Positions 1-64,000 of a stretch of DNA of 64,000 bases are shown one piece after another (within the stretch, counting starts at the first letter, position 1; each line of letters opens with the position of its first letter). The DNA comes from Phycisphaerae bacterium RAS1 (lineage in GTDB: Bacteria; Planctomycetota; Phycisphaerae; UBA1845; Fen-1342). The notes under the pieces were generated by a model that did not search any database, was not told the DNA's origin, and worked only from the letters and a program-made list of their open reading frames with translations. Made by a program: the position numbers and the translations under genes. The stretch lies in NCBI GenBank assembly GCA_007859745.1, contig SMLU01000001.1, positions 2,418,001 to 2,482,000 of the forward strand, given 5' to 3'.

Positions 1-840
1 GCTGCGTTCAATATTCAGCACGACGGCGGCCACGGCGCCTATTCCGAACATCGCTGGATCAACAAGCTGGCGTCGCTGACGCTGGATCTGCTCGGCGGCA
101 GCTCCTACATGTGGGCGCGCAAGCACAACTCCATTCATCACAGCTACACGAACGTCGCCGGGCACGACGACGATATCAACATCGGTCCACTCGGCCGCCT
201 CTCGCCGCAGCAGAAACGCCTGCGCATTCACCGGCTGCAGCACATTTACCTGTGGGTGCTGTACGGGTTTCTGCCCGTCAAGTGGCACGTGTATGACGAT
301 TTTCGCGATCTGGTCACCGGTCGCACCGGCGGCCATCATTTTCCGCGTCCGCGCGGCTGGGACCTGGCGACGTTCATCGGCGGAAAGCTGCTTTTCTTCT
401 CGCTGGCGTTCGGGTTGCCGATGCTGCTGCATCCGTGGTGGTGTGTGCTGGTGTTCTACGGCATCGCTTCCTACGTCCAGGGGCTGACGCTGAGCGTGGT
501 GTTCCAGATGGCGCACTGCGTCGAACAGGCCGAGTTTCCGCAGCCGCAGCCCGGCACCGGCCAGATCGAGACCTGCTGGGCGGAGCACCAGGTGGAAACG
601 ACGGTGGATTTTGCTCCGCGCAACCGGCTGCTGGCGTGGTTTGTGGGCGGCCTGAACTTCCAGGTCGAGCACCACTTGTTCCCCCAGATATGCCACGTCC
701 ACTACCCCGCGATCGCGCCGCTGGTGCGCGAGACCTGCCGTGAGTTCGGACTCACGTACAGATACTACGAGACATTCCTCGCGGGGCTGGTGTCGCACTA
801 CCGCTGGCTGCGACGAATGGGTCGGCCGGTTCCCGCGTAG
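1..840 (+). CDS. fatty acid desaturase, front-end type (5' end outside window)
   Basis: Membrane di-iron fatty acyl desaturase that would introduce a double bond into membrane-lipid acyl chains. The frame is open from base 1, so the start lies upstream; 279 codons are visible. All three histidine boxes are present: HDGGH (visible residues 7-11), HNSIHH (42-47) and QVEHH (221-225). In the third box the first His is replaced by Gln, which family knowledge ties to front-end (delta-5/delta-6-like) desaturases. Hydrophobic segments lie between boxes 2 and 3, as expected for a four-helix membrane enzyme. No cytochrome b5 domain is visible, but it would sit in the missing N-terminus. Substrate and regiospecificity cannot be read from the sequence. 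Confidence 0.9.
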   Translation, partial: AAFNIQHDGGHGAYSEHRWINKLASLTLDLLGGSSYMWARKHNSIHHSYTNVAGHDDDINIGPLGRLSPQQKRLRIHRLQHIYLWVLYGFLPVKWHVYDDFRDLVTGRTGGHHFPRPRGWDLATFIGGKLLFFSLAFGLPMLLHPWWCVLVFYGIASYVQGLTLSVVFQMAHCVEQAEFPQPQPGTGQIETCWAEHQVETTVDFAPRNRLLAWFVGGLNFQVEHHLFPQICHVHYPAIAPLVRETCREFGLTYRYYETFLAGLVSHYRWLRRMGRPVPA

Positions 841-887
841 CGTGCGCGTGAAGTTGGGTGGGCCGGCCTCCGAGCTTCTGAACATTT

Positions 888-951
888 GGGTGGGACGGGC
901 GTCTCGCCCGTCGCCGCGATCTCAGGAACGGGCAAGATGCCCGTTCCACCC
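888..951. repeat. intergenic hairpin repeat, family C copy 1
   Basis: A 64-bp inverted repeat opening with GGGTGGGACGGGCG and closing with CCCGTTCCACCC. It contains two small palindromes (GACGGGCGTCTCGCCCGTC and AACGGGCAAGATGCCCGTT). Matching copies lie at 8559-8622 and 49885-49941. It sits between the desaturase stop and amt. Confidence 0.85.
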
Positions 952-998
952 GAAGAAGTTCACAGGCTTTCCGGCCGGCCTCGTTCCAGCCGGTCCCG

Positions 999-2285
999 TT
1001 GGTTAATGTATCGCGGCCCGTGACGCTCACACTGCTCCAATCCACGGCCCCGGCCATCGACGCCGGCAGCACCGCCTGGATGCTCACCAGCTCCGCGCTC
1101 GTGCTGCTCATGGTCCCCGGCCTGGCGCTCTTTTACGGCGGACTCGTCCGCCCCAAGAACATTCTCTCCACGATGATGCAGAGCTTCGTGGCGATGGCCG
1201 TGATCGGCCTTCAGTGGGTGCTGATCGGCTACGCGCTCAGCTTCGGCGCCAGCTTTGGCGGGCTGATCGGTTGGGACTGGAAGCTGGTCGGCCTGCACGG
1301 CCTGCCCTACACGGCCAACTACGCCGACAAGGCGATTCCCGAATACGTGTTCGTCATGTTTCAGGGCAAGTTCGCGATCATCACGCCGGCGCTGATCAGC
1401 GGGGCGATCGCCGAGCGGATCAAGTTTTCAGGATATGTGCTGTTCATCATTCTCTGGTCCACGCTGATCTATGATCCGCTGGCGCACTGGGTCTGGGCCA
1501 GCGGCGGCTGGCTGTTTCAGATGGGCGTGCTCGATTTCGCCGGCGGGACGGTGGTGCATATTTCGTCGGGCGTTTCGGCCCTCGTCCTCGCGCTGCTCGT
1601 GGGCAAGCGCCGCGACTATCCGCAAACCGCAATTCTGCCGAACAACCTGACGATGACGCTGACCGGGGCGGGGTTGCTTTGGTTCGGCTGGTTCGGCTTC
1701 AACGCGGGAAGCGCCGTGGCAGTCGAGCATCCGGTGGCCGGCGCAGTCGCGGGGCTGGCGTTCACGACAACGCAAACGGCGGCCGCCGCGGCGGCGCTCA
1801 CCTGGATGCTGATCGAATGGCTGCACCACGGTAAGCCGAGCAGCCTGGGGTTGGCGTCGGGGATTCTGGCCGGGCTGGTCGCGGTGACTCCGGCGGCCGG
1901 GCACATCACGCCGCTCTGGGCGATGCTGATGGGCGCGGTGGCGTCCGTGGTCTGCTTTGGCGCCTTGCAGCTCAAGCCGCGGCTGGGCTATGACGATTCA
2001 CTGGACGCCTTCGGCGTGCACGGCGTGGGCGGCATCTGGGGCGCGCTGGCGACCGGGCTGTTCTGCTCGATGCCGGTGGCGGGGCTGCTGGCCGGCGGCG
2101 GCTTCGGGCAACTCGGCAAGCAGGCCGTCGGCGTGGCGGCGACGATCGCGTTCGCCGCCGTCGGGACGCTGATCATCGCGGGTATCGTGCAGGCCACGGT
2201 TGGGCTGCGGGCCGAGCCGCAGCACGAGAGCGACGGGCTGGACATCAGCGTTCACGGCGAACGCGGGTATCATCTGGATCTGTAG
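999..2285 (+). CDS. amt: ammonium transporter Amt
   Basis: Channel-like inner-membrane ammonium/ammonia transporter. The 428-aa product has the family length and about 11 hydrophobic helices. Diagnostic segments are visible: LALFYGGLVRPKN early, TVVHISSGVSALVLAL in the middle and FGVHGVGGIWGAL late; the last two carry the pore histidines. The start is uncertain: TTG at 999 gives the longest frame, with GTG at 1020 and ATG at 1080 as alternatives. The short hydrophilic N-terminus favours 999 or 1020. A PII gene follows 23 nt downstream, the standard amt-glnK arrangement in which PII blocks the transporter when nitrogen is plentiful. No clear sigma-54 site was seen upstream. Confidence 0.93.
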   Translation: MVNVSRPVTLTLLQSTAPAIDAGSTAWMLTSSALVLLMVPGLALFYGGLVRPKNILSTMMQSFVAMAVIGLQWVLIGYALSFGASFGGLIGWDWKLVGLHGLPYTANYADKAIPEYVFVMFQGKFAIITPALISGAIAERIKFSGYVLFIILWSTLIYDPLAHWVWASGGWLFQMGVLDFAGGTVVHISSGVSALVLALLVGKRRDYPQTAILPNNLTMTLTGAGLLWFGWFGFNAGSAVAVEHPVAGAVAGLAFTTTQTAAAAAALTWMLIEWLHHGKPSSLGLASGILAGLVAVTPAAGHITPLWAMLMGAVASVVCFGALQLKPRLGYDDSLDAFGVHGVGGIWGALATGLFCSMPVAGLLAGGGFGQLGKQAVGVAATIAFAAVGTLIIAGIVQATVGLRAEPQHESDGLDISVHGERGYHLDL

Positions 2286-2308
2286 CGCCGTCACTGTTTG
2301 ACGAATCG

Positions 2309-2674
2309 ATGCCCATGAAACTGGTCATTGCCATCATCCGACCCGAGCGGCTCGAAGCCGTGCAGACCGCGCTGCGCGGCGTATTGGACGAAGCGGACAA
2401 CTACCGCCTGACCGTTCAGCCGGTGGAGGGGCACGGGCGGCTGCGCGGCGAGGTCGAGTACATCCGCGGGCAGGAAGTCCGCCCGCAGTTGGTGCGCCGC
2501 GTGCAGATTACGATCGGCGTCAACGACGGGTATGTCGAAAAGACGGTCGGCGCGATCCTTACCGCGGCGCGGACGCAGCCCGGCGGCGCCGTAGGCGACG
2601 GAAAGATATTCGTGGTGCCGCTCGAGGAGTGCGTGCGTATCCGCACCGGCGAGCGCGGCGGCACGGCGATCTGA
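2309..2674 (+). CDS. PII-family nitrogen regulatory protein (variant T-loop)
   Basis: Small trimeric signalling protein that senses 2-oxoglutarate and ATP/ADP and gates the adjacent ammonium transporter. It has 121 aa (ATG 2309; ATG 2315 gives the more typical MKLVIAIIRP start). Family marks are GDGKIFV and the C-terminal RIRTGE. The T-loop aligns with GlnB/GlnK without gaps, but the residue at the uridylylation position (Tyr51 in enterobacterial GlnB) is Ile; a Tyr sits one place earlier (VEYIRGQEV). About three extra residues lie before the T-loop and about two in the B-loop (TQPGGAVGDGK). Control by uridylylation at the usual site is therefore unlikely. Its place between amt and surE supports a GlnK-like role. 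Confidence 0.88.
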   Translation: MPMKLVIAIIRPERLEAVQTALRGVLDEADNYRLTVQPVEGHGRLRGEVEYIRGQEVRPQLVRRVQITIGVNDGYVEKTVGAILTAARTQPGGAVGDGKIFVVPLEECVRIRTGERGGTAI

Positions 2675-2688
2675 AGGCGAGGGCAGGC

Positions 2689-3459
2689 GTGCGAATTCTC
2701 GTCACCAACGACGACGGCATCCTGGCGCCCGGCATCGAGGCGCTGTATCGCGCCGCGGCCGAATTCGGCCACGTGGATGTCGTCGCCCCGGAGACATCGC
2801 AATCCGCCATGGGCCACGCCATCACCGTGCTCTCGCCCATGACCGTGCACCGTGTGCACGTGAACAACACCTTTCACGGCTGGAGCGTGGACGGACGCCC
2901 GGCCGATTGCGTCAAACTGGCGATGATGGAGCTGCTCGACGCCCGGCCGGACTTCGTGCTCAGCGGCATCAATCACGGCGCCAACACGGGTATGAACCTG
3001 CTCTACAGCGGCACGGTCGCCGGGGCGGCGGAAGGGGCGTTCCTGGGCGTGCCGGCGATGGCGGTTTCGCTGGAGCTTTCCGAAGAGCTGGACTTCGAGC
3101 GGGCGACGCGCATCGCGCGGCAGTGCTTCGCGTCATTCATCGCGTCGAAACCCGCCCCGGGCGCGTGCCTGAACGTCAACATCCCCTCGGCGGACCGCGG
3201 CACACCGCGCGGCGTGCGCGTCTGCCCGCAGGCGATGGTGACCATGGAAGATCACTATCGCAAGACGGTCGGACAGCAGGGGCACACGATCTACTGGCTG
3301 GACGGCCGGCTGCCGCACCCGGATCAGTGTCCCGACAGCGATTACGCGGCTCTGTGCGAGGGCTACGTGACGATCACGCCGCTGCGATTCGACATGACGG
3401 ATCATGCGCGGCTGGGGGAAGTCGGCGGTCAAGCATGGCCTGAGCGGTTTGACGCGTAG
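2689..3459 (+). CDS. surE: 5'/3'-nucleotidase SurE
   Basis: Cytoplasmic metal-dependent nucleoside monophosphate phosphatase of the SurE family, linked to stress survival and nucleotide recycling. GTG at 2689 is chosen because translation then begins VRILVTNDDG, which carries the metal-binding Asp pair at the usual N-terminal place; a GAGGGCAGG stretch precedes it. Other family motifs are SGINHGANTG and YSGTVAGAAEG. The 256 aa is the normal length. The gene starts 14 nt after the PII stop and is probably co-transcribed with amt-PII, although no functional link is established. Confidence 0.93.
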   Translation: MRILVTNDDGILAPGIEALYRAAAEFGHVDVVAPETSQSAMGHAITVLSPMTVHRVHVNNTFHGWSVDGRPADCVKLAMMELLDARPDFVLSGINHGANTGMNLLYSGTVAGAAEGAFLGVPAMAVSLELSEELDFERATRIARQCFASFIASKPAPGACLNVNIPSADRGTPRGVRVCPQAMVTMEDHYRKTVGQQGHTIYWLDGRLPHPDQCPDSDYAALCEGYVTITPLRFDMTDHARLGEVGGQAWPERFDA

Positions 3460-3510
3460 GGGGCGGGGCGCCGGGCGCGATACCGGCCTAACACTACAAC
3501 GCTGCTTTCT

Positions 3511-3730
3511 TCAGCCCTGGAAGGGCGAAAGAGCAAAGCCCCGGGCGCGAGCCCCGGGCGTGCGAGCGGAGATTCCCAGCAGCCCCGGAGGGGCGAAAGA
3601 AGCGCCTGCTTGCTCCCAGCAATCTGGAAACGCGATCGTTCTTTCGCCCCTCCGGGGCTTGCTCACGATTGCGCGACGCTCCCCGGGCTCGCGCCCGGGG
3701 CCTTATTCTGCCGCCCCTGTCCTGAAAATA
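3511..3730. repeat. composite hairpin repeat, family B copy 1
   Basis: About 220 bp made of nested inverted repeats: CAGCCC(T/C)GGA(A/G)GGGCGAAAG units in both orientations, plus an internal palindrome CCCCGGGCGCGAGCCCCGGG. A diverged full copy lies at 33921-34146 with a different internal palindrome (CCCACGGCGTCAGCCGTGGG). It fills the gap between surE and the IS110 transposase and ends about 18 bp from the transposase stop. Confidence 0.85.
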
Positions 3731-3747
3731 CGCCTCCGGAGGCGTGG

Positions 3748-4980
3748 CTAGGCTACCTTGGGGCGGAGTTGCACTTGGTATCCGATCGCCTCCAATCGAC
3801 GCACAAGCGAGTTGACGGCCCGCATCGGTTTGAGCTTGTCGAAGAACTGAACGCCGAGGTCGATGAAGTCTGAGCCCGTTTTCAGCATGTGGTAAAGCGT
3901 GGTCAGGATGCTGCGCGCGACGGCCATCGTGGCTCGCTTCATGCCGCGGCGGAAGGCGATGCGGCGGTGCTGGGCGTAGAAGTAGGAGTCCTTCTTCTGG
4001 CTCGCGGCCCAGGCCACTTGCACCAGCACGCGCCGCAGCCAGCGGTTGCCGTCGCGGGTTCGGCCGCTCTTGCATTTGCCGGCGCTTTCGTTGTTGCCGG
4101 GACAAACTCCCGCCCAGGCGCACAGGTGTGCGGCGGAGGGGAAGCGGCTCATGTCCGTGCCGATCTCGGACAGAATCAGACGCGCGGCGGTCGTGTCGAT
4201 GCCGGGAATTTCGCGCAAGCGTTCGATCGGCTCCCGGTTGTTGGAGAGCAGCTCGTCGAGCCGCGCTTCGAAGGCCTCGATCTGTCCTTCCAACATCTGC
4301 AACTGATCCATCAGTTGCTTCAGCATGAAGCGATGGTGCGCGCGCACGCCGCCGCGCAGCGCCTCGCGCAGCTCGGGAATCTTGGTCCGCAGCCGCTGGC
4401 GTGCCAGATCGGCCAGTGCGGCGGGGTCCTGCTGGCCGGCGATCATGGCCCGGATCATGGCCCGACCCGAGACGCCGACCACGTCGCTGGCGACCGAGGA
4501 GAGCTTGATGTTGGCGTCTTCCAACGTCTTCTGGATTCGATTCACCACACGGCTCTTGTCCTCAACCAGCGCGGTCCGTTGACGGGCCAGATCGCGCAGC
4601 TCGCGCTGCGGCCGCGGCGGCACGAAGCTGTCGCGCAGCAGGCCGCACTGCAACAACTGCGCCAGCCAGGCTGCGTCGTTGACGTCGGTCTTGCGTCCGG
4701 GCACGTTGTGGAAGTGCTGGGCATTGACCAGCATCAACGAGAAGCGATCCTCGAGCAGATTCCAGATCGGCTTCCAGTACACGCCGGTCGCCTCCATCGC
4801 GACCTTCTCGACCTGGTGCTCAGCCAGCCAATCGCCCAGCGCCAGAATCTGGGCCGTGGTCGTGCCGAAACGTTGCGCGAACGACGAGACCACTCCGTTC
4901 GCGTTCCGTCGCCGCACATGGGCCTGAATCGACTTCAGATGAATGTCCAACGCGCCGCAGCAGCCAAACAGAATCTCCAT
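3748..4980 (-). CDS. IS110-family transposase
   Basis: DEDD-type recombinase of the IS110 family, which moves DNA without a conventional DDE transposase and, in characterised members, is guided by a bridge RNA. The 410 aa run from ATG 4980. An in-frame extension to 5064 exists, but MEILFGCCGALDIHLKS is the typical beginning with the first catalytic Asp. The N-terminal RuvC-like DEDD domain includes MEATGVYWKP and GRKTDVNDAAWLA. The C-terminal Tnp_20 domain includes IPGIDTTAARLILSEIG, CAWAGVCPGNNESAGK and the catalytic-serine region. About 300 nt of non-coding DNA precede the gene and almost none follows it, the layout of the IS110 rather than the IS1111 group. The frame is intact. Confidence 0.93.
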   Translation of the reverse strand: MEILFGCCGALDIHLKSIQAHVRRRNANGVVSSFAQRFGTTTAQILALGDWLAEHQVEKVAMEATGVYWKPIWNLLEDRFSLMLVNAQHFHNVPGRKTDVNDAAWLAQLLQCGLLRDSFVPPRPQRELRDLARQRTALVEDKSRVVNRIQKTLEDANIKLSSVASDVVGVSGRAMIRAMIAGQQDPAALADLARQRLRTKIPELREALRGGVRAHHRFMLKQLMDQLQMLEGQIEAFEARLDELLSNNREPIERLREIPGIDTTAARLILSEIGTDMSRFPSAAHLCAWAGVCPGNNESAGKCKSGRTRDGNRWLRRVLVQVAWAASQKKDSYFYAQHRRIAFRRGMKRATMAVARSILTTLYHMLKTGSDFIDLGVQFFDKLKPMRAVNSLVRRLEAIGYQVQLRPKVA

Positions 4981-5292
4981 GACATGACCTCCGCTCCGCC
5001 GGCACTGGAAACGGGAGACGCCAATCCATTCAACAACCTGTCCTGCGTCCTCACCCGCAAACACGGGGGCGACAAATCAGTGTGCGTAACACGGCGTCCG
5101 AGTCAGACTCCGGGGCGAGCTCAAAGCTCACTGGGCGACGACTTCAACCCGTTCCCAATCCGCGCCTCGAAAGCGTACCCTTCGACCCCATTTTCATCAC
5201 CCAGTGTGCCGCATGGCGGCATGGCGACTCCGGGGCTAAAGGCCGGTGATCTTGCGATTCGTCGGCGATCCAAAGTAGCATTGTAGGAGTAG
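4981..5292 (-). other. non-coding left end of the IS110 element, candidate bridge-RNA region
   Basis: No gene fits in these 312 bases between the transposase start and the nnrD stop. In characterised IS110-group elements this position holds the bridge RNA that pairs with target and donor DNA. The region has several short self-complementary stretches (for example around GCCGCATGGCGGCATGGC). The element boundary was not located, and the RNA is inferred from position only. Confidence 0.45.
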
Positions 5293-6191
5293 TCACCCCT
5301 CGGCAAATCGCGAGAGCACCGACGGCAGCTCCGCCGCCACCTCGCGCGCCAGGTAGCCGAATGGCCCGATCCGATCGGCGAGGACATCCGCCGCCGTCCC
5401 GTGGACGTGCACACCCAGACAGGCCGCGCTGAATGGGTCGAGCCCCTGGCCCGCCAGCGCCGCGATCAGGCCGGTGAGCACGTCGCCCATGCCGCCGGCC
5501 GCCATGCCGGGATTTCCGCTGCTGTTTACGAACGCGCGGCGCCCGTCGCTGACCACCGTATGATGGCCTTTCAGCACGCACACGCTGCGCGTCGGCTTCG
5601 CGAACTCCCCTGCGGCCGCCGCTCGCTCGTCGTCTGATGCACACTTCCGCGGACGCAGGCCCAACCCGGCCCGCAGGCGCGCCATCTCGCCCGGATGCGG
5701 CGTCAGAATCGTCGGGCTGCGGCGCAACGGTTTCCAGGCCTCCGGCGGCTGCGCGGCGAGCATGTTGAGCGCGTCGGCGTCGATGACGCGCGTCGTCTGG
5801 ATGCCGGCCAGCAATTCAATCAGCGCCGCCGCCAGACCGGCGTTTTGACCCATTCCGGGGCCGATCGCAACGACGTGGGCCCAGTCGAGCTCGCGACGCG
5901 CAGCGAGTTGCCGCAGCGCGCCGGGGGCTATTCGCCCGTCGCTGTCCTCGTCGAGCGGCGCCGTCATCAGGCACGGCTCCGCAGCCGCGACGATCGGCAG
6001 CACCGACGCCGGCGTGTAGAGGCGCACGAGTCCGGCTCCGCCACGCAGCGCCCCGAGGCCGCACAGGACGGCCGCCCCGCTCATTCCGCGGCTGCCGGCC
6101 AGAATGGCGACGTGCCCGGCGAGTCCCTTGTGCATCGTCGCGGAGCGCGCCGGCAGGCTCGGCAGGCTTGTGATCGTCTTCCAGCGGAGCG

Positions 6192-6195
<4 letters not shown>
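5293..6195 (-). CDS. nnrD: ADP-dependent NAD(P)H-hydrate dehydratase
   Basis: Metabolite-repair enzyme that dehydrates damaged NADHX/NADPHX back to NAD(P)H using ADP. It has 300 aa with a ribokinase-like fold. Motifs are the N-terminal KGLAGHVAILAGSRGMSGA, the VIDADALN segment, LTPHPGEMARL and the C-terminal NPGMAAGGMGDVLTGLIAA nucleotide-binding stretch. Only the dehydratase domain is present; the epimerase domain (NnrE) found in fused proteins is absent. ATG 6195 overlaps the larB stop as ATGA, so the two genes are translationally coupled. The frame stays open upstream to 6420, but that extension is a shadow of larB. Confidence 0.9.
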
Positions 6196-7025
<830 letters not shown>

Positions 7026-7094
7026 CCCTACAACCGCGGCTGCCGGTTTTCAACGACGCCGCGGGAGGTCCGAACCCGCCGTCGGCTTGTCTGC

Positions 7095-7191
7095 CCGAAC
7101 CCGCCGCGCCAAGCGGCGGGGTGACGTCCGCGGCACACGAGGCGCCGCTCGCCTACGATCGTCACCCCGCCGCTTGGCGCGGCGGGTTCGG
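7095..7191. repeat. 97-bp bipartite palindromic element, family A copy 1
   Basis: Left arm CCGAACCCGCCGCGCCAAGC and its inverse on the right, flanking a core with GGCGCCGCTCGC. Each arm can fold alone (CCCGCCGC-gccaa-GCGGCGGG), and the two arms can also pair with each other. It lies in the 377-bp gap between larB and the PEP-CTERM gene. Confidence 0.9.
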
Positions 7192-7228
7192 AAATCAGCC
7201 CTGCGCGGGACCGAGCCGCTCGCGACAC

Positions 7229-7276
7229 TGAATGAAAAAAATCGCCGCCGGGCACAGTTGGGCCGGCGGCGATTCT
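7229..7276 (-). terminator. rho-independent terminator, minus strand
   Basis: ATCGCCGCCGG pairs with CCGGCGGCGAT across an 11-nt loop, and on the minus strand the stem is followed by a run of seven T. It sits about 130 nt beyond the stop of the PEP-CTERM gene. Confidence 0.7.
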
Positions 7277-7307
7277 TGAAGTTCGCAGGAGCTTTCCCTG
7301 ATCTCTT

Positions 7308-7372
7308 TCCGAGGCGCGACCGTGAGGGAGCGGAGGCTTGACAACCGCTTGCTCACGCGCGCGGCTCGGATC
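7308..7372. repeat. hairpin repeat, family I copy 1
   Basis: A 65-bp segment from TCCGAGGCGCGACCGTGAGG to GCTCACGCGCGCGGCTCGGATC. Its near-identical partner is at 44538-44601, and a fragment (GCGACCGTGAGGGAGCGG) lies at 32774-32791. The ends TCCGAG and CTCGGA form an inverted repeat. Confidence 0.8.
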
Positions 7373-7402
7373 GAAACCGTGGTGCGGGCTTTGTCACCCG
7401 CT

Positions 7403-8269
7403 CTAACGGCCGAGCATCCTGCGGCCAAAGGCCAGCAATCCGCCGGCCAGGAGCAGCAGCGAGGACGGCTCAGGGACCGGCTCGCCGTAAATGAAGTCGT
7501 CCATGACAACCAGGTCGACCGGCACGATGCGGCCGTCGCCCTCGGGATCGTCGACCACGCCGTCGGCGAGGTTCTCGTCGCCGCTGGTGATGATCACGTG
7601 CGCCACCATGGCGTCGACAAACGAGACGCCGGTGAACGAGAACGACTGATGCGCGATGCCGGCCGCGGGGACCAGCGCCGTGAAGATGAGCTGGTCGTTC
7701 GAGTCGAAGTATTCAATCTTCGTCTCGTTCGCCAGATCGACGTCGGAAAAGACCGAGCCGAAGCCGCGCGTGGTCGCCGGCGTGTTCGACCCGGGGATAA
7801 AGAAATCGACGCGCGTGACGTTGCTCCCGAGCGACGTGAACAGCCGCTCCGGGCTGAAGGCCTCGAACTCGCCCAGGTAGCTGGCGTCGATGTTCGCGAA
7901 GTCCTTCGGGGTCGCCGTCGGATTGTCGGCGTCGGCGCTGACCTGGAAGCCCGTGCCCGGCGTGCCGAAGAGTACACCGCGGGCGCGGCCGGGCGTGCTC
8001 TGGTTGAAGAAATCCGCGGGGAACGCGTTGGGCGCCGCGAATGCATCCGGGACAGCGTCCCAGTTGATTTCACGCCGACCGCTGCCGAACGAGCCGGGGT
8101 TATTAGGATTGAGGGCGCCAAGGTCCAGCCGGTACTGATCCACCGCCGCCTGAATGTCGGCGGCAGCCAGACCGGCGGCCTGTCGGACGGTCTGTGCGTC
8201 GGCGGCGGAGGCTGCAAACGCAGCGGCGGCCAGCGCCGGCGACAGACGCGTCAGTGTCGGAAATCGCAT
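7403..8269 (-). CDS. exported PEP-CTERM sorting-domain protein
   Basis: Exported protein of unknown function (288 aa). It has an N-terminal signal peptide (MRFPTLTRLSPALAAAAFAA, cleavage expected near ADAQ) and a C-terminal PEP-CTERM tripartite signal: VPEP, a hydrophobic stretch (SSLLLLAGGLLAFG) and a basic RRMLGR end. By family knowledge such proteins are processed by an exosortase and linked to exopolysaccharide. No exosortase gene is in this window. The middle part is beta-rich and not recognised. A terminator lies downstream at 7229-7276. Confidence 0.88.
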   Translation of the reverse strand: MRFPTLTRLSPALAAAAFAASAADAQTVRQAAGLAAADIQAAVDQYRLDLGALNPNNPGSFGSGRREINWDAVPDAFAAPNAFPADFFNQSTPGRARGVLFGTPGTGFQVSADADNPTATPKDFANIDASYLGEFEAFSPERLFTSLGSNVTRVDFFIPGSNTPATTRGFGSVFSDVDLANETKIEYFDSNDQLIFTALVPAAGIAHQSFSFTGVSFVDAMVAHVIITSGDENLADGVVDDPEGDGRIVPVDLVVMDDFIYGEPVPEPSSLLLLAGGLLAFGRRMLGR

Positions 8270-8699
8270 ATCGAAGACTCCTGTTTTTTGTCGGTTCGGC
8301 TCGCAGGCTGGTCACGAACGATTGCGTCGAACGGACCGGGGTTTTCGCTCTTTGCCTGTTCCGATAACCGAAAGTTGATGCGACCCGGGTTCGGAGGCCC
8401 GGTCACCAGCGTGTCCGAGGCGCTGATGCATATGGATGGCCGCGGAGAGGAGACGGTCCTCGCGCAGCCTTCCATAAGGTCGTAGGCAGGCTCGTCCGCT
8501 AAAGTCCAGTTTGGCCGAGAGATCGCTTCGGATTAGTCTGGGAATCGGCTTTGCCCTGGGGTGGGACGGGCGTCTCGCCCGTCCCTGCGATGCTATGAAC
8601 GGGCAAGATGCCCGTTCCACCCCGAGAATCGCGCAGACTTCGAATCGGCCGCGGGATATGATGCTTGGAATCTGTGTGCTGGGAATCCAGGAAACGGCC
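8270..8699. other. 430-bp gene-free region upstream of the S8 protease
   Basis: Divergent intergenic region between the PEP-CTERM gene and the protease. It contains family C copy 2 (8559-8622). The rest holds no ORF or RNA that can be supported. No sigma-54-type site was found. Confidence 0.6.
8559..8622. repeat. intergenic hairpin repeat, family C copy 2
   Basis: Same 64-bp structure as 888-951, with the two internal palindromes conserved and only the spacer (CCTGCGATGCTATG) different. It falls inside an in-frame upstream extension of the protease ORF, which argues that translation starts after it. Confidence 0.85.
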
Positions 8700-10193
8700 G
8701 TGAAGCCCAATAAACTGCCTGGCCGGATCACGCGTCTCGCGTGGATCGCGCCGCTCTTGATCGCGGCCTTCGCGGCCCGCGCGCTGGCCGACGGCCAGCG
8801 CGCCGAGTTCGCGCGCGATCGAGTGATCGTTCGCCTGGCGCCGCATCTTCGCCCGGCGGCGACGGATGGACCCGTGTGCGTCGACCGCGGGCCGATCGAC
8901 GCGTCGCTGGCAAAGTGGAAAGCACGCCGCGCAGCTCCGCTGATCCGCGACGGCTGCCGCAACGCGCGCCCGGCCGCCGGCCGCCGGCTCGATCGCACTT
9001 TCGTCATTGAAGTGCCCGCCGGCTCGGACACGGCCGCATTCGCGGCGGAGCTGGCGCTCGCGCCCGGCGTTGAACAGGCCGAGCTGGACGGCCTGGGCGG
9101 CATCGCCTCGACCATTCCGAATGACCCGAACTTCGCCGTTCAGTGGGGACTCGACAACACCGGCCAGCTTGGCGGCGTGCCCGACGCTGATCTCGACGTG
9201 CCGGAGACGTGGGACTACACCACCGGCGCCGCGACCGTGACCATCGCGATTGTCGACACCGGCGTGCAGGCGGATCATCCGGACCTCGCCGGCAAAGTTC
9301 TCCCCGGCTGGAACACGTACAACAACAACAGCGACACCACTGACCCGCACGGCCACGGCACCTTTGTCGCGGGAGTGGCGGCGGCGATTGGCAATAACGG
9401 CGTCGGGGTCGCCGGGATGAACTGGAACGCCCGGATTCTCCCGGTGCGCTGCGTGTCTCCGGCCGGCTCCGGGACCGAGAGCCAGTGTGCAGCGGCTATC
9501 GTCTGGGCGACAGACAACGGCGCCGACGTGATCTCGATGAGTCTCCAGTATTACTCGGGGACGGCGCTGCTGCGCGACGCCGTCGCGTATGCGTATGACA
9601 GCGGCGTGCTGCCGATCGCGGCGGCCGGCAACGGGCAGGGACCGATCGTGGCGTTTCCGGCGCGATTCCCCAAGTGCATGGCGGTGAGCGCGACCAACCG
9701 CAATGACGCGCTCTGGCCCGGATCAAACTACGGCCCGGAAATGGACGTGTCGGCCCCTGGGCAGGAAGTCTACTCGCTGTGGAAAAACAGCGGCTACCAG
9801 TTGCTCTCCGGCACGTCGATGGCGACGCCGCACGTCAGCGGCCTGGCGTCGCTGCTGCTCTCGATCGATCCGTCGCTTCTGCCGGTCGAACTGGAGTCGG
9901 CCCTCATTTCCACGGTGACGGACCTGGGTCCGGAGGGTTTTGACGACGAATTCGGCTGGGGTCGGGTTAACGCGCTGGCCGCGGTGCGGAGCGTCACGCC
10001 GCTGGGCGATTCCAACTGCGACGGCCAGGTGAACGTGCTGGACATCAACGCGTTTGTGCTGGCGCTGTCCGACCCGGCGGCCTACGCGGCGCTGTATCCC
10101 GGCTGTGCACGGATTCGCGCCGACATCAACGGCGACGGCGCGGTGGATGTGCTGGATATCAATGAGTTTGTCGCAGTGATCGCGGGGGCCTGA
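8700..10193 (+). CDS. secreted subtilisin-like serine protease with dockerin-like C-terminus
   Basis: Exported S8-family endopeptidase. GTG 8700 is preferred because AGGAAA precedes it and the product (497 aa) then starts with a clean signal peptide (basic region, then LAWIAPLLIAAFAARALA); ATG 8658 is the alternative. The catalytic triad is visible: Asp186 in IAIVDTGV, His219 in HGHGTFVAG and Ser373 in LSGTSMATPHVSGLA. An inhibitor-I9-like prodomain probably fills residues 35-135. The last 62 residues hold two calcium-loop motifs (DSNCDGQVNVLD and DINGDGAVDVLD) of dockerin type, separated by ALSDPAAYAALYPGC. The same tail ends three other proteins in the window. Confidence 0.92.
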   Translation: MKPNKLPGRITRLAWIAPLLIAAFAARALADGQRAEFARDRVIVRLAPHLRPAATDGPVCVDRGPIDASLAKWKARRAAPLIRDGCRNARPAAGRRLDRTFVIEVPAGSDTAAFAAELALAPGVEQAELDGLGGIASTIPNDPNFAVQWGLDNTGQLGGVPDADLDVPETWDYTTGAATVTIAIVDTGVQADHPDLAGKVLPGWNTYNNNSDTTDPHGHGTFVAGVAAAIGNNGVGVAGMNWNARILPVRCVSPAGSGTESQCAAAIVWATDNGADVISMSLQYYSGTALLRDAVAYAYDSGVLPIAAAGNGQGPIVAFPARFPKCMAVSATNRNDALWPGSNYGPEMDVSAPGQEVYSLWKNSGYQLLSGTSMATPHVSGLASLLLSIDPSLLPVELESALISTVTDLGPEGFDDEFGWGRVNALAAVRSVTPLGDSNCDGQVNVLDINAFVLALSDPAAYAALYPGCARIRADINGDGAVDVLDINEFVAVIAGA

Positions 10194-10503
10194 CTCGTCG
10201 AGCCTGTGCGAGCGCGTTGATGCGGCGCGTGGGTTTTGACGCACCGCTCGGGGGATTTCACACAGCGACCCCGGCGTAATGCGATGAAACGCGGCTTGCG
10301 GCCGTTTTTCCGGTCGGCACGGGAATTGCTTGTTGAACAAGAGAATAACCGCGACGCGCTGCTGCCCTTGGCGCGGCGTCTGTGCGAGTCGTGACAACGG
10401 CGGGTGAGCGCGGGGTACTGGCTTCGACCAAGATGTCTGCGCTCGCGCACCCGGCGCGGCGCCGGGGGAATTGCGCGAGTGCGTTCCAGGAAAGGAGTCT
10501 GTC
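10194..10503 (+). other. 310-bp leader region of the small exported-protein gene
   Basis: No gene fits here. The region carries a sigma-54-like promoter (10314-10330) and an inverted repeat, CTTGTT-G-AACAAG (10329-10341), at the expected transcription start. That leaves a long 5' leader of about 160 nt. Confidence 0.55.
10314..10330 (+). promoter_or_regulatory. sigma-54 (RpoN) type -24/-12 promoter
   Basis: TCGGCACGGGAATTGCT matches the consensus TGGCACG-N4-TTGCW with a single mismatch (T to C at the first base) and exact spacing of the GG and GC elements. It points toward the exported-protein gene at 10504. A second, better match precedes the exported protein at 62924. Confidence 0.6.
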
Positions 10504-10881
10504 ATGACTTCGAGAAAGTGGTTAGGGGTGCTGGCCGCGGCCGGCACCGCAGCAACGGCGCTTGGCGCGTCGTTCACATGGACCGGGGGGCACGGGTCGA
10601 ACTGGACCGACTGCGGCAGCTGGAGCTACACCGGCTTGCCGTCGAGCTGCTATCCGAGCACCAAGTCGGACGATGTGACCATCCCCGTGCGTCAGGGCGG
10701 GGGTGGATGGACGATCGACCTGGTGAACATCGACCAGGTGGACGACATCACGATCTTCGAGAGTGTGGATTTTGGCCCAGTCAGCGGAACGCCGACGCTG
10801 AAATGCGACACTCTGACGATCGAGGCCAGCAACGCGGAGGAGATCATCCTGACGTTTGACGGCGCGACGATCAGCGGATGA
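10504..10881 (+). CDS. small exported protein, unknown function
   Basis: 125 aa from ATG 10504, preceded by AAGGAG at good spacing. An N-terminal signal peptide (MTSRKWLGVLAAAGTAATAL) is followed by FTWTGGHGSNWTDCGSW, a Trp/Asn-rich start that resembles the beginning of the 12173 product (FAVTSGDWNNANNW). The rest is beta-rich with Thr/Ile repeats. It ends at ILTFDGATISG, which resembles the segment ISFDGTEIYG encoded after the stop of the 12173 gene, so it may be a short or truncated member of the same family. It is driven by the sigma-54-like site at 10314, and the dockerin-tailed gene at 10922 follows after 40 nt. No function assigned. Confidence 0.7.
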   Translation: MTSRKWLGVLAAAGTAATALGASFTWTGGHGSNWTDCGSWSYTGLPSSCYPSTKSDDVTIPVRQGGGGWTIDLVNIDQVDDITIFESVDFGPVSGTPTLKCDTLTIEASNAEEIILTFDGATISG

Positions 10882-10921
10882 CGCCCGCATGATGCGCATC
10901 AACGGGTCATGGAGAACCGCC

Positions 10922-12115
10922 ATGAAACTCCGAAGGTCGGTGTTTCCGATCGTGCTGGGTCTTGGTGTCTGCGTTTCCGAGGCTCAGGTACCGCCGGGCT
11001 ATCGGATCGTGCAGCTCATGTACACGCCGGACCAGTTTGACCGGACACCGTCTATCAACAACTGCGGGCAGGTCGTCTTCTGCACGCGCTTCGATCCAAA
11101 TGACTGGAACACGGGCGAGATCATGCTGTATGAGGACGGAAAGTTCATTCGACTCACGAACGATAACGTGCGCGACGATGCTCCGGACATAAACGACGCC
11201 GGGACGATCGTCTGGCATCGCGGGATCGGTCCTAACGGCACTGCGGAAATCGTGATGCTGAAGGACGGCGAGCTGAAGCAGATCACCGATGACGCCTGGG
11301 ACGATCAGGTTCCCCGTATCAATCAGGCCGGGCAAATCGCCTGGTATCAGCGCACCGGCGCTGGCTGCGCCTCGTCCGAGTCGAATGTCATGTTTTTCGA
11401 TGGAGAGACCATCCACACAATCGTCGCCGACGGCGAATCCAACCAGTGGGTGCGCCTGAACGACTACGACGAATTGGTTTGGACGCGCTTCAACTTCTGC
11501 CAATCCCCCTGGACGTCGGAGCAAATGCTCTACTCGGGCGGCGTGATCACTCAACTGACTGCCGGCCAGGTTTCATCCGCAAGTCCGGACATCAACAACG
11601 CCGGCGACGTCGCCTGGTTCCATCGCGTGCCCCCGGACTACCATCACGCCATTGACGTGTGGCGGGCGGGGGTCACGACGCGCCTGACCGAGTGGGGTAG
11701 CGGCGTCAGAATCGGGAACAACGGCGACGTATTTTTCGATCGTTGGCATGACGACACGCAGACGTGGCAGGTGTGGTTGTATCGAGAAGGGACGTACTTC
11801 CAACTCTCGGATGATCCGTTCTGGAACTACGTCTTCGACCTGAATGACCGCGGCGAGCTCGTCTGGCATTCCGGCGACCCGTTCACGGAGGACATTCGAG
11901 CGCTCCTGCGTTATTCAGCAGGCGATCTGAACTGTGACGGCAGCGTGAACACACTGGACATCGGGCCGTTCGTCACGGCGCTGATTGATCCGCAAGGCTA
12001 TGCCGCGGAGCACCCGTCATGCGACGCCATTCTCGCGGACACAAACGGTGATGGTCAGGCGAATGTGCTTGACATCAACGGGTTTATCGATCTGATCATG
12101 CGAGGCAGTGATTGA
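10922..12115 (+). CDS. secreted beta-propeller-like protein with dockerin-like C-terminus
   Basis: 397 aa from ATG 10922; the basic start, the hydrophobic stretch SVFPIVLGLGVCVSEA and AQV form a signal peptide. The body contains about six or seven repeats of about 45 residues with the pattern P-x-I-N-x-x-G-x-[IV]-x-[WF] (PSINNCGQVVF, PDINDAGTIVW, PRINQAGQIAW, PDINNAGDVAW, DLNDRGELVW), like TolB/bacterial beta-propeller surface proteins. The C-terminal 60 residues are the same dockerin-like module as in the S8 protease: DLNCDGSVNTLD, then ALIDPQGYAAEHPSC, then DTNGDGQANVLD. Ligand unknown. Confidence 0.85.
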   Translation: MKLRRSVFPIVLGLGVCVSEAQVPPGYRIVQLMYTPDQFDRTPSINNCGQVVFCTRFDPNDWNTGEIMLYEDGKFIRLTNDNVRDDAPDINDAGTIVWHRGIGPNGTAEIVMLKDGELKQITDDAWDDQVPRINQAGQIAWYQRTGAGCASSESNVMFFDGETIHTIVADGESNQWVRLNDYDELVWTRFNFCQSPWTSEQMLYSGGVITQLTAGQVSSASPDINNAGDVAWFHRVPPDYHHAIDVWRAGVTTRLTEWGSGVRIGNNGDVFFDRWHDDTQTWQVWLYREGTYFQLSDDPFWNYVFDLNDRGELVWHSGDPFTEDIRALLRYSAGDLNCDGSVNTLDIGPFVTALIDPQGYAAEHPSCDAILADTNGDGQANVLDINGFIDLIMRGSD

Positions 12116-12123
12116 CAACAAAG

Positions 12124-12153
12124 ACCGAACCGGCGTGACGCGCCGTCGGTCTC
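12124..12153. terminator. hairpin between two exported-protein genes
   Basis: GACCGA and TCGGTC close a stem continued by CCGGCG/CGCCG around a short loop. There is no clear T-tract, so it could be a processing or attenuation hairpin between the propeller-like gene and the next gene. Confidence 0.4.
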
Positions 12154-12172
12154 AGAATAAGGAGTGAAATCC

Positions 12173-12511
12173 ATGAAATCACATTTCGTTCGTGCAATGT
12201 GGGGCGCCGCAGTCGCGATGAGCTGGGGGACTGCGTACGCCACAAACTTCACGTTCGCTGTGACAAGTGGCGACTGGAACAACGCGAACAACTGGACGCC
12301 GCCGACGGGTCCTCCGTCGCAGAATGACCAGGCGACGATCCCGTCCGGCAAGACCTGTCTGGTGACACAGACCGGTCACCAGATCGCCAAGCTCGTGGTC
12401 GAGGAGGGCGGCGTCGTTGGAATGGTCGGCGGAACGCTCGAAGTGCTGCCGCCGCCGCCGTACCTGCAAAACCCTCTGATCATCGTCCACGGCACGCTCT
12501 ACTTCAAATAA
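12173..12511 (+). CDS. exported protein, N-terminal part before an in-frame stop
   Basis: 112 aa from ATG 12173, with AAGGAG upstream. A signal peptide (MKSHFVRAMWGAAVAMSWGT) is followed by NFTFAVTSGDWNNANNW, the start typical of beta-helical/autotransporter-like surface proteins, then beta-rich sequence (LVVEEGGVVGMVGGTLEVL). TAA at 12509 ends the frame, yet the same frame continues with protein-like sequence for about 105 codons (see 12512-12829). It is therefore probably the front part of a longer exported protein. It resembles the product at 10504. Confidence 0.6.
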   Translation: MKSHFVRAMWGAAVAMSWGTAYATNFTFAVTSGDWNNANNWTPPTGPPSQNDQATIPSGKTCLVTQTGHQIAKLVVEEGGVVGMVGGTLEVLPPPPYLQNPLIIVHGTLYFK

Positions 12512-12829
12512 GGCCTCGAGCGCAATGTCCCGGTTCTCACGATCTCCTTCGACGGAACCGAAATCTACGGCGTGGGGACGATCTCAGGCCGCAAGGCCGA
12601 CTTCGGGCAGTACGCCGGCGGTCGGATCACCGGCGACAATGACTCGCCCGTGCCGGTGCATATCAACGGCCCGACCCTGGCCGGGTCGTTGAAGATCGAT
12701 GGGCTGACGATCGACCTCGATTCTTACGTGCTGGTGGACGGCGCGGATGACGTCATGGAATTCGGCGCGCAGCAGTCCCTCCAGACAAAGCTACAGGCAA
12801 TAGACCCGAGCGACCGCAACCGCGACGCG
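12512..12829 (+). pseudogene. in-frame continuation of the 12173 gene after a stop codon
   Basis: After TAA 12509-12511 the same frame encodes GLERNVPVLTISFDGTEIYG, then VGTISGRKADF, SLKIDGLTIDLDSYVLVDGA and so on, with the beta-strand/Gly/Asp pattern of the upstream part. Near 12830 it runs into a GC hairpin (12836-12866) and loses coding character. Best read as a gene broken by a nonsense change and 3' loss. Readthrough is possible but not shown. Confidence 0.55.
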
Positions 12830-12835
12830 ATAACC

Positions 12836-12866
12836 GGGTCCGCCGGGCGCCAAACCCGGCGGACCC
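12836..12866. terminator. strong hairpin downstream of the broken exported-protein gene
   Basis: GGGTCCGCCGGG pairs perfectly with CCCGGCGGACCC over a 7-nt loop. There is no adjacent T-run on the plus strand. Confidence 0.5.
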
Positions 12867-12959
12867 CGCGTCGCTCACGGCGCCGTCACGCGCAGCGTGT
12901 AAGGCGCGTTCGGGGGTGGGCCGACGCCCCGGGTCGGTCGGATCGGTTCTGGTTTTTTT

Positions 12960-13021
12960 GTCGCGTCGGATCTTCGCGTCCGACGCTGAAATCGCCGTCG
13001 GACACAAAGGTCCGACGCTAC
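12960..13021. repeat. hairpin repeat, family F copy 1
   Basis: 62 bp starting GTCGCGTCGGATCTTCGCGTCCGACG and ending TCCGACGCTAC. It contains two small palindromes and matches 54806-54867 over its full length with spacer differences. Confidence 0.85.
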
Positions 13022-13065
13022 GCGTGGGCGCGGACCGCGTTCGCCAGCGCACCCGCCTCGAGAGA

Positions 13066-13103
13066 AAAAAAACGCCGTCGCCCGGATCAGGCGGCGGCGT
13101 CTC
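13066..13103 (-). terminator. rho-independent terminator, minus strand
   Basis: ACGCCGTCGCC pairs with GGCGGCGGCGT (one mismatch), and the minus strand then reads TTTTTTTT. No intact minus-strand gene lies just upstream of it now. Confidence 0.55.
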
Positions 13104-13418
13104 CTTTGGACATTCGCCGAGGCGGCGAAGCGCCACGTGGCGCTCACTTAGCGCAGTCGCGCCGAGGCGAGTCCGCCGATCCGTCGCCGAAACGGCGCGG
13201 GCGGCGACGGGAAAAACCGCATCAGGCGGGAGCCGCGGTCATTCCCAGGATTAAGAGGTCCGGCGCCGGCAAGTTGGAGCCCGCGGAGCCGAACGTTGCG
13301 AAGCAGAGACATCAGACAGAGTCGCAAGGCGGCGACAGGGAATCGCGCCGCACGTGAGATTGCACTTTAGCAAATGGCCGGTGGCTTGTCCAGAGCGATA
13401 ACTGACGCGACAAAGAGC

Positions 13419-14834
13419 GGGGTCGGCATCAACTTAGTGGGTAGTTTTCAGGCGACCCTGGCTAACGGTCGCGTGTTCCAGACGCGCTCCCAGTCGCTGT
13501 TGAGGTGGGCGACGCGGAGCGAGAGGACGTTTTGGGATCCGGCCTTGGACCAGCGCATTCCGCAGCGTTTCATTCGCAGGGCGACCACGTGCTTGCAGGC
13601 CGCTTCGACCCGGCCCGAGCCGATGTCCAGGCCCATCTCTCGGAAGCGGTCATAGGCCAATCGATCGTCCTGGTTCTCGATGTAGGTGATCAGGGCTTGT
13701 AACGCCGCCCGCTTGTTCTTGGCGCGCGTGCCGCAGCGCTCGGCCTTCAACTGGTCGAGAATCGCGCGCACCTGCCCGTCCCACAGCAGCGTTTCGATCG
13801 ATTTCACCCAGCTCGCCGTTTCCGGCGTTTGCTCGCCCCCCAGGGCCCGCCCGCAGGTCCACACGTGCTCCATCGCGTGATACCAGTCCACGATGCAGAC
13901 CGCCTCTTTCAACAACCCGCCGATGTGCTCCCAGATCCACCGCGCCCCGTCGCCCAGCAGCACCACGCGCCGGGCCCGCTCCAGGCCGCAGCGACAGGCC
14001 AATTCCCAGACGAACGACACGAACGCCGCCGCGCCTTCAAACCGCACCCCGTAGCGCACTTCGCGATCCACGCCGGCGGGCTGGCCGGGCTGATCCCAAT
14101 AGCACGCCACGCACTTGGCTTCGTGCCAGCCGTCCGCCTGGTGCACCTGCACGCCGTCCACGGTCACATAGAACGTCTCCGGCGACGCCTCCGCCGGCGG
14201 CGCTTTCCACTCCGCCATGGCCGCGGCCCGTTGCTGCTCCTGCTGCGCCGCCACCCCGCCCACCCGCTCCGTCAGCCGCTCAATCGTCGCTTCGCTCAGC
14301 CGCTGACCGGTCAGCGCGTACAACGTGGACGCGGCGCTGGCAAACGTGTTCTCAATCCCCAAGAGCGCCGCCGCCTTCGCCAGACCGACGCTCTCGGCCC
14401 CCGCCCCCAACCCCACCCGCTCGTCGTACGGCAACGCCGACCGGCCGCAAGACCGGCAGCGGTAGTACGCACGCCGAATCCCGATCTGACCCATCTGCGT
14501 CGCAATCAGCTTGGGCCGCTGATCCACAAACCGCTGCGCCCCGCCGCACCCGCACACCCGGCTGGTTCCCTCATACCCCAGCTTCTGCCGCCCCAAATGA
14601 AGCTCGACCGCTCTTGCCCCGATCCGCCGAACCGCCTCCAGAACCGCCGTTTCCACCTGCGTCAAATCATCCGACAGCAAAACCCCATCCTCCCCGCAAA
14701 ACGCCAACACCTGCTCGGCAACGCTGGTAAGATCCACGTTTGGCCCTCCTTGGCCAATGGCTCGCTCAAACCCCACGCCATTGAAACCGAGGCCAGGGCC
14801 TTTGTCTTTTACCCACTAAGTTGATGCCGACCCC
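13419..14834. mobile_element. complete ISKra4-family insertion sequence
   Basis: 1416 bp bounded by perfect 25-bp terminal inverted repeats (13419-13443 starting GGGGTCGGCATCAACTTAG; 14810-14834 ending GATGCCGACCCC). Outside them is a direct repeat AAAGAGC (13412-13418 and 14835-14841), read as the target-site duplication. It contains one transposase on the minus strand. Intact ends and duplication imply recent insertion. Confidence 0.95.
13448..14776 (-). CDS. ISKra4-family transposase
   Basis: 442-aa DDE transposase. An N-terminal zinc-finger-like region (CGCGG and YYRCRSCG, about residues 74-112) is followed by the catalytic DDE core: Asp in YVTVDGVQVHQ, Asp in LLGDGARWIWEH and Glu in GSGRVEAACKH. 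The conserved tail RMKRCGMRWSKAGSQNVLSLR follows. Length and motifs fit ISKra4. The frame is intact and lies between perfect terminal repeats, so the element could be active. The first ATG (14776) gives MGFERAIGQ; an internal start a few residues on cannot be excluded. Confidence 0.93.
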   Translation of the reverse strand: MGFERAIGQGGPNVDLTSVAEQVLAFCGEDGVLLSDDLTQVETAVLEAVRRIGARAVELHLGRQKLGYEGTSRVCGCGGAQRFVDQRPKLIATQMGQIGIRRAYYRCRSCGRSALPYDERVGLGAGAESVGLAKAAALLGIENTFASAASTLYALTGQRLSEATIERLTERVGGVAAQQEQQRAAAMAEWKAPPAEASPETFYVTVDGVQVHQADGWHEAKCVACYWDQPGQPAGVDREVRYGVRFEGAAAFVSFVWELACRCGLERARRVVLLGDGARWIWEHIGGLLKEAVCIVDWYHAMEHVWTCGRALGGEQTPETASWVKSIETLLWDGQVRAILDQLKAERCGTRAKNKRAALQALITYIENQDDRLAYDRFREMGLDIGSGRVEAACKHVVALRMKRCGMRWSKAGSQNVLSLRVAHLNSDWERVWNTRPLARVA

Positions 14835-14888
14835 AAAGAGCGAGGTGGCTAAGTTTTTGGCCGACGCGGCCGGCGGGGCCGCGTTTCT

Positions 14889-14982
14889 GAAACCGCCGGG
14901 CCGAGCGGCGGGTTGACGTTCGGGAGCGAGCGGCGCCGCGCGGCCGTGGACGTTACCCCGCCGCTTGGCGCGGCGGGTTCGG
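14889..14982. repeat. bipartite palindromic element, family A copy 2
   Basis: 94 bp. The left arm is slightly diverged (AACCGCCGGGCCGAGCGGCG), the core is GAGCGAGCGGCGCCG and the right arm CCGCCGCTTGGCGCGGCGGG is intact. It lies 55 bp right of the ISKra4 element. Confidence 0.85.
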
Positions 14983-15015
14983 AAAGACGCCGCCGATCGT
15001 GACCTTCATTACACG

Positions 15016-15060
15016 CCCGGAAAAAAGTCCGGGCGGGTCGCTTGTGCGACTCGCCCGGTC
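15016..15060 (-). terminator. terminator of the small-peptide cluster, minus strand
   Basis: On the minus strand GGGCGAGTCGC pairs with GCGACCCGCCC and is followed by GGACTTTTTT. It lies about 60 nt beyond the last of the four peptide genes and would end their transcript. Confidence 0.6.
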
Positions 15061-15117
15061 GTGACTGCATTCCGGTCAGTCGGCCCCGGGGCCGACCATC
15101 GGCTGCTGTTCGAGCAC

Positions 15118-15252
15118 CTAGTTATTGGTGCCGAGCAGACCGCCAAACAGCCTGGTCAGACTGAACGTGCCCCCAATGTTGGGGATGCAGCTCGCGCCAA
15201 GGGCCATGTAGCCCGTGGCCAGCAGCACGAGTGTGGCAAACTTCTTGGACAT
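15118..15252 (-). CDS. tiny exported Cys peptide, cluster member 4
   Basis: 44 aa from ATG 15252 with GGAGA upstream; a slightly longer start (METTMSKK, 15264) is possible. MSKKFATLVLLATGYMALGA is a short basic-plus-hydrophobic export signal followed by SCIPNIGGTFSLTRLFGG. It is the last of four tandem minus-strand genes sharing the plan M-[TS]-[KR]-x, hydrophobic stretch, [GS]-C-[IL], then a 15-35-residue amphipathic tail. Not recognised as a known family. The lipobox is imperfect (LGASC), so lipidation is possible but unproven. A terminator follows at 15016-15060. Confidence 0.6.
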   Translation of the reverse strand: MSKKFATLVLLATGYMALGASCIPNIGGTFSLTRLFGGLLGTNN

Positions 15253-15371
15253 CGTTGTCTCCATTTCTTTTCGTTCGACCGCCGCTCGCACGAGGGCGAG
15301 CCGGCGGGCGGGTGTTTCAAGTACCGTGGCGCCCGCAATGCCGACGGCCTGAGCCGCCGGGCAGTCGCGGT

Positions 15372-15542
15372 TTAGCCAAACAGCTCTTCCTGGAGAACGT
15401 CCAGTCCGATGTTCAGCCAACGGGGCTGGTTGGGGAAACCGCCGTTGAAGAAACCGTCAAAGAACGAGCCAAGGCAGCCGCCCTGGAAGAGCGTCGCGCC
15501 GCCGAACAGCAGGGCGCTCATAGCCATCCACTTCTTCGTCAT
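15372..15542 (-). CDS. tiny exported Cys peptide, cluster member 3
   Basis: 56 aa from ATG 15542, preceded on its strand by GAGGAG about 9 nt away. It reads MTKKWMAMSALLFGGATLFQ, then GGCLGSFFDGFFNGGF and a tail ending LDVLQEELFG. It shares GATLFQxxGC with member 2 (GTLFQSAGC), which shows the genes are paralogues. A single Cys follows the hydrophobic stretch, and the tail is rich in Phe and Gly. Function unknown. Confidence 0.65.
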   Translation of the reverse strand: MTKKWMAMSALLFGGATLFQGGCLGSFFDGFFNGGFPNQPRWLNIGLDVLQEELFG

Positions 15543-15626
15543 GTTCTGAATCTCCTCTACCCACTCAACCGCGCGAGGCGACTTTCGAAGCCAACGCTGG
15601 GTTGGTCGGAATTCGGTTCCACTCGT

Positions 15627-15755
15627 TTAGTCAACCACGCTCAGCCAGAGCGACGTTCCGGCCAGGTCGCCCAGGAAACGGGCGATGCAGCCAGCCGACT
15701 GGAAAAGCGTGCCGGCGGCGGTGAGCGCGCCAAGCAGGATCATCTTCCGCGTCAT
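15627..15755 (-). CDS. tiny exported Cys peptide, cluster member 2
   Basis: 42 aa from ATG 15755 with a strong AAGGAG at the right distance. It reads MTRKMILLGALTAAGTLFQS, then AGCIARFLGDLAGTSLWLSV and VD. The part after the Cys is an amphipathic helix candidate ending in an acidic residue. The preceding peptide gene ends 45 nt upstream. Function unknown; paralogue of its neighbours. Confidence 0.65.
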   Translation of the reverse strand: MTRKMILLGALTAAGTLFQSAGCIARFLGDLAGTSLWLSVVD

Positions 15756-15800
15756 TCGTGAATCTCCTTTTTGATTCTTTTTGGACCTGAGCAACCCGTT

Positions 15801-15923
15801 CTAGTCGAAGTTAACCGCGACCAGAATGCGCTGCACGACCGCCTCGAGGCAGCCGTTCCCGAGCCCCAGCCCCATGACGGCGCCCGTCGTGAGGAGCAGT
15901 GCTCTCTTCCACAGTTTGGTCAT
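15801..15923 (-). CDS. tiny exported Cys peptide, cluster member 1
   Basis: 40 aa from ATG 15923 with AAAGGAGG upstream, the best ribosome site of the set. It reads MTKLWKRALLLTTGAVMGLG, then LGNGCLEAVVQRILVAVNFD. The plan is the same as the other three: basic start, hydrophobic stretch, Gly-Cys-Leu, then a helical tail ending in Asp. It is the promoter-proximal gene of the series. The 177 bp upstream to mtnA hold no other gene. Confidence 0.65.
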   Translation of the reverse strand: MTKLWKRALLLTTGAVMGLGLGNGCLEAVVQRILVAVNFD

Positions 15924-16100
15924 CGCGAGCCTCCTTTAGAGGTTCAACCATTCCTTGGTTCGGTACTACTCTGAAAGGCACCGCGCCAATCGCACCGAAC
16001 ACGGTCTGAAACGAACTTGCGATCATCGAACGGGTCGCGCCCGGAGGCGAAAACCCAGATCCGACCGCGCCACAAAATTTGGGTCGCCAGTGTAAACCCG

Positions 16101-17222
16101 TCAACACCCATTGCAACCCCTGAAACCAACTTTTTCGGCAATCTTTTCTTCCGTAACCGGTTTCAGGACCCCGTTTTCGGTCAAAATCCCCGTGATCAGG
16201 GCCGCCGGAGTCACGTCAAACGCCGGATTCAGGCACTTCACTCCCGCCGGAACCGTCCGCACGCCGAACCCCTCCGACACCTCCTGGGCGTTTCTTTGCT
16301 CGATCGGAATTCCCTGCCCGTCGGCCAGCGCCAGATCAAACGTGCTCGTCGGCGCGGCGACATAGAAAGGTATCTTGTGATGCCGCGCCGCCAGCGCCAG
16401 ACCATACGTCCCGATCTTGTTGGCCGTGTCCCCGTTCGCCGCGATCCGATCGGCCCCGACGATGACCAATTGCACGGCGCCGCTGCGCATGAGCTGCGCT
16501 GCCGCGTTGTCGCACAGCACCGTCACATCCAACCCCGCCGCCGCCAACTCGTACGCCGTCAGCCGCGCCCCCTGGAGCAGCGGGCGCGTCTCATCCGCGT
16601 AGATCCGGAATCGCCTGCCGCGCTCGTGGGCCACGTAGAGCGGCGCCAGCGCCGTTCCCCAGGCGACGGTCGCCAGCGCGCCGGCGTTGCAGTGCGTCAG
16701 CACGCCGCCTCCATCCGGAATGAGGCCCGCCCCGAGTTCGCCGATCCGCCGGCAGGCCGCCGCGTCTTCTTCAGCCATGCGGTCGGCTTCGGCCAGCAGG
16801 TGCTCCCAAGCCTCCGAAGCCGTGCGAGCCTCATGGGCCGCTTGCCTGGCGCGGCGGAGCATGCGGTCCAGCGCCCACGCCAGGTTGACGGCCGTCGGCC
16901 GCGCTGCTCGCAAAAACCCGGCCACCGATTCGACGCTCGCCACCCAGTCGGACAGCGTCGCGGCACGTACCGTCCCAGCGCCCAGGCACAAGCCATAGGC
17001 CGCTGCCACGCCGATCGCCGGCGCCCCGCGCACCCTCAGCATGCGGATGGCCTCGTGGACCTGCTCGGCCGTTCGACAGTCCAGATAGACGGTTCGCAGG
17101 GGGAGCTCCGTCTGATCCAGCAGACGCAAGCAGCCGGCGGGCCCGCCGTCCCATCGTAGCGTGGCGGGAAGACCCGCCAGCGATGGCGCAGGAGACGCGC
17201 TGAGTGTCCCGACCGAGGGCAT
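16101..17222 (-). CDS. mtnA: S-methyl-5-thioribose-1-phosphate isomerase
   Basis: Methionine-salvage enzyme converting methylthioribose-1-phosphate to methylthioribulose-1-phosphate in the cytoplasm. It has 373 aa from ATG 17222 (MPSVGTLSASP); the frame extends to 17306, but that part is low-complexity intergenic DNA. Family marks are RVRGAPAIGVAAAYGL near residue 65, the catalytic Cys in LTHCNAGALATVAWGTAL, and the catalytic Asp in VGADRIAANGDTANKIGTY. The gene could be co-transcribed with the MazG-like gene 104 nt upstream. No other salvage genes are nearby. Confidence 0.93.
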   Translation of the reverse strand: MPSVGTLSASPAPSLAGLPATLRWDGGPAGCLRLLDQTELPLRTVYLDCRTAEQVHEAIRMLRVRGAPAIGVAAAYGLCLGAGTVRAATLSDWVASVESVAGFLRAARPTAVNLAWALDRMLRRARQAAHEARTASEAWEHLLAEADRMAEEDAAACRRIGELGAGLIPDGGGVLTHCNAGALATVAWGTALAPLYVAHERGRRFRIYADETRPLLQGARLTAYELAAAGLDVTVLCDNAAAQLMRSGAVQLVIVGADRIAANGDTANKIGTYGLALAARHHKIPFYVAAPTSTFDLALADGQGIPIEQRNAQEVSEGFGVRTVPAGVKCLNPAFDVTPAALITGILTENGVLKPVTEEKIAEKVGFRGCNGC

Positions 17223-17325
17223 ACGGGGGTTGTACACGATCAGGGAAGAAGGGAACAGGGAACAGGGAACGGGTGTTGTCCGGCGCGGTCCCCTGCTCCT
17301 GCGCATGTGCCCCGTCCCCCGCCGG

Positions 17326-17619
17326 TCACGTCATCTTCGATGTGCACGTGCAGACCATCTCGCCGCAGCCGGGGCAGCCGCCGGTGAACTTGACGATCGC
17401 CTTCTGGAGATCGATTCCCTCGACATTCGCCAGCGTGGCGAGCCAGGCGAACACGTCGGCGAACTCGCCCGCGATGTTCTCCGTTTCCTTCCGCGCGATG
17501 GCCCGCGCCAGCTCGCCCACTTCCTCGACAAACCAGACAAACGTCTTGGCCGAGCCGCGCTGCCGGTCGCGCTCCGAGTACATCTCGTCGATCAGCTTCT
17601 GAAATTCTCGAATCTGCAT
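17326..17619 (-). CDS. MazG-like nucleotide pyrophosphohydrolase with C-terminal Cys cluster
   Basis: 97 aa from ATG 17619 (MQIREFQKLIDEMY). The all-alpha NTP-PPase core shows the metal-binding EEVGELARAI and EFADVFAWL pairs (E-x-x-E and E-x-x-D), so it probably hydrolyses (d)NTPs to monophosphates. The last 17 residues, GGCPGCGEMVCTCTSKMT, carry four Cys in a C-x2-C-x5-C-x-C pattern that is not part of the minimal MazG fold and suggests a zinc site or an oligomer contact. Substrate unknown. Confidence 0.83.
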   Translation of the reverse strand: MQIREFQKLIDEMYSERDRQRGSAKTFVWFVEEVGELARAIARKETENIAGEFADVFAWLATLANVEGIDLQKAIVKFTGGCPGCGEMVCTCTSKMT

Positions 17620-17727
17620 GCGGCGCACAGTAGCGACGAATCCGCACGGCGTGAAGCGCCCGGCGGCGTCACGCTCCATCGGGGCGCGGCCAGCATTTTC
17701 GCCGGCGCCGCCGGTAGGGCCGCTTTT

Positions 17728-17824
17728 CCGAACCCGCCGCGCCAAGCGGAGGGGTGACGTCCCCGTCCTATTTGGCGCCGCTCGCTGGCGATCGCCACCC
17801 CGCCGCTTGGCGCGGCGGGTTCGG
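17728..17824. repeat. 97-bp bipartite palindromic element, family A copy 3
   Basis: CCGAACCCGCCGCGCCAAGC arm, core GGCGCCGCTCGCTGGCG and inverse arm. Exactly 97 bp, as in copies 1, 5 and 6. Located between the MazG-like gene and the secreted protein at 17884. Confidence 0.9.
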
Positions 17825-17883
17825 ACAGATTAGCCCGCGGTGGGTTCGGGCAGACATGCCCCCCGAGCGGGCAAAATCTCTGG

Positions 17884-18933
17884 TCACACCCCTCCAACGC
17901 CACGCCGCTTCATGACGATCACCGCCGCAATGCCGATCGCCGCCGCAATCACTCCAGCCCCCCAGGGCGACGTTGCCGGCACGCCTGGCGGGGACAGGTC
18001 CGTCAGCGGGACGGGATCGGAGGGCGACGGGATCGTGTCGTCGCCGATCAAGATCTGCAACGTATCCATGGCCGCGCCGCCGCGGCCGGGCATGCTGGCG
18101 ATCAGCGTGATATCATCGGTGGCACCGAGCGGCGCTCCGGCCGGCACCTCGACGTCGATCGGAACGTAGACGGACGTCAGCGGCGGAATGACGATGTCTT
18201 CAACCGGGGTGAGGATGTTCCAAGGCTGCGACGAGCCCAATTGCATGCTGACGGTGCGCGGCAGCTCGGGGTCCAGATTGGCCACGGCGAAGACCGTCGT
18301 CACCACTCGCGGAACCGGTTCGTAGGGCACGATCGTGACGCCGTTTCCGAGCACGTCCGGGAGTTGGGCGGCCTTGATGCAGCGCAGAAAATAGCCGATC
18401 TCGCGCGCCTCGCGCAAACCGCCGATGCCGCCGTCGCAGCGCCGCGACACGACTTCCAGCACGAGCGTGAGGTAGCGCCAACCTGGGCATACCACGCTGG
18501 TCGCTGGGAAGTGAATGGTGAATTCGAGCGGGCAGCCCTTGCTCGGAAATGAAACCGCTCCGGTGAAATAGGTGCCTGGCGGGCGATCGTGATTCACATA
18601 GATGGTCTCGATCCACATCCCCGAGCCCCACGGATAGGCCTCGATATCGACCCAAAGATCGGTGAAATAGCAGGGCGGGCCGGGCAGCCGGGCGTCGTCG
18701 CCGTCGTCATCGTTCGCTGCTCCCGACGGGCATGCCTGGATCAGCGGGAAAATGAAGTTCCGCGGCCAGGGCCGCCCGTTCGGGTAACCGCGCGCCCGCA
18801 CGGCGTACAGCGGCCGCCCGCCCCAGAGGCAGTTGCACGACCGGTCTTCCGGGGCGGCGGGGAGAGCGGGAACGATGCCGCCGGCCAGGACCGACGCGAA
18901 AACGCAGGACCGCACGATCGTTCGGGTGGACAT
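17884..18933 (-). CDS. secreted protein with C-terminal membrane anchor, unknown function
   Basis: 349 aa. Signal peptide MSTRTIVRSCVFASVLAGGI ends near PAAPED. The ectodomain has several Cys (CNCLWGG, PPCYF, KGCPLEF, VVCPGW) that could form disulfides. A second half (about residues 205-290, MQLGSSQPWNILTPVEDIVI onward) looks like an Ig-like NEW3-type fold. It ends with SPWGAGVIAAAIGIAAVIVM and KRRGVGGV: a transmembrane stretch plus basic tail, the layout of a sorting/anchor signal but without a clear PEP or LPxTG motif. No function assigned. Confidence 0.72.
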   Translation of the reverse strand: MSTRTIVRSCVFASVLAGGIVPALPAAPEDRSCNCLWGGRPLYAVRARGYPNGRPWPRNFIFPLIQACPSGAANDDDGDDARLPGPPCYFTDLWVDIEAYPWGSGMWIETIYVNHDRPPGTYFTGAVSFPSKGCPLEFTIHFPATSVVCPGWRYLTLVLEVVSRRCDGGIGGLREAREIGYFLRCIKAAQLPDVLGNGVTIVPYEPVPRVVTTVFAVANLDPELPRTVSMQLGSSQPWNILTPVEDIVIPPLTSVYVPIDVEVPAGAPLGATDDITLIASMPGRGGAAMDTLQILIGDDTIPSPSDPVPLTDLSPPGVPATSPWGAGVIAAAIGIAAVIVMKRRGVGGV

Positions 18934-19070
18934 CTCGCCTCCTGCCCGGCGCGAGACGTGCCGGGGCGCTGGCCAAGGGATCTCTGAACGTGAACTCTAT
19001 CTGGATGACGCTAGAGCGGTGAGGACGGCTGAAAGACGGTACCGGCCAAGTTCGGGTGCCATGCATGGCA

Positions 19071-19142
19071 CCCATGGGTCGGGCTCGGACGGGCCGCGCA
19101 GCGGACCCTACGGGCTCGGACGGTCCGCACAGCGGACCCTAC
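19071..19142. repeat. tandem hairpin repeat, family G
   Basis: Two tandem copies of a 33-bp unit, GGCTCGGACGGKCCGCRCAG followed by CGGACCCTACG, each with a CGG(T/G)CCGC..GCGGACC hairpin. Located upstream of the MFS gene. Confidence 0.7.
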
Positions 19143-19162
19143 GGGCCTAAGCCACCCGGGCG

Positions 19163-19183
19163 GTATACTGCATGCAAGTATAC
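19163..19183. promoter_or_regulatory. inverted repeat overlapping the MFS gene start (possible operator)
   Basis: GTATACT and AGTATAC are separated by seven bases that contain the ATG at 19172. TATACT at 19164-19169 also resembles a -10 box. A protein bound here would block transcription or initiation. Confidence 0.35.
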
Positions 19184-20428
19184 ACTCTCCGAATGCCCGA
19201 TCTTCACGCCGCAGCGCGCCAGAAGCGCGACCTGCGCGCCATTTACTACGACGGCGGCTTCTGGGCGCTGATGGTCGGCATCGGCGAGTCCTACCTGGCC
19301 CCGTTCGCGTTGGCCGCCGGCGTCGGGCAAGTCGCCGCCGGACTCACGTCCACCTTCCCGATGTTGATCGGGGCGACTCTTCAGCTTGCGGCCCCGACCG
19401 CTCTGCGCCTGATCCACTCGCATCGCCGCTGGGTTGTGCTGAGCGCCGGGTTGCAGGCCTCGGCCTTCCTGCCGCTGATCGCCGGCGCACTGGCCGGCGG
19501 CATCCCGCTCTGGGGGCTGTACGCGGCGGTCGCCGTTTACTTCGGCATGGGCATGGCGACCGGGCCGGCGTGGACGACATGGGTATCGCGGATCGTCCCG
19601 GTCGAGCTGCGGACGCGTTTCTTCTCCCTTCGCCAGCGGCTGACGCAGGTGGCACTGCTCATCGGGTTTATCGCCGGCGGAACGGCGCTGGAAATCGCCT
19701 CGCAGTGCGGCGTGCACCTGGCCGCGTTCGCAGGACTTTTCGCCATCGCGGCCCTGAGTCGCGGCGTCTCCGCCGGTCTGCTCGCCAGCCAGAGCGACGT
19801 GCCCATTCCGTTGGCGGCGCAGCGGCGCGTCGGGTGGGGCGAATTGGCGCGGCGGCTGCGCGGCGGAAGCGATGCGCGGCTGCTGCTCTACATGTTCGCG
19901 GCCCAGGGGGCGTCGCAATTCTCGGGGCCGTTCTTCACGCCCTACATGCTCAAGCAGCTTGAGCTGCCCTACTGGCAGTATGCCGTGCTGATGGCGTCGC
20001 TGTATCTCGCCAAGGTGCTGGTGCTGACGCCGCTGGGGCGCATGGCGCAGCGCTTCGGCACGATCACGCTGCTGCGGATCGCGGGTTTCGGGATGATCCC
20101 GGCCGGGGCGCTATGGACGCTCTCGGACTCGGTCGAATACCTGGTGGTCTTGCAGCTGTTTTCCGGCGTGACGTGGGCGGCGTATGAACTGGCGACCTTT
20201 CTGCTCTTTTTTGAGTCGATCCGCGACGAAGAGCGCACCAGCGTGCTGACGTCATACAACCTGCTGCACGCACTGGCGATCGCGGGCGGGTCGCTGCTGG
20301 GCGGACTGATGCTGGCGACGCTGGGCAAAGACAAGGCGGCGTATCACACCGTGTTTGTCATGTCGTCGCTGCTGCGCGTGGCGACGGTCTTTCTGCTGCT
20401 CCGCGTGAGGAGGCCGGGCGCGAAGTGA
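19172..20428 (+). CDS. MFS transporter
   Basis: 418-aa major facilitator superfamily membrane protein with about 12 hydrophobic helices and a central loop near residues 205-225. ATG 19172 or ATG 19193 (MPDLHAAARQKRDLRA) could be the start; neither has a good ribosome site. The loop between helices 2 and 3 lacks a clean GxxxDRxGRR signature, while RFGTITLLRIAGFG in the second half fits the family. Substrate cannot be inferred. The gene ends beside a repeat-rich 420-bp gap. A 7+7 palindrome covers its start. Confidence 0.82.
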   Translation: MQVYTLRMPDLHAAARQKRDLRAIYYDGGFWALMVGIGESYLAPFALAAGVGQVAAGLTSTFPMLIGATLQLAAPTALRLIHSHRRWVVLSAGLQASAFLPLIAGALAGGIPLWGLYAAVAVYFGMGMATGPAWTTWVSRIVPVELRTRFFSLRQRLTQVALLIGFIAGGTALEIASQCGVHLAAFAGLFAIAALSRGVSAGLLASQSDVPIPLAAQRRVGWGELARRLRGGSDARLLLYMFAAQGASQFSGPFFTPYMLKQLELPYWQYAVLMASLYLAKVLVLTPLGRMAQRFGTITLLRIAGFGMIPAGALWTLSDSVEYLVVLQLFSGVTWAAYELATFLLFFESIRDEERTSVLTSYNLLHALAIAGGSLLGGLMLATLGKDKAAYHTVFVMSSLLRVATVFLLLRVRRPGAK

Positions 20429-20847
20429 GAAGTCAGAAGTCGGAAGTCAGAAGTCAGAATCAAAACGCGAGGCGCAAGCGAGCGCGTCTGTCGCGTGCCA
20501 TGGGTGGATTGGCTGCGGCCTCTGGCAGCCATGCGCTTCGCCGAACCCGTCCTTCAGACGATGCAAACCGCCATGCTCGCCAGAGGCTGCGAGCATGCCA
20601 CACGCCGATGTCCCGATCGATGTGGCGACGCGTCCCGCGTTTCGTGCGGCGTCGGTCGCTTCTCCACGTGCACCGGCACACGTAGCGTCGATTGCAAGAT
20701 TAGCTGCGCCGTCCCGCCATCGCTCGTCCAACGGCGCACGGGTTGTGACCCCGTGCAGACAATCACCGGTTGGAAACCGGCGCCACAGTTGAGCAGCCGT
20801 GCTGGTGCCAGAATTCCCTCTCGCACCAGCAGCCCAACCCGCGCTAA
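20429..20847. other. repeat-rich gene-free region left of IS1380
   Basis: 420 bp without a supportable gene. It opens with a tandem AGAAGTC(A/G)GAAGTC run (20426-20455), continues with diverged palindromes around GCCTCTGGCAGCCATGC and GCATG..GCC, and ends with family E copy 1 (20736-20832). Confidence 0.6.
20736..20832. repeat. composite hairpin repeat, family E copy 1
   Basis: Three small palindromes in a row: GCACGGGTTGTGACCCCGTGC, CACCGGTTGGAAACCGG and GCTGGTGC..GCACCAGC. The same series occurs at 23223-23366. Confidence 0.75.
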
Positions 20848-22444
20848 CCCGGATATTTCATCAGTTCGTTGCTGCGTTGAAATAGACATGGCCTCGAAGC
20901 CTTGTAAACTGGGGACTTGCTAGAGGTTCGCCAGTGTTCAGGCAAGGAGGCCACGTGTGACAGAGTGTAACGGCCAGGGGTTGCTGTTTTCCAGTCTGGG
21001 GCGGCAGAAGATTGTGGGCGATTTTGCGGGTGGGCGGCTCACGACGGATGCGGGCGGGTTGCTGCTGCGGGAAGTGGATCGGCGTGTGGGCCTGGTCGAG
21101 GCGCTGGCCGGGTGTCTGACTGATCCGCGTGATCCGGCGAAGATTGTGCATGCGCAGCGGACGATGTTGGCGCAGCGGATTTTCGGCATCGCGCTGGGCT
21201 ACGAAGATCTGAACGATCACGCCACGCTGCGCAGCGATCCGCTGTTTGCGGTTCTGGCCGAGCAGACGCCTGACGCCGCGGCGCCGCTGGCCAGCGCGCC
21301 GACGCTGTGCCGGCTGGAGAATCGCGTCGATCGCAAAGCGCTGGGGCGTCTGGCGGCGGCGCTGGTCGGGCAGTTCATCGCGTCGTATGACGCGCCCCCG
21401 GCGGAACTGGTGCTGGACTTCGACGCCACGCACGACCCGCTGCATGGCAAACAGGACGGCCGCTTCTTTCACGGCTTTTACGACTGCTACTGCTTTTTGC
21501 CGCTGTACGTGTTCTGCGGCGATCGGCTGCTGGTCAGCTATCTGCGGCCCAGCAACATCGATGCGGCTCTGCACAGCGCCGCGATTCTCAAGCTGCTGGT
21601 GACGCGGCTGCGGCAGGTCTGGCCGGCGGTGCGGATCATCGTGCGCGGCGATTCGGGCTTCTGCCGCTGGCGGCTGATGCGCTGGTGCGACCGGCACGAC
21701 GTGCAGTACGTGCTGGGCCTGGCGCGCAACAAAACGCTCGAAAAACAGGTCGCACCGTGGATGGCGGCGGCCCAGGCACAATTCGAGGCCGCGAATCAGA
21801 AGGTGCGCAACTTCCACGAATTCGAGTACGCCGCGCAGACCTGGGATCGCGCGCGGCGCGTGATCGTGAAGGCCGAACATCTGCCGCAAGGCCCGAACGT
21901 CCGCTTCGTGGTCACCAACCTCATCGATCGCCGTCCGCAGCAGATCTACGACGACCTCTACACGCAGCGCGGCGAGATGGAGAATCGCATCAAGGAGCAG
22001 CAGCTCATGCTGTTCGCCGACCGAACCAGCTGCCACGCGTTCATCGCCAATCAATTCCGGCTGCTGCTGTCGAGCGCCGCCTACGTGCTGGTCGAGCACC
22101 TGCGCCGCACCGCGCTGCTCGACACCGAACTGGCGCAGGCCCAGACCGACACCATCCGGCTCAGGCTCTTCAAGGTCGCCGCGCGGATCGTCACCAGCGT
22201 TCGGCGAGTCGTGCTGCACCTGTCGAGCGCCTATCCCCTGCACGAACTATTCGCCCGCATCCTCGCCCGCCTACGCACCGGCCCGCCCCGGCGACCCGCC
22301 CCGGCGTAGCCCCCAACAGCCCGAATCGCGACCGGGGGTAAGGGGGCGCTGCGCGCCAAAACCGCTCAAACCACACAAACAACCCACGCCAACCCGAACG
22401 CACAGCAACCGGCAGCCCAAGCGACAACTGATGAAATATGCGGG
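20848..22444. mobile_element. complete IS1380-family insertion sequence
   Basis: 1597 bp with terminal inverted repeats CCCGGATATTTCATCAGTT (left) and CCCGCATATTTCATCAGTT (right, read on the minus strand). They are flanked by the 4-bp direct repeat CTAA (20844-20847 and 22445-22448), the duplication size known for IS1380. One intact transposase. Confidence 0.93.
20957..22309 (+). CDS. IS1380-family transposase
   Basis: 450-aa DDE transposase starting at GTG 20957, with AAGGAGG eight bases upstream. The conserved start (GGRLTTDAGGLLLREVD) and the core are visible: Asp in LVLDFDATHDPLHG, Asp in IIVRGDSGFCRW and Glu in YTQRGEMENRIKEQQ. HAFIANQFRLLLSSAAYVL in the C-terminal part is typical. The frame is intact between intact terminal repeats, so the element may be mobile. 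A large reverse-strand ORF over it is a shadow. Confidence 0.94.
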   Translation: MTECNGQGLLFSSLGRQKIVGDFAGGRLTTDAGGLLLREVDRRVGLVEALAGCLTDPRDPAKIVHAQRTMLAQRIFGIALGYEDLNDHATLRSDPLFAVLAEQTPDAAAPLASAPTLCRLENRVDRKALGRLAAALVGQFIASYDAPPAELVLDFDATHDPLHGKQDGRFFHGFYDCYCFLPLYVFCGDRLLVSYLRPSNIDAALHSAAILKLLVTRLRQVWPAVRIIVRGDSGFCRWRLMRWCDRHDVQYVLGLARNKTLEKQVAPWMAAAQAQFEAANQKVRNFHEFEYAAQTWDRARRVIVKAEHLPQGPNVRFVVTNLIDRRPQQIYDDLYTQRGEMENRIKEQQLMLFADRTSCHAFIANQFRLLLSSAAYVLVEHLRRTALLDTELAQAQTDTIRLRLFKVAARIVTSVRRVVLHLSSAYPLHELFARILARLRTGPPRRPAPA

Positions 22445-23173
22445 CTAACCGCTCGGATGCCCGAGGACATAGATCGTCCACGGCGCCGTGGTCGTCTCGC
22501 TGATCCAATCATGCGGCTCGCCCGCGCGGCCCAGCGGCCGGTGCGTTTCGTGCACCAGCAACTCCGCTTCCGCGTACACGTCGCGATACGCGTCGTCCGG
22601 CCACAGGATGTCCACGGCGGGCCGGCGGTCTTCCAGGGCCGTCACGATGATCCGCACCGGTTCCCCGCAGCGCGCCCGGCGGTTCTCCGGAAAGTCCTTC
22701 GTGCTGAACGATGCCCATTCATGCAGGTAAATCTCCGGCGCGGAAACGAGGTTGACGATGCGGCCGCCCGGCCGCGGCAACCGCCGCAATGCGCGAAACA
22801 GCGCGACCTTCTTCTCGCGCGTCGGCACATTGTCGAATGTGAACGCCGACAGGATCAGATCGAAACACGCCTCCGGGAAATTCGGCAGCTCGCCATCCGG
22901 GACGACGCGGTAGTCGCCGGCCGCGTCGCTCGCCTGCGCCCGCCGGATCATCTCGGCGGCGATGTCCACGCCGACCGCCTGAAAGCCCTGCTGCACGAGA
23001 AAGCGCGTCGAGCGCCCCGTCCCGCAGCCGAAGTCCAGCGCGTGGCGGCCACGCACATGCCGCGCGAACAGCGCGGGGAGGTCGCGAAACGCGAGGTAGT
23101 AGGTCCCGGGAAACTCCAGCTTCGCGTAGGCGGCGGCGTAGGCGTCGTCTTCGTAGCAATTCCGGAAGTCCAT
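22445..23173 (-). CDS. class I SAM-dependent methyltransferase
   Basis: 242 aa from ATG 23173, with GAGGTG five bases upstream. The Rossmann SAM-binding motif I is HALDFGCGTGRSTRFL, followed by GVDIAAEMIRRA and LILSAFTFDNVP (motif IV region) and LPRPGGRIVNLV. Substrate unknown; the fold resembles small-molecule methyltransferases. The stop codon TAG lies exactly in the CTAA duplicated by the IS1380 insertion, so the coding sequence stayed complete while its downstream DNA was displaced by 1.6 kb. Confidence 0.88.
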   Translation of the reverse strand: MDFRNCYEDDAYAAAYAKLEFPGTYYLAFRDLPALFARHVRGRHALDFGCGTGRSTRFLVQQGFQAVGVDIAAEMIRRAQASDAAGDYRVVPDGELPNFPEACFDLILSAFTFDNVPTREKKVALFRALRRLPRPGGRIVNLVSAPEIYLHEWASFSTKDFPENRRARCGEPVRIIVTALEDRRPAVDILWPDDAYRDVYAEAELLVHETHRPLGRAGEPHDWISETTTAPWTIYVLGHPSG

Positions 23174-23222
23174 CCTGTCACCTCGCAGCACGCGCCGACG
23201 CGGCGTCCGGCACCCCCAAGAC

Positions 23223-23366
23223 GCACGGGTTGAAAACCCGTGCAAACACTCACCGGTTGGAAACCGGTGCCACAAGCACTCCGACGAGCGTGGTGCGAGA
23301 TAGGAATCTCGCACCAGCACAAAATCTCGCACCAGCACAAAATCTCGCACCAGCACAACACAAGCG
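23223..23366. repeat. composite hairpin repeat, family E copy 2, with an 18-bp tandem tail
   Basis: GCACGGGTTGAAAACCCGTGC, CACCGGTTGGAAACCGGTG and TGGTGCGAGATAGGAATCTC in series, then three tandem copies of an 18-bp unit (TCTCGCACCAGCACAAAA) at about 23308-23361. The tail unit is one arm of the last palindrome, amplified. Confidence 0.8.
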
Positions 23367-23390
23367 CGGGGCGGGCGATGGAAGGCCGCA

Positions 23391-23430
23391 AGTCAAAAGA
23401 GAAACGGCGCCCCGGGGTCCGGGGCGCCGT
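23391..23430 (-). terminator. rho-independent terminator of the large secreted-protein gene
   Basis: A perfect 12-bp stem ACGGCGCCCCGG/CCGGGGCGCCGT with a 3-nt loop. On the minus strand it is followed by TTTCTCTTTTG. It lies 70 nt after the stop at 23500. Confidence 0.75.
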
Positions 23431-23499
23431 CGATTGCATTCACATCAATCCGCTGGCCGCAGACCGGCGATGCTGTGCATCACCGGGCGACGGCGTGCG

Positions 23500-26400
23500 T
23501 CAGCCGCCCAGCAGTGCGACGAACGGGTTGATATCGAGCACGTCGACGTTTCCGTCGCCGTTGATATCGCCGTTGTTAATGTTGCAGCCGGGGAAGGCGG
23601 CGGCGTAGGCGACCGGGTCGGACAGGGCGAGCGTGAACGGGTTGATGTCGAGGATGTCCACGACGCCGTCGCAGTTCATGTCACCCAGCAGGCCCTCGCA
23701 CTCATCCGGGATGCCGTTCATGTTGGCGTCCTGGCTGAAGGGCGTGCCGCCTTCGTACGTCACGGCGACGCGGATGAACGAGGGCGGATTGCAGACGTTC
23801 GGGTCCACCGACGCCGATGCGATCATGTTGATGACCGCGTTGCCGCCGGCGACCGCCGCGTTGTAGGCCGACGCGGTCATCGTGAGCTGATCCGGCTGGC
23901 CGGTGGCATGACAATCCGCGAACGGCGTGTCGAAGACGATGCCGACGGCGGTGCCGTTGATGTCCACCGCGACGTTCTCGCTGGTGAGGTTGAAGTCGCC
24001 GCGGGCCACGAAGTCGAGCGTGACCGTGCCGACCGCCGCCGGCGGCGCGATGAGCGTGTAACTCTGCGGCGAACCCGCGCCGATCGGGGACAGGTTCGGC
24101 GACGCGGACGAGTAGATCGAGGTCAGGTCGCACGGATTATCCGGAATGCCGTTGTTGTTGCAGTCCTGCGAGAAGCCGCTGGTGATGTCGCAATCATCCG
24201 GGATGCCGTTGCCATTGCAGTCAATGGCGGCTCCGGACGCCAGGTCACAGGGGTCCGGGATGCCGTTACCGTTGCAATCCGGCGAGGTTCCCGCGCTGAT
24301 ATCGCAGGAATCCGGGACGCCGTTGCCATTGCAGTCGGGCGAGGTTCCCGAACTGATGTCGCAGGAATCCGGGACGCCGTTGCCATTGCAGTCGAGAGCG
24401 ACGCCGGAGGCGATGTCGCAGGAGTCGGGGATGGCGTTGGCATTGCAGTCGGGCGTGCCGGCGGCGATGTCGCAATCATCCGGGATGTCGTTGTTGTTGC
24501 AGTCGTCCTCGCACTGGTCGGGGATCAGGTTCGCGTTGCAATCCAGCGAACCGCCGCAGTTGGGCGGCGAGCAGCCAGGGTTCGAGCAACTGATGTCGCA
24601 GGCGTCCGGAATGCCGTTGGCGTTGCAGTCGCCGGGGCCCAGGCCGCAGACCCAGGTGGCCCAGGTGTTGATCGTGGAACGCGCGTACTCCTGCACCGTG
24701 AACATCGTGAGCTGATCGACGGGGTCGAGCGTGGTCATGCTGTAGTCGCCCCAGCGATTGCGGCCGAAGCTGTCGATGAGGTTGTACTGGTTGTCGCCGC
24801 TCTTGAAGAGAATCGGCGTGGCCATTTCACCCGGCGGGTCGCTGGTGATGCGGCCGGTGTAGTAGCAGCCGGCGAACTGGCTGGCGCTGGTGCCGGTGAA
24901 GCCCATCACGGCGTTGCCGGCGCTGTTGACCATGATCGAGGGGAAGAGGTAGTGGCGAACGGCATCGGTGACCGTGCCCTGCTGGATGACGGTGTTGGTC
25001 GTGGCATTGATTTCATACCAGCGGGCGGCGGCGCGGCCGCTCGAAGCGATGCAGTGCGCGGCCCAGATCGAATTGTTGCGATAGACCGCGTTCATGATGC
25101 GCGCGTCCACGCTGTCGAGCGGCGTGGTGCTGCCCTGGGCGGGCGCGTCCGGCGGATCGCTGTAGCCGGCCACGGTCACGTTGAACGGACCGGCGAGCGT
25201 CGGGGCGGTCAGCGGCGGGTTCACGCGGCGGATGCGGACGCTCGTGCCGGTGTTGCGCGAGAGGAAGTACTCGCCGGCGGGCGTGCCGAAGGTGACGCAG
25301 GGCTGAATCGCGTTCTCCGCGCTGGAGATGCCGCGGAAGGCCGTCACCGTTCCCAGGCTGGGGACCGCGGCGATGAGCGGGGCCTTGTCAATGGCCCAGA
25401 TGGTGCAGCCGGAGCCGGAACCGGTCATGAACGCCGTGATGTAGATGCCGTTCTGATCGAATCCCAGCGTCGGGTAATCCGGGGAGCGGCCGGCGTCGGT
25501 GCCTTGCGGGGCGATGTAGTTGGTCTTGAAGAACGCGCCGGCCGGGTTGTTGGTGGTGGACACGGCCAGGTAGATGCGCGTGTTGAAATCCGTCGCCATG
25601 ATGATCCAGCGGTCGGCGAAATGGTCGTAGCAGAGGCGCGGGTCGCCGACGCCGGCGCCGAAGAACGTGCCCAGGTTGATCGTCTGGACGGTGGCGCCGG
25701 TGGTCTTATTGAGCACGCGATAGACGGTGTTGACCACTTCGCAGAAGTGCGACGTGCCGACCGCGCCGTGCGTATCGGGCGGGAAACTGGCCGAACTGCC
25801 CTCGCCGTAGAAAATGCCGCGGTACGTGCGGACGATCACGGGCGCCGTACCCGAACCGCCGCGGACGCCGCCGGCGGAGGCGCCGTCCTCGACCGGCTCT
25901 TCATGAGAGCGATCGATGCTCTGCGGCGGGGGCATGGCGCCGATCGCGTCGAATTCGCCGCTGCCCTCTTCCCAGAACAGTCCGGCGTAGCCGGACGCGG
26001 TCAGGTTCGTGTCGGGCAGGACATCTTCGAAATCGAGAATGGTCAGCTCTTCGGCTTCCTCGTCGTGCGGGCGGAACGCGAAGTCGTCCATGCCGTACCA
26101 GCCGGCGCCGTCGTACGCGACGCACGCCTTGACGGCGACGCGGTCCACGTTCTGGAAGTTGGCGGCCAGCCACTGCGGCTTCGTGCTCAGAGTCCAGAGC
26201 CACTCAGACTCGGCCACTGGCAGGCCGTTACGATAGCCGATGAGCTGCAGCCCGGGCGCCCAGACGCCCTCGCCGGCGTGTCCGGTGAAGTTGGCACCGA
26301 GGAAGTCGGTCGGCTCGGGGAACGAGATCGACATGGAGGTGTCGCCCCACTTATTGACGACGTTTCGGTCCCCGGACGCGGGATAGTACGTCGCGCGATC

Positions 26401-26634
26401 CGACGGGACGACCCACTGGCCCTTCTTTCCGGTCCGATCGTGCTTGTTAAGAGCCTTGACGGGATTGACTTGGGCGCGGGCCTCGGCCTGTTCGAACGTC
26501 TCGACGACGCCTTGGCCGAAGGTCGAGGGGTCGAGCTTCTCACCGGTCGTTATCGGCTCCTGGCCGTCCGCCCAGCCGATACAGCAGCAGACATACAGCG
26601 CGACGCTGCAAGACGCGATGCGTGCAGGGATCAT
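23500..26634 (-). CDS. large secreted protein with TSP3-like Ca-binding repeats and dockerin-like tail
   Basis: 1044 aa from ATG 26634. Signal peptide MIPARIASCSVALYVCCCIG ends near ADGQ. Residues about 45-640 form an unrecognised beta-rich ectodomain that includes SFPPDTHGAVGTSHFCEVVN and NRWGDYSMTTLDP, as in surface proteins that hold a cell-wall/adhesion-type propeller. Residues about 665-838 hold some nine tandem copies of DCNxNGIPDxCDIxxG, a thrombospondin-3-like calcium-binding array. The last 62 residues are the dockerin-like module: DMNCDGVVDILD, ALSDPVAYAAAFPGC and DINGDGNVDVLD. Likely a surface or extracellular structural/adhesive protein. A terminator follows the gene. Confidence 0.87.
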   Translation of the reverse strand: MIPARIASCSVALYVCCCIGWADGQEPITTGEKLDPSTFGQGVVETFEQAEARAQVNPVKALNKHDRTGKKGQWVVPSDRATYYPASGDRNVVNKWGDTSMSISFPEPTDFLGANFTGHAGEGVWAPGLQLIGYRNGLPVAESEWLWTLSTKPQWLAANFQNVDRVAVKACVAYDGAGWYGMDDFAFRPHDEEAEELTILDFEDVLPDTNLTASGYAGLFWEEGSGEFDAIGAMPPPQSIDRSHEEPVEDGASAGGVRGGSGTAPVIVRTYRGIFYGEGSSASFPPDTHGAVGTSHFCEVVNTVYRVLNKTTGATVQTINLGTFFGAGVGDPRLCYDHFADRWIIMATDFNTRIYLAVSTTNNPAGAFFKTNYIAPQGTDAGRSPDYPTLGFDQNGIYITAFMTGSGSGCTIWAIDKAPLIAAVPSLGTVTAFRGISSAENAIQPCVTFGTPAGEYFLSRNTGTSVRIRRVNPPLTAPTLAGPFNVTVAGYSDPPDAPAQGSTTPLDSVDARIMNAVYRNNSIWAAHCIASSGRAAARWYEINATTNTVIQQGTVTDAVRHYLFPSIMVNSAGNAVMGFTGTSASQFAGCYYTGRITSDPPGEMATPILFKSGDNQYNLIDSFGRNRWGDYSMTTLDPVDQLTMFTVQEYARSTINTWATWVCGLGPGDCNANGIPDACDISCSNPGCSPPNCGGSLDCNANLIPDQCEDDCNNNDIPDDCDIAAGTPDCNANAIPDSCDIASGVALDCNGNGVPDSCDISSGTSPDCNGNGVPDSCDISAGTSPDCNGNGIPDPCDLASGAAIDCNGNGIPDDCDITSGFSQDCNNNGIPDNPCDLTSIYSSASPNLSPIGAGSPQSYTLIAPPAAVGTVTLDFVARGDFNLTSENVAVDINGTAVGIVFDTPFADCHATGQPDQLTMTASAYNAAVAGGNAVINMIASASVDPNVCNPPSFIRVAVTYEGGTPFSQDANMNGIPDECEGLLGDMNCDGVVDILDINPFTLALSDPVAYAAAFPGCNINNGDINGDGNVDVLDINPFVALLGG

Positions 26635-27030
26635 TTGGTGCTCTCGCTATGTAAATAGAATGCCCGTTCCCGGCCCACGGCGTGGCCCGAATCTGCCCAG
26701 CGCAGCTTCAAAACTCCTGCCGTACTCCGGGTTCACGTCATTCTACCACGACCGGCCGGGGCCTGTCTCGGAAAAAATCAGACCCGGGCGGGGCGGGGCG
26801 CATCGCGATCGCGCTTGCGATCGGCGGCGTCTTTCCGAACCCGCCGCGCCGAGCGGCGGGTTGAGTAGCGCTAGCGATCGGCGCTCTACAGGCCGCGGAC
26901 GTCACCCCGCCGCCGCTTGGTGCGGCGGGTTCGGACGGATCGCCACCGGAACCGGATGCACCCGGAGCGGCGGGTTGCGGCGGGTGCGGTTAACGGGATA
27001 ATGCAGAACTTCGGCGAACCAGCCGAATTT
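26635..27030. other. gene-free region between the large secreted-protein gene and tRNA-Ser
   Basis: 396 bp. It contains family A copy 4 (26835-26934). The remainder shows no gene or clear promoter. Confidence 0.6.
26835..26934. repeat. bipartite palindromic element, family A copy 4
   Basis: 100 bp. The left arm has one change (CCGAGCGGCGGGTTG), and the right arm has three extra bases (CCGCCGCCGCTTGGTGCGGC). The core is diverged. It lies 96 bp before tRNA-Ser. Confidence 0.85.
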
Positions 27031-27117
27031 GGAGTGGTGTCCGAGCGGCTGAAGGAGCACGCTTGGAAAGCGTGTGTACGGGAAACTGTACCGCGGGTTC
27101 GAATCCCGCCCACTCCG
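27031..27117 (+). tRNA. tRNA-Ser (GGA anticodon)
   Basis: 87 nt. The acceptor stem GGAGTGG pairs with CCACTCC, followed by G as discriminator base. The anticodon loop is CTTGGAAAG with anticodon GGA. A long variable arm (TGTACGGGAAACTGTAC region) is typical of class II tRNA-Ser, and the T-arm is GCGGGTTCGAATCCCGC. CCA is not encoded. Confidence 0.95.
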
Positions 27118-27235
27118 GTGAACAGGCTAGTGCTGGGTGCTGCGTGCTGGGCGCTCGCAGGCGAGCGCCATCGGCGACGCAGCGACGCGGCACTCGGCAC
27201 GTCGCATCCAGCGCGTTGATTTCCCAGGAACGCGA

Positions 27236-28327
27236 ATGAAGATCGTCAACATCTGCGGCGCGCGGCCGAACTTCATGAAGATCGCGCCGCTCATGGCCGC
27301 CTACAGGCGCTACCCGCACATCCAGCCCTTGCTGGTCCACACCGGCCAGCACTATGACGAGAAGATGTCGGACCTCTTCTTTCGCCAACTCGGCATTCCC
27401 GAGCCGGACATCAACCTCGAAGTCGGCTCGGCGACGCACGCGGTGCAGACGGCGCAGATCATGACGCGCTTCGAGCCGGTGATCAGCGAGCACAAGCCCG
27501 ACTGGGTGGTGGTCGTCGGCGACGTGAACAGCACGATCGCCTGCGCGCTGGTCGCCTCCAAGCTGGGCGTGAAGGTCGCGCACGTCGAGGCGGGGCTGCG
27601 CAGCTTCGACCGCGACATGCCTGAAGAGATCAATCGCCTGCTGACGGACGCCATTTCCGACCTGCTGCTGGTGAGCGAGCCCAGCGGGGTCGCGAATCTG
27701 AAGCGCGAAGGCGTCGGCGAGGAGAAAATCCACTTCGTCGGCAACGTCATGATCGACACGTTGAGGGCCAACCTGGAGCAGGCCGACCGCTCGCCTATCC
27801 TGGAGACGCTCGGCCTGACCGCCGGGCAATACAACGTCGTCACGCTGCACCGGCCCAGCAACGTGGACGACGCGGCGACGCTGGGGCGAATCGCCGACGC
27901 CTTTGAGGAGGTCCAGAAGGACCTGCCGATCGTGTTTCCGATGCATCCGCGGACGGTGAACAACCTGGGCCGGTTGGGGCTGGCGGAGCGCTTCAAGGCG
28001 ATGAAGCGCCTGAAGATCATCGAGCCTCTGGGCTACCTGGATTTCCTCAAGCTGACCGGCCGCGCCGCCGTCGTTCTGACCGATTCGGGCGGAATTCAGG
28101 AGGAAACGACGATTCTCGGCGTGTGGTGTCTGACGCTGCGCGAGAACACCGAGCGCCCGGTCACGATCACCAGCGGGACGAATGCGCTGGTCGGCACGGA
28201 CGCGGCGAAGATCCTGACCGAGTACCGCCGCTGCCGCCTGACGAAACTGATCCATCCGCGCGTCCCGGAGAAATGGGACGGCCGCGCCGCGGAGCGGATT
28301 GCGGAGGTCATCTCGCGTTTGGCTTAG
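27236..28327 (+). CDS. wecB: UDP-N-acetylglucosamine 2-epimerase (non-hydrolysing)
   Basis: Interconverts UDP-GlcNAc and UDP-ManNAc in the cytoplasm, supplying ManNAc for surface polysaccharides. 363 aa from ATG 27236, with AGGAA upstream. The family start MKIVNICGARPNFMK is followed by VHTGQHYDEKMSD, VVVGDVNSTIACAL, AHVEAGLRSFDRDMPEEINR, VTLHRPSNVD, FPMHPRT and LTDSGGIQEETTILG, all in order and at the usual distances. It stands alone, with a tRNA upstream and repeats downstream; no polysaccharide gene cluster is visible. Confidence 0.94.
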   Translation: MKIVNICGARPNFMKIAPLMAAYRRYPHIQPLLVHTGQHYDEKMSDLFFRQLGIPEPDINLEVGSATHAVQTAQIMTRFEPVISEHKPDWVVVVGDVNSTIACALVASKLGVKVAHVEAGLRSFDRDMPEEINRLLTDAISDLLLVSEPSGVANLKREGVGEEKIHFVGNVMIDTLRANLEQADRSPILETLGLTAGQYNVVTLHRPSNVDDAATLGRIADAFEEVQKDLPIVFPMHPRTVNNLGRLGLAERFKAMKRLKIIEPLGYLDFLKLTGRAAVVLTDSGGIQEETTILGVWCLTLRENTERPVTITSGTNALVGTDAAKILTEYRRCRLTKLIHPRVPEKWDGRAAERIAEVISRLA

Positions 28328-28672
28328 CGTTCCGTCGCACGATGATCTTTCGTGGGGAGCATCGGCCTCTGGCCGGTGCGAACGCGCGTCAAGTTCGGGC
28401 GCCGCGTGGCAGCCGCGGCAAACTGGACCGGAACCGACGACGGGCGTGGCCAAAGTACTTGGCAGAAGCCGCGGGCCGGGCCGTTTTTCCGAACCCACCG
28501 CGCCAAGCGGCGGGTTGACGATCGGAGACGAGCGGCGCCGAATAGCCCGGGGACGTCAACCCGCCGCTTGGCGCGGCGGGTTCGGACAGATATGCCCGCC
28601 GAGCCTGCCAGAATCTCTCGTCACCCCGCCGACGATGTAGCCGCCCGAGTGAACTCGCCGTGAACGGGGCGG
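28328..28672. other. gene-free region between wecB and the ECF sigma gene
   Basis: 345 bp. It holds a fragment related to family J (GGGGAGCATCGGCCTCTGGC, about 28352-28378) and family A copy 5 (28489-28585). No ORF supported. Confidence 0.6.
28489..28585. repeat. 97-bp bipartite palindromic element, family A copy 5
   Basis: CCGAACCCACCGCGCCAAGC arm (one change), core GAGACGAGCGGCGCCG and intact right arm. Exactly 97 bp. Confidence 0.9.
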
Positions 28673-29311
28673 ATGAGTATAGAATCTACGGTCATGGCCT
28701 CTTCCCCGGACGAGCGCATTGCGCGAGCCATCGCGGGCGACACCGAGGCGGCGTCGTCGCTTCTGCGCGAGTACGCCCCGCGGCTGCGGGCGCAGCTCTC
28801 GATCGACCCGCGCTGGCAGAGCGTGCTGGACGCCGACGACGTGCTTCAGGTGACGTTTCTCGAGTGCTTTCTCAAGATCAAGTCGTTTCAGCCCGGCGGG
28901 TCGGGGGCGTTCTACGGCTGGCTGCGGCGCATCGCGGAAAACAACCTGCGCGACGCGGTGAAGGGGCTGGAGGCCCAGAAGCGTCCGCCGCCCGCCGTGC
29001 AGGCGGCCCGCGGCAAATCAGACGAATCGTTCGTAGCGCTGTACGACCTGCTTCGGGTGACGAGCGCGACGCCCAGCCGGGCGGTCGGCGCCGGCGAGAT
29101 GGCGGGTGCACTGGAACGGGCCTTGGCCGCGCTTCCGGCGGACTACGCCCAGATCATTCGCGCGTATGATCTCGAGGGCCGGCCGATCGCCGAGGTGGCC
29201 GCGGAGACGAAACGCTCGCCGGGCGCCATTCACATGCTTCGGGCGCGGGCGCACGACCGGCTGCGCGAGCTGCTCGGGTCGCCTTCCGATTTTTTCTCGC
29301 GCGGTGCGTGA
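28673..29311 (+). CDS. ECF-type RNA polymerase sigma factor
   Basis: 212 aa; ATG 28673 is chosen, with ATG 28694 (MASSPDERIARAI) as alternative. Sigma2 region: DADDVLQVTFLECFLKIKSF with the following W-L-R-R-I-A-x-N-N-L. Sigma4 region: ALPADYAQIIRAYDLEGRPI and a helix-turn-helix KRSPGAIHMLRARAHDRLRE. It directs RNA polymerase to specific promoters. The next gene, 45 nt on, is a Ser/Thr kinase, the arrangement known for planctomycete ECF groups thought to be controlled by kinase signalling rather than by an anti-sigma factor. No anti-sigma gene is nearby. Confidence 0.9.
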   Translation: MSIESTVMASSPDERIARAIAGDTEAASSLLREYAPRLRAQLSIDPRWQSVLDADDVLQVTFLECFLKIKSFQPGGSGAFYGWLRRIAENNLRDAVKGLEAQKRPPPAVQAARGKSDESFVALYDLLRVTSATPSRAVGAGEMAGALERALAALPADYAQIIRAYDLEGRPIAEVAAETKRSPGAIHMLRARAHDRLRELLGSPSDFFSRGA

Positions 29312-29356
29312 AGCCTGTGCCGGTTTCTCGCTGCTGATCCTTCGGGCCGAGGGATT

Positions 29357-32050
29357 ATGTCGAGTTCTTCCGAGCCGCCGAATCGCGATGACGACCTGGT
29401 GACCGCCGCCGCCCGGCAGATTGAGACGCTGCGCGCCGCCGACGAGGCGCGGGTTGAGGCGTCGCGCCGCGCGCATGCGTTCGCCGGGTACGAGCTGCTG
29501 GGCGAGCGGCATCGCGGCGGGCAAGGCGTGGTGTACGAAGCGCTGCAGCGGGCCACGAAGCGGAAGGTCGCCATCAAGGTCCTCTACGACGGGCCGGAGG
29601 CGGGGCTGACCAGCCGGCGGCGCTTCGAGCGCGAAGTCGAAATTCTCAGCCAGCTTCGCCATCCGAACATCGTCACGGTGCACGACAGCGGCGAGACGGA
29701 GGGGCGTTTCTTCTACGTGATGGACCTGGTCCAGGGAGTTCCGCTGGATCGCTGGTTCGAAGCCCGCCGGGCCCAGCGGGACGCCGAGGGGTCCTGGTAC
29801 AAGACCAGCCGCGCGACGATCGAGCCGACGCTCACGCTGTTCGCGAAGATCTGCGACGCGGTCAACGCCGCCCACCTGCGCGGCGTCATTCATCGCGACC
29901 TCAAGCCGGGCAACGTCCTGATTGACGGCGCCGGCGAGCCGCGCGTGCTGGACTTCGGTCTGGCGAAATTCACGGTGGCGCTGCCGGATGATCCGTCGTC
30001 GATGGTCACGATGACGCAAACCGGGCAGTTCATCGGCTCGCTGCCCTGGTCCAGCCCGGAGCAGGCCTCCGGCGCCGCCAGCGACACGGATACGCGCACC
30101 GACGTTTACGCCCTCGGCGTGCTGCTCTACCAGGCGATCACCGGGCAATACCCCTATCGCGTCGTCGGAAGCATCAGCGACGTGGTGCACGAAATCTGCC
30201 ACACGGAGCCGAAATCACTGCAAGCGACGCTGCGCGACAGCGTCGCGACGGCGCGCGGCGCGGCGCGGCTGCGGCTGGTGGATGACGAACTGGAGACGAT
30301 CGTCGCCAAATGCCTGAGCAAGGACCGCGAGCGCCGTTACCAGACAGCCGGCGACCTGGCGCGCGACTTGCGGCATTACCTCAGCCGCGAGCCGATCGAA
30401 GCGCGGCGCGACAGCCGCTGGTACATCCTGAAGAAGCAGTTGGCGCGGCACCGGATCGCGGTCGGCGTGGCGGCGGCGTTCGTCGTGACGGTCACCGCCG
30501 GTCTGGCGGTTTCGCTCAACTTCTGGCGGCAGGCCAGCGTACAGCGCGACCTGGCGCTGAGGAATGAGCAGGCGGCCAGGAAGCGATTCGATGAAGTCCG
30601 CAAGCTGGCGCGCGTGTTCATCTTCGACATGAACGACCGCATCGCGCCGCTGGCGGGCGCGACGCCCGTGCGGCAGGCGCTGGTCTCCACCGCGCTCAAG
30701 TATCTCGAAAGCCTGGCCCTCGACGCCGGCGACGACGCGGAGCTGCTCTCCGAGCTGGCCGACAGCTACGACCGCATCGGCGACGTGCAGGGAAATCCCG
30801 GCGCACCCAATCTGAACGACTCCGCCGGCGCGATGGCGAGCTATGAAAAGGCGCTCGCCCTGAGACGCAAGCTTCTGGAGGCCGATCCGAAGAACCCGGA
30901 GCGGTTGCGAAGCCTGTCGAAGACGCAACTGAACATCGGCGACATGCTGAACGTCGTCGGCCGCCTCCAGGACGGGCTGGCGCAGTATGACGCCAGCCGG
31001 GCGCTCATCCAGCCGCTTTACGACGCGGCTCCCGGCGATCCGCGCCTGATCCGCGACCTGGCGATCGTGCTGGACCGGATCGCGAACGGGCACGAACAGA
31101 TGGGGCGCTTCGACGCGGCCCTGGACGCCGTCCGCGCCAGCCGCGAGCTGCACCGACAGTTCCTGAAGGCCCTGCCCGAGAACAAGGGCCGGCGGACCAA
31201 CCTGGCCAGCGCCGACATGCACCTGGGCGACATCCTGCTCAACCTGGGTCGACCCGGCGAGGCGCTCGAATGCTATCGCTCCGCGGCCGGGCAACTGGCG
31301 GCGCTGGCGGATGAGGACCCCGCCAATACGCGGCGGCAGCGCGACGTGGCCCTGGCGCAGGAGCGGATCGGCAACGCCGCGTTCGAGCTCGGCTGCTATG
31401 ACGACGCGCTGCCGATTTACGAGCGCCGCGTGGAGACCGCCCGCCAGCTTCTGGAGGCCGATCCGACCAACGCGATGCTGCGATTCGACCTGCCGATCTG
31501 CTGCTCGCAGCTCGGGATTCTCCTGCTGCAACTGGATCGGCCGGCCGAGGCGCTCGAGTGGTTTCTGGACAGCGCCGCGGCGGCGCAGGAAGTCGCCCAG
31601 GCCAATCCCGGCAATCGCGACGCGCGCCTGAGCGTCGCGATGCGACTATTCCAGGTGGGCGACGCGCTGGCGAAGCTTCGGCGAAACGAGACGGCGGAAG
31701 CCGTGTATCGCGACGTGCTGGCGATGTACGACGAGCTATGCGAAGCCGATCCGGACAACGCCGACGCCGCCACCTACGCCGCGCGAACCTGCTTCAACCT
31801 CGGCGCCGTCACGCAGAACCGCGCCGAGCTGGCGCCGCCGGAGCAGGCGATCGAGCTGCTCCGCGCGGCGCGAAAGTGGTACGTGCGCTGCGGCGAGACG
31901 TTCGAGGCCATGCAGAAACGCGGAATGGGCGGGACGGACGGGGCCCGGGCCGTCACGTTCGTACCCGAGACGATCGCGAAATGCGACGAGGCGATCGCCG
32001 AGTGCGTCCGCCGCGCCGCCGCGGCGACTCAGCCCGCGAGCGGCTCGTAG
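29357..32050 (+). CDS. transmembrane serine/threonine protein kinase with TPR-like sensor
   Basis: 897 aa. The cytoplasmic kinase domain (about residues 44-340) has the glycine loop RGGQGVVYEA, the Lys in KVAIKVL, the catalytic HRDLKPGNVL, DFGLAKF and the SPEQASG activation-loop end with TDVYALGVLLYQAITG. One transmembrane helix follows (about 370-392, IAVGVAAAFVVTVTAGLAV). The remaining 500 residues are helical TPR-like repeats with the pattern LLEADPxNxxLRxxLxxxxxxLGxxLxxLGRxxEAL. Placed after the ECF sigma gene, it probably passes an external or protein-binding signal to that sigma factor, directly or indirectly. Confidence 0.92.
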   Translation: MSSSSEPPNRDDDLVTAAARQIETLRAADEARVEASRRAHAFAGYELLGERHRGGQGVVYEALQRATKRKVAIKVLYDGPEAGLTSRRRFEREVEILSQLRHPNIVTVHDSGETEGRFFYVMDLVQGVPLDRWFEARRAQRDAEGSWYKTSRATIEPTLTLFAKICDAVNAAHLRGVIHRDLKPGNVLIDGAGEPRVLDFGLAKFTVALPDDPSSMVTMTQTGQFIGSLPWSSPEQASGAASDTDTRTDVYALGVLLYQAITGQYPYRVVGSISDVVHEICHTEPKSLQATLRDSVATARGAARLRLVDDELETIVAKCLSKDRERRYQTAGDLARDLRHYLSREPIEARRDSRWYILKKQLARHRIAVGVAAAFVVTVTAGLAVSLNFWRQASVQRDLALRNEQAARKRFDEVRKLARVFIFDMNDRIAPLAGATPVRQALVSTALKYLESLALDAGDDAELLSELADSYDRIGDVQGNPGAPNLNDSAGAMASYEKALALRRKLLEADPKNPERLRSLSKTQLNIGDMLNVVGRLQDGLAQYDASRALIQPLYDAAPGDPRLIRDLAIVLDRIANGHEQMGRFDAALDAVRASRELHRQFLKALPENKGRRTNLASADMHLGDILLNLGRPGEALECYRSAAGQLAALADEDPANTRRQRDVALAQERIGNAAFELGCYDDALPIYERRVETARQLLEADPTNAMLRFDLPICCSQLGILLLQLDRPAEALEWFLDSAAAAQEVAQANPGNRDARLSVAMRLFQVGDALAKLRRNETAEAVYRDVLAMYDELCEADPDNADAATYAARTCFNLGAVTQNRAELAPPEQAIELLRAARKWYVRCGETFEAMQKRGMGGTDGARAVTFVPETIAKCDEAIAECVRRAAAATQPASGS

Positions 32051-32051
32051 C

Positions 32052-32648
32052 ATGTTCACGAACCCGATCATCCCGGTGACGCTCGCCGGACGCCATGTGC
32101 GGCTGGCGCCGCTGACGCTGGAGCACGCGCCCGGGCTGCTGGCCGCGGGGCGCGACGAGCCGATCTGGACCTGGCTGATTCGCGAGCCGCTGCGCAGCGT
32201 CGACGATGCGCGGGGGTATATCTCCGATGCGCTGGAGCAGCAGGCGCGCGGGACGCAGCTTGCGTTCGTCACGCTGGACGCGGCGTGCGGCGAAGTGATC
32301 GGCTCGACGCGCTACCTGAACATCTTGCCGGCCGACCGCGTGCTGGAGATCGGTTGGACGTGGCTGAGCGTTGCGCGGCAGCGCACCGCCGCCAATACGG
32401 AGTGCAAGTACCTGCTGCTGCGGCACGCGTTTGAGACGCTGGGTGCGCTGCGCGTGCAGCTTAAGACGGATCTTTTGAATGAGAAGTCGCAGCGGGCGAT
32501 CGAGCGCATCGGCGGGTTGCGCGAGGGCGTCCTGCGGCGCTACCAGGCCACGCGCGGCGGACGGCAGCGGGACACGGTGATGTACAGCATCCTTTCAGAG
32601 GAATGGCCGGCGGTTAAGGCACGGCTGGAGAGGTTGCTGGTCGGGTGA
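32052..32648 (+). CDS. GNAT-family N-acetyltransferase (RimJ/RimL type)
   Basis: 198 aa, starting one base after the kinase stop, so translationally coupled. GNAT features: LAPLTLEHAPGLLA at the start, GEVIGSTRYLNI, EIGWTWLSVARQRTAANTEC (acetyl-CoA-binding beta4/alpha3 region) and LKTDLLNEKSQRAIERIGG, typical of the RimJ/RimL subfamily. The acceptor could be a protein N-terminus or a small amine. Membership in the sigma/kinase unit may be only transcriptional. Confidence 0.87.
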   Translation: MFTNPIIPVTLAGRHVRLAPLTLEHAPGLLAAGRDEPIWTWLIREPLRSVDDARGYISDALEQQARGTQLAFVTLDAACGEVIGSTRYLNILPADRVLEIGWTWLSVARQRTAANTECKYLLLRHAFETLGALRVQLKTDLLNEKSQRAIERIGGLREGVLRRYQATRGGRQRDTVMYSILSEEWPAVKARLERLLVG

Positions 32649-32732
32649 GACCTGATGGGCGGCGCGGATCAGGCGCACACGGCGCGGCGAACGACGGTAC
32701 TACAGGCGATCTGACGCCGGTGAAGCCGGTAC

Positions 32733-32763
32733 GTCAACCCGCCGCTTGGCGCGGCGGGTTCGG
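32733..32763. repeat. right half of a family A element
   Basis: Only the right arm (GTCAACCCGCCGCTTGGCGC then GGCGGGTTCGG) is present. The left arm and core are missing, and GCCGGTGAAGCCGGT stands in their place. A family I fragment follows at 32774-32791. Confidence 0.75.
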
Positions 32764-32880
32764 ACGAACGGCTGCGACCGTGAGGGAGCGGTCGGCGGCG
32801 GTCTGGCGGTTGCGTGCAGAACGCCGCGCTGTCAGATTATCGTCCGAGGACTATCCGCCGCCCCCTTTATGGAGTTTGAC

Positions 32881-33870
32881 ATGAAAGCGCCGTCGCTCTC
32901 GCGCCGTGAGTTTGTCCACTCGGCTTCCGCCCTTGCCGCCGTTCTGGCGCTTCCGGGCGTGGCGCGGGCGCATGATGAGCACGAGGGCAAGCCCGCCGCC
33001 GCGACTCGCAAGCGGGCGCTGCGGATCGCGCACCTCACCGACATGCACGTGCAGCCGGAGCGGAAGGGCGATCAGGGCTTCACCGCGTGCCTGCGGCACT
33101 TGCGGGCGCAGAAGGATCCGGCCGACCTGATCCTGTTCGGCGGCGACACGGTGTTTGACTCGTTCGATGAGAACGAGTCGCGGACCCGGATGCTGTGGGA
33201 GCTGTGGCAGAAGCTTCTGAAGGACGAATGCGGCACGGAGCATGCCTGCTGCATCGGCAACCATGACATCTGGGGCTGGAACAAGTCCAAGAGCGGAACC
33301 AGCGGAAGCGAAGCGCGCTACGGCAAGCGGTGGGTGCTCGAAATCTTCGGCGTCGAGAAGCCCTGGCGCAGCTTCGACAAGGGCGGGTGGCACTTCATCA
33401 TTCTCGACAGCACGCAGCCCGACGGCGGCGACGGCTACATCGCCAAGCTGGATGATGAGCAGTTCGAGTGGCTCCAGGGCGACCTGGCGGCCACGCCGGC
33501 GACGACGCCCGTGCTCATCCTGTCGCATATCCCGATCCTGAGCGCGGCGGCGTACATGGGAAACGGCGCCGAGAAGAGCGGCAACTGGGTGGTCTCGGGT
33601 TCGGTGATGCACCGCGACGCGCGGCGGCTGAAGAACCTTTGCCGCAAGCACGCGAACGTCAAGCTCGCGTGCAGCGGACACCTGCACCTGGTCGACCGCG
33701 TGGACTACCTCGGCGTGAGCTACCTGTGCAACGGGGCGGTTTCGGGCGGGTGGTGGAAAGGCGCCAACCAGGAATGCGAGCCGGGCTACGCGATGATCGA
33801 TCTGTTCGCCGACGGGGGATTCGAGAGTCAGTACGTCGAGTACGGCTGGAAGGCGGCCGCGGACGCGTAG
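32881..33870 (+). CDS. Tat-exported calcineurin-like metallophosphoesterase
   Basis: 329 aa from ATG 32881 with GGAG upstream. The N-terminus MKAPSLSRREFVHSASALAA carries a twin-arginine signal (SRREF), so the folded enzyme is exported. Metal-binding motifs follow in order: LTDMHV (D-x-H), FGGDTVFD, IGNHDIWG, LSHIPI and CSGHLHL, the complete binuclear phosphoesterase set. Probable phosphomonoesterase or phosphodiesterase of the PA3143/Icc-like group; substrate unknown. A longer frame upstream to 32746 runs through repeat DNA and is rejected. Confidence 0.9.
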   Translation: MKAPSLSRREFVHSASALAAVLALPGVARAHDEHEGKPAAATRKRALRIAHLTDMHVQPERKGDQGFTACLRHLRAQKDPADLILFGGDTVFDSFDENESRTRMLWELWQKLLKDECGTEHACCIGNHDIWGWNKSKSGTSGSEARYGKRWVLEIFGVEKPWRSFDKGGWHFIILDSTQPDGGDGYIAKLDDEQFEWLQGDLAATPATTPVLILSHIPILSAAAYMGNGAEKSGNWVVSGSVMHRDARRLKNLCRKHANVKLACSGHLHLVDRVDYLGVSYLCNGAVSGGWWKGANQECEPGYAMIDLFADGGFESQYVEYGWKAAADA

Positions 33871-33920
33871 GCTATCCCAACGCTCTTTCCGAGCCTTTTT
33901 TCCGAGCCGCGATCGTTCCG

Positions 33921-34146
33921 GCAGCCGCGGAGCGGCGAAAGAACAAAGCCCACGGCGTCAGCCGTGGGAACCCGGCCGGGAACCTCCGCATCCCCAAAAT
34001 TCGCAGCCCCGCAGGGGCGAACGAAGCGACGGACGCGGGAGGCGCCCCGGTTCTTTCGCCCCTCCGGGGCTGCGTTGCGTCGCGGACGTCTTTCCCACGG
34101 CTCACGCCGTGGGCATTACTCTTTTGCCCCTGACGGGGCTGAAAAT
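33921..34146. repeat. composite hairpin repeat, family B copy 2
   Basis: 226 bp with the same order of parts as 3511-3730: GCAGCC(G/C)CGGAGCGGCGAAAG, internal palindrome CCCACGGCGTCAGCCGTGGG, GCAGCCCCGCAGGGGCGAA, and the inverse series ending GGGGCTGAAAAT. It abuts the end of the gene at 34156. Confidence 0.85.
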
Positions 34147-34155
34147 GGTGCCGCG

Positions 34156-36387
34156 CTACTCTTTCGGATTGCTGGGCTGCACCGGCGTTTCGACGTCGCC
34201 TTGCGTGTCTTCCTTGGTCCGGCGCGGGTTGGCGGCGCGGAATTCCTTCATGCCTTCGGGTTCGGGAAAGGCCCGGGCCGCTTCGAATTCCCACTCGTCG
34301 CATTCGGCGGCCAGCCCCTCGATCAGGTCGTCGTACACCCAGCGTTTCAGGTTCGGCGGGGCCGCGCGCCACAGCCGGGCCTTGAAGACCACGCCGTTGG
34401 GGTTCATCGTAGGCACGCTCAGCTTGAAGCGCAGCACGTCGGTCTGAATGTCCTGGAAGGGCGGAAGCCGCAGCTTGTCGGAGGTCTGCTTGTACTTTTC
34501 CTTCATGTACTCGCGCCACAGCTCCAGGCTCTTGTCGACCAGCTTGTTGTAGCGCGTCACGTCCCCATCGGCCAGGGAGTCATATCCCAGGCTCAGGAGC
34601 ATCGCGATGGCGGTGACGGTTTCGCGTGGGCCGTCGATCGTCTCGAAGAAGCTTTCCATCACGAACTGGCTCAGCGACTTGGCGTAGCGCGGCTCCGGCT
34701 GGCCGAGCGGGTCGCGCCCGTAGGTGTCGCGGAGGTACTCGAAGTAGCGCTGCGCCTCGGCCTCTTCGTCGGCCAGGTAGAGCAGGCGGATGGCCTCGGT
34801 CAGGAAGTTCACGTGGCCGATGCGGAACGTCTCGCCCGCGCCGCGGGCGTCGTCGCCGGGGTCGACATCCAGCAGCGGGCCGTAGCGGATGTAGGCCTGG
34901 TGCATCGGCTCGATGAAGTGAACATCAGGCGACTGGTTCAGATAGGAGAGGTGAATTTTCTCCGTGTCCGGCTCAAAGGTGACCTTGTTGTAGTTGAACA
35001 GCTCGCGCAGGCTGAAGAAGACCAGGCGCGCGGTGTTGGTCTTGTCGTTCGAGAAATTGTGGATTGTCTCGCCGCCGCGGATGAGGGCTTCGCTGACCCA
35101 GTAGAGGCCCTGCGACGCGACGTGGCGCCAGTCGACCGGGCCGAACTGCCTCAGCACGTAGAGCATGCGTTCGGGCGTGAGCCGGTAAACCTCGGTCAGC
35201 GCCTTGCGCTGCATGTATTGGGTCAGCAGCAGGCCGCCGGGATTTCCGGCCTTGACGCCCAGGATCTGGTCGAACTGCTCGACGCGGCGGGTTTCGGCGA
35301 CTTCTTCGGTTGTCGCGGCCTGGTCCTTTTTCTTTTCGCGCGAAATCGAATTGCGTACGGAGGGCTGAGCGACGAGCTTCAGGCGTCGCTCGAAAAACGT
35401 CCAGGCCAGACCGCCCTGCGCCCAGTAGGCCTCTTCGGTGAGCGCGTCGTCGACGATGTTCACGCCCAGCGTCCGCAGCTTGGCGACCATCGCTTCCGTC
35501 TCAGGCGCCCGGGTGAACAGCTCGTCCAGCGTGCGCGGCGCGTCCGCGATCGCCTGAATGCGGTCGATGGCCGCCTTGCGCACCAGGTCGAACCCGGTCG
35601 ACTCGGAAGCGCCCGGGACGGCGGCCGGCGTCTCGCCGGCCGGGGATGGGGTCTTCTGCGTAGGCGGCGGCGGAAGCGCATGGCCCTCGGCGGCGGCGGC
35701 CTTTCGCTTCTCGGCGTCGAACTGCTCGCGGGTGCGCTCGGCCTTTTGCAGCAGCGGGTCGGCGACGACGTCAGTGGCGAGGGCGGCGGCGTCCTCGGGT
35801 GAGAGCTTCTCGCCCAGCGGATCGGGCGGCGGACCCAGCAGCAGGTGCATACGCCAGGCCCAGTTGCACTTGTACGTCCAGTGATGGTCGTCGACCGTCG
35901 CGCCCATCTTGTTGATGAAGATCCACGCGAGCTGTTTGTACATGTTCAGCGCGCGCGGGTTGTAGCGCAGCCCCTCGTCGCGCAGCAGCCGGGCCCCGTT
36001 ATAGACCCAGTTCCAGCGCTCCTCGGGCGTATACGTCGTGACGGAGATGTTCCAGGCCATGTTCCACGACACAAACTCCCACACCGACGGGAAACGCGGC
36101 TGGAGCTTGCAGATCCAGGTGCCGAGCTGCACGGCGTCGTAGTATCGGCCTTCCTCCTTGAACTGCTCAGCGCGCATGAAGGCGATGTCGGTGATCAGGC
36201 TGCGAAAGGCGCCGAAGGCCTGAACGGCGAAGGTGTACTCGGGCGGCGTGTTTTCCAGCACCGATTCGGTGCCGATCATGTTCAGCTTCTGCCGGCCGGC
36301 GTTGATCGACGGCGTCAGCGAGGACGAGACGAATGCCAGCAGTCCGCACGCGACGACGGCGAAAAGTTGTACGAGCCGGGCGTTCAT
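34156..36387 (-). CDS. large membrane-anchored helical protein, unknown function (ABC/SPFH locus)
   Basis: 743 aa from ATG 36387. One N-terminal transmembrane helix (LVQLFAVVACGLLAFVSSSL), then a long soluble region rich in helices and Trp/Tyr (WICKLQPRFPSVWEFVSWNM, WNWVYNGARLLRDEGLRYNP), reminiscent of TPR-type packing. A Pro/Ala/Glu-rich linker is at about residues 235-270. It is not recognised as a named family. It is last in the minus-strand series after the ABC-2 permease, 211 nt from it, with a hairpin repeat in between. Its position suggests a periplasmic or membrane partner of the transporter and SPFH proteins. Confidence 0.75.
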   Translation of the reverse strand: MNARLVQLFAVVACGLLAFVSSSLTPSINAGRQKLNMIGTESVLENTPPEYTFAVQAFGAFRSLITDIAFMRAEQFKEEGRYYDAVQLGTWICKLQPRFPSVWEFVSWNMAWNISVTTYTPEERWNWVYNGARLLRDEGLRYNPRALNMYKQLAWIFINKMGATVDDHHWTYKCNWAWRMHLLLGPPPDPLGEKLSPEDAAALATDVVADPLLQKAERTREQFDAEKRKAAAAEGHALPPPPTQKTPSPAGETPAAVPGASESTGFDLVRKAAIDRIQAIADAPRTLDELFTRAPETEAMVAKLRTLGVNIVDDALTEEAYWAQGGLAWTFFERRLKLVAQPSVRNSISREKKKDQAATTEEVAETRRVEQFDQILGVKAGNPGGLLLTQYMQRKALTEVYRLTPERMLYVLRQFGPVDWRHVASQGLYWVSEALIRGGETIHNFSNDKTNTARLVFFSLRELFNYNKVTFEPDTEKIHLSYLNQSPDVHFIEPMHQAYIRYGPLLDVDPGDDARGAGETFRIGHVNFLTEAIRLLYLADEEAEAQRYFEYLRDTYGRDPLGQPEPRYAKSLSQFVMESFFETIDGPRETVTAIAMLLSLGYDSLADGDVTRYNKLVDKSLELWREYMKEKYKQTSDKLRLPPFQDIQTDVLRFKLSVPTMNPNGVVFKARLWRAAPPNLKRWVYDDLIEGLAAECDEWEFEAARAFPEPEGMKEFRAANPRRTKEDTQGDVETPVQPSNPKE

Positions 36388-36465
36388 GGGTTTTCTTGTT
36401 GCTTTCCGGTTTCCAGTTGGTTCTTGTTTCCTGTTTCTTGTTTCCTGTTTCTTGTCTCTTGTCTT

Positions 36466-36583
36466 GTGGTATCGGCTTCCAGCCGGTGCCTTCTGTTTTT
36501 CCCGGCTTCCAGCCGGCTCTACTGATCTTAGCCGGCTGGAAGCCGGCAGAAACACACCGGACCGGCTGGAAGCCGGTACCACA
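36466..36583. repeat. hairpin repeat, family D
   Basis: Four copies of the palindrome CCGGCTTCCAGCCGG / CCGGCTGGAAGCCGG, two in each orientation, bounded by GTGGTAT and GGTACCAC. A pyrimidine tandem (TTCTTGTTTCCTGT twice, 36421-36450) precedes it. Confidence 0.85.
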
Positions 36584-36598
36584 TCAGCTTCGGAACCA

Positions 36599-37984
36599 CT
36601 ACACCGTCACCTGGGCGATCTCGCGGCGGCGGAAGATGAACCAGCCGACGAGCAGCAACAGCACCGCGGCCAGTACGAGCGTGCGCAGCCCGCAGTCTGC
36701 CAGCAGGTCAGCCGAGATGTAGGCGCCGTCAACCAGCGGCGCGGCGCCGTCGTATTTCACGAAGTCGGGGAAGAGCTTCAGAAACGGGACCATCACCAGA
36801 CGCACCGCCGGCCCGAACTGGCCGTAGGGGTCCATGCTCGGCGTCCAGTACTGAGCCTTGATGTTTCCACCGATGGCCTCGAACCAGAAGGGCCAGGCCA
36901 TGCCGATCAGGTAGGCGGCCAACGTGCACAGACAGGCGACCGGAAAGGAGACGAACACGCTGAAGAACAGCCCGACGCCGCTGAGAAACGTGAGCGCGAA
37001 GAAAGTCAGCAGCAGCGCCTTGACCAGGTTGCCCTCGAACGAACCGACGCGGTAGAGGATTTCGAGCGACTTTTCGTTCTCAAACGTGATGCTGGTGGCC
37101 GGGTCGGGATTGGCGATCGCGAGCAGGGCCTTTCCGTTCTTGATCACGCGGTTGCCGCGCACCAGGAACTGGTGGCGGTTTCCGCTGCGCTCGTTGGAGC
37201 GGAAGGGCGGCGCGAGCATCTGCTCCGTGTCGACGTCCAGAAAGGTCCACTCGGCCACGACCAGCTCGTCGAGCGGCAGCGGAATGCCGCGCACGTCAAA
37301 GCGCACCTGGATGGCCGCGTCGTCATTCTCGGGCGGCGTCAGGTTCTCGAAGCGGAAGGTGCGCACCTCGCCCGGTGGAACGCGCAACCATTGGCCGAGC
37401 CGCTCGCGCACCGCCTCCGCCAGCGCTGCATCCTCGCCGGCCCTGTCCACCCGGCCCTGCCGCATTTTCTCATCCACGTCGCGGCGGGCGTCGTCGGCGA
37501 TTTCCTTCTGCGGCACGACCGGCAGCGCCACCGCCCGGGCCGACCAGACGACGTCGCGCAGGTTGATGCGGTCGCGCTCGAACTGCACCGGCTGCTCGCG
37601 AATGAAACGCGCGAAGCCGTAGATCGTGGCGCCGGACATCGCCAGCATCATCACGTTCAGCAGGGTCACGCCCAGCCACTTGCCCAGCAGAATCTGAAAA
37701 CGAGCCACCGGCTTGGTCACGACCATGTGAATCGAGAAGTTCTTGATTTCGTTGCTGAGCGTCGAGCAAGAGAGGAAAACGGTCGCCAGCCCCAGCAGCA
37801 TGCTGACCGAGCCCAGCGAATACGCCAGGAAGGTCTGCAGGCGGCCGGAAAGCGTCTCGTCGCCCTTCAAGGCGAACGGCAGCCGCAGGACGATGAACAC
37901 CAGCACCAGCAGGAAGACCAGCACGATCTTCATGCGGATGCCTTCGAAAAAAGTCAGCCGGGCGATGGCCCAGGTGCGCATCAT
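36599..37984 (-). CDS. ABC-2 type transporter permease
   Basis: 461-aa membrane subunit of an ABC exporter. Five or six helices are visible: near the start (IVLVFLLVLVFIVLRLPF), SMLLGLATVFLSCSTLSNEI and LLGKWLGVTLLNVMMLAM, then a 170-residue extracytoplasmic domain (about 135-310), and LTFFALTFLSGVGLFFSVFV and LVLAAVLLLLVGWFIFRRRE at the end. STLSNEIKNFSIHMVVTKPV is typical of NosY/gliding-type ABC-2 permeases. Its ATG overlaps the ATPase stop (TGATG), so the two are coupled. Transported substrate unknown. Confidence 0.87.
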   Translation of the reverse strand: MMRTWAIARLTFFEGIRMKIVLVFLLVLVFIVLRLPFALKGDETLSGRLQTFLAYSLGSVSMLLGLATVFLSCSTLSNEIKNFSIHMVVTKPVARFQILLGKWLGVTLLNVMMLAMSGATIYGFARFIREQPVQFERDRINLRDVVWSARAVALPVVPQKEIADDARRDVDEKMRQGRVDRAGEDAALAEAVRERLGQWLRVPPGEVRTFRFENLTPPENDDAAIQVRFDVRGIPLPLDELVVAEWTFLDVDTEQMLAPPFRSNERSGNRHQFLVRGNRVIKNGKALLAIANPDPATSITFENEKSLEILYRVGSFEGNLVKALLLTFFALTFLSGVGLFFSVFVSFPVACLCTLAAYLIGMAWPFWFEAIGGNIKAQYWTPSMDPYGQFGPAVRLVMVPFLKLFPDFVKYDGAAPLVDGAYISADLLADCGLRTLVLAAVLLLLVGWFIFRRREIAQVTV

Positions 37985-39129
37985 CAGGGCTTTCGCTCCT
38001 GCGGGCCGGCCAGGTCATCGAGCAGGGCGCGGTCGACATCGGCGGGCGGCGCCGGCGCGGGCGTTTTTTCCGCCGGCTTGGGCCGCTGGCCGGTCAGCTC
38101 GCCCAGCACGGCCGCATCGGCCGCTGGCTTCTGGGCGGCGGCGGCGGCGTTTGCGGCCGGACGGACCGGCTCAGGTTTCGTCAGAGATTCGAGCAGCATG
38201 CGGGCCTGGTCGGGCTGGCCGAGGAATCCGGCGATTTCGCCCGCCTGGGCGCTGCCGGCGGTTTCGACTTTCTTGGTATGCGCTTCCTGGACGATGCGCA
38301 GGAAGAGGGATTCGAGGCGGTCGCGCGGGACAGCGACGCTGAGCGACTTTCCCTCGCGCTTCTGCACGACCGCCTGAAGTTCGCGGATGGTCTCGTCCGA
38401 GAGCCGATCGCAGGTGATCTGCACCATGTCCTGCCGCTTGAGCACCTCTTCCATCGTTCCGCCGACCTGGATCGTGCCGCCGTAGAGGATCGTGACGCGG
38501 CTGCACACTTCCTCGACGTCGGCCAGCAGGTGGCTCGAAAGCAGGATGGTCTTTTTGAAGGCCTGGCCGAGGCGGACGATGATGTCCTTGACGAGTTTTG
38601 AGCCGATCGGGTCGAGGCCGCTGGTCGGCTCGTCGAGAATCAGCAGGTCGGGGTCGTTGATCAGCGCCTGCGCCAGGCCGATGCGGCGCTGCATGCCTTT
38701 GGAGTATTCGCCGACGGGCCGGCGGGCGGCGGAGCGCAGTCCGACCATTTCGAGTAATTCTTCGATCCGCCGCGTGCGCTCGCTGCGGCGAATCTGGAAG
38801 AGCTGGCCGTAGTAGTTGAGCGTTTCACGGGCGTTGAGGAAGCGGTACAGGTAAGACTCTTCGGGCAGATAGCCGATGCGGGATTTGATCGCGACGTCGT
38901 CGGCCGGCTTGCCGAAGATCGAGACGCGGCCGCGAGTCGGGTAGAGCAGCCCCAGGATCATCTTGATGGTCGTGCTCTTGCCGGAGCCGTTGGGGCCGAG
39001 CAGTCCGTAGATTTCGCCGGGGACGACCTCGAGATCGACGTTGCTGACGGCGCGGACGCGGGCGCGTTGCCAGAAGTCGCGGAAGACCTTGGTGAGGCCG
39101 ACGGCGGAGATGACGGAGGACTGGGTCAT
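37984..39129 (-). CDS. ABC transporter ATP-binding protein
   Basis: 381 aa from ATG 39129 (MTQSSVISAVGLTKVF); the extension upstream to 39222 lies in repeat DNA. Walker A GLLGPNGSGKSTT, Q-loop/LPEES, signature YSKGMQRRIGLAQAL, Walker B LLILDEPTSGLDP and switch LLSSHLLADVEEV are all present, so it should be an active ATPase. The last 140 residues are an extra domain followed by a Pro/Ala/Lys-rich tail (AEKTPAPAPPADVDRALLDD), longer than in most ABC-2 ATPases. It partners the permease at 36599. Confidence 0.92.
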   Translation of the reverse strand: MTQSSVISAVGLTKVFRDFWQRARVRAVSNVDLEVVPGEIYGLLGPNGSGKSTTIKMILGLLYPTRGRVSIFGKPADDVAIKSRIGYLPEESYLYRFLNARETLNYYGQLFQIRRSERTRRIEELLEMVGLRSAARRPVGEYSKGMQRRIGLAQALINDPDLLILDEPTSGLDPIGSKLVKDIIVRLGQAFKKTILLSSHLLADVEEVCSRVTILYGGTIQVGGTMEEVLKRQDMVQITCDRLSDETIRELQAVVQKREGKSLSVAVPRDRLESLFLRIVQEAHTKKVETAGSAQAGEIAGFLGQPDQARMLLESLTKPEPVRPAANAAAAAQKPAADAAVLGELTGQRPKPAEKTPAPAPPADVDRALLDDLAGPQERKP

Positions 39130-39578
39130 GCTGAATCCGGAATACAAACCACGGAGACACGGAGGCACGGAGAAGAGGGAGCAAGGGGTATAGGGCCGCG
39201 GGGCGCGCGAGGCGGCACACAATCCCCGCGCCGTTCGTCGCGTTGTGCCGCGGTCCCCTTTCTTCGCATTCTCTGTGTCTCCGTGTCTCCGTGGTTCGAT
39301 TCTGTTCGCGACACATCAACTTCCCGGCGGGCGCAAGATGCATGTCTTCTCTGGGTCAATGCTGAATCCGGAATGAAAACCACGGAGACACGGAGGCACG
39401 GAGAAGAGGGAGCAAGGGGTATAGGGCCGCGGGGCGCGCGAGGCGGCACACAATCCCCGCGCCATTCGTCTCGTTGTGCCGCGGTCCCCTTTCTTCGCAT
39501 TCTCCGTGTCTCCGTGGTTCGATTCTGTTCGCGACACATCAACTTCCCGGCGGGCGCGAGATGGATGTCTTCTGGATA
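39121..39578. repeat. 230-bp tandem duplication containing family H repeats
   Basis: Unit 1 (39121-39350) and unit 2 (39351-39578) match almost base for base. Each contains CCACGGAGACACGGAGGCAC at one end and its inverse (CTCCGTGTCTCCGTGGTT) near the other, and each ends with the last dozen codons of the SPFH gene (…RPPGS stop). The 409-bp gap between the ATPase and SPFH genes consists of this duplication. Confidence 0.9.
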
Positions 39579-40801
39579 TCGAGCTGGCGCTCCGGGTCGC
39601 GGTTGATGACGATGTCCACCGGGCCGCTGGCCGGGATGTAAAAGAGTTCGTTGAGCGGGCTGCCCAGCACGTTGCGCAGCATCGCGTTCCACAGGCCCAG
39701 CGTAGTGATATTGCCGCTCTCGCGCCACTGGTCGCGGAAGTTCACGAATTCCTCGTACTCGCGCTGCACGCGGGTGCGCTCTTCGTTGGCCTCGGCCCGC
39801 GCGGCCCGCAGCCGTTCGGCCACCTGGCCGCCGGCGGATTCGAGCATGGTCTCAATTTCGGTTCGCAAGCCCTCCTGCCGGGCCAGGTCGGCGGAGCCGG
39901 TGGTCTGCATGGCGCCGTAGGCGCGGATTTTCTCGAGCAGTTGCACGTGTTGCGGGCCGGCGGCCTTGTTGAGGATCTCGGCCGCCTGCTGGCGGGCGAG
40001 GTCTTCCTCGCGCTTCTTGTTGTTTTCTTCTAGCGAAAGGCGTGTGTAGGCGTCGCGGACCGGGATGGGAGCGATGGTCTCTGCGCTGACTTTGTCGACC
40101 GTGACGCCGGCGTCGAGCTTGTCGAGCTCCTTCTGGAGCCGTGACTGGACCGCGGCGGAGACAGCGGCCAGCTCGCCGCGGGTCACGTCCACGAATCGCC
40201 GCGACGCGACTTCCTGCAGCACGGACGTCTCCGCCAGATTGCGAATCAGGGGGGCGACGGCTTCGGGCGTTTCGCCGACGTTCTGGACGAAGCGCGCCCC
40301 GTCCACGACGTGGTACTCAACCGTCCACAGTCCGTGGGCGAGGTTCTTGTCGCCGGTGAGCATGGCGCCGTCGACGCCGGGCTTTAGTTGCTGGGTGAGC
40401 GTGGAGATGTCGCGCAGGCTCTTGGTCAGGTCGTCCGGATTGCGTTTGAACAGGAAGGTGTCGATCTGGACCTGTTGCAGCTTGCCGGACAGGCGGATTT
40501 TCTCATCCAGCGGATCGGGCAAGGCCCATTGCCAGCCGGGATCGAACAGGGGCGTTCCGTGGTGCGGGCTGCGGGCGTCTGTGTTGGTCAGCAGCTCTCC
40601 GAAGCGAACGATCAATCCCTGTTCACCGGGCTGAACGCGGAACACGCCCGAGCCCACGTAGGCGATGAGCAGCAGCAGCAGGATCAGGCGCAGGACGTTG
40701 AACGAGGCCTTCAGGGCGCTGACCAGCGATTCCTGGGCCTGGTCCACCGGCCGCGGAGCGGTCAGCGGGCGCTGCGGGCGCGGGGTTGAATTTATCGACA
40801 T
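39539..40801 (-). CDS. SPFH-domain protein, HflK-like (first of three)
   Basis: 420 aa from ATG 40801. A cytoplasmic N-terminus (Pro-rich, about 30 residues) is followed by one transmembrane helix (VLRLILLLLLIAYVGSGVFR) and then the SPFH/band-7 domain beginning VQPGEQGLIVRFGEL. A helical, charged coiled-coil region (about 230-370, EENNKKREEDLARQQAAEIL) follows, as in HflK and stomatins. The tail SGPVDIVINRDPERQLDIQK is unusual. Likely forms a large membrane-associated ring with the HflC-like neighbour. The last codons are duplicated downstream. Confidence 0.87.
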   Translation of the reverse strand: MSINSTPRPQRPLTAPRPVDQAQESLVSALKASFNVLRLILLLLLIAYVGSGVFRVQPGEQGLIVRFGELLTNTDARSPHHGTPLFDPGWQWALPDPLDEKIRLSGKLQQVQIDTFLFKRNPDDLTKSLRDISTLTQQLKPGVDGAMLTGDKNLAHGLWTVEYHVVDGARFVQNVGETPEAVAPLIRNLAETSVLQEVASRRFVDVTRGELAAVSAAVQSRLQKELDKLDAGVTVDKVSAETIAPIPVRDAYTRLSLEENNKKREEDLARQQAAEILNKAAGPQHVQLLEKIRAYGAMQTTGSADLARQEGLRTEIETMLESAGGQVAERLRAARAEANEERTRVQREYEEFVNFRDQWRESGNITTLGLWNAMLRNVLGSPLNELFYIPASGPVDIVINRDPERQLDIQKTSISRPPGS

Positions 40802-40827
40802 GGCCGCGCGTCCTCAGAGTTGAAAAC

Positions 40828-41018
40828 AACCACGGAGACACGGAGACACTGAGAAGAGGGGATTGCGGGGGAAATGGGTAGTCGGCGCGGCAAGCTGGGC
40901 GACCGCGTCGCGCGCGATGCTGCGCGCAATCCAGCGCACAGTCCTGCGCGCCGTTTGTCCGTCTGTCTCTTTATCCCTCTCTCTCGCATTCTCCGTGTCT
41001 CCGTGACTCCGTGGTTCA
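40828..41018. repeat. hairpin repeat, family H
   Basis: CCACGGAGACACGGAGACAC at the left and CTCCGTGTCTCCGTGACTCC-GTGGTT at the right flank about 130 bp of unrelated sequence. The right end overlaps the hflC-like stop codon (41016-41018). The same family is in the duplication at 39121-39578, and a right-end fragment lies at about 48856-48882. Confidence 0.8.
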
Positions 41019-41978
41019 ATTCCGCGCCGCCGGGGCTGACGTCGGGCCAGGCCGTGGCACGCCGCCGCCGGTTGGGTTGCTGAGGAGCGGCTCGCGGAAC
41101 ATCTTGAAGATCGGGCTGTTCGAATCGATGAAGATCGTCGAACGCTCGCGCAAGGCGATGGAGAGCGCCTCCAACCAGCGGAGATACTCGAAGAACTCGC
41201 GGTCCTGGGCCGAAATCTGGGAAAGGATGCGGGTCGCCGCCTGCACGCCGGTGGAGGTCACTTCCTTGGCCTTCTTCTCGGCGAAGGCCAGGATCGCGCG
41301 CGCGTCGGCTTCGGCGCGGGCGTTGATGGCGGCCGCGATGGACTTGCCCTCGTCGCGATAGCGGGCGGCGTCCGTTTCCGCGGACTGGTTCATCTGCTGG
41401 AAGACGGTCTGCGTCACCTGCTCGGGCAGCGAGATGCGGCGGATGCCGATTTTCTTCACCGAGATGCCGTAGGCGGATTCGAGCTCGCCGGCGGCGGCGG
41501 CGAGCATGTCGCTTTCAAGCTGGGCGTGGTTCTGATCGACGGCGGCCTGGTCGAGGCCGACGAAGTAGGACATCTCCTGGCGGCCAATGACGGTGGCGCG
41601 GACCTGGTTCAGGCGCGAGCGCATCTGGCTCTCGGCCTCGCGGTCGGTCTTGACGCGGATGTAGAAGTTGAGCGGATCGGTGATGCGCCAGACGACGTAG
41701 GAGCCGACGATCAGGTTCTTGCCGTCGCGGGTGGTGAACTCGATCTCGGGCAGCTCGGTGGTCTTCAGGCGGATGTCGTACTTGTGAATGGTCTCGAGCG
41801 GCCAGATGAGCCGCGAATAGAAGCCGGGCTTGGTGATGACGCTGTTCTTGTCCGCCTGCCCCAGGCGGACCTTCACGGCCGCCTCGGAGAAGCGAACCTG
41901 GAAGTAGGAGAGCTTGAGAATGAACGCAATCACCACCACGAGAGCGGTGAGCAGCAATGGCAGCCGCGTACCTTTCAT
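41016..41978 (-). CDS. hflC: SPFH-domain protein, HflC-like (second of three)
   Basis: 320 aa from ATG 41978, AGGAG upstream. N-terminal helix PLLLTALVVVIAFILKLSYF, then the SPFH domain (VRLGQADKNSVITKPGFYSR, ELPEIEFTTRDGKNLIVGSY, WRITDPLNFYIRV) and a C-terminal helical region with EADARAILAFAEKKAKEVT and QDREFFEYLRWLEAL, the HflC signature. HflC with HflK modulates the FtsH protease in other bacteria. No ftsH is in the window, so this set may serve the neighbouring ABC system instead. Confidence 0.9.
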   Translation of the reverse strand: MKGTRLPLLLTALVVVIAFILKLSYFQVRFSEAAVKVRLGQADKNSVITKPGFYSRLIWPLETIHKYDIRLKTTELPEIEFTTRDGKNLIVGSYVVWRITDPLNFYIRVKTDREAESQMRSRLNQVRATVIGRQEMSYFVGLDQAAVDQNHAQLESDMLAAAAGELESAYGISVKKIGIRRISLPEQVTQTVFQQMNQSAETDAARYRDEGKSIAAAINARAEADARAILAFAEKKAKEVTSTGVQAATRILSQISAQDREFFEYLRWLEALSIALRERSTIFIDSNSPIFKMFREPLLSNPTGGGVPRPGPTSAPAARN

Positions 41979-42029
41979 ATCCGGACAGCTCCTGGGCCGT
42001 GCGGGCGGTCGGTCCGCCCGCGTGAGTCT

Positions 42030-44489
42030 CTACCTCGGCTGACCCCGCGTGGGCATATCCTCGGGCCGTGCGCCGGCCTGGTCCTGGATATCCGCGCGGA
42101 TGCGCACGTCGCGGCCGGTCGGGTCGAACGCCAGGAAGAACTTGCGCTTGCCGAGCATGTTCCTCACCAGCACGTCCAGATAGGCGCGCGTCTTGAAAAT
42201 CTCGGGGAAACTGCGGAAGGCGTCGCGCTGGTTGTTGATCCGCGCCACGTCGGCGGCGGCTGACATCTCGATTTCCCAACGTTCCGACTGCGACGCCGCC
42301 AGCACCGCGGCCGCCCGACCTTCCAGCTCCGGCAGCAGCGCTTCAAGCTGCCAGTTCCAGTAGGCCAGCTCGAGCCGGGCCGACTCGCGCTCAATGGCCG
42401 CCTCGACCACCGCGGCGCCGAACGCGGCGGATCGCTCGCGGAGCGCCTTCAATGCCGCGTCCAGTTCCGCGGTCGCCTTGGCCGCGGCGGCGGTGGCGCT
42501 TCGGACGGCTTCGGCGGCCGCGTCGCGCTGCCGCTGGCTGCGGCCGATGCCTAACTGGTAATCGAGATCGATGTCGTCGCTGCGCTGGCGGGCGAAATCG
42601 AGCACGGCATCGGCGTCAATGCGCTGGTTGAACAGCGGCTCCAGCGGCTTGAAACGCTTGTCCAATTCCGCCAGCGCGGGAGCCGGCGCAGCGCGCAGCA
42701 GCAGATCGGCCTTGTTCAGCCGCACGTCCGCCTTTCCGGCCCGGTCGCTGGCCCGCGCGAGTTGAGTTCCCCTGGTTTTCTCGCCGGCGGCCTCGGAGAG
42801 TTTCTGATTTTCGGAAACGAGCGCCTGGCGGATCGAGGTGAGCTTTTCCTGCTCGGCGCCGATTACCTTGCGATACGCCTCCGCCACCGTCGGCTCGGGC
42901 TGCACGTTCTGCACGCCGACGTAGACCACCTCCAGCCCCAGGTCCAGCTCCGCGACGCGATCGGCGATCCGCTTGCGCAGATAACGGTGGAAACTCTCAT
43001 CGCTGCCGGACAGGAGCTGCTCAATGTCGTGGGCCGCGGCGAAACGGACCACCTCTTCCCACGCCACATTGCGAAGCAGTTGCTCGGGCTCGGTCGCCTT
43101 GCTGGTGTAGGAGGCCAGGCGATCGGGCAGAATCTTGAACTGCACGGCCACCAGCATCCGCACCACGTTGACCGGGACGGATTTGCTGATCGAATCCTCG
43201 TCGTGGCGGGCGGGGCGCGACGCGGGCGCGCGGGTCGAATCGGATCGCCGCGGCGGGATCACGAAGTTGAACATCTCGCCGCCCAGGAGCCGCTGCTGCG
43301 TCCAGAGCACCAGCCGGGCCTCCTGACGGGCGGCGTCATCGGCGGGCGGCGGCGGGGTAAAGTCGAATTGGCGGAAGCCGACCAGGATCTGGTGCAGTTC
43401 GCCGGTGTTGTATTTGGCGGCGGCGTCGATCGGCCAGGGGTACTTGACGTGCAGTCCCGGCGCGAACGGCTTCTCCGGATTGAGCTGCACGCCGAAGCGT
43501 TCGATGATCGCATTTTCGCCGGGCAGCACGACGACGATCGACGAAAGCCCCCAGAGCGTGGCCGCGCTGAACCACACCAGCGGCAAAGCGGCCCGCTGCA
43601 CCAGTTGATAAAACCACGTCTGCGAGACCTCGAAGCCGAACTGGTAATTGATGGCTTCGGCGATCGAGGTGGCTATTCCGCCCGGCTCGGCGAAGAGGCC
43701 GAGCAGCCGGCTGTCGAAGGCCGCCCGCGGCTCGACCCCCGCCGCCCGCGGACGGTAGATGTCGAGCACGAAGTTGATCAGCATTTCGGCCGCGAGGAGG
43801 GCCATGACGATGGGAATGGCGTAGGCGACGCCGTGCTCCCAGCGGGGGTCGGAGGCGTACAGGGCGATCGACAGGGTGATGACCGTGGCCGCCGCGAAGA
43901 TGGCGTTGCCCAGCATGTAGGAGCCGCAGCCGCGAAGGTTCTGCCAGATGGGGGTGCGGCCCATGCCGGAGGCATAGCGGGCGACGAGGAACATCAGCAG
44001 CAGCAGGACGGCGAGGATGATGACGGCGATCGGCAGGTTTTCGAGCGCTCCCCAGCGCGGGTCGTCCAATGCCAGCCCGAGGCGTGTCCAGAGCAAAACG
44101 GCGTTGATCGCGAGGTAGAGCGCGGCCAGCAAGCTGAAGGCCGGCGCCATCCAGCGGATCATCCACTGGAGGCGCGCCTCGGCGACGCGGAAGCCGAGCG
44201 AGGCGGCGCCCTCATCTCCGAAGATCGCCTCGCCGCCGCCGGTGGACTGTTTCTCGCGTCGCAGGGCCTCCAGGTCCGCCTCTTCGTAGGCTGCCAGCTC
44301 GCGCTGCCGGAAGACGAGCATCGACACGAACCAGAGCGGCAGCCCGCCGAGGATGTACCACGCGAGGTAGTAGACGGACGTGGCGCCGCTGGCGTACGCC
44401 AGGCCGAGCGTGACGCCGAATGCAGCGGTCTGAAGCAGCAGTCCGCCGACGGCGATGCGGCGGCTGCGGGTGTGGAGCGTTTCCGTCAA
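42030..44489 (-). CDS. polytopic membrane protein fused to SPFH domain (third of three)
   Basis: 819 aa. The first 320 residues hold about seven transmembrane helices in pairs (IAVGGLLLQTAAFGVTLGLA, YYLAWYILGGLPLWFVSMLV, ENLPIAVIILAVLLLLMFLV, AIPIVMALLAAEMLINFVLD and others). An SPFH/HflK-like domain starts at about residue 330 (VLPGENAIIERFGVQLNPEK). From about 600 on there is a long Ala/Glu/Arg-rich coiled coil (AAEAVRSATAAAAKATAELD). HflK normally has one helix, so the multi-helix N-terminus is unusual. First gene of the minus-strand series; 51 nt before the HflC-like gene. Confidence 0.83.
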   Translation of the reverse strand: MTETLHTRSRRIAVGGLLLQTAAFGVTLGLAYASGATSVYYLAWYILGGLPLWFVSMLVFRQRELAAYEEADLEALRREKQSTGGGEAIFGDEGAASLGFRVAEARLQWMIRWMAPAFSLLAALYLAINAVLLWTRLGLALDDPRWGALENLPIAVIILAVLLLLMFLVARYASGMGRTPIWQNLRGCGSYMLGNAIFAAATVITLSIALYASDPRWEHGVAYAIPIVMALLAAEMLINFVLDIYRPRAAGVEPRAAFDSRLLGLFAEPGGIATSIAEAINYQFGFEVSQTWFYQLVQRAALPLVWFSAATLWGLSSIVVVLPGENAIIERFGVQLNPEKPFAPGLHVKYPWPIDAAAKYNTGELHQILVGFRQFDFTPPPPADDAARQEARLVLWTQQRLLGGEMFNFVIPPRRSDSTRAPASRPARHDEDSISKSVPVNVVRMLVAVQFKILPDRLASYTSKATEPEQLLRNVAWEEVVRFAAAHDIEQLLSGSDESFHRYLRKRIADRVAELDLGLEVVYVGVQNVQPEPTVAEAYRKVIGAEQEKLTSIRQALVSENQKLSEAAGEKTRGTQLARASDRAGKADVRLNKADLLLRAAPAPALAELDKRFKPLEPLFNQRIDADAVLDFARQRSDDIDLDYQLGIGRSQRQRDAAAEAVRSATAAAAKATAELDAALKALRERSAAFGAAVVEAAIERESARLELAYWNWQLEALLPELEGRAAAVLAASQSERWEIEMSAAADVARINNQRDAFRSFPEIFKTRAYLDVLVRNMLGKRKFFLAFDPTGRDVRIRADIQDQAGARPEDMPTRGQPR

Positions 44490-44537
44490 CGGACACCTTG
44501 GGCGAATACTGAACGGCTAATCGCTACTGGCGCTTTT

Positions 44538-44601
44538 TCCGAGCCGCGACCGTGAGGGAGCGAGGTTTCAAGACCGCTTGCTCACGCGCGCGGCTCGGAT
44601 C
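44538..44601. repeat. hairpin repeat, family I copy 2
   Basis: 64 bp matching 7308-7372 (TCCGAGCCGCGACCGTGAGG to CACGCGCGCGGCTCGGATC). It lies in the divergent gap between the SPFH series and the second ABC-2 permease. Confidence 0.8.
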
Positions 44602-44788
44602 AAAACGGCGATTACCGGATAGGCTCAAGCCATTGTCTTTTTCTGTCCGAACCGGCGCGGACCGGGAGAGTATTAGCCATTGGCCATCAGCCATTGAATA
44701 TTTCACAACGGGCCGCATAATCCGGCCTGGCCCGCGCGTGGCGCGGGGGTAACGGTGTAACCCGGAGCCGCCCGGCACGCAACTAGCC

Positions 44789-45763
44789 ATGTTCAACAAA
44801 CTCGCGGCGATCATTTCGACGACTTTTCACGAGACCATCCGGCAGCCGATCTTCGGCGTGCTGACCTGGGTGGCGGTCGGGCTGCTGATTCTGAACCCGA
44901 GCATTTCGGCCTTTTCGCTGGAGAGCGGGAAGGACTCCAAGATCATGCAGGACGTGGGTCTGGCGACGCTGCTGCTGTACGGCCTGCTGACCAGCGCGTT
45001 CACCGCCTGCTCCGTCATCTCGCGCGAAATCGAGAGCAGGACCGTCCTGACCGTAATCTCCAAACCGGTCAGCCGGCCGCTGTTCCTGCTGGGCAAGTTC
45101 CTGGGCGTTTGCAGCGGCGTGCTGCTCGGCTATTTCTTCCTGACGCTGGTGTTTCTGCTGACGGTGCGGCACGGCGTGATGGAAGCCGTGAGCGATCCCT
45201 ACGACCAGCCGGTGCTGGTCTTCTCGGCGATCGTCTTGCTCGTCAGCCTGGCGGCGGCGATCTGGGGGAACTATGTTTACGGCTGGCATTTCTCGACCAC
45301 GCTGACGACCTGGGTGGTGCCGCTGACCGCGTGCGCCCTGCTGGCGGTGCTGTTCATCGGTCCGCAGTGGCAGGTGCAATCTGCGGCGAAAGACTTTGGG
45401 AATATGCAGATCATCTACGCCGTGTCGATGGTGTTCTGCGCGGTGCTGATCCTGTCGGCGCTGGCGGTGTCGCTGTCGACGCGTTTCGGGCAGGCGCTGA
45501 CGCTGGTTTTCTGCGCGGCGCTGTTCGTGCTGGGACTGGTTTCGGATCACTATTTCGGTCGTTTCCAACACGATGCTCTGGCTTACGACGTCGCCTATCG
45601 CCTGCTGCCGAACTTCCAATTCTTCTGGGTCGGCGACGCGCTCACCCAGGAGCTGACGATCGAGTTCGCCCAGGTCGCCCGGGTCGCGGCCTACAGCGGG
45701 TGCTACTCCCTGGCGGTCATCGGCCTGGGAGTCGCCCTGTTTCAGACGCGCGAAGTCGGTTAA
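44789..45763 (+). CDS. ABC-2 type permease, divergent from the SPFH/ABC series
   Basis: 324-aa membrane protein with six hydrophobic segments (VLTWVAVGLLILNPSISAFS, DVGLATLLLYGLLTSAFTAC, LLGYFFLTLVFLLTV, VLVFSAIVLLVSLAAAIWGN, FCAVLILSALAVSL and YSLAVIGLGVALFQT). The motif SVISREIESRTVLTVISKPV matches the other permease's SNEIKNFSIHMVVTKPV, so both belong to one ABC-2 subfamily. It has no ATPase beside it and could share the one at 37984. Start ATG 44789; promoter DNA is shared with the divergent series. Confidence 0.83.
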   Translation: MFNKLAAIISTTFHETIRQPIFGVLTWVAVGLLILNPSISAFSLESGKDSKIMQDVGLATLLLYGLLTSAFTACSVISREIESRTVLTVISKPVSRPLFLLGKFLGVCSGVLLGYFFLTLVFLLTVRHGVMEAVSDPYDQPVLVFSAIVLLVSLAAAIWGNYVYGWHFSTTLTTWVVPLTACALLAVLFIGPQWQVQSAAKDFGNMQIIYAVSMVFCAVLILSALAVSLSTRFGQALTLVFCAALFVLGLVSDHYFGRFQHDALAYDVAYRLLPNFQFFWVGDALTQELTIEFAQVARVAAYSGCYSLAVIGLGVALFQTREVG

Positions 45764-46065
45764 CGACCGTACGCCGGATAATCGCGGCGGTTCGCACATT
45801 TTTCGACGGTTTCGGGCTGGTCAGACGCCGGCGGCCGGGTCTTTCCGAACCCGCCGCGCCAAGCGGCGGGGTGACCATCGCAGAAGAGCGGCGGCACCCA
45901 AGGCCGGGGCGTCACCCCGCCGCTCGGCGCGGCGGGTTCGGACAGCCAAGCCTGCCAAGCGCGCAAAAAGCGCTGGCGGTACTCGCCTCGGCACCCGCAC
46001 CCACCGCGCGGCGCGACAACCCGCCAGAGGCCGGTCCCCCTGATTTCCGCTATGATGCCTGTCCC
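45764..46065. other. gene-free region upstream of miaB
   Basis: 302 bp. Family A copy 6 occupies 45845-45941. An ORF extension of miaB through this stretch is rejected because it crosses the repeat. No promoter was recognised. Confidence 0.6.
45845..45941. repeat. 97-bp bipartite palindromic element, family A copy 6
   Basis: CCGAACCCGCCGCGCCAAGC arm, core GAAGAGCGGCGGCACC, right arm with one change (CCGCTCGGCGCGGCGGG). Exactly 97 bp. Confidence 0.9.
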
Positions 46066-47721
46066 ATGGGCGAAACCACCGGCCGAACCTACTTCCTTGA
46101 GACCTTTGGCTGTCAGATGAACATTCTGGACAGCCAGTTGATCGAAGGGCAACTGCGCGCCTTCGGCCTGACGCCCGTCGCGTCCTTTTCGGACGCCGAT
46201 GTCGTGCTGTTCAACACCTGCTCGGTGCGCCAGCATGCCGAAGACAAGGTGCTTGCGCGGCTCGGCCAGACGCGCCGTCACAAGCTGCGGCGGCCCGAGA
46301 CGATCGTCGGCGTGATCGGCTGCATGGCGGAGCGCGAGAAGCAGGGGCTCTTTGAAAAGGCGCCGCACGTCGATCTGCTTTGCGGGCCGGGCGAGTTGAA
46401 CCGGCTCCCGGGCCTGCTGGCCGAGGTGTGGGAGCGAAACGAGAAGGTCGCCGCGCTGGCCGGCAGCCTCTCGCGCCGCACCGAAGTGCTTCAACGGGCG
46501 ATGGAGTATGACAGTCTCGAAGCGCTCGACCTGTCGCGCGCCCCGAGCCTGGGCGAGCACGTGCTTCAGTCCTACATCCGCGTGCAGCGCGGCTGCGACA
46601 AGTTCTGCACCTACTGCGTGGTGCCGTTCACCCGCGGCCCCGAACGCAGCCGTCCGCCGCAGCACATCGTGGATGAAGCGAAAATGCTGTCGGATCGCGG
46701 CTGCCGCGAGGTGACGCTGCTGGGCCAGACGGTCAATTCGTACGTGCACCAGGAGGACGGCCGGCCCGTTCCGTTTGCGAAACTGCTGGAGCGCGTGCAC
46801 GCGGTGGAGGGAATCGACCGCGTGAGATTCGTCACCAGCTTTCCGGCTGATTGGGACGAGGACATCTTCCGCGTGATGCGCGACTGCCCGCGCGTCATGC
46901 CCTACCTGCACATTCCGGCCCAGAGCGGCTCGGACCGGATGCTGAAGGCCATGCGGCGGACGTACACCGTCGCCGAGTACCTGCGACTGATGGACGCGGC
47001 ACGCCGGCACGTGCCGCACATGGCGCTGGCGGGCGACATGATCGTCGGCTTCTGCGGCGAGACGGAGGAGGACTTTGCCGCGACCGTTGAGCTGGTGCGG
47101 CGGGTCGAGTACCAGAGCTTGTTCGTGTTCAAATACTCGCCGCGGCCGGGGACCGCAGCGGATCGCAACGCGGCCGACGATGTGCCGGCCGGCCTGAAAG
47201 CCGCGCGGAATAACGAGCTGCTGGCCGTCCAGGCTGAGATCGGTCATCGGCTGCGGCGGGCGGAAGTCGGGCGACGGGTGGAAGTGCTGGTCGAGGGATT
47301 CAGTAAGCACGGGCGGCGCGAGCTGGAGCGTGCCGGATCGCAGGGATCTGGGAACGGGGAACAGCGGATCGATCGGAGTGCGGCGCGCGGGGCGCGCGTG
47401 GGGACTCGAATGCAGCGGAACATCACGGCGGCTGCGCTTCAGGATAGCGAGCAAGACCGTGGCAGCGAAATCTCGCAGCGGCGATCGGCTCAGCTCGTCG
47501 GCCGCACGCGCGGCGACACGATGGTCGTCTTCAACGGCGACGAGTCGCTCATCGGAGCGATCGTCGAGGTCGAAGTGACCGACGCGACGCCGCTGACGCT
47601 GATCGGCCGCGTGGCGGAAGTCTGCTCGCCGCGCCGCCGGCCGGCGCCGGTTCCGAATTCGAACGATGCGCCTCTGCCGAGGCACGGCGTGACGCCCTTG
47701 AGCATTCTGGCGACGGCGTAG
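46066..47721 (+). CDS. miaB: tRNA-2-methylthio-N6-dimethylallyladenosine synthase (MiaB-like), with TRAM-region insertion
   Basis: Radical-SAM methylthiotransferase that modifies A37 of tRNAs. 551 aa from ATG 46066, about 90-100 residues longer than usual. The N-terminal domain has the three cluster Cys (TFGCQMN, FNTCSVR, VIGCMAE), and the radical-SAM motif is RGCDKFCTYCVVPFTRG. YLHIPAQSGSDRMLKAMRR and FKYSPRPGTAA are typical of MiaB. The extra length sits in the TRAM domain: after VEVLVEGFSKHGRRELERAG, about 65 residues of low-complexity Arg/Gly/Gln sequence come before the domain resumes at LVGRTRGDTMVVFNG. The insertion is in frame. coaB follows with no gap. Confidence 0.92.
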   Translation: MGETTGRTYFLETFGCQMNILDSQLIEGQLRAFGLTPVASFSDADVVLFNTCSVRQHAEDKVLARLGQTRRHKLRRPETIVGVIGCMAEREKQGLFEKAPHVDLLCGPGELNRLPGLLAEVWERNEKVAALAGSLSRRTEVLQRAMEYDSLEALDLSRAPSLGEHVLQSYIRVQRGCDKFCTYCVVPFTRGPERSRPPQHIVDEAKMLSDRGCREVTLLGQTVNSYVHQEDGRPVPFAKLLERVHAVEGIDRVRFVTSFPADWDEDIFRVMRDCPRVMPYLHIPAQSGSDRMLKAMRRTYTVAEYLRLMDAARRHVPHMALAGDMIVGFCGETEEDFAATVELVRRVEYQSLFVFKYSPRPGTAADRNAADDVPAGLKAARNNELLAVQAEIGHRLRRAEVGRRVEVLVEGFSKHGRRELERAGSQGSGNGEQRIDRSAARGARVGTRMQRNITAAALQDSEQDRGSEISQRRSAQLVGRTRGDTMVVFNGDESLIGAIVEVEVTDATPLTLIGRVAEVCSPRRRPAPVPNSNDAPLPRHGVTPLSILATA

Positions 47722-48429
47722 ATGCCCACCGACGTCCCACCGCGCCGCAGCAAACCGGCTCGCCGCCGGGCCGGCGCACCGTTGAGAATCCTCATCACCG
47801 CCGGTCCGACGCGCGAGTACATCGACAGCGTCCGCTATCTCTCGAACGACTCATCGGGCGCGATGGGCTTCGCGCTGGCCGCGGCCGCGGCCGCCCGCGG
47901 GCATCGCGTGACGCTGATTCACGGGCCGGTGAGTCTCGCCGCGGCGCGTGGTGTGCACGCGGTTTCGGTGATCTCTGCGGCCGAAATGCTGGCCGCCTGC
48001 CGCAAGGCGTGGCCGGCGCGCGACGTGCTCATCATGGCGGCGGCGGTCGCGGACTACAGGCCGGCGATGCGGCTCGATTCGAAGCGGAAGAAGTCATCTC
48101 GGGATTTCGTGCTCAAGCTGAGGCCGACGGTTGACATCCTGGCCGACCTGTCGCGGCGGCGGCAACCGACACAGCGCGTGATCGGATTTGCGCTCGAAGA
48201 CCGCAACGCGCGGCGAAACGCCGAATCGAAGCTGCGGCGCAAGAACCTGGACGCGATCGTGCTGAACAGCCCGGCGGCGATCGGGCGGGCGCGGTCGAGC
48301 GTCGAGATTCTGGTGTGCGGCGGGCGATGGCGGAGTTTGCCGAACGCGCCAAAGGGGCAGACGGCCCGGCGGCTTATTCGGCTGGCGGAGGAACTGGCGA
48401 CGGTTCGAGCGCGATCGCAACGGACGTGA
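47722..48429 (+). CDS. coaB: phosphopantothenoylcysteine synthetase, stand-alone CoaB
   Basis: Joins 4'-phosphopantothenate and cysteine with CTP in coenzyme A synthesis. 235 aa; the ATG directly follows the miaB stop. CoaB signatures are ILITAGPTREYIDSVRYLSN, SSGAMGFALA, MAAAVADYRP and LKLRPTVDILADL. The flavoprotein CoaC domain that precedes CoaB in most bacteria is absent, so the decarboxylase must be encoded elsewhere. The N-terminal 20 residues (Pro/Arg/Ala-rich) are not conserved; a start at a later codon is possible. Confidence 0.88.
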   Translation: MPTDVPPRRSKPARRRAGAPLRILITAGPTREYIDSVRYLSNDSSGAMGFALAAAAAARGHRVTLIHGPVSLAAARGVHAVSVISAAEMLAACRKAWPARDVLIMAAAVADYRPAMRLDSKRKKSSRDFVLKLRPTVDILADLSRRRQPTQRVIGFALEDRNARRNAESKLRRKNLDAIVLNSPAAIGRARSSVEILVCGGRWRSLPNAPKGQTARRLIRLAEELATVRARSQRT

Positions 48430-48439
48430 ATAACACAAC

Positions 48440-48829
48440 GTGCGAACCGTTGGTCTCATGCTGACCATTTCGCTGGCCGTGCTGGCGGCGAGTTGTGCGT
48501 CGTCGGCGGTGTGCGAAGAATCCGAACCTGCCGCCGCGGACATGCCGGCCCATGCGCTCATCGACGTGACGCCGCGCGAAATCGACCTCGGGGAACTGTG
48601 GACCGGCGAGACTCGACCGATGCGCTTTCAAATCACGAACCGCGGCGAGGAGCCCGTGTGCGTGTGGCGCAACGGTTCCGGTTGTGGCAACGCGATCGGT
48701 CCGATTGTGATCGAGCGCCTCGAGCCTGGCGAATCCCACGAATGCGAGGTGAAATACACCGCACGCCGCGGGTCCAGCGGGCCTTTTTGTGTCACGCTGA
48801 CGTTCTTTGCGGCGCCCCGGCCGTGGTGA
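48440..48829 (+). CDS. lipoprotein with DUF1573-like Ig domain
   Basis: 129 aa from GTG 48440 (ATG 48458 also possible). A short signal ends in the lipobox LAAS-C (MLTISLAVLAASCASS), so it is a probable lipoprotein. From about residue 38 an Ig-like MSP/ASPM domain follows: VTPREIDLGELWTGETRPMR, FQITNRGEEPVCVW, IERLEPGESHECEVKYTARR. Such domains are common in planctomycete and Bacteroidetes surface proteins. It starts 11 nt after coaB, but the functional link is unclear. Confidence 0.75.
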   Translation: MRTVGLMLTISLAVLAASCASSAVCEESEPAAADMPAHALIDVTPREIDLGELWTGETRPMRFQITNRGEEPVCVWRNGSGCGNAIGPIVIERLEPGESHECEVKYTARRGSSGPFCVTLTFFAAPRPW

Positions 48830-48889
48830 ATCCCGGTCTGCCCCGCGCCACGCACTTCTCTGTGCCTCTGCGCCTCCGTGGTTAGTCTT

Positions 48890-49807
48890 CTACGCTTCGC
48901 TGCCGGTGAGCCTTCGCAGCGCCTCAGCGTAGCGGGCGGCAGTTTGGGCGAGGATTTCCGGCGGGATCGGCGGCGGCGGCGGCGTTTTCGGCCAGGTCAG
49001 CGTTTCCAGGTAGTCCCGCAGGAACTGCTTGTCGAAGCTGGGCGGGCTGATGCCGACGCGATATTGCTCGGCCGCCCAGAAGCGCGACGAATCGGGCGTC
49101 AGCACCTCGTCGATCAGCAGCAGCTCGCCAGCGCACACGCCGAACTCGAATTTCGTGTCGGCGATGATGACGCCGCGGGCCTCCGCGTGCCGGGCGGCGG
49201 CGGAGTAGATCGCCAGCGAGCGGCGGCGGGCTTCCTGCAACAGCGCCGCGCCGCCCGCGGCCTGCCCGGCCGCGAGCTCGCAGGCGCGCTCGAACGAAAC
49301 CGGCTCATCGTGGCCGCTGGCGGCCTTGGTGCTGGGCGTGAAGATCGGCGCGGGGAGCTTCTCCGCCTGTCGCAGACCGGTCGGTAGGCGCACGCCGCTG
49401 ACGCTGCCGGCCTGCTGATATTCCTTCCATCCGCCGCCGAAGAGGTATCCGCGGACGACGCACTCGATCGGCAGCGGCGCGGCTTTGCGGACGACCATCG
49501 CGCGACCGGCGAGCGTGGCGGCGTGCGGCTGGCAGCCGTGCGGCACGCGCGACTCGCTCGCGACGTATTTCAAATGGTGCGGTGAGCAGTCAGCCAGTGC
49601 GCTGAGCCAGAACGCCGACATCTGCGTCAGCACCGCCCCCTTGCCCGCCACCGGCTCGTTCATCACCACATCGAACGCGGAGATGCGGTCGGTGGTGACG
49701 ATCAGCAGTTCTGCGCCGAGGTCGTAGACGTCGCGGACCTTTCCGCGGCGGCACGGGAACGGCAGTGACGTCTCGCGGACGACGGCAGGCGGGGCGGTGG
49801 GGGTCAT
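48890..49807 (-). CDS. purC: phosphoribosylaminoimidazole-succinocarboxamide synthase
   Basis: SAICAR synthase of de novo purine synthesis. 305 aa from ATG 49807 (MTPTAPPAVVRETSLPFPCR), the longer eukaryote/proteobacterial-type PurC. Motifs in order: RRGKVRDVYDLG, TTDRISAFDVVMNEPVAGKG, ECVVRGYLFGGGWKEYQQAG, FTPSTKAASGHDEPVSFE, GVIIADTKFEFGVCAGELLL, DEVLTPDSSRFW and PSFDKQFLRDYLETL. Complete and isolated from other pur genes. A fragment of family H lies at its 3' end. Confidence 0.94.
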   Translation of the reverse strand: MTPTAPPAVVRETSLPFPCRRGKVRDVYDLGAELLIVTTDRISAFDVVMNEPVAGKGAVLTQMSAFWLSALADCSPHHLKYVASESRVPHGCQPHAATLAGRAMVVRKAAPLPIECVVRGYLFGGGWKEYQQAGSVSGVRLPTGLRQAEKLPAPIFTPSTKAASGHDEPVSFERACELAAGQAAGGAALLQEARRRSLAIYSAAARHAEARGVIIADTKFEFGVCAGELLLIDEVLTPDSSRFWAAEQYRVGISPPSFDKQFLRDYLETLTWPKTPPPPPIPPEILAQTAARYAEALRRLTGSEA

Positions 49808-50165
49808 GAGGGGGATTATGGGCGGACGGGAGGGTTCCGCCACTGATCCGTCTGCCCGCGGTTACGCGGTTCGCATACCTATTCGGGTGGGACGGGCGTC
49901 TCGCCCGACGCGCGCGACGGGGCGAGATGCCCGTCCCACCCAAGCAGGATGCAAACAGCGCGACTACGACGCTATCGTAATCAAACACGACGACCACGCG
50001 GGGGGGGGGCACCTGCGTGAAAATTCCACACAACGCTGTGGGAACCGCCACACAAGAAGTCTGTCACGCTCGTGTGCCGGCGGCCACATGGAGCCGTGCG
50101 TTTGCGGCTATACTCCTCGGCGGGTACGGAAATTCCACCAACCATGAACCCGAGGACTGTCGCTG
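49808..50165. other. gene-free divergent region between purC and the M16 protease
   Basis: 358 bp. It contains family C copy 3 (49885-49941) and a nine-base G run (about 50001-50009). A TATACT at about 50109 could be a -10 box for the protease. Nothing else supported. Confidence 0.55.
49885..49941. repeat. intergenic hairpin repeat, family C copy 3
   Basis: 57 bp with the same ends as the copies at 888 and 8559 (GGGTGGGACGGGCGTCTCGC and GCCCGTCCCACCC) but a shorter spacer. Confidence 0.82.
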
Positions 50166-53027
50166 ATGAACCGCCGCCCTTCCTGCTTCGCAGTGCTTCT
50201 GGCGCTGCTGATTTCGCCGGGCCTGAACGCCGCCGAGCCGCTGCTGCGCGACGAGCGCAACCTGACGGGCAAGCTGGCCAACGGCGTGTCGTGGATCTAC
50301 CGGCAGAACAACAACCCGCCGGGCAAGATGGCCCTGACGATGCACGTGCGCAGCGGCTCGCTGAATGAGAGCGACGCGCAGCGCGGCCTGGCGCACTTCA
50401 TCGAGCACATGTGCTTCAACGGGACGGAGAATTTCCCGCCCGGCAAGCTGGTGCCCTATTTCGAGAGCATCGGCATGGAATTCGGCGCCGACCTGAACGC
50501 CTTTACCAGCTTCGACCAGACCGCCTACGAGCTGTTTCTCCCGGATACGACCGCCGAGCAGATCGACAAGGCGCTGATGGTTCTCAGCGACTACGCCTTT
50601 CGCTGCACGTTCGATCCCAAGGAGATCGACGACGAGCGCGGCGTCATCCTGGCGGAGAAGCGCGCCCGCGAAAACGTGGGCGAACGCATCCGCGACAAGT
50701 TGTGGCCCGAGCTTTACGCCGGTTCGCGCTTCGCCGAGCGGCTACCGATCGGAACGGAGGAGATCGTCTCCAAGGCCGGGCGCGACGCGTTTGTGGACTA
50801 CTACCGCGCCTGGTACCGCCCGGAGAACATCACGGTCATGATGGTCGGCGACGCGGAGGCGGAGCGCGTCACGCCGCTCATCGAGAAGTGGTTCGGGTCG
50901 TACAAGTCCGACGATCCCGCCCGGCCGCAGCAGGGGGCGGAGTTCAAGCCGTACGAGAGCGAACGGGCGATCGTGGTGAGCGAGCCGCAGATGTCGATCT
51001 GCACGCTGACCATTTACAACATTCTGCCGGGCCGCGAGCCGACGACGACCGTCGAGCAGCTTCGCAGCGACCTGATCGAGGGCATCGCGGGGTGGATCCT
51101 TCAGCGCCGCTGCAGCGACCGCGTCAAGAAGGGTCAGGCTGATTTCCAGACCGCCGGCGCGGGAGTCGGGCGTTTCTTCCGCGACGCCACGCTGGCCACC
51201 GCCGTCGCCAGCGGCCCGCCGGAAAAGTGGGAGAAGATGCTCGATCAACTCATCGAAGAACTGAATCGCGCCCGGCAGTTCGGCTTTACACCTCGCGAGC
51301 TGGAGCTGGCCTCCAAGGACATTCTGGCCGACGCCGAGCGGGCCGTCCGCACCGAGTCGACCCGCAATTCCAACGGCATCCTGGCGGAAATCCGGGGAAG
51401 CCTGAACGAAATGGAACCGGTGCTGTCCGCCCAGCAGGAGCTGGAGCTGACGCAGCGGCTGCTGCCGACCATCAAGGTCGAGGAAGTCGGCGCCGTCTTC
51501 GCGACGGCTTTCGCCCCCGGCCGGTACACGTACGTCAGCACGACCGACCAGCGGGATGACCTGAAGAACCCGAGCCGCGACGAGCTGCTGGCCGCCGCCC
51601 GCGCCGCCATGGCCCGCAGCGTCACGCCACCCGTGGACGAATCGCACGATAAGCAACTGCTGGCGCAGGAGCCGACGCCCGGCAACACGACGGACCGCAT
51701 GCTCGACGAGGAGCTGCAGATCACGACCGCCACGATGGCCAACGGCGTGCGCGTTCACCACCGTTTCATGGACTACAAGAAGGACCAGGTTCTGGTCTCC
51801 ATCGCGCTCGCCGGCGGGCAGATCGAAGAAACCGCCGACAACGCGGGAATCACGGAAGTCGCCGCGCTGATCCTGGGGCAGAAGGCGACCAGCCGCCTGA
51901 ACTCGACCGACATCACCGACCTGATGACCGGAAAGAACATTCAGGTCGGCGGCGGCGCGGCGGGCGACGCGTTCACGATCCGCATTTCCGGTTCGCCGCG
52001 CGACCTGGAGGACGGCTTGCGGCTCGCGCACGCCCTGCTCACCGACGGCCGCATCGAGTCGTCCGCGTTCGACAAGTGGCGCGAGGGCGCCGTTCAGCGG
52101 CTGGAGCTGCTGGCGTCGTTCCCGGAGTTCATTGCGCAAAAGACGCTGATCGAAACGCTCACCAACAATGACCCGCGCATGACGCTGCCGGACCGCGAAC
52201 GGATCGAACGGCAGAAGCTCGACGGGGCCCAGGCGTGGTTCGATCGCATCCGACAGAAGGCGCCGATCGAGGTCGCCGTCGTGGGCGAGCTCGCGATGGA
52301 ACACGCCCTGCCGCTGGTGCAGAAGTACCTCGGTTCGCTGCCGCGGCGGCCGAAATTCGCCGAGACGCTCGATCCGCTGCGGGTGGTGAAACGCAGGCCC
52401 GGCCCGATCGACGTGAAGGCCTCCGTGGAAACCAAGTCTGACAAAGCGATGGTGATCTCGGGCTTCATCGGCGCCGACGCGCGCCAGGTGGATGACGACC
52501 GGGCCCTTCAACTGGCGTCGAACATCCTCAGCAGCCGGCTGATCAAGCGCGTGCGCGAGGAGCTGGCGCTGGTCTATTCGCTCTCGGCCAGCAACCGCGC
52601 CGCGACGGTCTATCGCGACATGGGAACGTTCCTCACCGGCGCGGCGTGCGCGCCCGGCAAGGCGGCGCAGGTCGCCGAGGAAATCGAGAAGATCTACGCC
52701 GCCTTTGCCGAGAGCGGCCCGACCGATGAAGAGCTCGCCAACGCCAAGAAGCAGATTCTCAACAACCTCGACACGCAGACCAAGGAACCGGGCTACTGGC
52801 TGGGCGTGCTGGCGACGCTCGATCTGCATAACCGCAAACTGGACGACGAGAAGCGCGACAAGGCCGCCTTCGAATCGGCGACCGCCGAACAGTTGAAGCG
52901 CGTCTTTAACAAGTACTACAAGCCCGAGCGGACGTTCCGCGTCATCGCGGCGCCGGCCGCGAGCGAGTCGCCGGCGAGCGCGCCGGCCGCGGAGCGCCAG
53001 CCTGAGCCGGCGGCGGCGCCGGGGTAA
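50166..53027 (+). CDS. exported M16-family zinc metalloprotease (pitrilysin-like)
   Basis: 953 aa from ATG 50166. Signal peptide MNRRPSCFAVLLALLISPGL ends near NAAEP. The inverted zinc motif HFIEH (residues 77-81, AHFIEHMCFNGTENFP) and the downstream glutamates (E157/E164 in DDERGVILAE) give a complete active site in the first half. The second half (from about 530, MANGVRVHHRF) repeats the fold without a zinc motif, as in single-chain M16 proteases. The tail is Ala/Pro/Glu-rich. Likely a periplasmic peptidase that degrades small peptides. Confidence 0.92.
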   Translation: MNRRPSCFAVLLALLISPGLNAAEPLLRDERNLTGKLANGVSWIYRQNNNPPGKMALTMHVRSGSLNESDAQRGLAHFIEHMCFNGTENFPPGKLVPYFESIGMEFGADLNAFTSFDQTAYELFLPDTTAEQIDKALMVLSDYAFRCTFDPKEIDDERGVILAEKRARENVGERIRDKLWPELYAGSRFAERLPIGTEEIVSKAGRDAFVDYYRAWYRPENITVMMVGDAEAERVTPLIEKWFGSYKSDDPARPQQGAEFKPYESERAIVVSEPQMSICTLTIYNILPGREPTTTVEQLRSDLIEGIAGWILQRRCSDRVKKGQADFQTAGAGVGRFFRDATLATAVASGPPEKWEKMLDQLIEELNRARQFGFTPRELELASKDILADAERAVRTESTRNSNGILAEIRGSLNEMEPVLSAQQELELTQRLLPTIKVEEVGAVFATAFAPGRYTYVSTTDQRDDLKNPSRDELLAAARAAMARSVTPPVDESHDKQLLAQEPTPGNTTDRMLDEELQITTATMANGVRVHHRFMDYKKDQVLVSIALAGGQIEETADNAGITEVAALILGQKATSRLNSTDITDLMTGKNIQVGGGAAGDAFTIRISGSPRDLEDGLRLAHALLTDGRIESSAFDKWREGAVQRLELLASFPEFIAQKTLIETLTNNDPRMTLPDRERIERQKLDGAQAWFDRIRQKAPIEVAVVGELAMEHALPLVQKYLGSLPRRPKFAETLDPLRVVKRRPGPIDVKASVETKSDKAMVISGFIGADARQVDDDRALQLASNILSSRLIKRVREELALVYSLSASNRAATVYRDMGTFLTGAACAPGKAAQVAEEIEKIYAAFAESGPTDEELANAKKQILNNLDTQTKEPGYWLGVLATLDLHNRKLDDEKRDKAAFESATAEQLKRVFNKYYKPERTFRVIAAPAASESPASAPAAERQPEPAAAPG

Positions 53028-53030
53028 TGG

Positions 53031-53110
53031 CGAATGTCGAATGTCGAATGTCGAATGATGAAAGCGTCCGCGGCGAATTTCGACATTCAGCATTCGACAT
53101 TCGACATTTT
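53031..53110. repeat. hairpin repeat, family K
   Basis: CGAATGTCGAATGTCGAATG faces its inverse CATTCGACATTCGACATT across about 40 bp. It occupies the gap between the M16 stop and the DnaJ-domain gene; a longer frame from ATG 53027 would translate it and is not preferred. Confidence 0.8.
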
Positions 53111-53134
53111 CCTGTGCGTTGGCGGAGCCACGGA

Positions 53135-53677
53135 ATGGGTGCTTCTGAAGGCGCGAGCGAGGCGTTTCACCGCTTTCTGCGCCGCGTCTGGCAGCGCGAC
53201 ATTCGCCCGCTTCTGAGCGGGGTTCAGGCGGATCGCCGGGCGCGCTATGCCCGAGCCGGCGGGAAGGCGGCCGCGGCGGCGGGGCTTCTGCTGGACGGCG
53301 CGCTGCGGCTGCGCGGCCGGCCCTTCACCCGCTTTTTGACGGTCATGGGGTCGAGCCTGGGCGCCATCGCTCCGGATGTTTTCGAGTGGGACCTGTTCGC
53401 CCGGCTCAAACCAGAGCAGCGCAGCGCCGCCGAAGGGCGCGTCGAGCGGGCGGCGCGCGAACTGCCTGATGCCGAAGCGCTCGCGCTGTTCGAGCTGTCG
53501 CCGTCCGCCACGCGCGACGATCTGCGGTCGGCCTGGCGCGGCGCCGCGCAGCGCTGGCACCCGGACAAAGCGCCCGACGAACAGCAGCGCGCCGAGCACC
53601 AGGTGCGATTCCTGACCTACCAGGCGGCGTACGAACGCCTGACCGAAGCTTTCGACGAGGGACGGCTACCGATCTGA
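53135..53677 (+). CDS. DnaJ-domain protein
   Basis: 180 aa from ATG 53135 (MGASEGASEAFHRFLRR). The first 110 residues are basic and helical with a hydrophobic middle and are unrecognised. The C-terminal 65 residues are a J domain: ALALFELSPSATRDDLRSAW, then the HPD motif in RWHPDKAPDEQQRAEHQVRF and ayerLTEAF. The J domain would stimulate a DnaK-type chaperone; a C-terminal position is like DjlA. It follows the M16 gene in the same direction, with a repeat between. Confidence 0.78.
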   Translation: MGASEGASEAFHRFLRRVWQRDIRPLLSGVQADRRARYARAGGKAAAAAGLLLDGALRLRGRPFTRFLTVMGSSLGAIAPDVFEWDLFARLKPEQRSAAEGRVERAARELPDAEALALFELSPSATRDDLRSAWRGAAQRWHPDKAPDEQQRAEHQVRFLTYQAAYERLTEAFDEGRLPI

Positions 53678-53959
53678 GTTCGGGCGGGCTGGGATTGCGT
53701 GGAGGGGGCGTCCCTATCGGCGGTCCTGGAGTACCGAGGCCCGCTCCGCTTACCAGGACCACCAGCACAGGCGGGTGCGATGCTTATTCGCCCATATCTG
53801 TACGAAAGCCGCGGCTTGCCGGGACCGCCCTAGAATGACGGGCATCCCTGGTCGCCAGGGCCATGCCGGACGCCCCCGCCCTGCGGCGCTTTTCGGCGGC
53901 CAAAAGCGCCCATAGAATGCCGCGGCGGAAGAACTTGCGGGGGAGACGGAGTCGCGGCG

Positions 53960-54550
53960 ATGAAGTTGCCCAGTCTGAGCCAGCCCGAGCGCTATCGCGG
54001 ACTCTACATCTTCGACTTCGGCGAATGGACGGCGGTCGGTTACACCGCGGAGGAGATCGCCATCCTGCTCGATAGCGAGGTTTACAAGGGCGGGAAGGTG
54101 TACAAGATTCATCGGGCGTCTCCCGACGGCCGGCTCGAAATCCGCGGAATATCAGGCGTCCGTTTCAACACGGAGTGCGGACTGTTCTTCTATCGCGACG
54201 CCGGTGACGACGCTCGTCGGGATTTCGAGGAGCTGAACGCGATCGCTGACGACACGCCGCCCCCCAGCCGGGCGTTCGTCCAGCTTGCGGATCGCGGTTC
54301 GCAGGTCGATCGCGGCCGCTACGTCACCGCCCTGATCTACCCGGCCGAATTCGACGACGATGTTTGCCGCTGGCTGATCGAGTGCGGATTTGTCGGCGGG
54401 GACACGGTGGAGGGCGGGGTCAGTCACGTTTCAAACTACTATGGCGAGCAGAAAACACTGCTCGATCGCCGGCAGTTATGGAGCAGCAGCGTACCATCCC
54501 GCTCCGCGGACGAAGTTCTGGCAACGGTTCGCTTGGCCGTTCAGCGCTAG
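53960..54550 (+). CDS. conserved-looking hypothetical protein
   Basis: 196 aa from ATG 53960, preceded by GGGGGAGACGGAG. Soluble, no signal peptide. It begins LSQPERYRGLYIFDFGEWTA, then VGYTAEEIAILLDSEVYKGG, with a mixed alpha/beta pattern and several Tyr/Asp. Not recognised. It stands in a 280-bp gap-flanked position after the DnaJ-domain gene. Codon choice and third-base GC match the neighbours, so it is a real gene rather than a shadow. Confidence 0.7.
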   Translation: MKLPSLSQPERYRGLYIFDFGEWTAVGYTAEEIAILLDSEVYKGGKVYKIHRASPDGRLEIRGISGVRFNTECGLFFYRDAGDDARRDFEELNAIADDTPPPSRAFVQLADRGSQVDRGRYVTALIYPAEFDDDVCRWLIECGFVGGDTVEGGVSHVSNYYGEQKTLLDRRQLWSSSVPSRSADEVLATVRLAVQR

Positions 54551-54783
54551 TCCGCCGCCGCCGTCGCACGCGGTTCCACACCTGGCTGTGGGACGTGGCG
54601 ACGTGGCTTCTGGCGCTGCGCCGCGCGCGGCAGAAGGATGCCCACGTCCGGGCGCTGTTGCAGCGATCGCAGGCGCGGGGAATGGGGTTGCGGATGACCG
54701 AGGCGCTGCGGGACAAGCTCCGCCCGGGATGGCTGAAGCTGCACGCGCCGCGCGATGCGCATAAGGACAAATGCGACCAGTAG
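54478..54783 (+). CDS. possible small basic protein overlapping the previous gene
   Basis: 101 codons from ATG 54478, overlapping the 3' end of the previous gene by 73 bp in another frame. After the overlap it reads RFHTWLWDVATWLLALRRAR and ARGMGLRMTEALRDKLRPGW, basic and helical. A later start is possible. Kept at low confidence because no homologue or ribosome site was recognised. Confidence 0.3.
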   Translation: MEQQRTIPLRGRSSGNGSLGRSALVRRRRRTRFHTWLWDVATWLLALRRARQKDAHVRALLQRSQARGMGLRMTEALRDKLRPGWLKLHAPRDAHKDKCDQ

Positions 54784-54805
54784 CCCGGCCGCCCCCGGCC
54801 GGCCC

Positions 54806-54867
54806 GTCGCGTCGGACCTCTGTGTCCGACGGTGACTTCAGCGTCGGACGCGGAGGTCCGACGCTAC
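54806..54867. repeat. hairpin repeat, family F copy 2
   Basis: 62 bp, the same ends as 12960-13021 (GTCGCGTCGGA … TCCGACGCTAC), with palindromes CGTCGGACCTCTGTGTCCGACG and CGTCGGACGCGGAGGTCCGACG. Confidence 0.87.
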
Positions 54868-54884
54868 AGCCCAGCCCCACGAAC

Positions 54885-56177
54885 TCACTCGGATTCTTCA
54901 AGCGGGGCGTACAGCGTCCGCCGCACGTGCCGCAGCGACCACCAGGCCCACGCCCATCCGGCCGTTGCCAGCAGGTGCGGAATCAGCGTTTTCAGAACGA
55001 AGCTCGCGCCGGGCGGGCCGGCATTCGCGGGGGCGACGCGTTCAAGGAAATACAGCGCTGCGGCCAGCAGGGGCGCCACGATCACGATTGCAACGCCGAC
55101 GGTCCGCGTGGCGCTGCGGCCGAGCACGTCGCCGATTTCCGGATCATGAAGCACAGCGCACACCAGCAGCGGGGCGGCGACGAGATTCAGCGTGTAGAAC
55201 TCGAGCGTTGAGCCGAACGCGAAGAGAACCCCCGCGCCGGCTGCGATCGCGCCGGCCATGCCGAAGATCGCCCCCAGCGAGCCTTCCTTGTTCTGGCGCG
55301 ACATCGCGCAGGCCCAGGCGGCCATGGCGGCGTCGCCCAGCCGCGCCAGGACCGCCAGATTCGGCACGAGCACCCAGAGCTTGAGCGTCAGCACGATCAG
55401 CACCAGCGTGTTGATGACCTTCAGGTGCGCTTCCCCGTCGCCATCGAACCAGCGCGCCAGCGTGGGCATGGTGAACTGCTTGCCACACTCGGAACAGCGC
55501 AGCTTTCCGCCGGGTTGAAGCGGATAGCCGCACGCCAGGCAGCGCAGCGCGTGATGGGGCTCGACGTCAAACACGTCCTTGGAAGAGGCGTGAATCGGCG
55601 GTGCGTGCATCGGCGGCGCCACTGACGGCCGTTTTTGCTGGGAATTTGCAGGAGCAGCCATGGGAGCAGCTTGAGCACCGGGCGGATTCGCGGCCGGTGG
55701 CCTGGGTTCCGCCGGGCGAACGGCGTACGGGGCCGGAGATGGCGATGGCGCGGGGGAAGTCGCGGGCGCGGCGGGCTGCGGCTTCGGCTTCGGGGTGGAA
55801 GGCGTTGCGGGGGGAGCGGTCGGCTTCGGAGCCGTCGGAGGCGCTGCCACAGCGGGAGGCTTCTGTACCGGCGGAGCGGGGGATTGTTGCGTCGCCGCGG
55901 CGGATCGCGTCGCTGTGGGCACGGGCGCGGGCGCCGGTTTAGGCTGCGCGGCCGGCGGCGCGACGGATGCCGGGCGCGGCGCAACGGACGCCGCCGCCGG
56001 GGCTTTCTGCAGCGCGGCGGGGGCTTGAGTCGAGGTCGGCGGCGGTTTGGCCGCGGCGGGGGCGGGCTTCGGCGCGGGCGCCGGTCGCGGCGACGGCGGT
56101 CGATGCGGCCCCTCCGACTGCCGCGCCAGCCGCTCCAGGGCGTCGATGTTCTCGTCAGCCGTGTTTTTCTCGGCCAT
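54885..56177 (-). CDS. zinc-ribbon membrane protein with long Pro/Ala-rich N-terminus
   Basis: 430 aa from ATG 56177. Residues about 20-200 are a low-complexity Pro/Ala/Lys stretch. A zinc ribbon follows (LRCLACGYPLQPGGKLRCSE plus CGKQF, two CxxC pairs). Then come about five transmembrane helices (VINTLVLIVLTLKLWVLVPN, GAIFGMAGAIAAGAGVLFAF, FYTLNLVAAPLLVCAVL, TVGVAIVIVAPLLAAALYFL, IPHLLATAGWAWAW). The soluble parts probably face the cytoplasm. Similar zinc-ribbon plus membrane proteins are common in planctomycetes without known function. Confidence 0.75.
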   Translation of the reverse strand: MAEKNTADENIDALERLARQSEGPHRPPSPRPAPAPKPAPAAAKPPPTSTQAPAALQKAPAAASVAPRPASVAPPAAQPKPAPAPVPTATRSAAATQQSPAPPVQKPPAVAAPPTAPKPTAPPATPSTPKPKPQPAAPATSPAPSPSPAPYAVRPAEPRPPAANPPGAQAAPMAAPANSQQKRPSVAPPMHAPPIHASSKDVFDVEPHHALRCLACGYPLQPGGKLRCSECGKQFTMPTLARWFDGDGEAHLKVINTLVLIVLTLKLWVLVPNLAVLARLGDAAMAAWACAMSRQNKEGSLGAIFGMAGAIAAGAGVLFAFGSTLEFYTLNLVAAPLLVCAVLHDPEIGDVLGRSATRTVGVAIVIVAPLLAAALYFLERVAPANAGPPGASFVLKTLIPHLLATAGWAWAWWSLRHVRRTLYAPLEESE

Positions 56178-56370
56178 CGCAGCTTTCCGCCGGATTCAAC
56201 AACGCCGACCCCTTCTTCGGGCGGCGTGCGACCGTCTCCGGGCCGCACCATGAAGTTTATACCAACGCCGCCTGTCGGCGCTACTTTCCCGTATCAGGCA
56301 GCCCGGCCGGTCGTTATCATGAGTGCTTACGTCAGCCACCGAATCGGCTTGACCTAGAAAGTCCGGAGCC

Positions 56371-57183
56371 ATGCGGCTTTTGATCATCGGCGACATTGTC
56401 GGTCGCCCGGGAAAGCACGCCTGCTCGCAGATCATCCCCCGTCTCATTCAAGACCGGCAGATCGACTTTGTCATTGCCAACGCCGAAAACGCTTCCGCCG
56501 GCAGCGGGCTGACGCCGCAGATGTTCAAAAAGCTGCGGCACTACGGCGTCGACGCCTGCACGATGGGCGACCATATTTACAAGCGTCGCGAAATCTATGC
56601 GCTGCTGGAGTCCAGCGATCGCATCGTGCGGCCGGCCAATTACCCGGCCGAGTCGGTCGGCCGCGACATGGCCATCGTTCCGTCGCGCAGCGGAGCGCGC
56701 GTGGCGGTGATTTCCGTCATCGGCCGCACGTACATGAACGTGCGGGCCGACTGTCCCTTTCACGCCGTCGATCGTGTGCTCGCGCAGCTCCCGGCGGAGG
56801 TGAAGGTGATCGTCGTTGACGTGCACGCCGAGACCACCAGCGAAAAATGGGCGATGGGCTGGTACCTCGACGGGCGCTGCACGGCGGTGGTCGGCACGCA
56901 CACGCACATTCAGACCGCCGACGAATGCGTGCTGCCCGCGGGCACGGCGTACATCACCGATCTGGGCATGACCGGGCCATACGACTCGGTCCTCGGCCGC
57001 GACAAAACGGCCGTGATCCGGGCGCTGGTGACGGGCATGCCGCATCCGTACAACGTGGCCGAGCGGGCGGCGCGCCTGTCGGGCGTCATCGTCGATTGCG
57101 ACGCGGAGAGCGGGCGGGCGCGCTCGATCGAGCGCGTGCACATCGCCGACGACTCGCCCATTCCGCCAGGCGAGGATGAATGA
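56371..57183 (+). CDS. ymdB: YmdB-family metallophosphoesterase
   Basis: 270 aa. TIGR00282-type binuclear metallophosphoesterase, whose studied members hydrolyse 2',3'-cyclic AMP or related phosphodiesters. Motifs: MRLLIIGDIVGRPGKHA at the start, FVIANAENASAGSGLTPQMF, CTMGDHIYKRREI (Asp where most phosphoesterases have GNH), VDVHAETTSEKWAMGWYLDG and VVGTHTHIQTADECVLP with ITDLGMTGPYDSVLG. All are at normal spacing. In many bacteria it neighbours rny; no rny is seen here. Confidence 0.92.
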   Translation: MRLLIIGDIVGRPGKHACSQIIPRLIQDRQIDFVIANAENASAGSGLTPQMFKKLRHYGVDACTMGDHIYKRREIYALLESSDRIVRPANYPAESVGRDMAIVPSRSGARVAVISVIGRTYMNVRADCPFHAVDRVLAQLPAEVKVIVVDVHAETTSEKWAMGWYLDGRCTAVVGTHTHIQTADECVLPAGTAYITDLGMTGPYDSVLGRDKTAVIRALVTGMPHPYNVAERAARLSGVIVDCDAESGRARSIERVHIADDSPIPPGEDE

Positions 57184-57189
57184 CCGCGG

Positions 57190-57483
57190 TCAGCGGCGCG
57201 GCGAGCTGGTCGCGCTGCCGCCGGTCGCATCGCCGCCGGTGTTGTTGTCCGTGGTTGCACCGGCGGTGCCCGAGCCTTCCGGGTCGGTGACGGCGAAGAG
57301 CCCATCGACCAGGCCCAGCGCGATATTCCGCGCGCCGGTCTGGAGCAGGTCATTCGATGCGGCGCGGAATTCCGTGAAGACCGCGTCCTGACAGGCGGTC
57401 GACGCCAGGCCGAGGAAAGCGGTCGCCAGCGCGACGATTGCGTGGCTTCGGCACCTGTTGCGCGTCAAGCAAGAACGACTCAT
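57190..57483 (-). CDS. small exported Cys protein related in plan to the 15-kb peptide cluster
   Basis: 97 aa from ATG 57483 with AAGGAG eight bases upstream. MSRSCLTRNRCRSHAIVALA and TAFLGLASTAC form an export signal ending in a Cys with a near-lipobox. Then QDAVFTEFRAASNDLLQTGA and RNIALGLVDGLFAVTDPEG form an amphipathic helix candidate, and the C-terminus is Gly/Thr/Ser/Asn-rich. The plan (short signal, Cys, helix) is that of the four tiny peptides at 15118-15923 but with a longer tail. Its stop is 6 bp from the end of the convergent ymdB. Confidence 0.65.
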   Translation of the reverse strand: MSRSCLTRNRCRSHAIVALATAFLGLASTACQDAVFTEFRAASNDLLQTGARNIALGLVDGLFAVTDPEGSGTAGATTDNNTGGDATGGSATSSPRR

Positions 57484-57621
57484 TCGGCGGCTCCTTGTAC
57501 TATTTCCGCAAGCTCCGCCTGCGGCGCGACTTGTCGTGGCCGCGCGATCGTGGTAACGATGCGCAGGTCGCTGCGGGTGAGATATGGCAATTCTCGTGCC
57601 GGTGTATCGGGAGCTCGCCAC

Positions 57622-58569
57622 GTGAAATGGACCCACCGGCCCGGCCCGTGCGAGTCACTGGCGGTGGCGCTCTGCGCCGTCCTTGCGGACCGCGGCGTTT
57701 CCGTTTCGTACGAGCAGCTTGTCTTCGAACTGGGGCTGGGCATGGCGCTGACCGCCGACCCGGGACGGCCGGTGTGGCAGTGGGCCGAACTGGCTCGCGA
57801 CGCCGCACTGGTCGAAACCGCCGCCCTGCATGGTTTGCGCGTGCGCGACATGCACCCGCCGGACGCGGCCGTCGGGCTGGAATCGTCGGCCGAGTATCCG
57901 CAGCACTTCGAGGATAGCTACCGTCCGCTCATCCGGCGCGCGTTGGAATACGGGCAGGTCGTGCTGGCGTGGGGCGGCTGGCCGCCGCCGGCCGAGCACG
58001 AGTGGGGCGTGATCTGCGAGCAGCGCGGCGAGGCGCTCTTGGGTTTCGTCAATGGCGGCGACCGTCGGGCAGTGCGCCACGCCGGATCGTCGCCGCAGGC
58101 GTATGTCGTCGAGGACGTTGTGCCGGCCGCGCCGAGCGCGCCCGACGTCATTGCTCACGCGGTGGCGTCCACGCTTCGCTTCTGGGACGGATCGCTGGCG
58201 GACTCGCATGGCGTTCAGAGCGGCGAAGAGGCATACGTACGTTGGATTGCGACAACGCGCGGTGCGGGGCCCGAAGCCTCGGTCGAACCGCATTACGAAC
58301 TGTGCCGCCGGTTGGGCGCGGCGCGAACGTCTGTGTCGGATGCTTGCGAGCTGCTTGGGGCCGGCCTGGATGGCGCGGCGGCACGGCTGGCGCGGGCCTG
58401 GTCGCGGGCGTCGCTTGAGTCGTCCGCTGCGATGACCTGTCAGTCTGCAGCACGGGGCGCGCCCGCGGCCCGCGACCTTCGCGAGCTGATTGAGCGCGTC
58501 GAGCGCGGACGAACGGCCGAAGTTGAATTCCTGATGTCGCTCCGCCAATTCGCAAGAGGGGCGGCATGA
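57622..58569 (+). CDS. hypothetical protein with C39/papain-like features, coupled to dprA
   Basis: 315 aa from GTG 57622 (GGGAG eight bases upstream); ATG 57559 would add 21 residues. RPGPCESLAVALCAVLADRG near the N-terminus, GQVVLAWGGWPPPAEHEWGV in the middle and LLGFVNGGDRR follow the Cys…His…Asn/Asp order of C39-like cysteine peptidases or BtrH-type domains, but the match is loose. The C-terminal 110 residues are helical. Its stop overlaps the dprA start (ATGA). Function unknown; peptidase activity is a guess. Confidence 0.65.
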   Translation: MKWTHRPGPCESLAVALCAVLADRGVSVSYEQLVFELGLGMALTADPGRPVWQWAELARDAALVETAALHGLRVRDMHPPDAAVGLESSAEYPQHFEDSYRPLIRRALEYGQVVLAWGGWPPPAEHEWGVICEQRGEALLGFVNGGDRRAVRHAGSSPQAYVVEDVVPAAPSAPDVIAHAVASTLRFWDGSLADSHGVQSGEEAYVRWIATTRGAGPEASVEPHYELCRRLGAARTSVSDACELLGAGLDGAAARLARAWSRASLESSAAMTCQSAARGAPAARDLRELIERVERGRTAEVEFLMSLRQFARGAA

Positions 58570-59735
58570 GCGCGACACCGGGGACCATTTCCGAGCAGGG
58601 CCGCGCCTGTCTGGCGCTGGCGCTCACGGACGGCGTCGGCCCGATCCGCTTCACGCGGCTGGTCGAAAAACTCGGCTCAGCCGACGCGGTTCTGAAAGCC
58701 CCCGCCCGCGAACTGACGACCGTTGAAAAAGTCGGCGAGGAAACCGCCCGAAACATCGCCGCCGGCGACGGTCTCCGCGCTGCCGAGCAGGAAATCGCCG
58801 CGGCGCAGCAGCACGGCGTGCGCATCATCAGCCGCGACGATTCCGATTATCCGCCCGGCCTGCGGCAGATTCCGGACGCCCCCATTGTGCTCTTTGTCCG
58901 CGGCGAGCTGCGCCAGACCGACGCCGTCGCGGTCGCCGTCGTGGGCAGCCGATCCTGCACGATCTACGGCAGCGAGCAGGCCCGGCGGTTTGGTGAGTTG
59001 CTGGCGCAGGGCGGCTTCACCGTGATCAGCGGCCTGGCGCGCGGGATCGACGCCTTCGCGCACCACGGCGCGGTGGACGCCGGCGGACGCTCGATCGCGG
59101 TGATGGGCCAGGGGCTGCATGAGATCTACCCGCCGGAGAACAAGGCGCTGGCGGACAAGCTGCTCGACCACGGCGCGTGGATCAGCGAGTTGCCGATGAA
59201 CGCGCTCGTCCGGGCGAACAATTTTCCAAACCGCAATCGCATCATCGCCGGCATGTCGCTGGGCACGCTGGTGGTTGAGGCGGCCGACCGCAGCGGGGCG
59301 CTGATCACGGCCCGGTTGGCCATGGAGTACAACCGCGAGGTCTTCGCCGTGCCGGGCCGCGTGGGTGATCCGATGTCCAAGGGCACGAACCGGCTGATAC
59401 GCGACGGCGGGGCGAAGCTCGTGACGTGCCTGGAGGACGTACTCGACGGACTTGGCGAGGTGGGCGAGCGGATGCGGCCGCCGGCGGACAGCGTTCCAAG
59501 CACCCGCGCCGCAGCCGCGGCGACGAATACAAGCGCCGCCGCCGCGCCGCCCCTGACGGCGGCCGAGTCGAGCGTATACCAGATGCTGGACAGCGAGCCG
59601 ATTCTGCAGGACGCCGTGCTCCGCAGCCAGTCGTTTCCGCCCGGCGAGCTCCTGGCGGCGATGACCTCTCTGGAGTTGAAGGGACTGATTCGCCGATTGC
59701 CGGGGCAGAGGGTGGCGCGGCGTGCCCCGTCCTAA
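58566..59735 (+). CDS. dprA: DNA-processing protein DprA
   Basis: 389 aa. Binds incoming single-stranded DNA and loads RecA during natural transformation. An N-terminal SAM/HhH-like region (LALTDGVGPIRFTRLVEKLG) leads to the Rossmann-type DprA core: VAVVGSRSCTIYGSEQARRF, FTVISGLARGIDAFAHHGAV, IAVMGQGLHEIYPPENKAL, SELPMNALVRANNFPNRNRI and VVEAADRSGALITARLAMEY with VFAVPGRVGDP. A C-terminal winged-helix follows a Thr/Ala linker (LTAAESSVYQMLDSEPILQD). The ATG overlaps the previous stop. Confidence 0.95.
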   Translation: MSATPGTISEQGRACLALALTDGVGPIRFTRLVEKLGSADAVLKAPARELTTVEKVGEETARNIAAGDGLRAAEQEIAAAQQHGVRIISRDDSDYPPGLRQIPDAPIVLFVRGELRQTDAVAVAVVGSRSCTIYGSEQARRFGELLAQGGFTVISGLARGIDAFAHHGAVDAGGRSIAVMGQGLHEIYPPENKALADKLLDHGAWISELPMNALVRANNFPNRNRIIAGMSLGTLVVEAADRSGALITARLAMEYNREVFAVPGRVGDPMSKGTNRLIRDGGAKLVTCLEDVLDGLGEVGERMRPPADSVPSTRAAAAATNTSAAAAPPLTAAESSVYQMLDSEPILQDAVLRSQSFPPGELLAAMTSLELKGLIRRLPGQRVARRAPS

Positions 59736-59922
59736 GCCGCGGCCGGCCGCGAATTTTTTTTCGGCCCGCGCGTGAGTCACGGGTCGCGACTGTCGCTACC
59801 CCTGCGCAACCTTCGCTCATTAATCGGCGGCCGGCTTTCCGCCGATTCTGCTATTGGATTGCGCCGTCTGCTGGCGGACGGCCGTTTGGCTCGCGATATC
59901 TCACACAGAGAGGACGGCTCGC

Positions 59923-60501
59923 ATGAAATGGACGCTGACGCACGCGCTTGGCCTGCTGAGTGGCCTGGCGCTTTCAACCGGCTGCAGCACGGGCGACGCG
60001 TCGACCGGTGCACGGTTCGGCCTCAACCTGGCGAAAAAAGACAGCCATCTCAAGATCTGGCTCGACGAGGAGCAGGCCAAGCAGAACAAGGTCAAGAAGG
60101 CGGCCACCGGTTACTCGCGCTGGGACGTCAAGCACTGCTCCACCACGCCCAAGCTTCGCTTTGAGATCGAAGATCCCGACCGGTTCGGCCGCATCGGCTC
60201 GGTGATGCTCTCCATCTACCAGAAGTTCGAGGCGCAGTACTCCGACCGGGCCGAGTTTACGCTCGTCGCCCGCGACAAGGACCCGCAGGCCCAGATGAAG
60301 CCGGGGATTGTGTACGATCTCGCCCAACCCGGGCAGGGCTTCCGCGTGTTCGACATCAACGGCAATGACGTGACCGGCGTCAAGCTGATTCCCGGCGTGA
60401 AGTACATGATGACGCTGACGGTGGCGGCGGATAAGAGCGAGACGGCGCAGGTCTTCTTCGAGACCACGCACGAGACGCCGACCGCAGCCGCGTCAGACTA
60501 G
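59923..60501 (+). CDS. probable lipoprotein, unknown function
   Basis: 192 aa from ATG 59923, GAGAGGA upstream. Signal MKWTLTHALGLLSGLALSTG followed by Cys (LSTGC lipobox) indicates a lipoprotein. The mature part is hydrophilic and mixed: DSHLKIWLDEEQAKQNKVKK, then LRFEIEDPDRFGRIGSVMLS and FEAQYSDRAEFTLVARDKDP. No known domain was recognised; the beta content suggests an Ig-like or lipocalin-like fold. It stands alone between dprA and ku. Confidence 0.72.
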   Translation: MKWTLTHALGLLSGLALSTGCSTGDASTGARFGLNLAKKDSHLKIWLDEEQAKQNKVKKAATGYSRWDVKHCSTTPKLRFEIEDPDRFGRIGSVMLSIYQKFEAQYSDRAEFTLVARDKDPQAQMKPGIVYDLAQPGQGFRVFDINGNDVTGVKLIPGVKYMMTLTVAADKSETAQVFFETTHETPTAAASD

Positions 60502-60524
60502 CACCTCGTCACGATCGCGTATTC

Positions 60525-60578
60525 GGGGAGCATCGGCGTCTCGCCGATGCGCACCGGCGGGACGCCGATGCTCCCCGT
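60525..60578. repeat. hairpin repeat, family J
   Basis: GGGGAGCATCGGCGTCTCGC opens and GACGCCGATGCTCCCC closes a 54-bp inverted repeat with an inner palindrome CATCGGCGTCTCGCCGATG. A partial relative is at about 28352-28378. It lies between the convergent lipoprotein and ku genes. Confidence 0.82.
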
Positions 60579-60609
60579 GTGAACGCAACAACGTGATGCC
60601 CCGCCCGAT

Positions 60610-61461
60610 TCAGGCGCCCTTTGCTTTTCGCCGGGCGGGCGCCGCTGCCGCGACGCTCTTGGCCGGCGGCTTCTTGCGCAGCGGGGGCGCGGCGGAGACG
60701 CTCTGCCGCAGCGCGTCCATCAGGTTGATGATCTTGTCCGCTTCCTGCTCCTGCACGATGACCGGTTCGGAGCCGGCGATCTTGGCCTTGATGATCTCCA
60801 GCATCGAATCCTGGTAGCGGTCCTTGAACTGCGACGGGTCGAACTCCGCCTCCATGCTCTCTATCAACTGGCGCGCGAGCTTGAGCTGGTCGGGCTGGAC
60901 GTCTCCGTTCCGAATATCCTCGAAATAGGCCGTCGGGCCGCGCACTTCTTCGGCGCAGCGCAGCGTCGTCAGCAGAAAGCCCCTGTCCTCGGTGCGAAGC
61001 GCAACGATCTGCTCGCGGCCGCTGAGAACCACGCGGCCGATGCCGATCTTGCCGGCGGCGCGGAGCGCCTCGCGGATGACGCGGAAGGCCTCCTCAGCCA
61101 GCGGGCCGTCGGGGGCGACGTAGTAGGACGACTCGAAGTAGAGCGGGTTCAGCGAATTCGCGTCCACGAACTGCGAGAGCTGGATCGTGTGGTTCGTCTC
61201 CAGCTTGACCTTCTCGAAATCCGCCTCGTCGATGACGACGTACTTGCCCTCTTCGTATTCGTAACCCTTGGCGATGTCGCCGCGCTCCACCGCCCCGTGC
61301 TCCGGGCAGACCATTTGCTGCTTAAGCCGGCGGTGGCAGCCCTTGTGAAGCTGGTTGAAGCTGATTCGGCTGGCGCTCGACACGGCGGTGTAGAGCTTGA
61401 CCGGAAACGCGACGAGCGAGAGCTTGATCTGGCCCTTCCAGGTAGCGCGCGGAGCTGCCAT
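60610..61461 (-). CDS. ku: Ku protein (non-homologous end joining)
   Basis: 283 aa. Bacterial Ku binds broken DNA ends and recruits ligase D. Motifs: ATWKGQIKLSLVAFPVKLYT at the start, SFNQLHKGCHRRLKQQMVCP, IAKGYEYEEGKYVVIDEADF, SLNPLYFESSYYVAPDGPLA and GRVVLSGREQIVALR. A Lys/Ala/Pro-rich C-terminal tail (about 255-283) is like the DNA-binding tails of other Ku proteins. No ligD lies next to it, so the partner must be elsewhere. Confidence 0.95.
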   Translation of the reverse strand: MAAPRATWKGQIKLSLVAFPVKLYTAVSSASRISFNQLHKGCHRRLKQQMVCPEHGAVERGDIAKGYEYEEGKYVVIDEADFEKVKLETNHTIQLSQFVDANSLNPLYFESSYYVAPDGPLAEEAFRVIREALRAAGKIGIGRVVLSGREQIVALRTEDRGFLLTTLRCAEEVRGPTAYFEDIRNGDVQPDQLKLARQLIESMEAEFDPSQFKDRYQDSMLEIIKAKIAGSEPVIVQEQEADKIINLMDALRQSVSAAPPLRKKPPAKSVAAAAPARRKAKGA

Positions 61462-61798
61462 GCACGTTCTCCTCTTTCGAGAGGTTATCGGCCATCCTGG
61501 CGCCTGGAGTTAAGTGTCGTCCATGAAGCTGCTTATGGAGACTACCGGCCGGCGTTCGTGGACGCAACGGCCGTGGGACCCTTCGTCGGAGCCGGTTCTG
61601 TCCGAACCCGCCGCGCCAAGCGGCGGGTTGACGTCCCGGGCCCGCGTGGCGCCGCTCGCTCGCAGTCCAAGCGCTTGGATTTCGCGTTGAGCTCGTAGAA
61701 AACCGCGCCGCAAGCTGCAATGGAGACTTGTAGAGTGGGCACTGCCCGCCATTCAATGTCCATCACGCGACGGATGGAATTGGTGGGCGATGCCCACC
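61462..61798. other. gene-free region upstream of ku
   Basis: 337 bp. It contains the left half of a family A element (61602-61632 with its core to about 61670) and an inverted repeat with GTGGGCACTGCCCGCC and GGTGGGCGATGCCCACC ends (about 61735-61801), whose right end abuts the next stop codon. Confidence 0.6.
61602..61632. repeat. left half of a family A element
   Basis: CCGAACCCGCCGCGCCAAGC then GGCGGGTTGAC, followed by a core with GGCGCCGCTCGCTCGC; the right arm is missing. Confidence 0.75.
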
Positions 61799-62827
61799 CT
61801 ACTCGAGCAGCGTCACGAAGGCATTGATGTCGAGGATGTCAATGGCGCCGTCGCCATTGGCGTCGGCGGTGGAAATGGGGCAGGTGGGAAACTGGGCGGC
61901 GTAGGCACTCGGATCGGACAGTGCCATGACGAATGCATTGATATCGAGGACATTGACGGCGCCGTCGCAATTCGTGTCGCCGACTACGGCGCACGGCGGC
62001 GGAATGGGCGGGACTGCGGGAGGGCCGGTCCAATGAGCCTGGAATGCAACCCAGTCGTCGCAGTCCGTGTCGCCGTCTGCGTCAAAATCCGCAAACCGGC
62101 AGCCGGGGCCGCTCGGAACCCCCTCGCCCAGCAGGCATTCTGAGAAGAAATACAGATCGCTCTCGTCCACGTCGCCGTCGCTGTCATAGTCGCCGCTGGC
62201 GTCGGCGGGGATCGTGCCGTAGCGGATGTAATCCCAGCGTGTCGTGTTGGCCTGCCACGCAGCCTTGGCCCGCCAACTGATTTCGGGATTGGCACCTGGG
62301 AATGCCGCAACCGGAACGCCCGAATCGGCGACCTGGCCATCGACGTACCAGACGTAGAGCGCCGCGCCGCGGACCTCGAGGCGGTAAGTATGGGGGGTGC
62401 CGGGCACGATGTCCACGAAGATGATCGGCAGCGAGTTACTTCTGTTGAGTTTCGCCTGATCGCGAGCGATGTAAAAACTGTAGCCGGAGCCGTCGTCCGC
62501 CGCTGCGATTATGGCTCCTCCGCCCCACGGAATCTCGCTTCGCGCTGCGTCAGTCTCCACACGCCACTCAACGTACGAATCTGTCGCTCCCGCGAGTTCG
62601 GCCAGCAGTCGCCGATAGACGCCCTGCTGCCCGCCAGGAGGCGGATACCCGGGACACAGCTCGACGTGCTGGTTGAACCACCCGGCGTCGATCCACTGGC
62701 GTGGATCGCACCATATCTGGACGACCTGCCATCCGGCTTCAGGTGGGGGTTGCGCGCACTCGTACACGAAAACGTCGCCCACCGATTGGGTAGACACGAA
62801 AACCAAAAAAAAAGCGGCACGAAGCAT
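61799..62827 (-). CDS. secreted protein with EF-hand-like and dockerin-like C-terminal modules
   Basis: 342 aa from ATG 62827; the first 18 residues (MLRAAFFLVFVSTQSVGD) are the signal peptide. Residues about 20-205 form an LamG/concanavalin-like beta domain (YVEWRVETDAARSEIPWGGG, YRLEVRGAALYVWYVDGQVA). Next come two EF-hand-like loops (DYDSDGDVDESDLYFF and DFDADGDTDCDDW), then the dockerin-like tail (DTNCDGAVNVLD, ALSDPSAYAAQFPTC, DANGDGAIDILD). It is divergent from the gene at 62924 across 96 bp. Probable carbohydrate- or surface-binding protein. Confidence 0.85.
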   Translation of the reverse strand: MLRAAFFLVFVSTQSVGDVFVYECAQPPPEAGWQVVQIWCDPRQWIDAGWFNQHVELCPGYPPPGGQQGVYRRLLAELAGATDSYVEWRVETDAARSEIPWGGGAIIAAADDGSGYSFYIARDQAKLNRSNSLPIIFVDIVPGTPHTYRLEVRGAALYVWYVDGQVADSGVPVAAFPGANPEISWRAKAAWQANTTRWDYIRYGTIPADASGDYDSDGDVDESDLYFFSECLLGEGVPSGPGCRFADFDADGDTDCDDWVAFQAHWTGPPAVPPIPPPCAVVGDTNCDGAVNVLDINAFVMALSDPSAYAAQFPTCPISTADANGDGAIDILDINAFVTLLE

Positions 62828-62830
62828 CAC

Positions 62831-62846
62831 TTGGCACGCCGATTGC
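62831..62846 (+). promoter_or_regulatory. sigma-54 (RpoN) type -24/-12 promoter
   Basis: TTGGCACGCCGATTGC matches TGGCACG-N4-TTGC without mismatch and with exact spacing. It lies 78 nt upstream of ATG 62924 and points toward it. Together with 10314-10330 it links exported beta-rich proteins to RpoN control. Confidence 0.72.
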
Positions 62847-62923
62847 GAGGAAGCTGTCGGCGCTTGGACGCGCCGTCGGCCGGCGCGACCAGGCTGCACG
62901 TATCCTAGCCAAAGGAGTGGAAC

Positions 62924-63850
62924 ATGACAACGCAATTCAAGAACTCGCTTTGCCTGCTGAGGATTCTCGCGCTCGGGTGCGCGATTTCACACAGTCGCGC
63001 GTGTTGGGCGGGCGGCTCCGCCTGCGTGCCCGGGGCGAGCGCGCGGGTGTGCGTGGCCTGGGACCAGGGCCCCGACCCGGTGCCGAATCAGGACTTCACC
63101 GTCTCGTTCGCCGACGCCTCCAATCCCGCGATCGAGCTACGGACCGGCGCGAACTGGATCATCTCGTCCGAGCAGCTCGTCAATGGTCAGCCCACGGACG
63201 AACCGGCCAACATCGGGTCGCTAACGATCGACCCCAGCTCGTCGGCAGAAATCTTCAGCGTGACGATCGCCCGCGACGGCGGGCCCGGCGCCGCCAACGT
63301 CGGCACGATCACCCTCGACGCAGCAAGCTGGGCCGGGCACTCGTCGATCGCCCAAGGCTCGCACATCACCGGCGACCTGACCGGCCCGCTGACGCTCAAG
63401 AGCGACGCCAACGGCGACGGCGGGGAGCTGACATTGACGATTGACGGCGACCTCACCTCCGCCGGCGTCATCGACGTGCCCGAAATCCGCGCGCTGACGA
63501 TTGGCTCAGACGTTCACGGCGATGTCAGCACCAACCTGCTCACGGGTTCGTTCGTTATCCTCGGAGAACTGATCTCAAGCGATGCGAACATTCACGTCGG
63601 CGACTTCGCCGACGGACTCGCGGGCGCCGAGTTGCTCTGCCTGGGATCTTACTCCGGAGAGTTTGCCGGGCATCTCGTTGTCGGCGGTCTCGGCCTCGAC
63701 CAAGCCGGGGCGTGCGATGTTCCAGGGCAGAGCGTACTGATCATCCCAAAACTCACCGGCGACATCGACCTGAACGGTCAGGATCTCGGAGGATACTTGC
63801 GATTCTGGGGTAGCGGCGACGTGTCGAATATCGGCCTCGTGCTCGATTGA
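62924..63850 (+). CDS. exported beta-rich protein, part before an in-frame stop
   Basis: 308 aa from ATG 62924, AAGGAG upstream. The N-terminal signal is MTTQFKNSLCLLRILALGCA, then ISHSRACWAGG. The body is a run of short beta-strand repeats with Ile/Val/Leu-Thr-Asp/Gly pattern (LTIDPSSSAEIFSVTIARDG, GTITLDAASWAG, HITGDLTGPLTLKSDANGDG, LTLTIDGDLTSAGVIDV), a parallel beta-helix-like surface protein. TGA at 63848 ends the frame, but protein-like sequence goes on in the same frame to the window end. Promoter: sigma-54-like site at 62831. Confidence 0.75.
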   Translation: MTTQFKNSLCLLRILALGCAISHSRACWAGGSACVPGASARVCVAWDQGPDPVPNQDFTVSFADASNPAIELRTGANWIISSEQLVNGQPTDEPANIGSLTIDPSSSAEIFSVTIARDGGPGAANVGTITLDAASWAGHSSIAQGSHITGDLTGPLTLKSDANGDGGELTLTIDGDLTSAGVIDVPEIRALTIGSDVHGDVSTNLLTGSFVILGELISSDANIHVGDFADGLAGAELLCLGSYSGEFAGHLVVGGLGLDQAGACDVPGQSVLIIPKLTGDIDLNGQDLGGYLRFWGSGDVSNIGLVLD

Positions 63851-64000
63851 GGTCTGGTTGAGATTCAGGGCTTCGTGGATTACTTTGTCACTCACTCGGG
63901 GACGATTACAATCGATGGAATTGCGGCGGGGAGCCGTGGCCTCAAGATGGAGCGTTCATACCTCGCGGGAACTGTTCATGTACTCGGAGACGTTGCCGGG
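63851..64000 (+). pseudogene. in-frame continuation of the 62924 gene after TGA (runs off window)
   Basis: The frame of the previous gene stays open for all 50 codons to the window end and encodes GLVEIQGFVDYFVTHSGTIT, IDGIAAGSRGLKMERSYLAG and TVHVLGDVAG, the same strand/turn pattern as the upstream part. So the annotated stop probably interrupts a longer protein by a nonsense change, a sequence error or readthrough. Confidence 0.55.

Follow-up and report, generated by a model that had tools for sequence, protein, structure and literature searches.

In E. coli, the genes of the entericidins EcnA and EcnB lie side by side, and the Braun lipoprotein Lpp is a small, major outer-membrane lipoprotein. 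Enterococcal pheromones are peptides cut from the signal stretches of lipoproteins. PMC7296081 describes Atu8019, an entericidin-type lipoprotein of Agrobacterium, as a 53-residue precursor with a mature part of 32 residues and a consensus lipobox. The GMSC metagenome catalogue (PMC11364881) contains uncharacterised smORF families that are conserved, small, of secreted type, and without function.

The locus described here consists of four tandem genes (P1-P4) in a 64-kb stretch of Planctomycetota DNA, hereafter the window. It is an operon of tiny lipoprotein-like genes, of a known general kind and undescribed in Pfam, NCBIfam, and PADLOC, and it is unusual for its shortness, the number of its products, and its RNA leader. 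P1-P4 resemble entericidins A and B by their precursor size, the tiny mature part following a lipid-type cysteine, and the adjacency of related genes. They differ from them by their four dissimilar mature parts, conserved leader, and address behind mtnA, and by having no match at E<=1 in Pfam or NCBIfam, entericidin families included; PADLOC, which covers anti-phage defence, likewise returns no match to P1-P4 at E<=1. Atu8019 is reported to have a consensus lipobox (PMC7296081), whereas P1-P4 mostly do not have a strict one. P1-P4 also fall in the small-lipoprotein size class of Lpp and may, like it, be abundant and structural, but their predicted mature parts, with 16-34 residues, could not form a coiled coil long enough to reach the cell wall, and no profile match is found. 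Compared with enterococcal pheromones, the tail behind the cysteine is also conserved in P1-P4, and no receptor genes are seen nearby. The GMSC families (PMC11364881) are akin to P1-P4 as conserved secreted-type small proteins; for P1-P4, the present analysis also resolves the operon, its leader, and its synteny.

Table 1. Features of the P1-P4 locus and its surroundings, in window coordinates.
Feature	Coordinates	Strand	Description
mtnA	16101..17306	minus	S-methyl-5-thioribose-1-phosphate isomerase; conserved upstream neighbour of P1-P4
Promoter-like site	16089..16116	minus	TTGCAA-16 nt-TACACT; -35 part overlapping the 3' end of mtnA
Conserved 5' leader	15924..16071	minus	GGCGCGGTC...AAAGGAGGCTC; ~150 nt; three proposed stems; model core 16071-15969
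P1	15801..15923	minus	40-aa Cys peptide, predicted exported; 16 aa from Cys onward (CLEAVVQRILVAVNFD); conserved tail QRILVAVxFD
P2	15627..15755	minus	42-aa Cys peptide, predicted exported; block LGDxxGDxxxLxxxD conserved after Cys
P3	15372..15542	minus	56-aa Cys peptide, predicted exported; NxGWPxxNRWLNxxIDVLxEELFG; best conserved of the set
P4	15118..15252	minus	44-aa Cys peptide, predicted exported; ALGxxC-PNIG, variable tail; least conserved of the set
Intrinsic terminator after P4	15029..15058	minus	12 pairs, one mismatch, -24.1 kcal/mol, then ACTTTTTT
ISKra4-family insertion sequence	13419..14834	minus	transposase 13448-14776; perfect 25-bp inverted repeats; complete-looking

P1-P4 are real, conserved protein-coding genes. 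They had been proposed, in a sequence-only reading of the window, as a cluster of four exported cysteine peptides on the minus strand; the positions and lengths then given (40, 42, 56, and 44 codons; Table 1) are correct, as are the respective ribosome sites (TAAAGGAGG, AAGGAG, GAGGAG, and GGAGA), the G/S-C-L/I that closes each hydrophobic stretch, and the nesting of two ORFs, P2 and P4, within longer frames that start at TTG (55 and 100 residues). A filter for the common plan of the four (an ATG start with a ribosome site, K/R early on, a hydrophobic stretch free of charges, Cys at 17-32, and a length of 33-60 residues) returns only P1-P4 from both strands of the window. Over 40 dinucleotide shuffles of the window it returns one match in total (mean 0.025 per window) and never two clustered; the filter was designed with P1-P4 already known, and its margin over the shuffles is large. 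The same reading took P2 and P3 for a pair of paralogues on the strength of a shared GxTLFQxxGC. A common core, TLFQ-x(1,2)-GC, is present, but the full motif is inexact in both (AGTLFQSAGC in P2, GATLFQGGC in P3). The core lies in the signal stretch, and a similar FQ..C recurs in P5 and P6 (see below) and in other small ORFs of these genomes, so that P2 and P3 are not marked out as a pair by it.

Small ORFs combining an FQ..GC or FQ..SC signal stretch with a short tail are found elsewhere in the order, at L159 (1514-2585), where four small cysteine ORFs stand in tandem, and at L156, L158, L160, and L162-L166. Small lipoprotein-like genes with an FQ..C stretch possibly form a large unrecognised class in this order.

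The family that had been postulated has homologues in relatives, with conserved residues and the same gene order. Searched as a single sequence, P3 is matched at E<=0.001 by 20 of 101 genomes; one is the source genome, and the matches in the remaining 19 have identities of 42-68%. The DNA around these 19 matches harbors four small ORFs ordered P1-P2-P3-P4 and individually preceded by a ribosome site; the ORF filter used on these loci skipped P1 in L042, L043, and L055 and P4 in L051 and L055, and P1 was recovered later at two of the three (in G020, and in G001, where it is cut by the contig end). With a P3 profile, 24 of the 114 genomes of the order match at E<=1e-5, among them 19 of the 27 in the window's own family (f1). 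Families f4 (G039, G045, G048), f5 (G030), and f6 (G031) also have recognisable sets of P1-P4, whose tails end in a similar way. P1-P4 follow mtnA, with order and strand kept, in four families of a single order. Of the 25 best P3 matches, 22 lie on the contig that carries mtnA, all 22 at 590-908 nt downstream of it and on the same strand; the remaining three are on other contigs, and one of them, in G014, is false. This match (E 4.7e-5), the one looked into among the weaker profile matches (E 5e-5 to 0.05), belongs to a different small lipoprotein-like protein whose signal stretch is similar. In 293 genomes from other classes of the phylum, P3 has just three weak matches (E 0.003-0.04), all rejected: one falls within a 917-residue frame, one within a 127-residue frame, and one contains stops.

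The set is useful but dispensable. Eight of the 27 genomes of family f1 have no P3 match at E<=1e-5 (some of these assemblies are incomplete). On an mtnA tree of 28 rows, which is poorly resolved, the presence label changes at least four times and clusters no more than in shuffles; this label counts G042 as "absent" despite the P2-like peptide present there. It is these P3-less family genomes and unclustered changes that point to dispensability. In two genomes without P1-P4 behind mtnA, G009 and G025, a different 47-residue cysteine peptide (tail ...TNILEDVGVLPG) is found upstream of P5 (L139, L146), and G013 has a similar small cysteine peptide (...TNILEHFNVLNGY) upstream of mtnA (L051 3067-3231).

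The reading frames are under selection. Over all pairs, many of which are divergent at silent sites (mean pS 0.57-0.60), pN/pS is clearly below 1 in the coding frame alone, as had been expected of true genes: it amounts to 0.60 for P1, 0.68 for P2, 0.56 for P3, and 0.78 for P4, against 0.95, 0.95, 0.97, and 0.85 in frame +1 of the same alignments and 1.43, 1.36, 1.44, and 1.21 in frame +2. P4 is the weakest case (0.78 versus 0.85). The sole close pair, G016/G026, which differs by few changes, gives dN/dS values of ~0.17 (P1), 0.1 (P2), 0.52 (P3), and 0.65 (P4): P1 and P2 are tightly constrained in this pair and P3 and P4 mildly, and overall P4 is the least held. Some rows were left out of the alignments, namely L057, which nearly duplicates L056, from A1-A4 and A6, and L059 from A4 and A6; A5 comprises nine rows, from the loci first read.

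The four genes are framed as one apparent operon. The suggestion that they are made from one transcript is supported by the promoter-like site, the leader, and the terminator that bracket them (Table 1), the last of which had also been called from the sequence and is found where expected, after P4. A -10 form TA[CAG]ACT occurs at 14 of 19 loci, with near variants at four and none at one (L051, in G013). The consensus scans list neither the promoter-like site, which has 8 of 12 matches where 9 are needed, nor the terminator.

The leader behind mtnA is a candidate structured RNA. Its 20-pair structure was drawn by hand from the same 14 aligned leaders that were used to test it; five of the 19 leaders (L045, L051, L059, L147, L171) were too divergent and were excluded from A11 and A12. 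In the compensatory test on the 14 leaders, 84.1% of cells are paired, a share reached in 0 of 500 shuffles, versus 77.2% with shuffled partners and 27-46% when the partners are slid. Cells changed on both sides number 22 against 9.2 expected (0 of 500 shuffles), and pairs with changes on both sides 10 of 20 against 6.2 expected (17 of 500). These compensatory changes are mostly located in two stems, the third and fourth helices as counted, of which the third pairs in 69.5% of cells. The RNAalifold consensus overlaps partially with the drawn structure; both sides change in six of its 16 pairs, and its covariation term is small (-0.74). Single-sequence folds differ (z -2.5 to +1.8): the window leader alone is not exceptionally stable (z -0.42), and that of L051 folds worse than its shuffles.

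Searched in 61 genomes, the leader model has its 17 best matches (all E<0.01) at 87-100 nt beyond the mtnA match, three of them (G018, G001, G017), including the top score, in sequences outside model building; one more match (E 0.0099) is not at an mtnA flank. In the eight genomes of the family that have no true P3, the mtnA flank is devoid of matches, in a search whose filters lose weak matches. G013 and G020, which both have P1-P4, gave no flank match in this search, and that of G020 was found later at 24.4 bits. No clear leader is picked up by the model at the f4, f5, and f6 loci, where its best score is 13.4 bits (E 1). Rfam, applied to both strands of window positions 15000-16200, returns a sole match of 13.5 bits (cut-off 82), on the opposite strand.

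In relatives, P1-P4 are followed by a second unit formed by P5 (~70 residues) and P6 (~90 residues), which possess a similar signal stretch and four extra cysteines each. P5 is matched at E<=0.1 in 53 of 61 genomes and P6 in 57 of 61, some of them weakly, and a TTG box with a TATACT box after it stands upstream of P5 in 11 of the 14 stretches inspected. P6 leads to 25 named loci, whose titles read Phycisphaerae or Phycisphaerales in 19 cases and Planctomycetota, Planctomycetia, or planctomycete in the others. Where a single contig carries both genes, P6 and mtnA are linked in 39 of 43 genomes (a count over 56 of the 57 P6-matching genomes, G055 being left out), and the linkage holds even where the gap has no room for P1-P4, as in G002, G014, and G021. 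In two P6 orthologues (L124 5932-6204 and L127 5986-6258), both cysteines of NPC-x5-C are lost together and CxxPPxC is kept. This joint loss suggests that the two cysteines bind each other, and two local disulfides in P6 are thereby hinted at.

In the window's genome, P5-P6 are located ~410 kb away from P1-P4. The place they occupy downstream of P4 in relatives is taken by the ISKra4-family element of Table 1, and a relict of an ISKra4 transposase (37 residues, 76% identical) lies ~150 nt upstream of the displaced P5 (L135 9281-9391, 9538-10072). Both broken ends carry ISKra4 sequence, and the simplest reading of the split would be an insertion-sequence-linked rearrangement. Other repeats are present as well. 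A 710-bp segment (window 20844-21553) has a 99.4% identical duplicate in the same genome (L135 13554-14263) and is perhaps a recent mobile element. Among the matches listed, a dispersed repeat of ~70-200 nt occurs on both strands of the window at 7084-7194, 14867-14989, 17706-17845, 26822-26940, 28438-28620, 45813-45960, and 61597-61667, and again several times in L135, also among the matches listed; an ARAGORN call for tRNA-Pro at 7052-7148 overlaps one of these copies and may be false.

The two AlphaFold models, for P3 and P6, have low confidence (one at pLDDT 64.8, the other at 58.6), too low to support a fold search, and are uninformative on assembly, that of P3 placing low-confidence helices at 3-20, 23-33, and 41-55. 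Pfam searches with the 19 P3 rows and with the P6 rows give just unrelated single-row matches (E 0.018-0.05, three of them for P3), and the P3 and P6 profiles have one chance match among solved structures (E 0.87) and none that is credible.

The explanation we favour, with belief and doubt in about equal parts, is that P1-P4 form an operon of four genes whose products are exported as ultra-short lipopeptides and act as an envelope set. Most confidently, the K/R start and the hydrophobic stretch would route each peptide through the Sec pathway. The conserved cysteine would then be lipidated and LspA would cut before it, leaving, for the window peptides, lipopeptides of 16, 20, 34, and 23 residues. 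Their short tails would stay on or in the membrane surface as a matched set of Lpp or entericidin size, structural or bilayer-modifying, rather than act as diffusible signals. Least confidently, the leader would set the amount of the peptide set that is made. That the four act jointly we infer from their fixed order, their joint absence, and their one apparent transcript.

Export and lipidation of the cysteine are supported by several features, and lipidation is probable. P1-P4 display the charged start followed by a hydrophobic stretch that is expected in the lipoprotein pathway. The cysteine is invariant in P1 (16/16 rows), P2 (19/19), and P3 (19/19), and is the sole feature common to their few invariant columns; in P4, it falls within the expected range in 16 of 16 rows but not in one column. 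The genome encodes the signal peptidase II LspA (PF01252, 103.3 bits against a cut-off of 25). The cysteine of P1-P3 is separated from the conserved tail by a variable distance, between one and about twenty residues, which is what an anchor with a tether would show. A strict lipobox, [LVI][ASTVIG][GAS]C, is rare, found in 2 of 16 P1 rows, 4 of 19 P2, 1 of 19 P3, 0 of 16 P4, 0 of 9 P5, and 6 of 13 P6, and the residue before the cysteine of P4 is N in 10 of 16 rows; relaxed lipoboxes, however, occur in some phyla. Despite this rarity, the invariant cysteine of P1-P3, the variable linkers, and LspA together favour lipidation.

The same rarity is the starting point of a rival in which P1-P4 are uncleaved membrane microproteins, the hydrophobic stretch being a transmembrane helix and the cysteine serving for disulfide or redox chemistry with no lipid. 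We consider it unlikely, though worth keeping in sight: the four further cysteines of P5 and of P6 agree with it, and the joint cysteine loss in the L124 and L127 P6 orthologues indicates that cysteine pairs matter in this group. P1-P3, however, have a single conserved cysteine at a variable spacing from the conserved tail. The residue before it is G in 14 of 16 P1 rows and in 18 of 19 P3 rows, again at odds with this rival, as are the three P4 rows that keep a cysteine although it is shifted by two residues.

The gene neighbourhood bears on what lipopeptides of this kind might do. P1-P4 are flanked by mtnA upstream and, downstream, by a PQQ_2/BamB-like propeller protein or by lactate-utilisation genes (CCG/LUD/LutB). 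Among the flanking genes examined, with five of their proteins scanned, there is neither a modification or transport gene of the RiPP type beside P1-P4 nor an enzyme, receptor, protease, or transporter as a conserved neighbour, which speaks against modified peptides and against signalling cassettes. It weighs in particular on the proposal that the peptides are signals or pheromones, with either the mature tail or the signal stretch, once released, carrying the message. Their small size, the several related tandem products, and the conserved extreme C-termini (FD, ID, ELFG) are what such signals could look like; their tails, however, are well conserved between genera, and pheromones usually diversify, making this proposal improbable.

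Slightly more doubtful still are membrane-active toxins, either bacteriocins or the toxins of type I toxin-antitoxin systems, which would account for peptides that are short and hydrophobic or amphipathic, for their strong ribosome sites, and for the conserved leader. The single fixed chromosomal site behind mtnA and the stable gene order do not fit them, and a signal stretch with a conserved cysteine is atypical of type I toxins. No close relative of P3 was confirmed in viral contigs by a search sensitive to close relatives alone, which, together with the absence of a PADLOC match, further counts against them. Chance ORFs or a decaying region have next to no probability, with nothing in their favour but the shortness of the ORFs and a weaker constraint on P4, and are refuted by the conserved frames, gene order, selection, leader covariation, and shuffle rate.

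It is possible, though for now a tentative proposal, that the four ultra-short lipopeptides, or six when P5 and P6 are counted, are produced from an operon under leader control and jointly constitute a single structure at the membrane surface, a new envelope assembly peculiar to this order of Phycisphaerae, with the leader as a new cis-regulatory RNA. The order and the frames of P1-P4 are kept in four families of an uncultured order, yet no family represents them in the libraries searched. They demonstrate that genes below annotation length can be found by reading raw sequence, and the leader contributes a candidate structured RNA whose position behind mtnA is fixed. For the Planctomycetota, P1-P4 offer a direct handle on the biology of the envelope.
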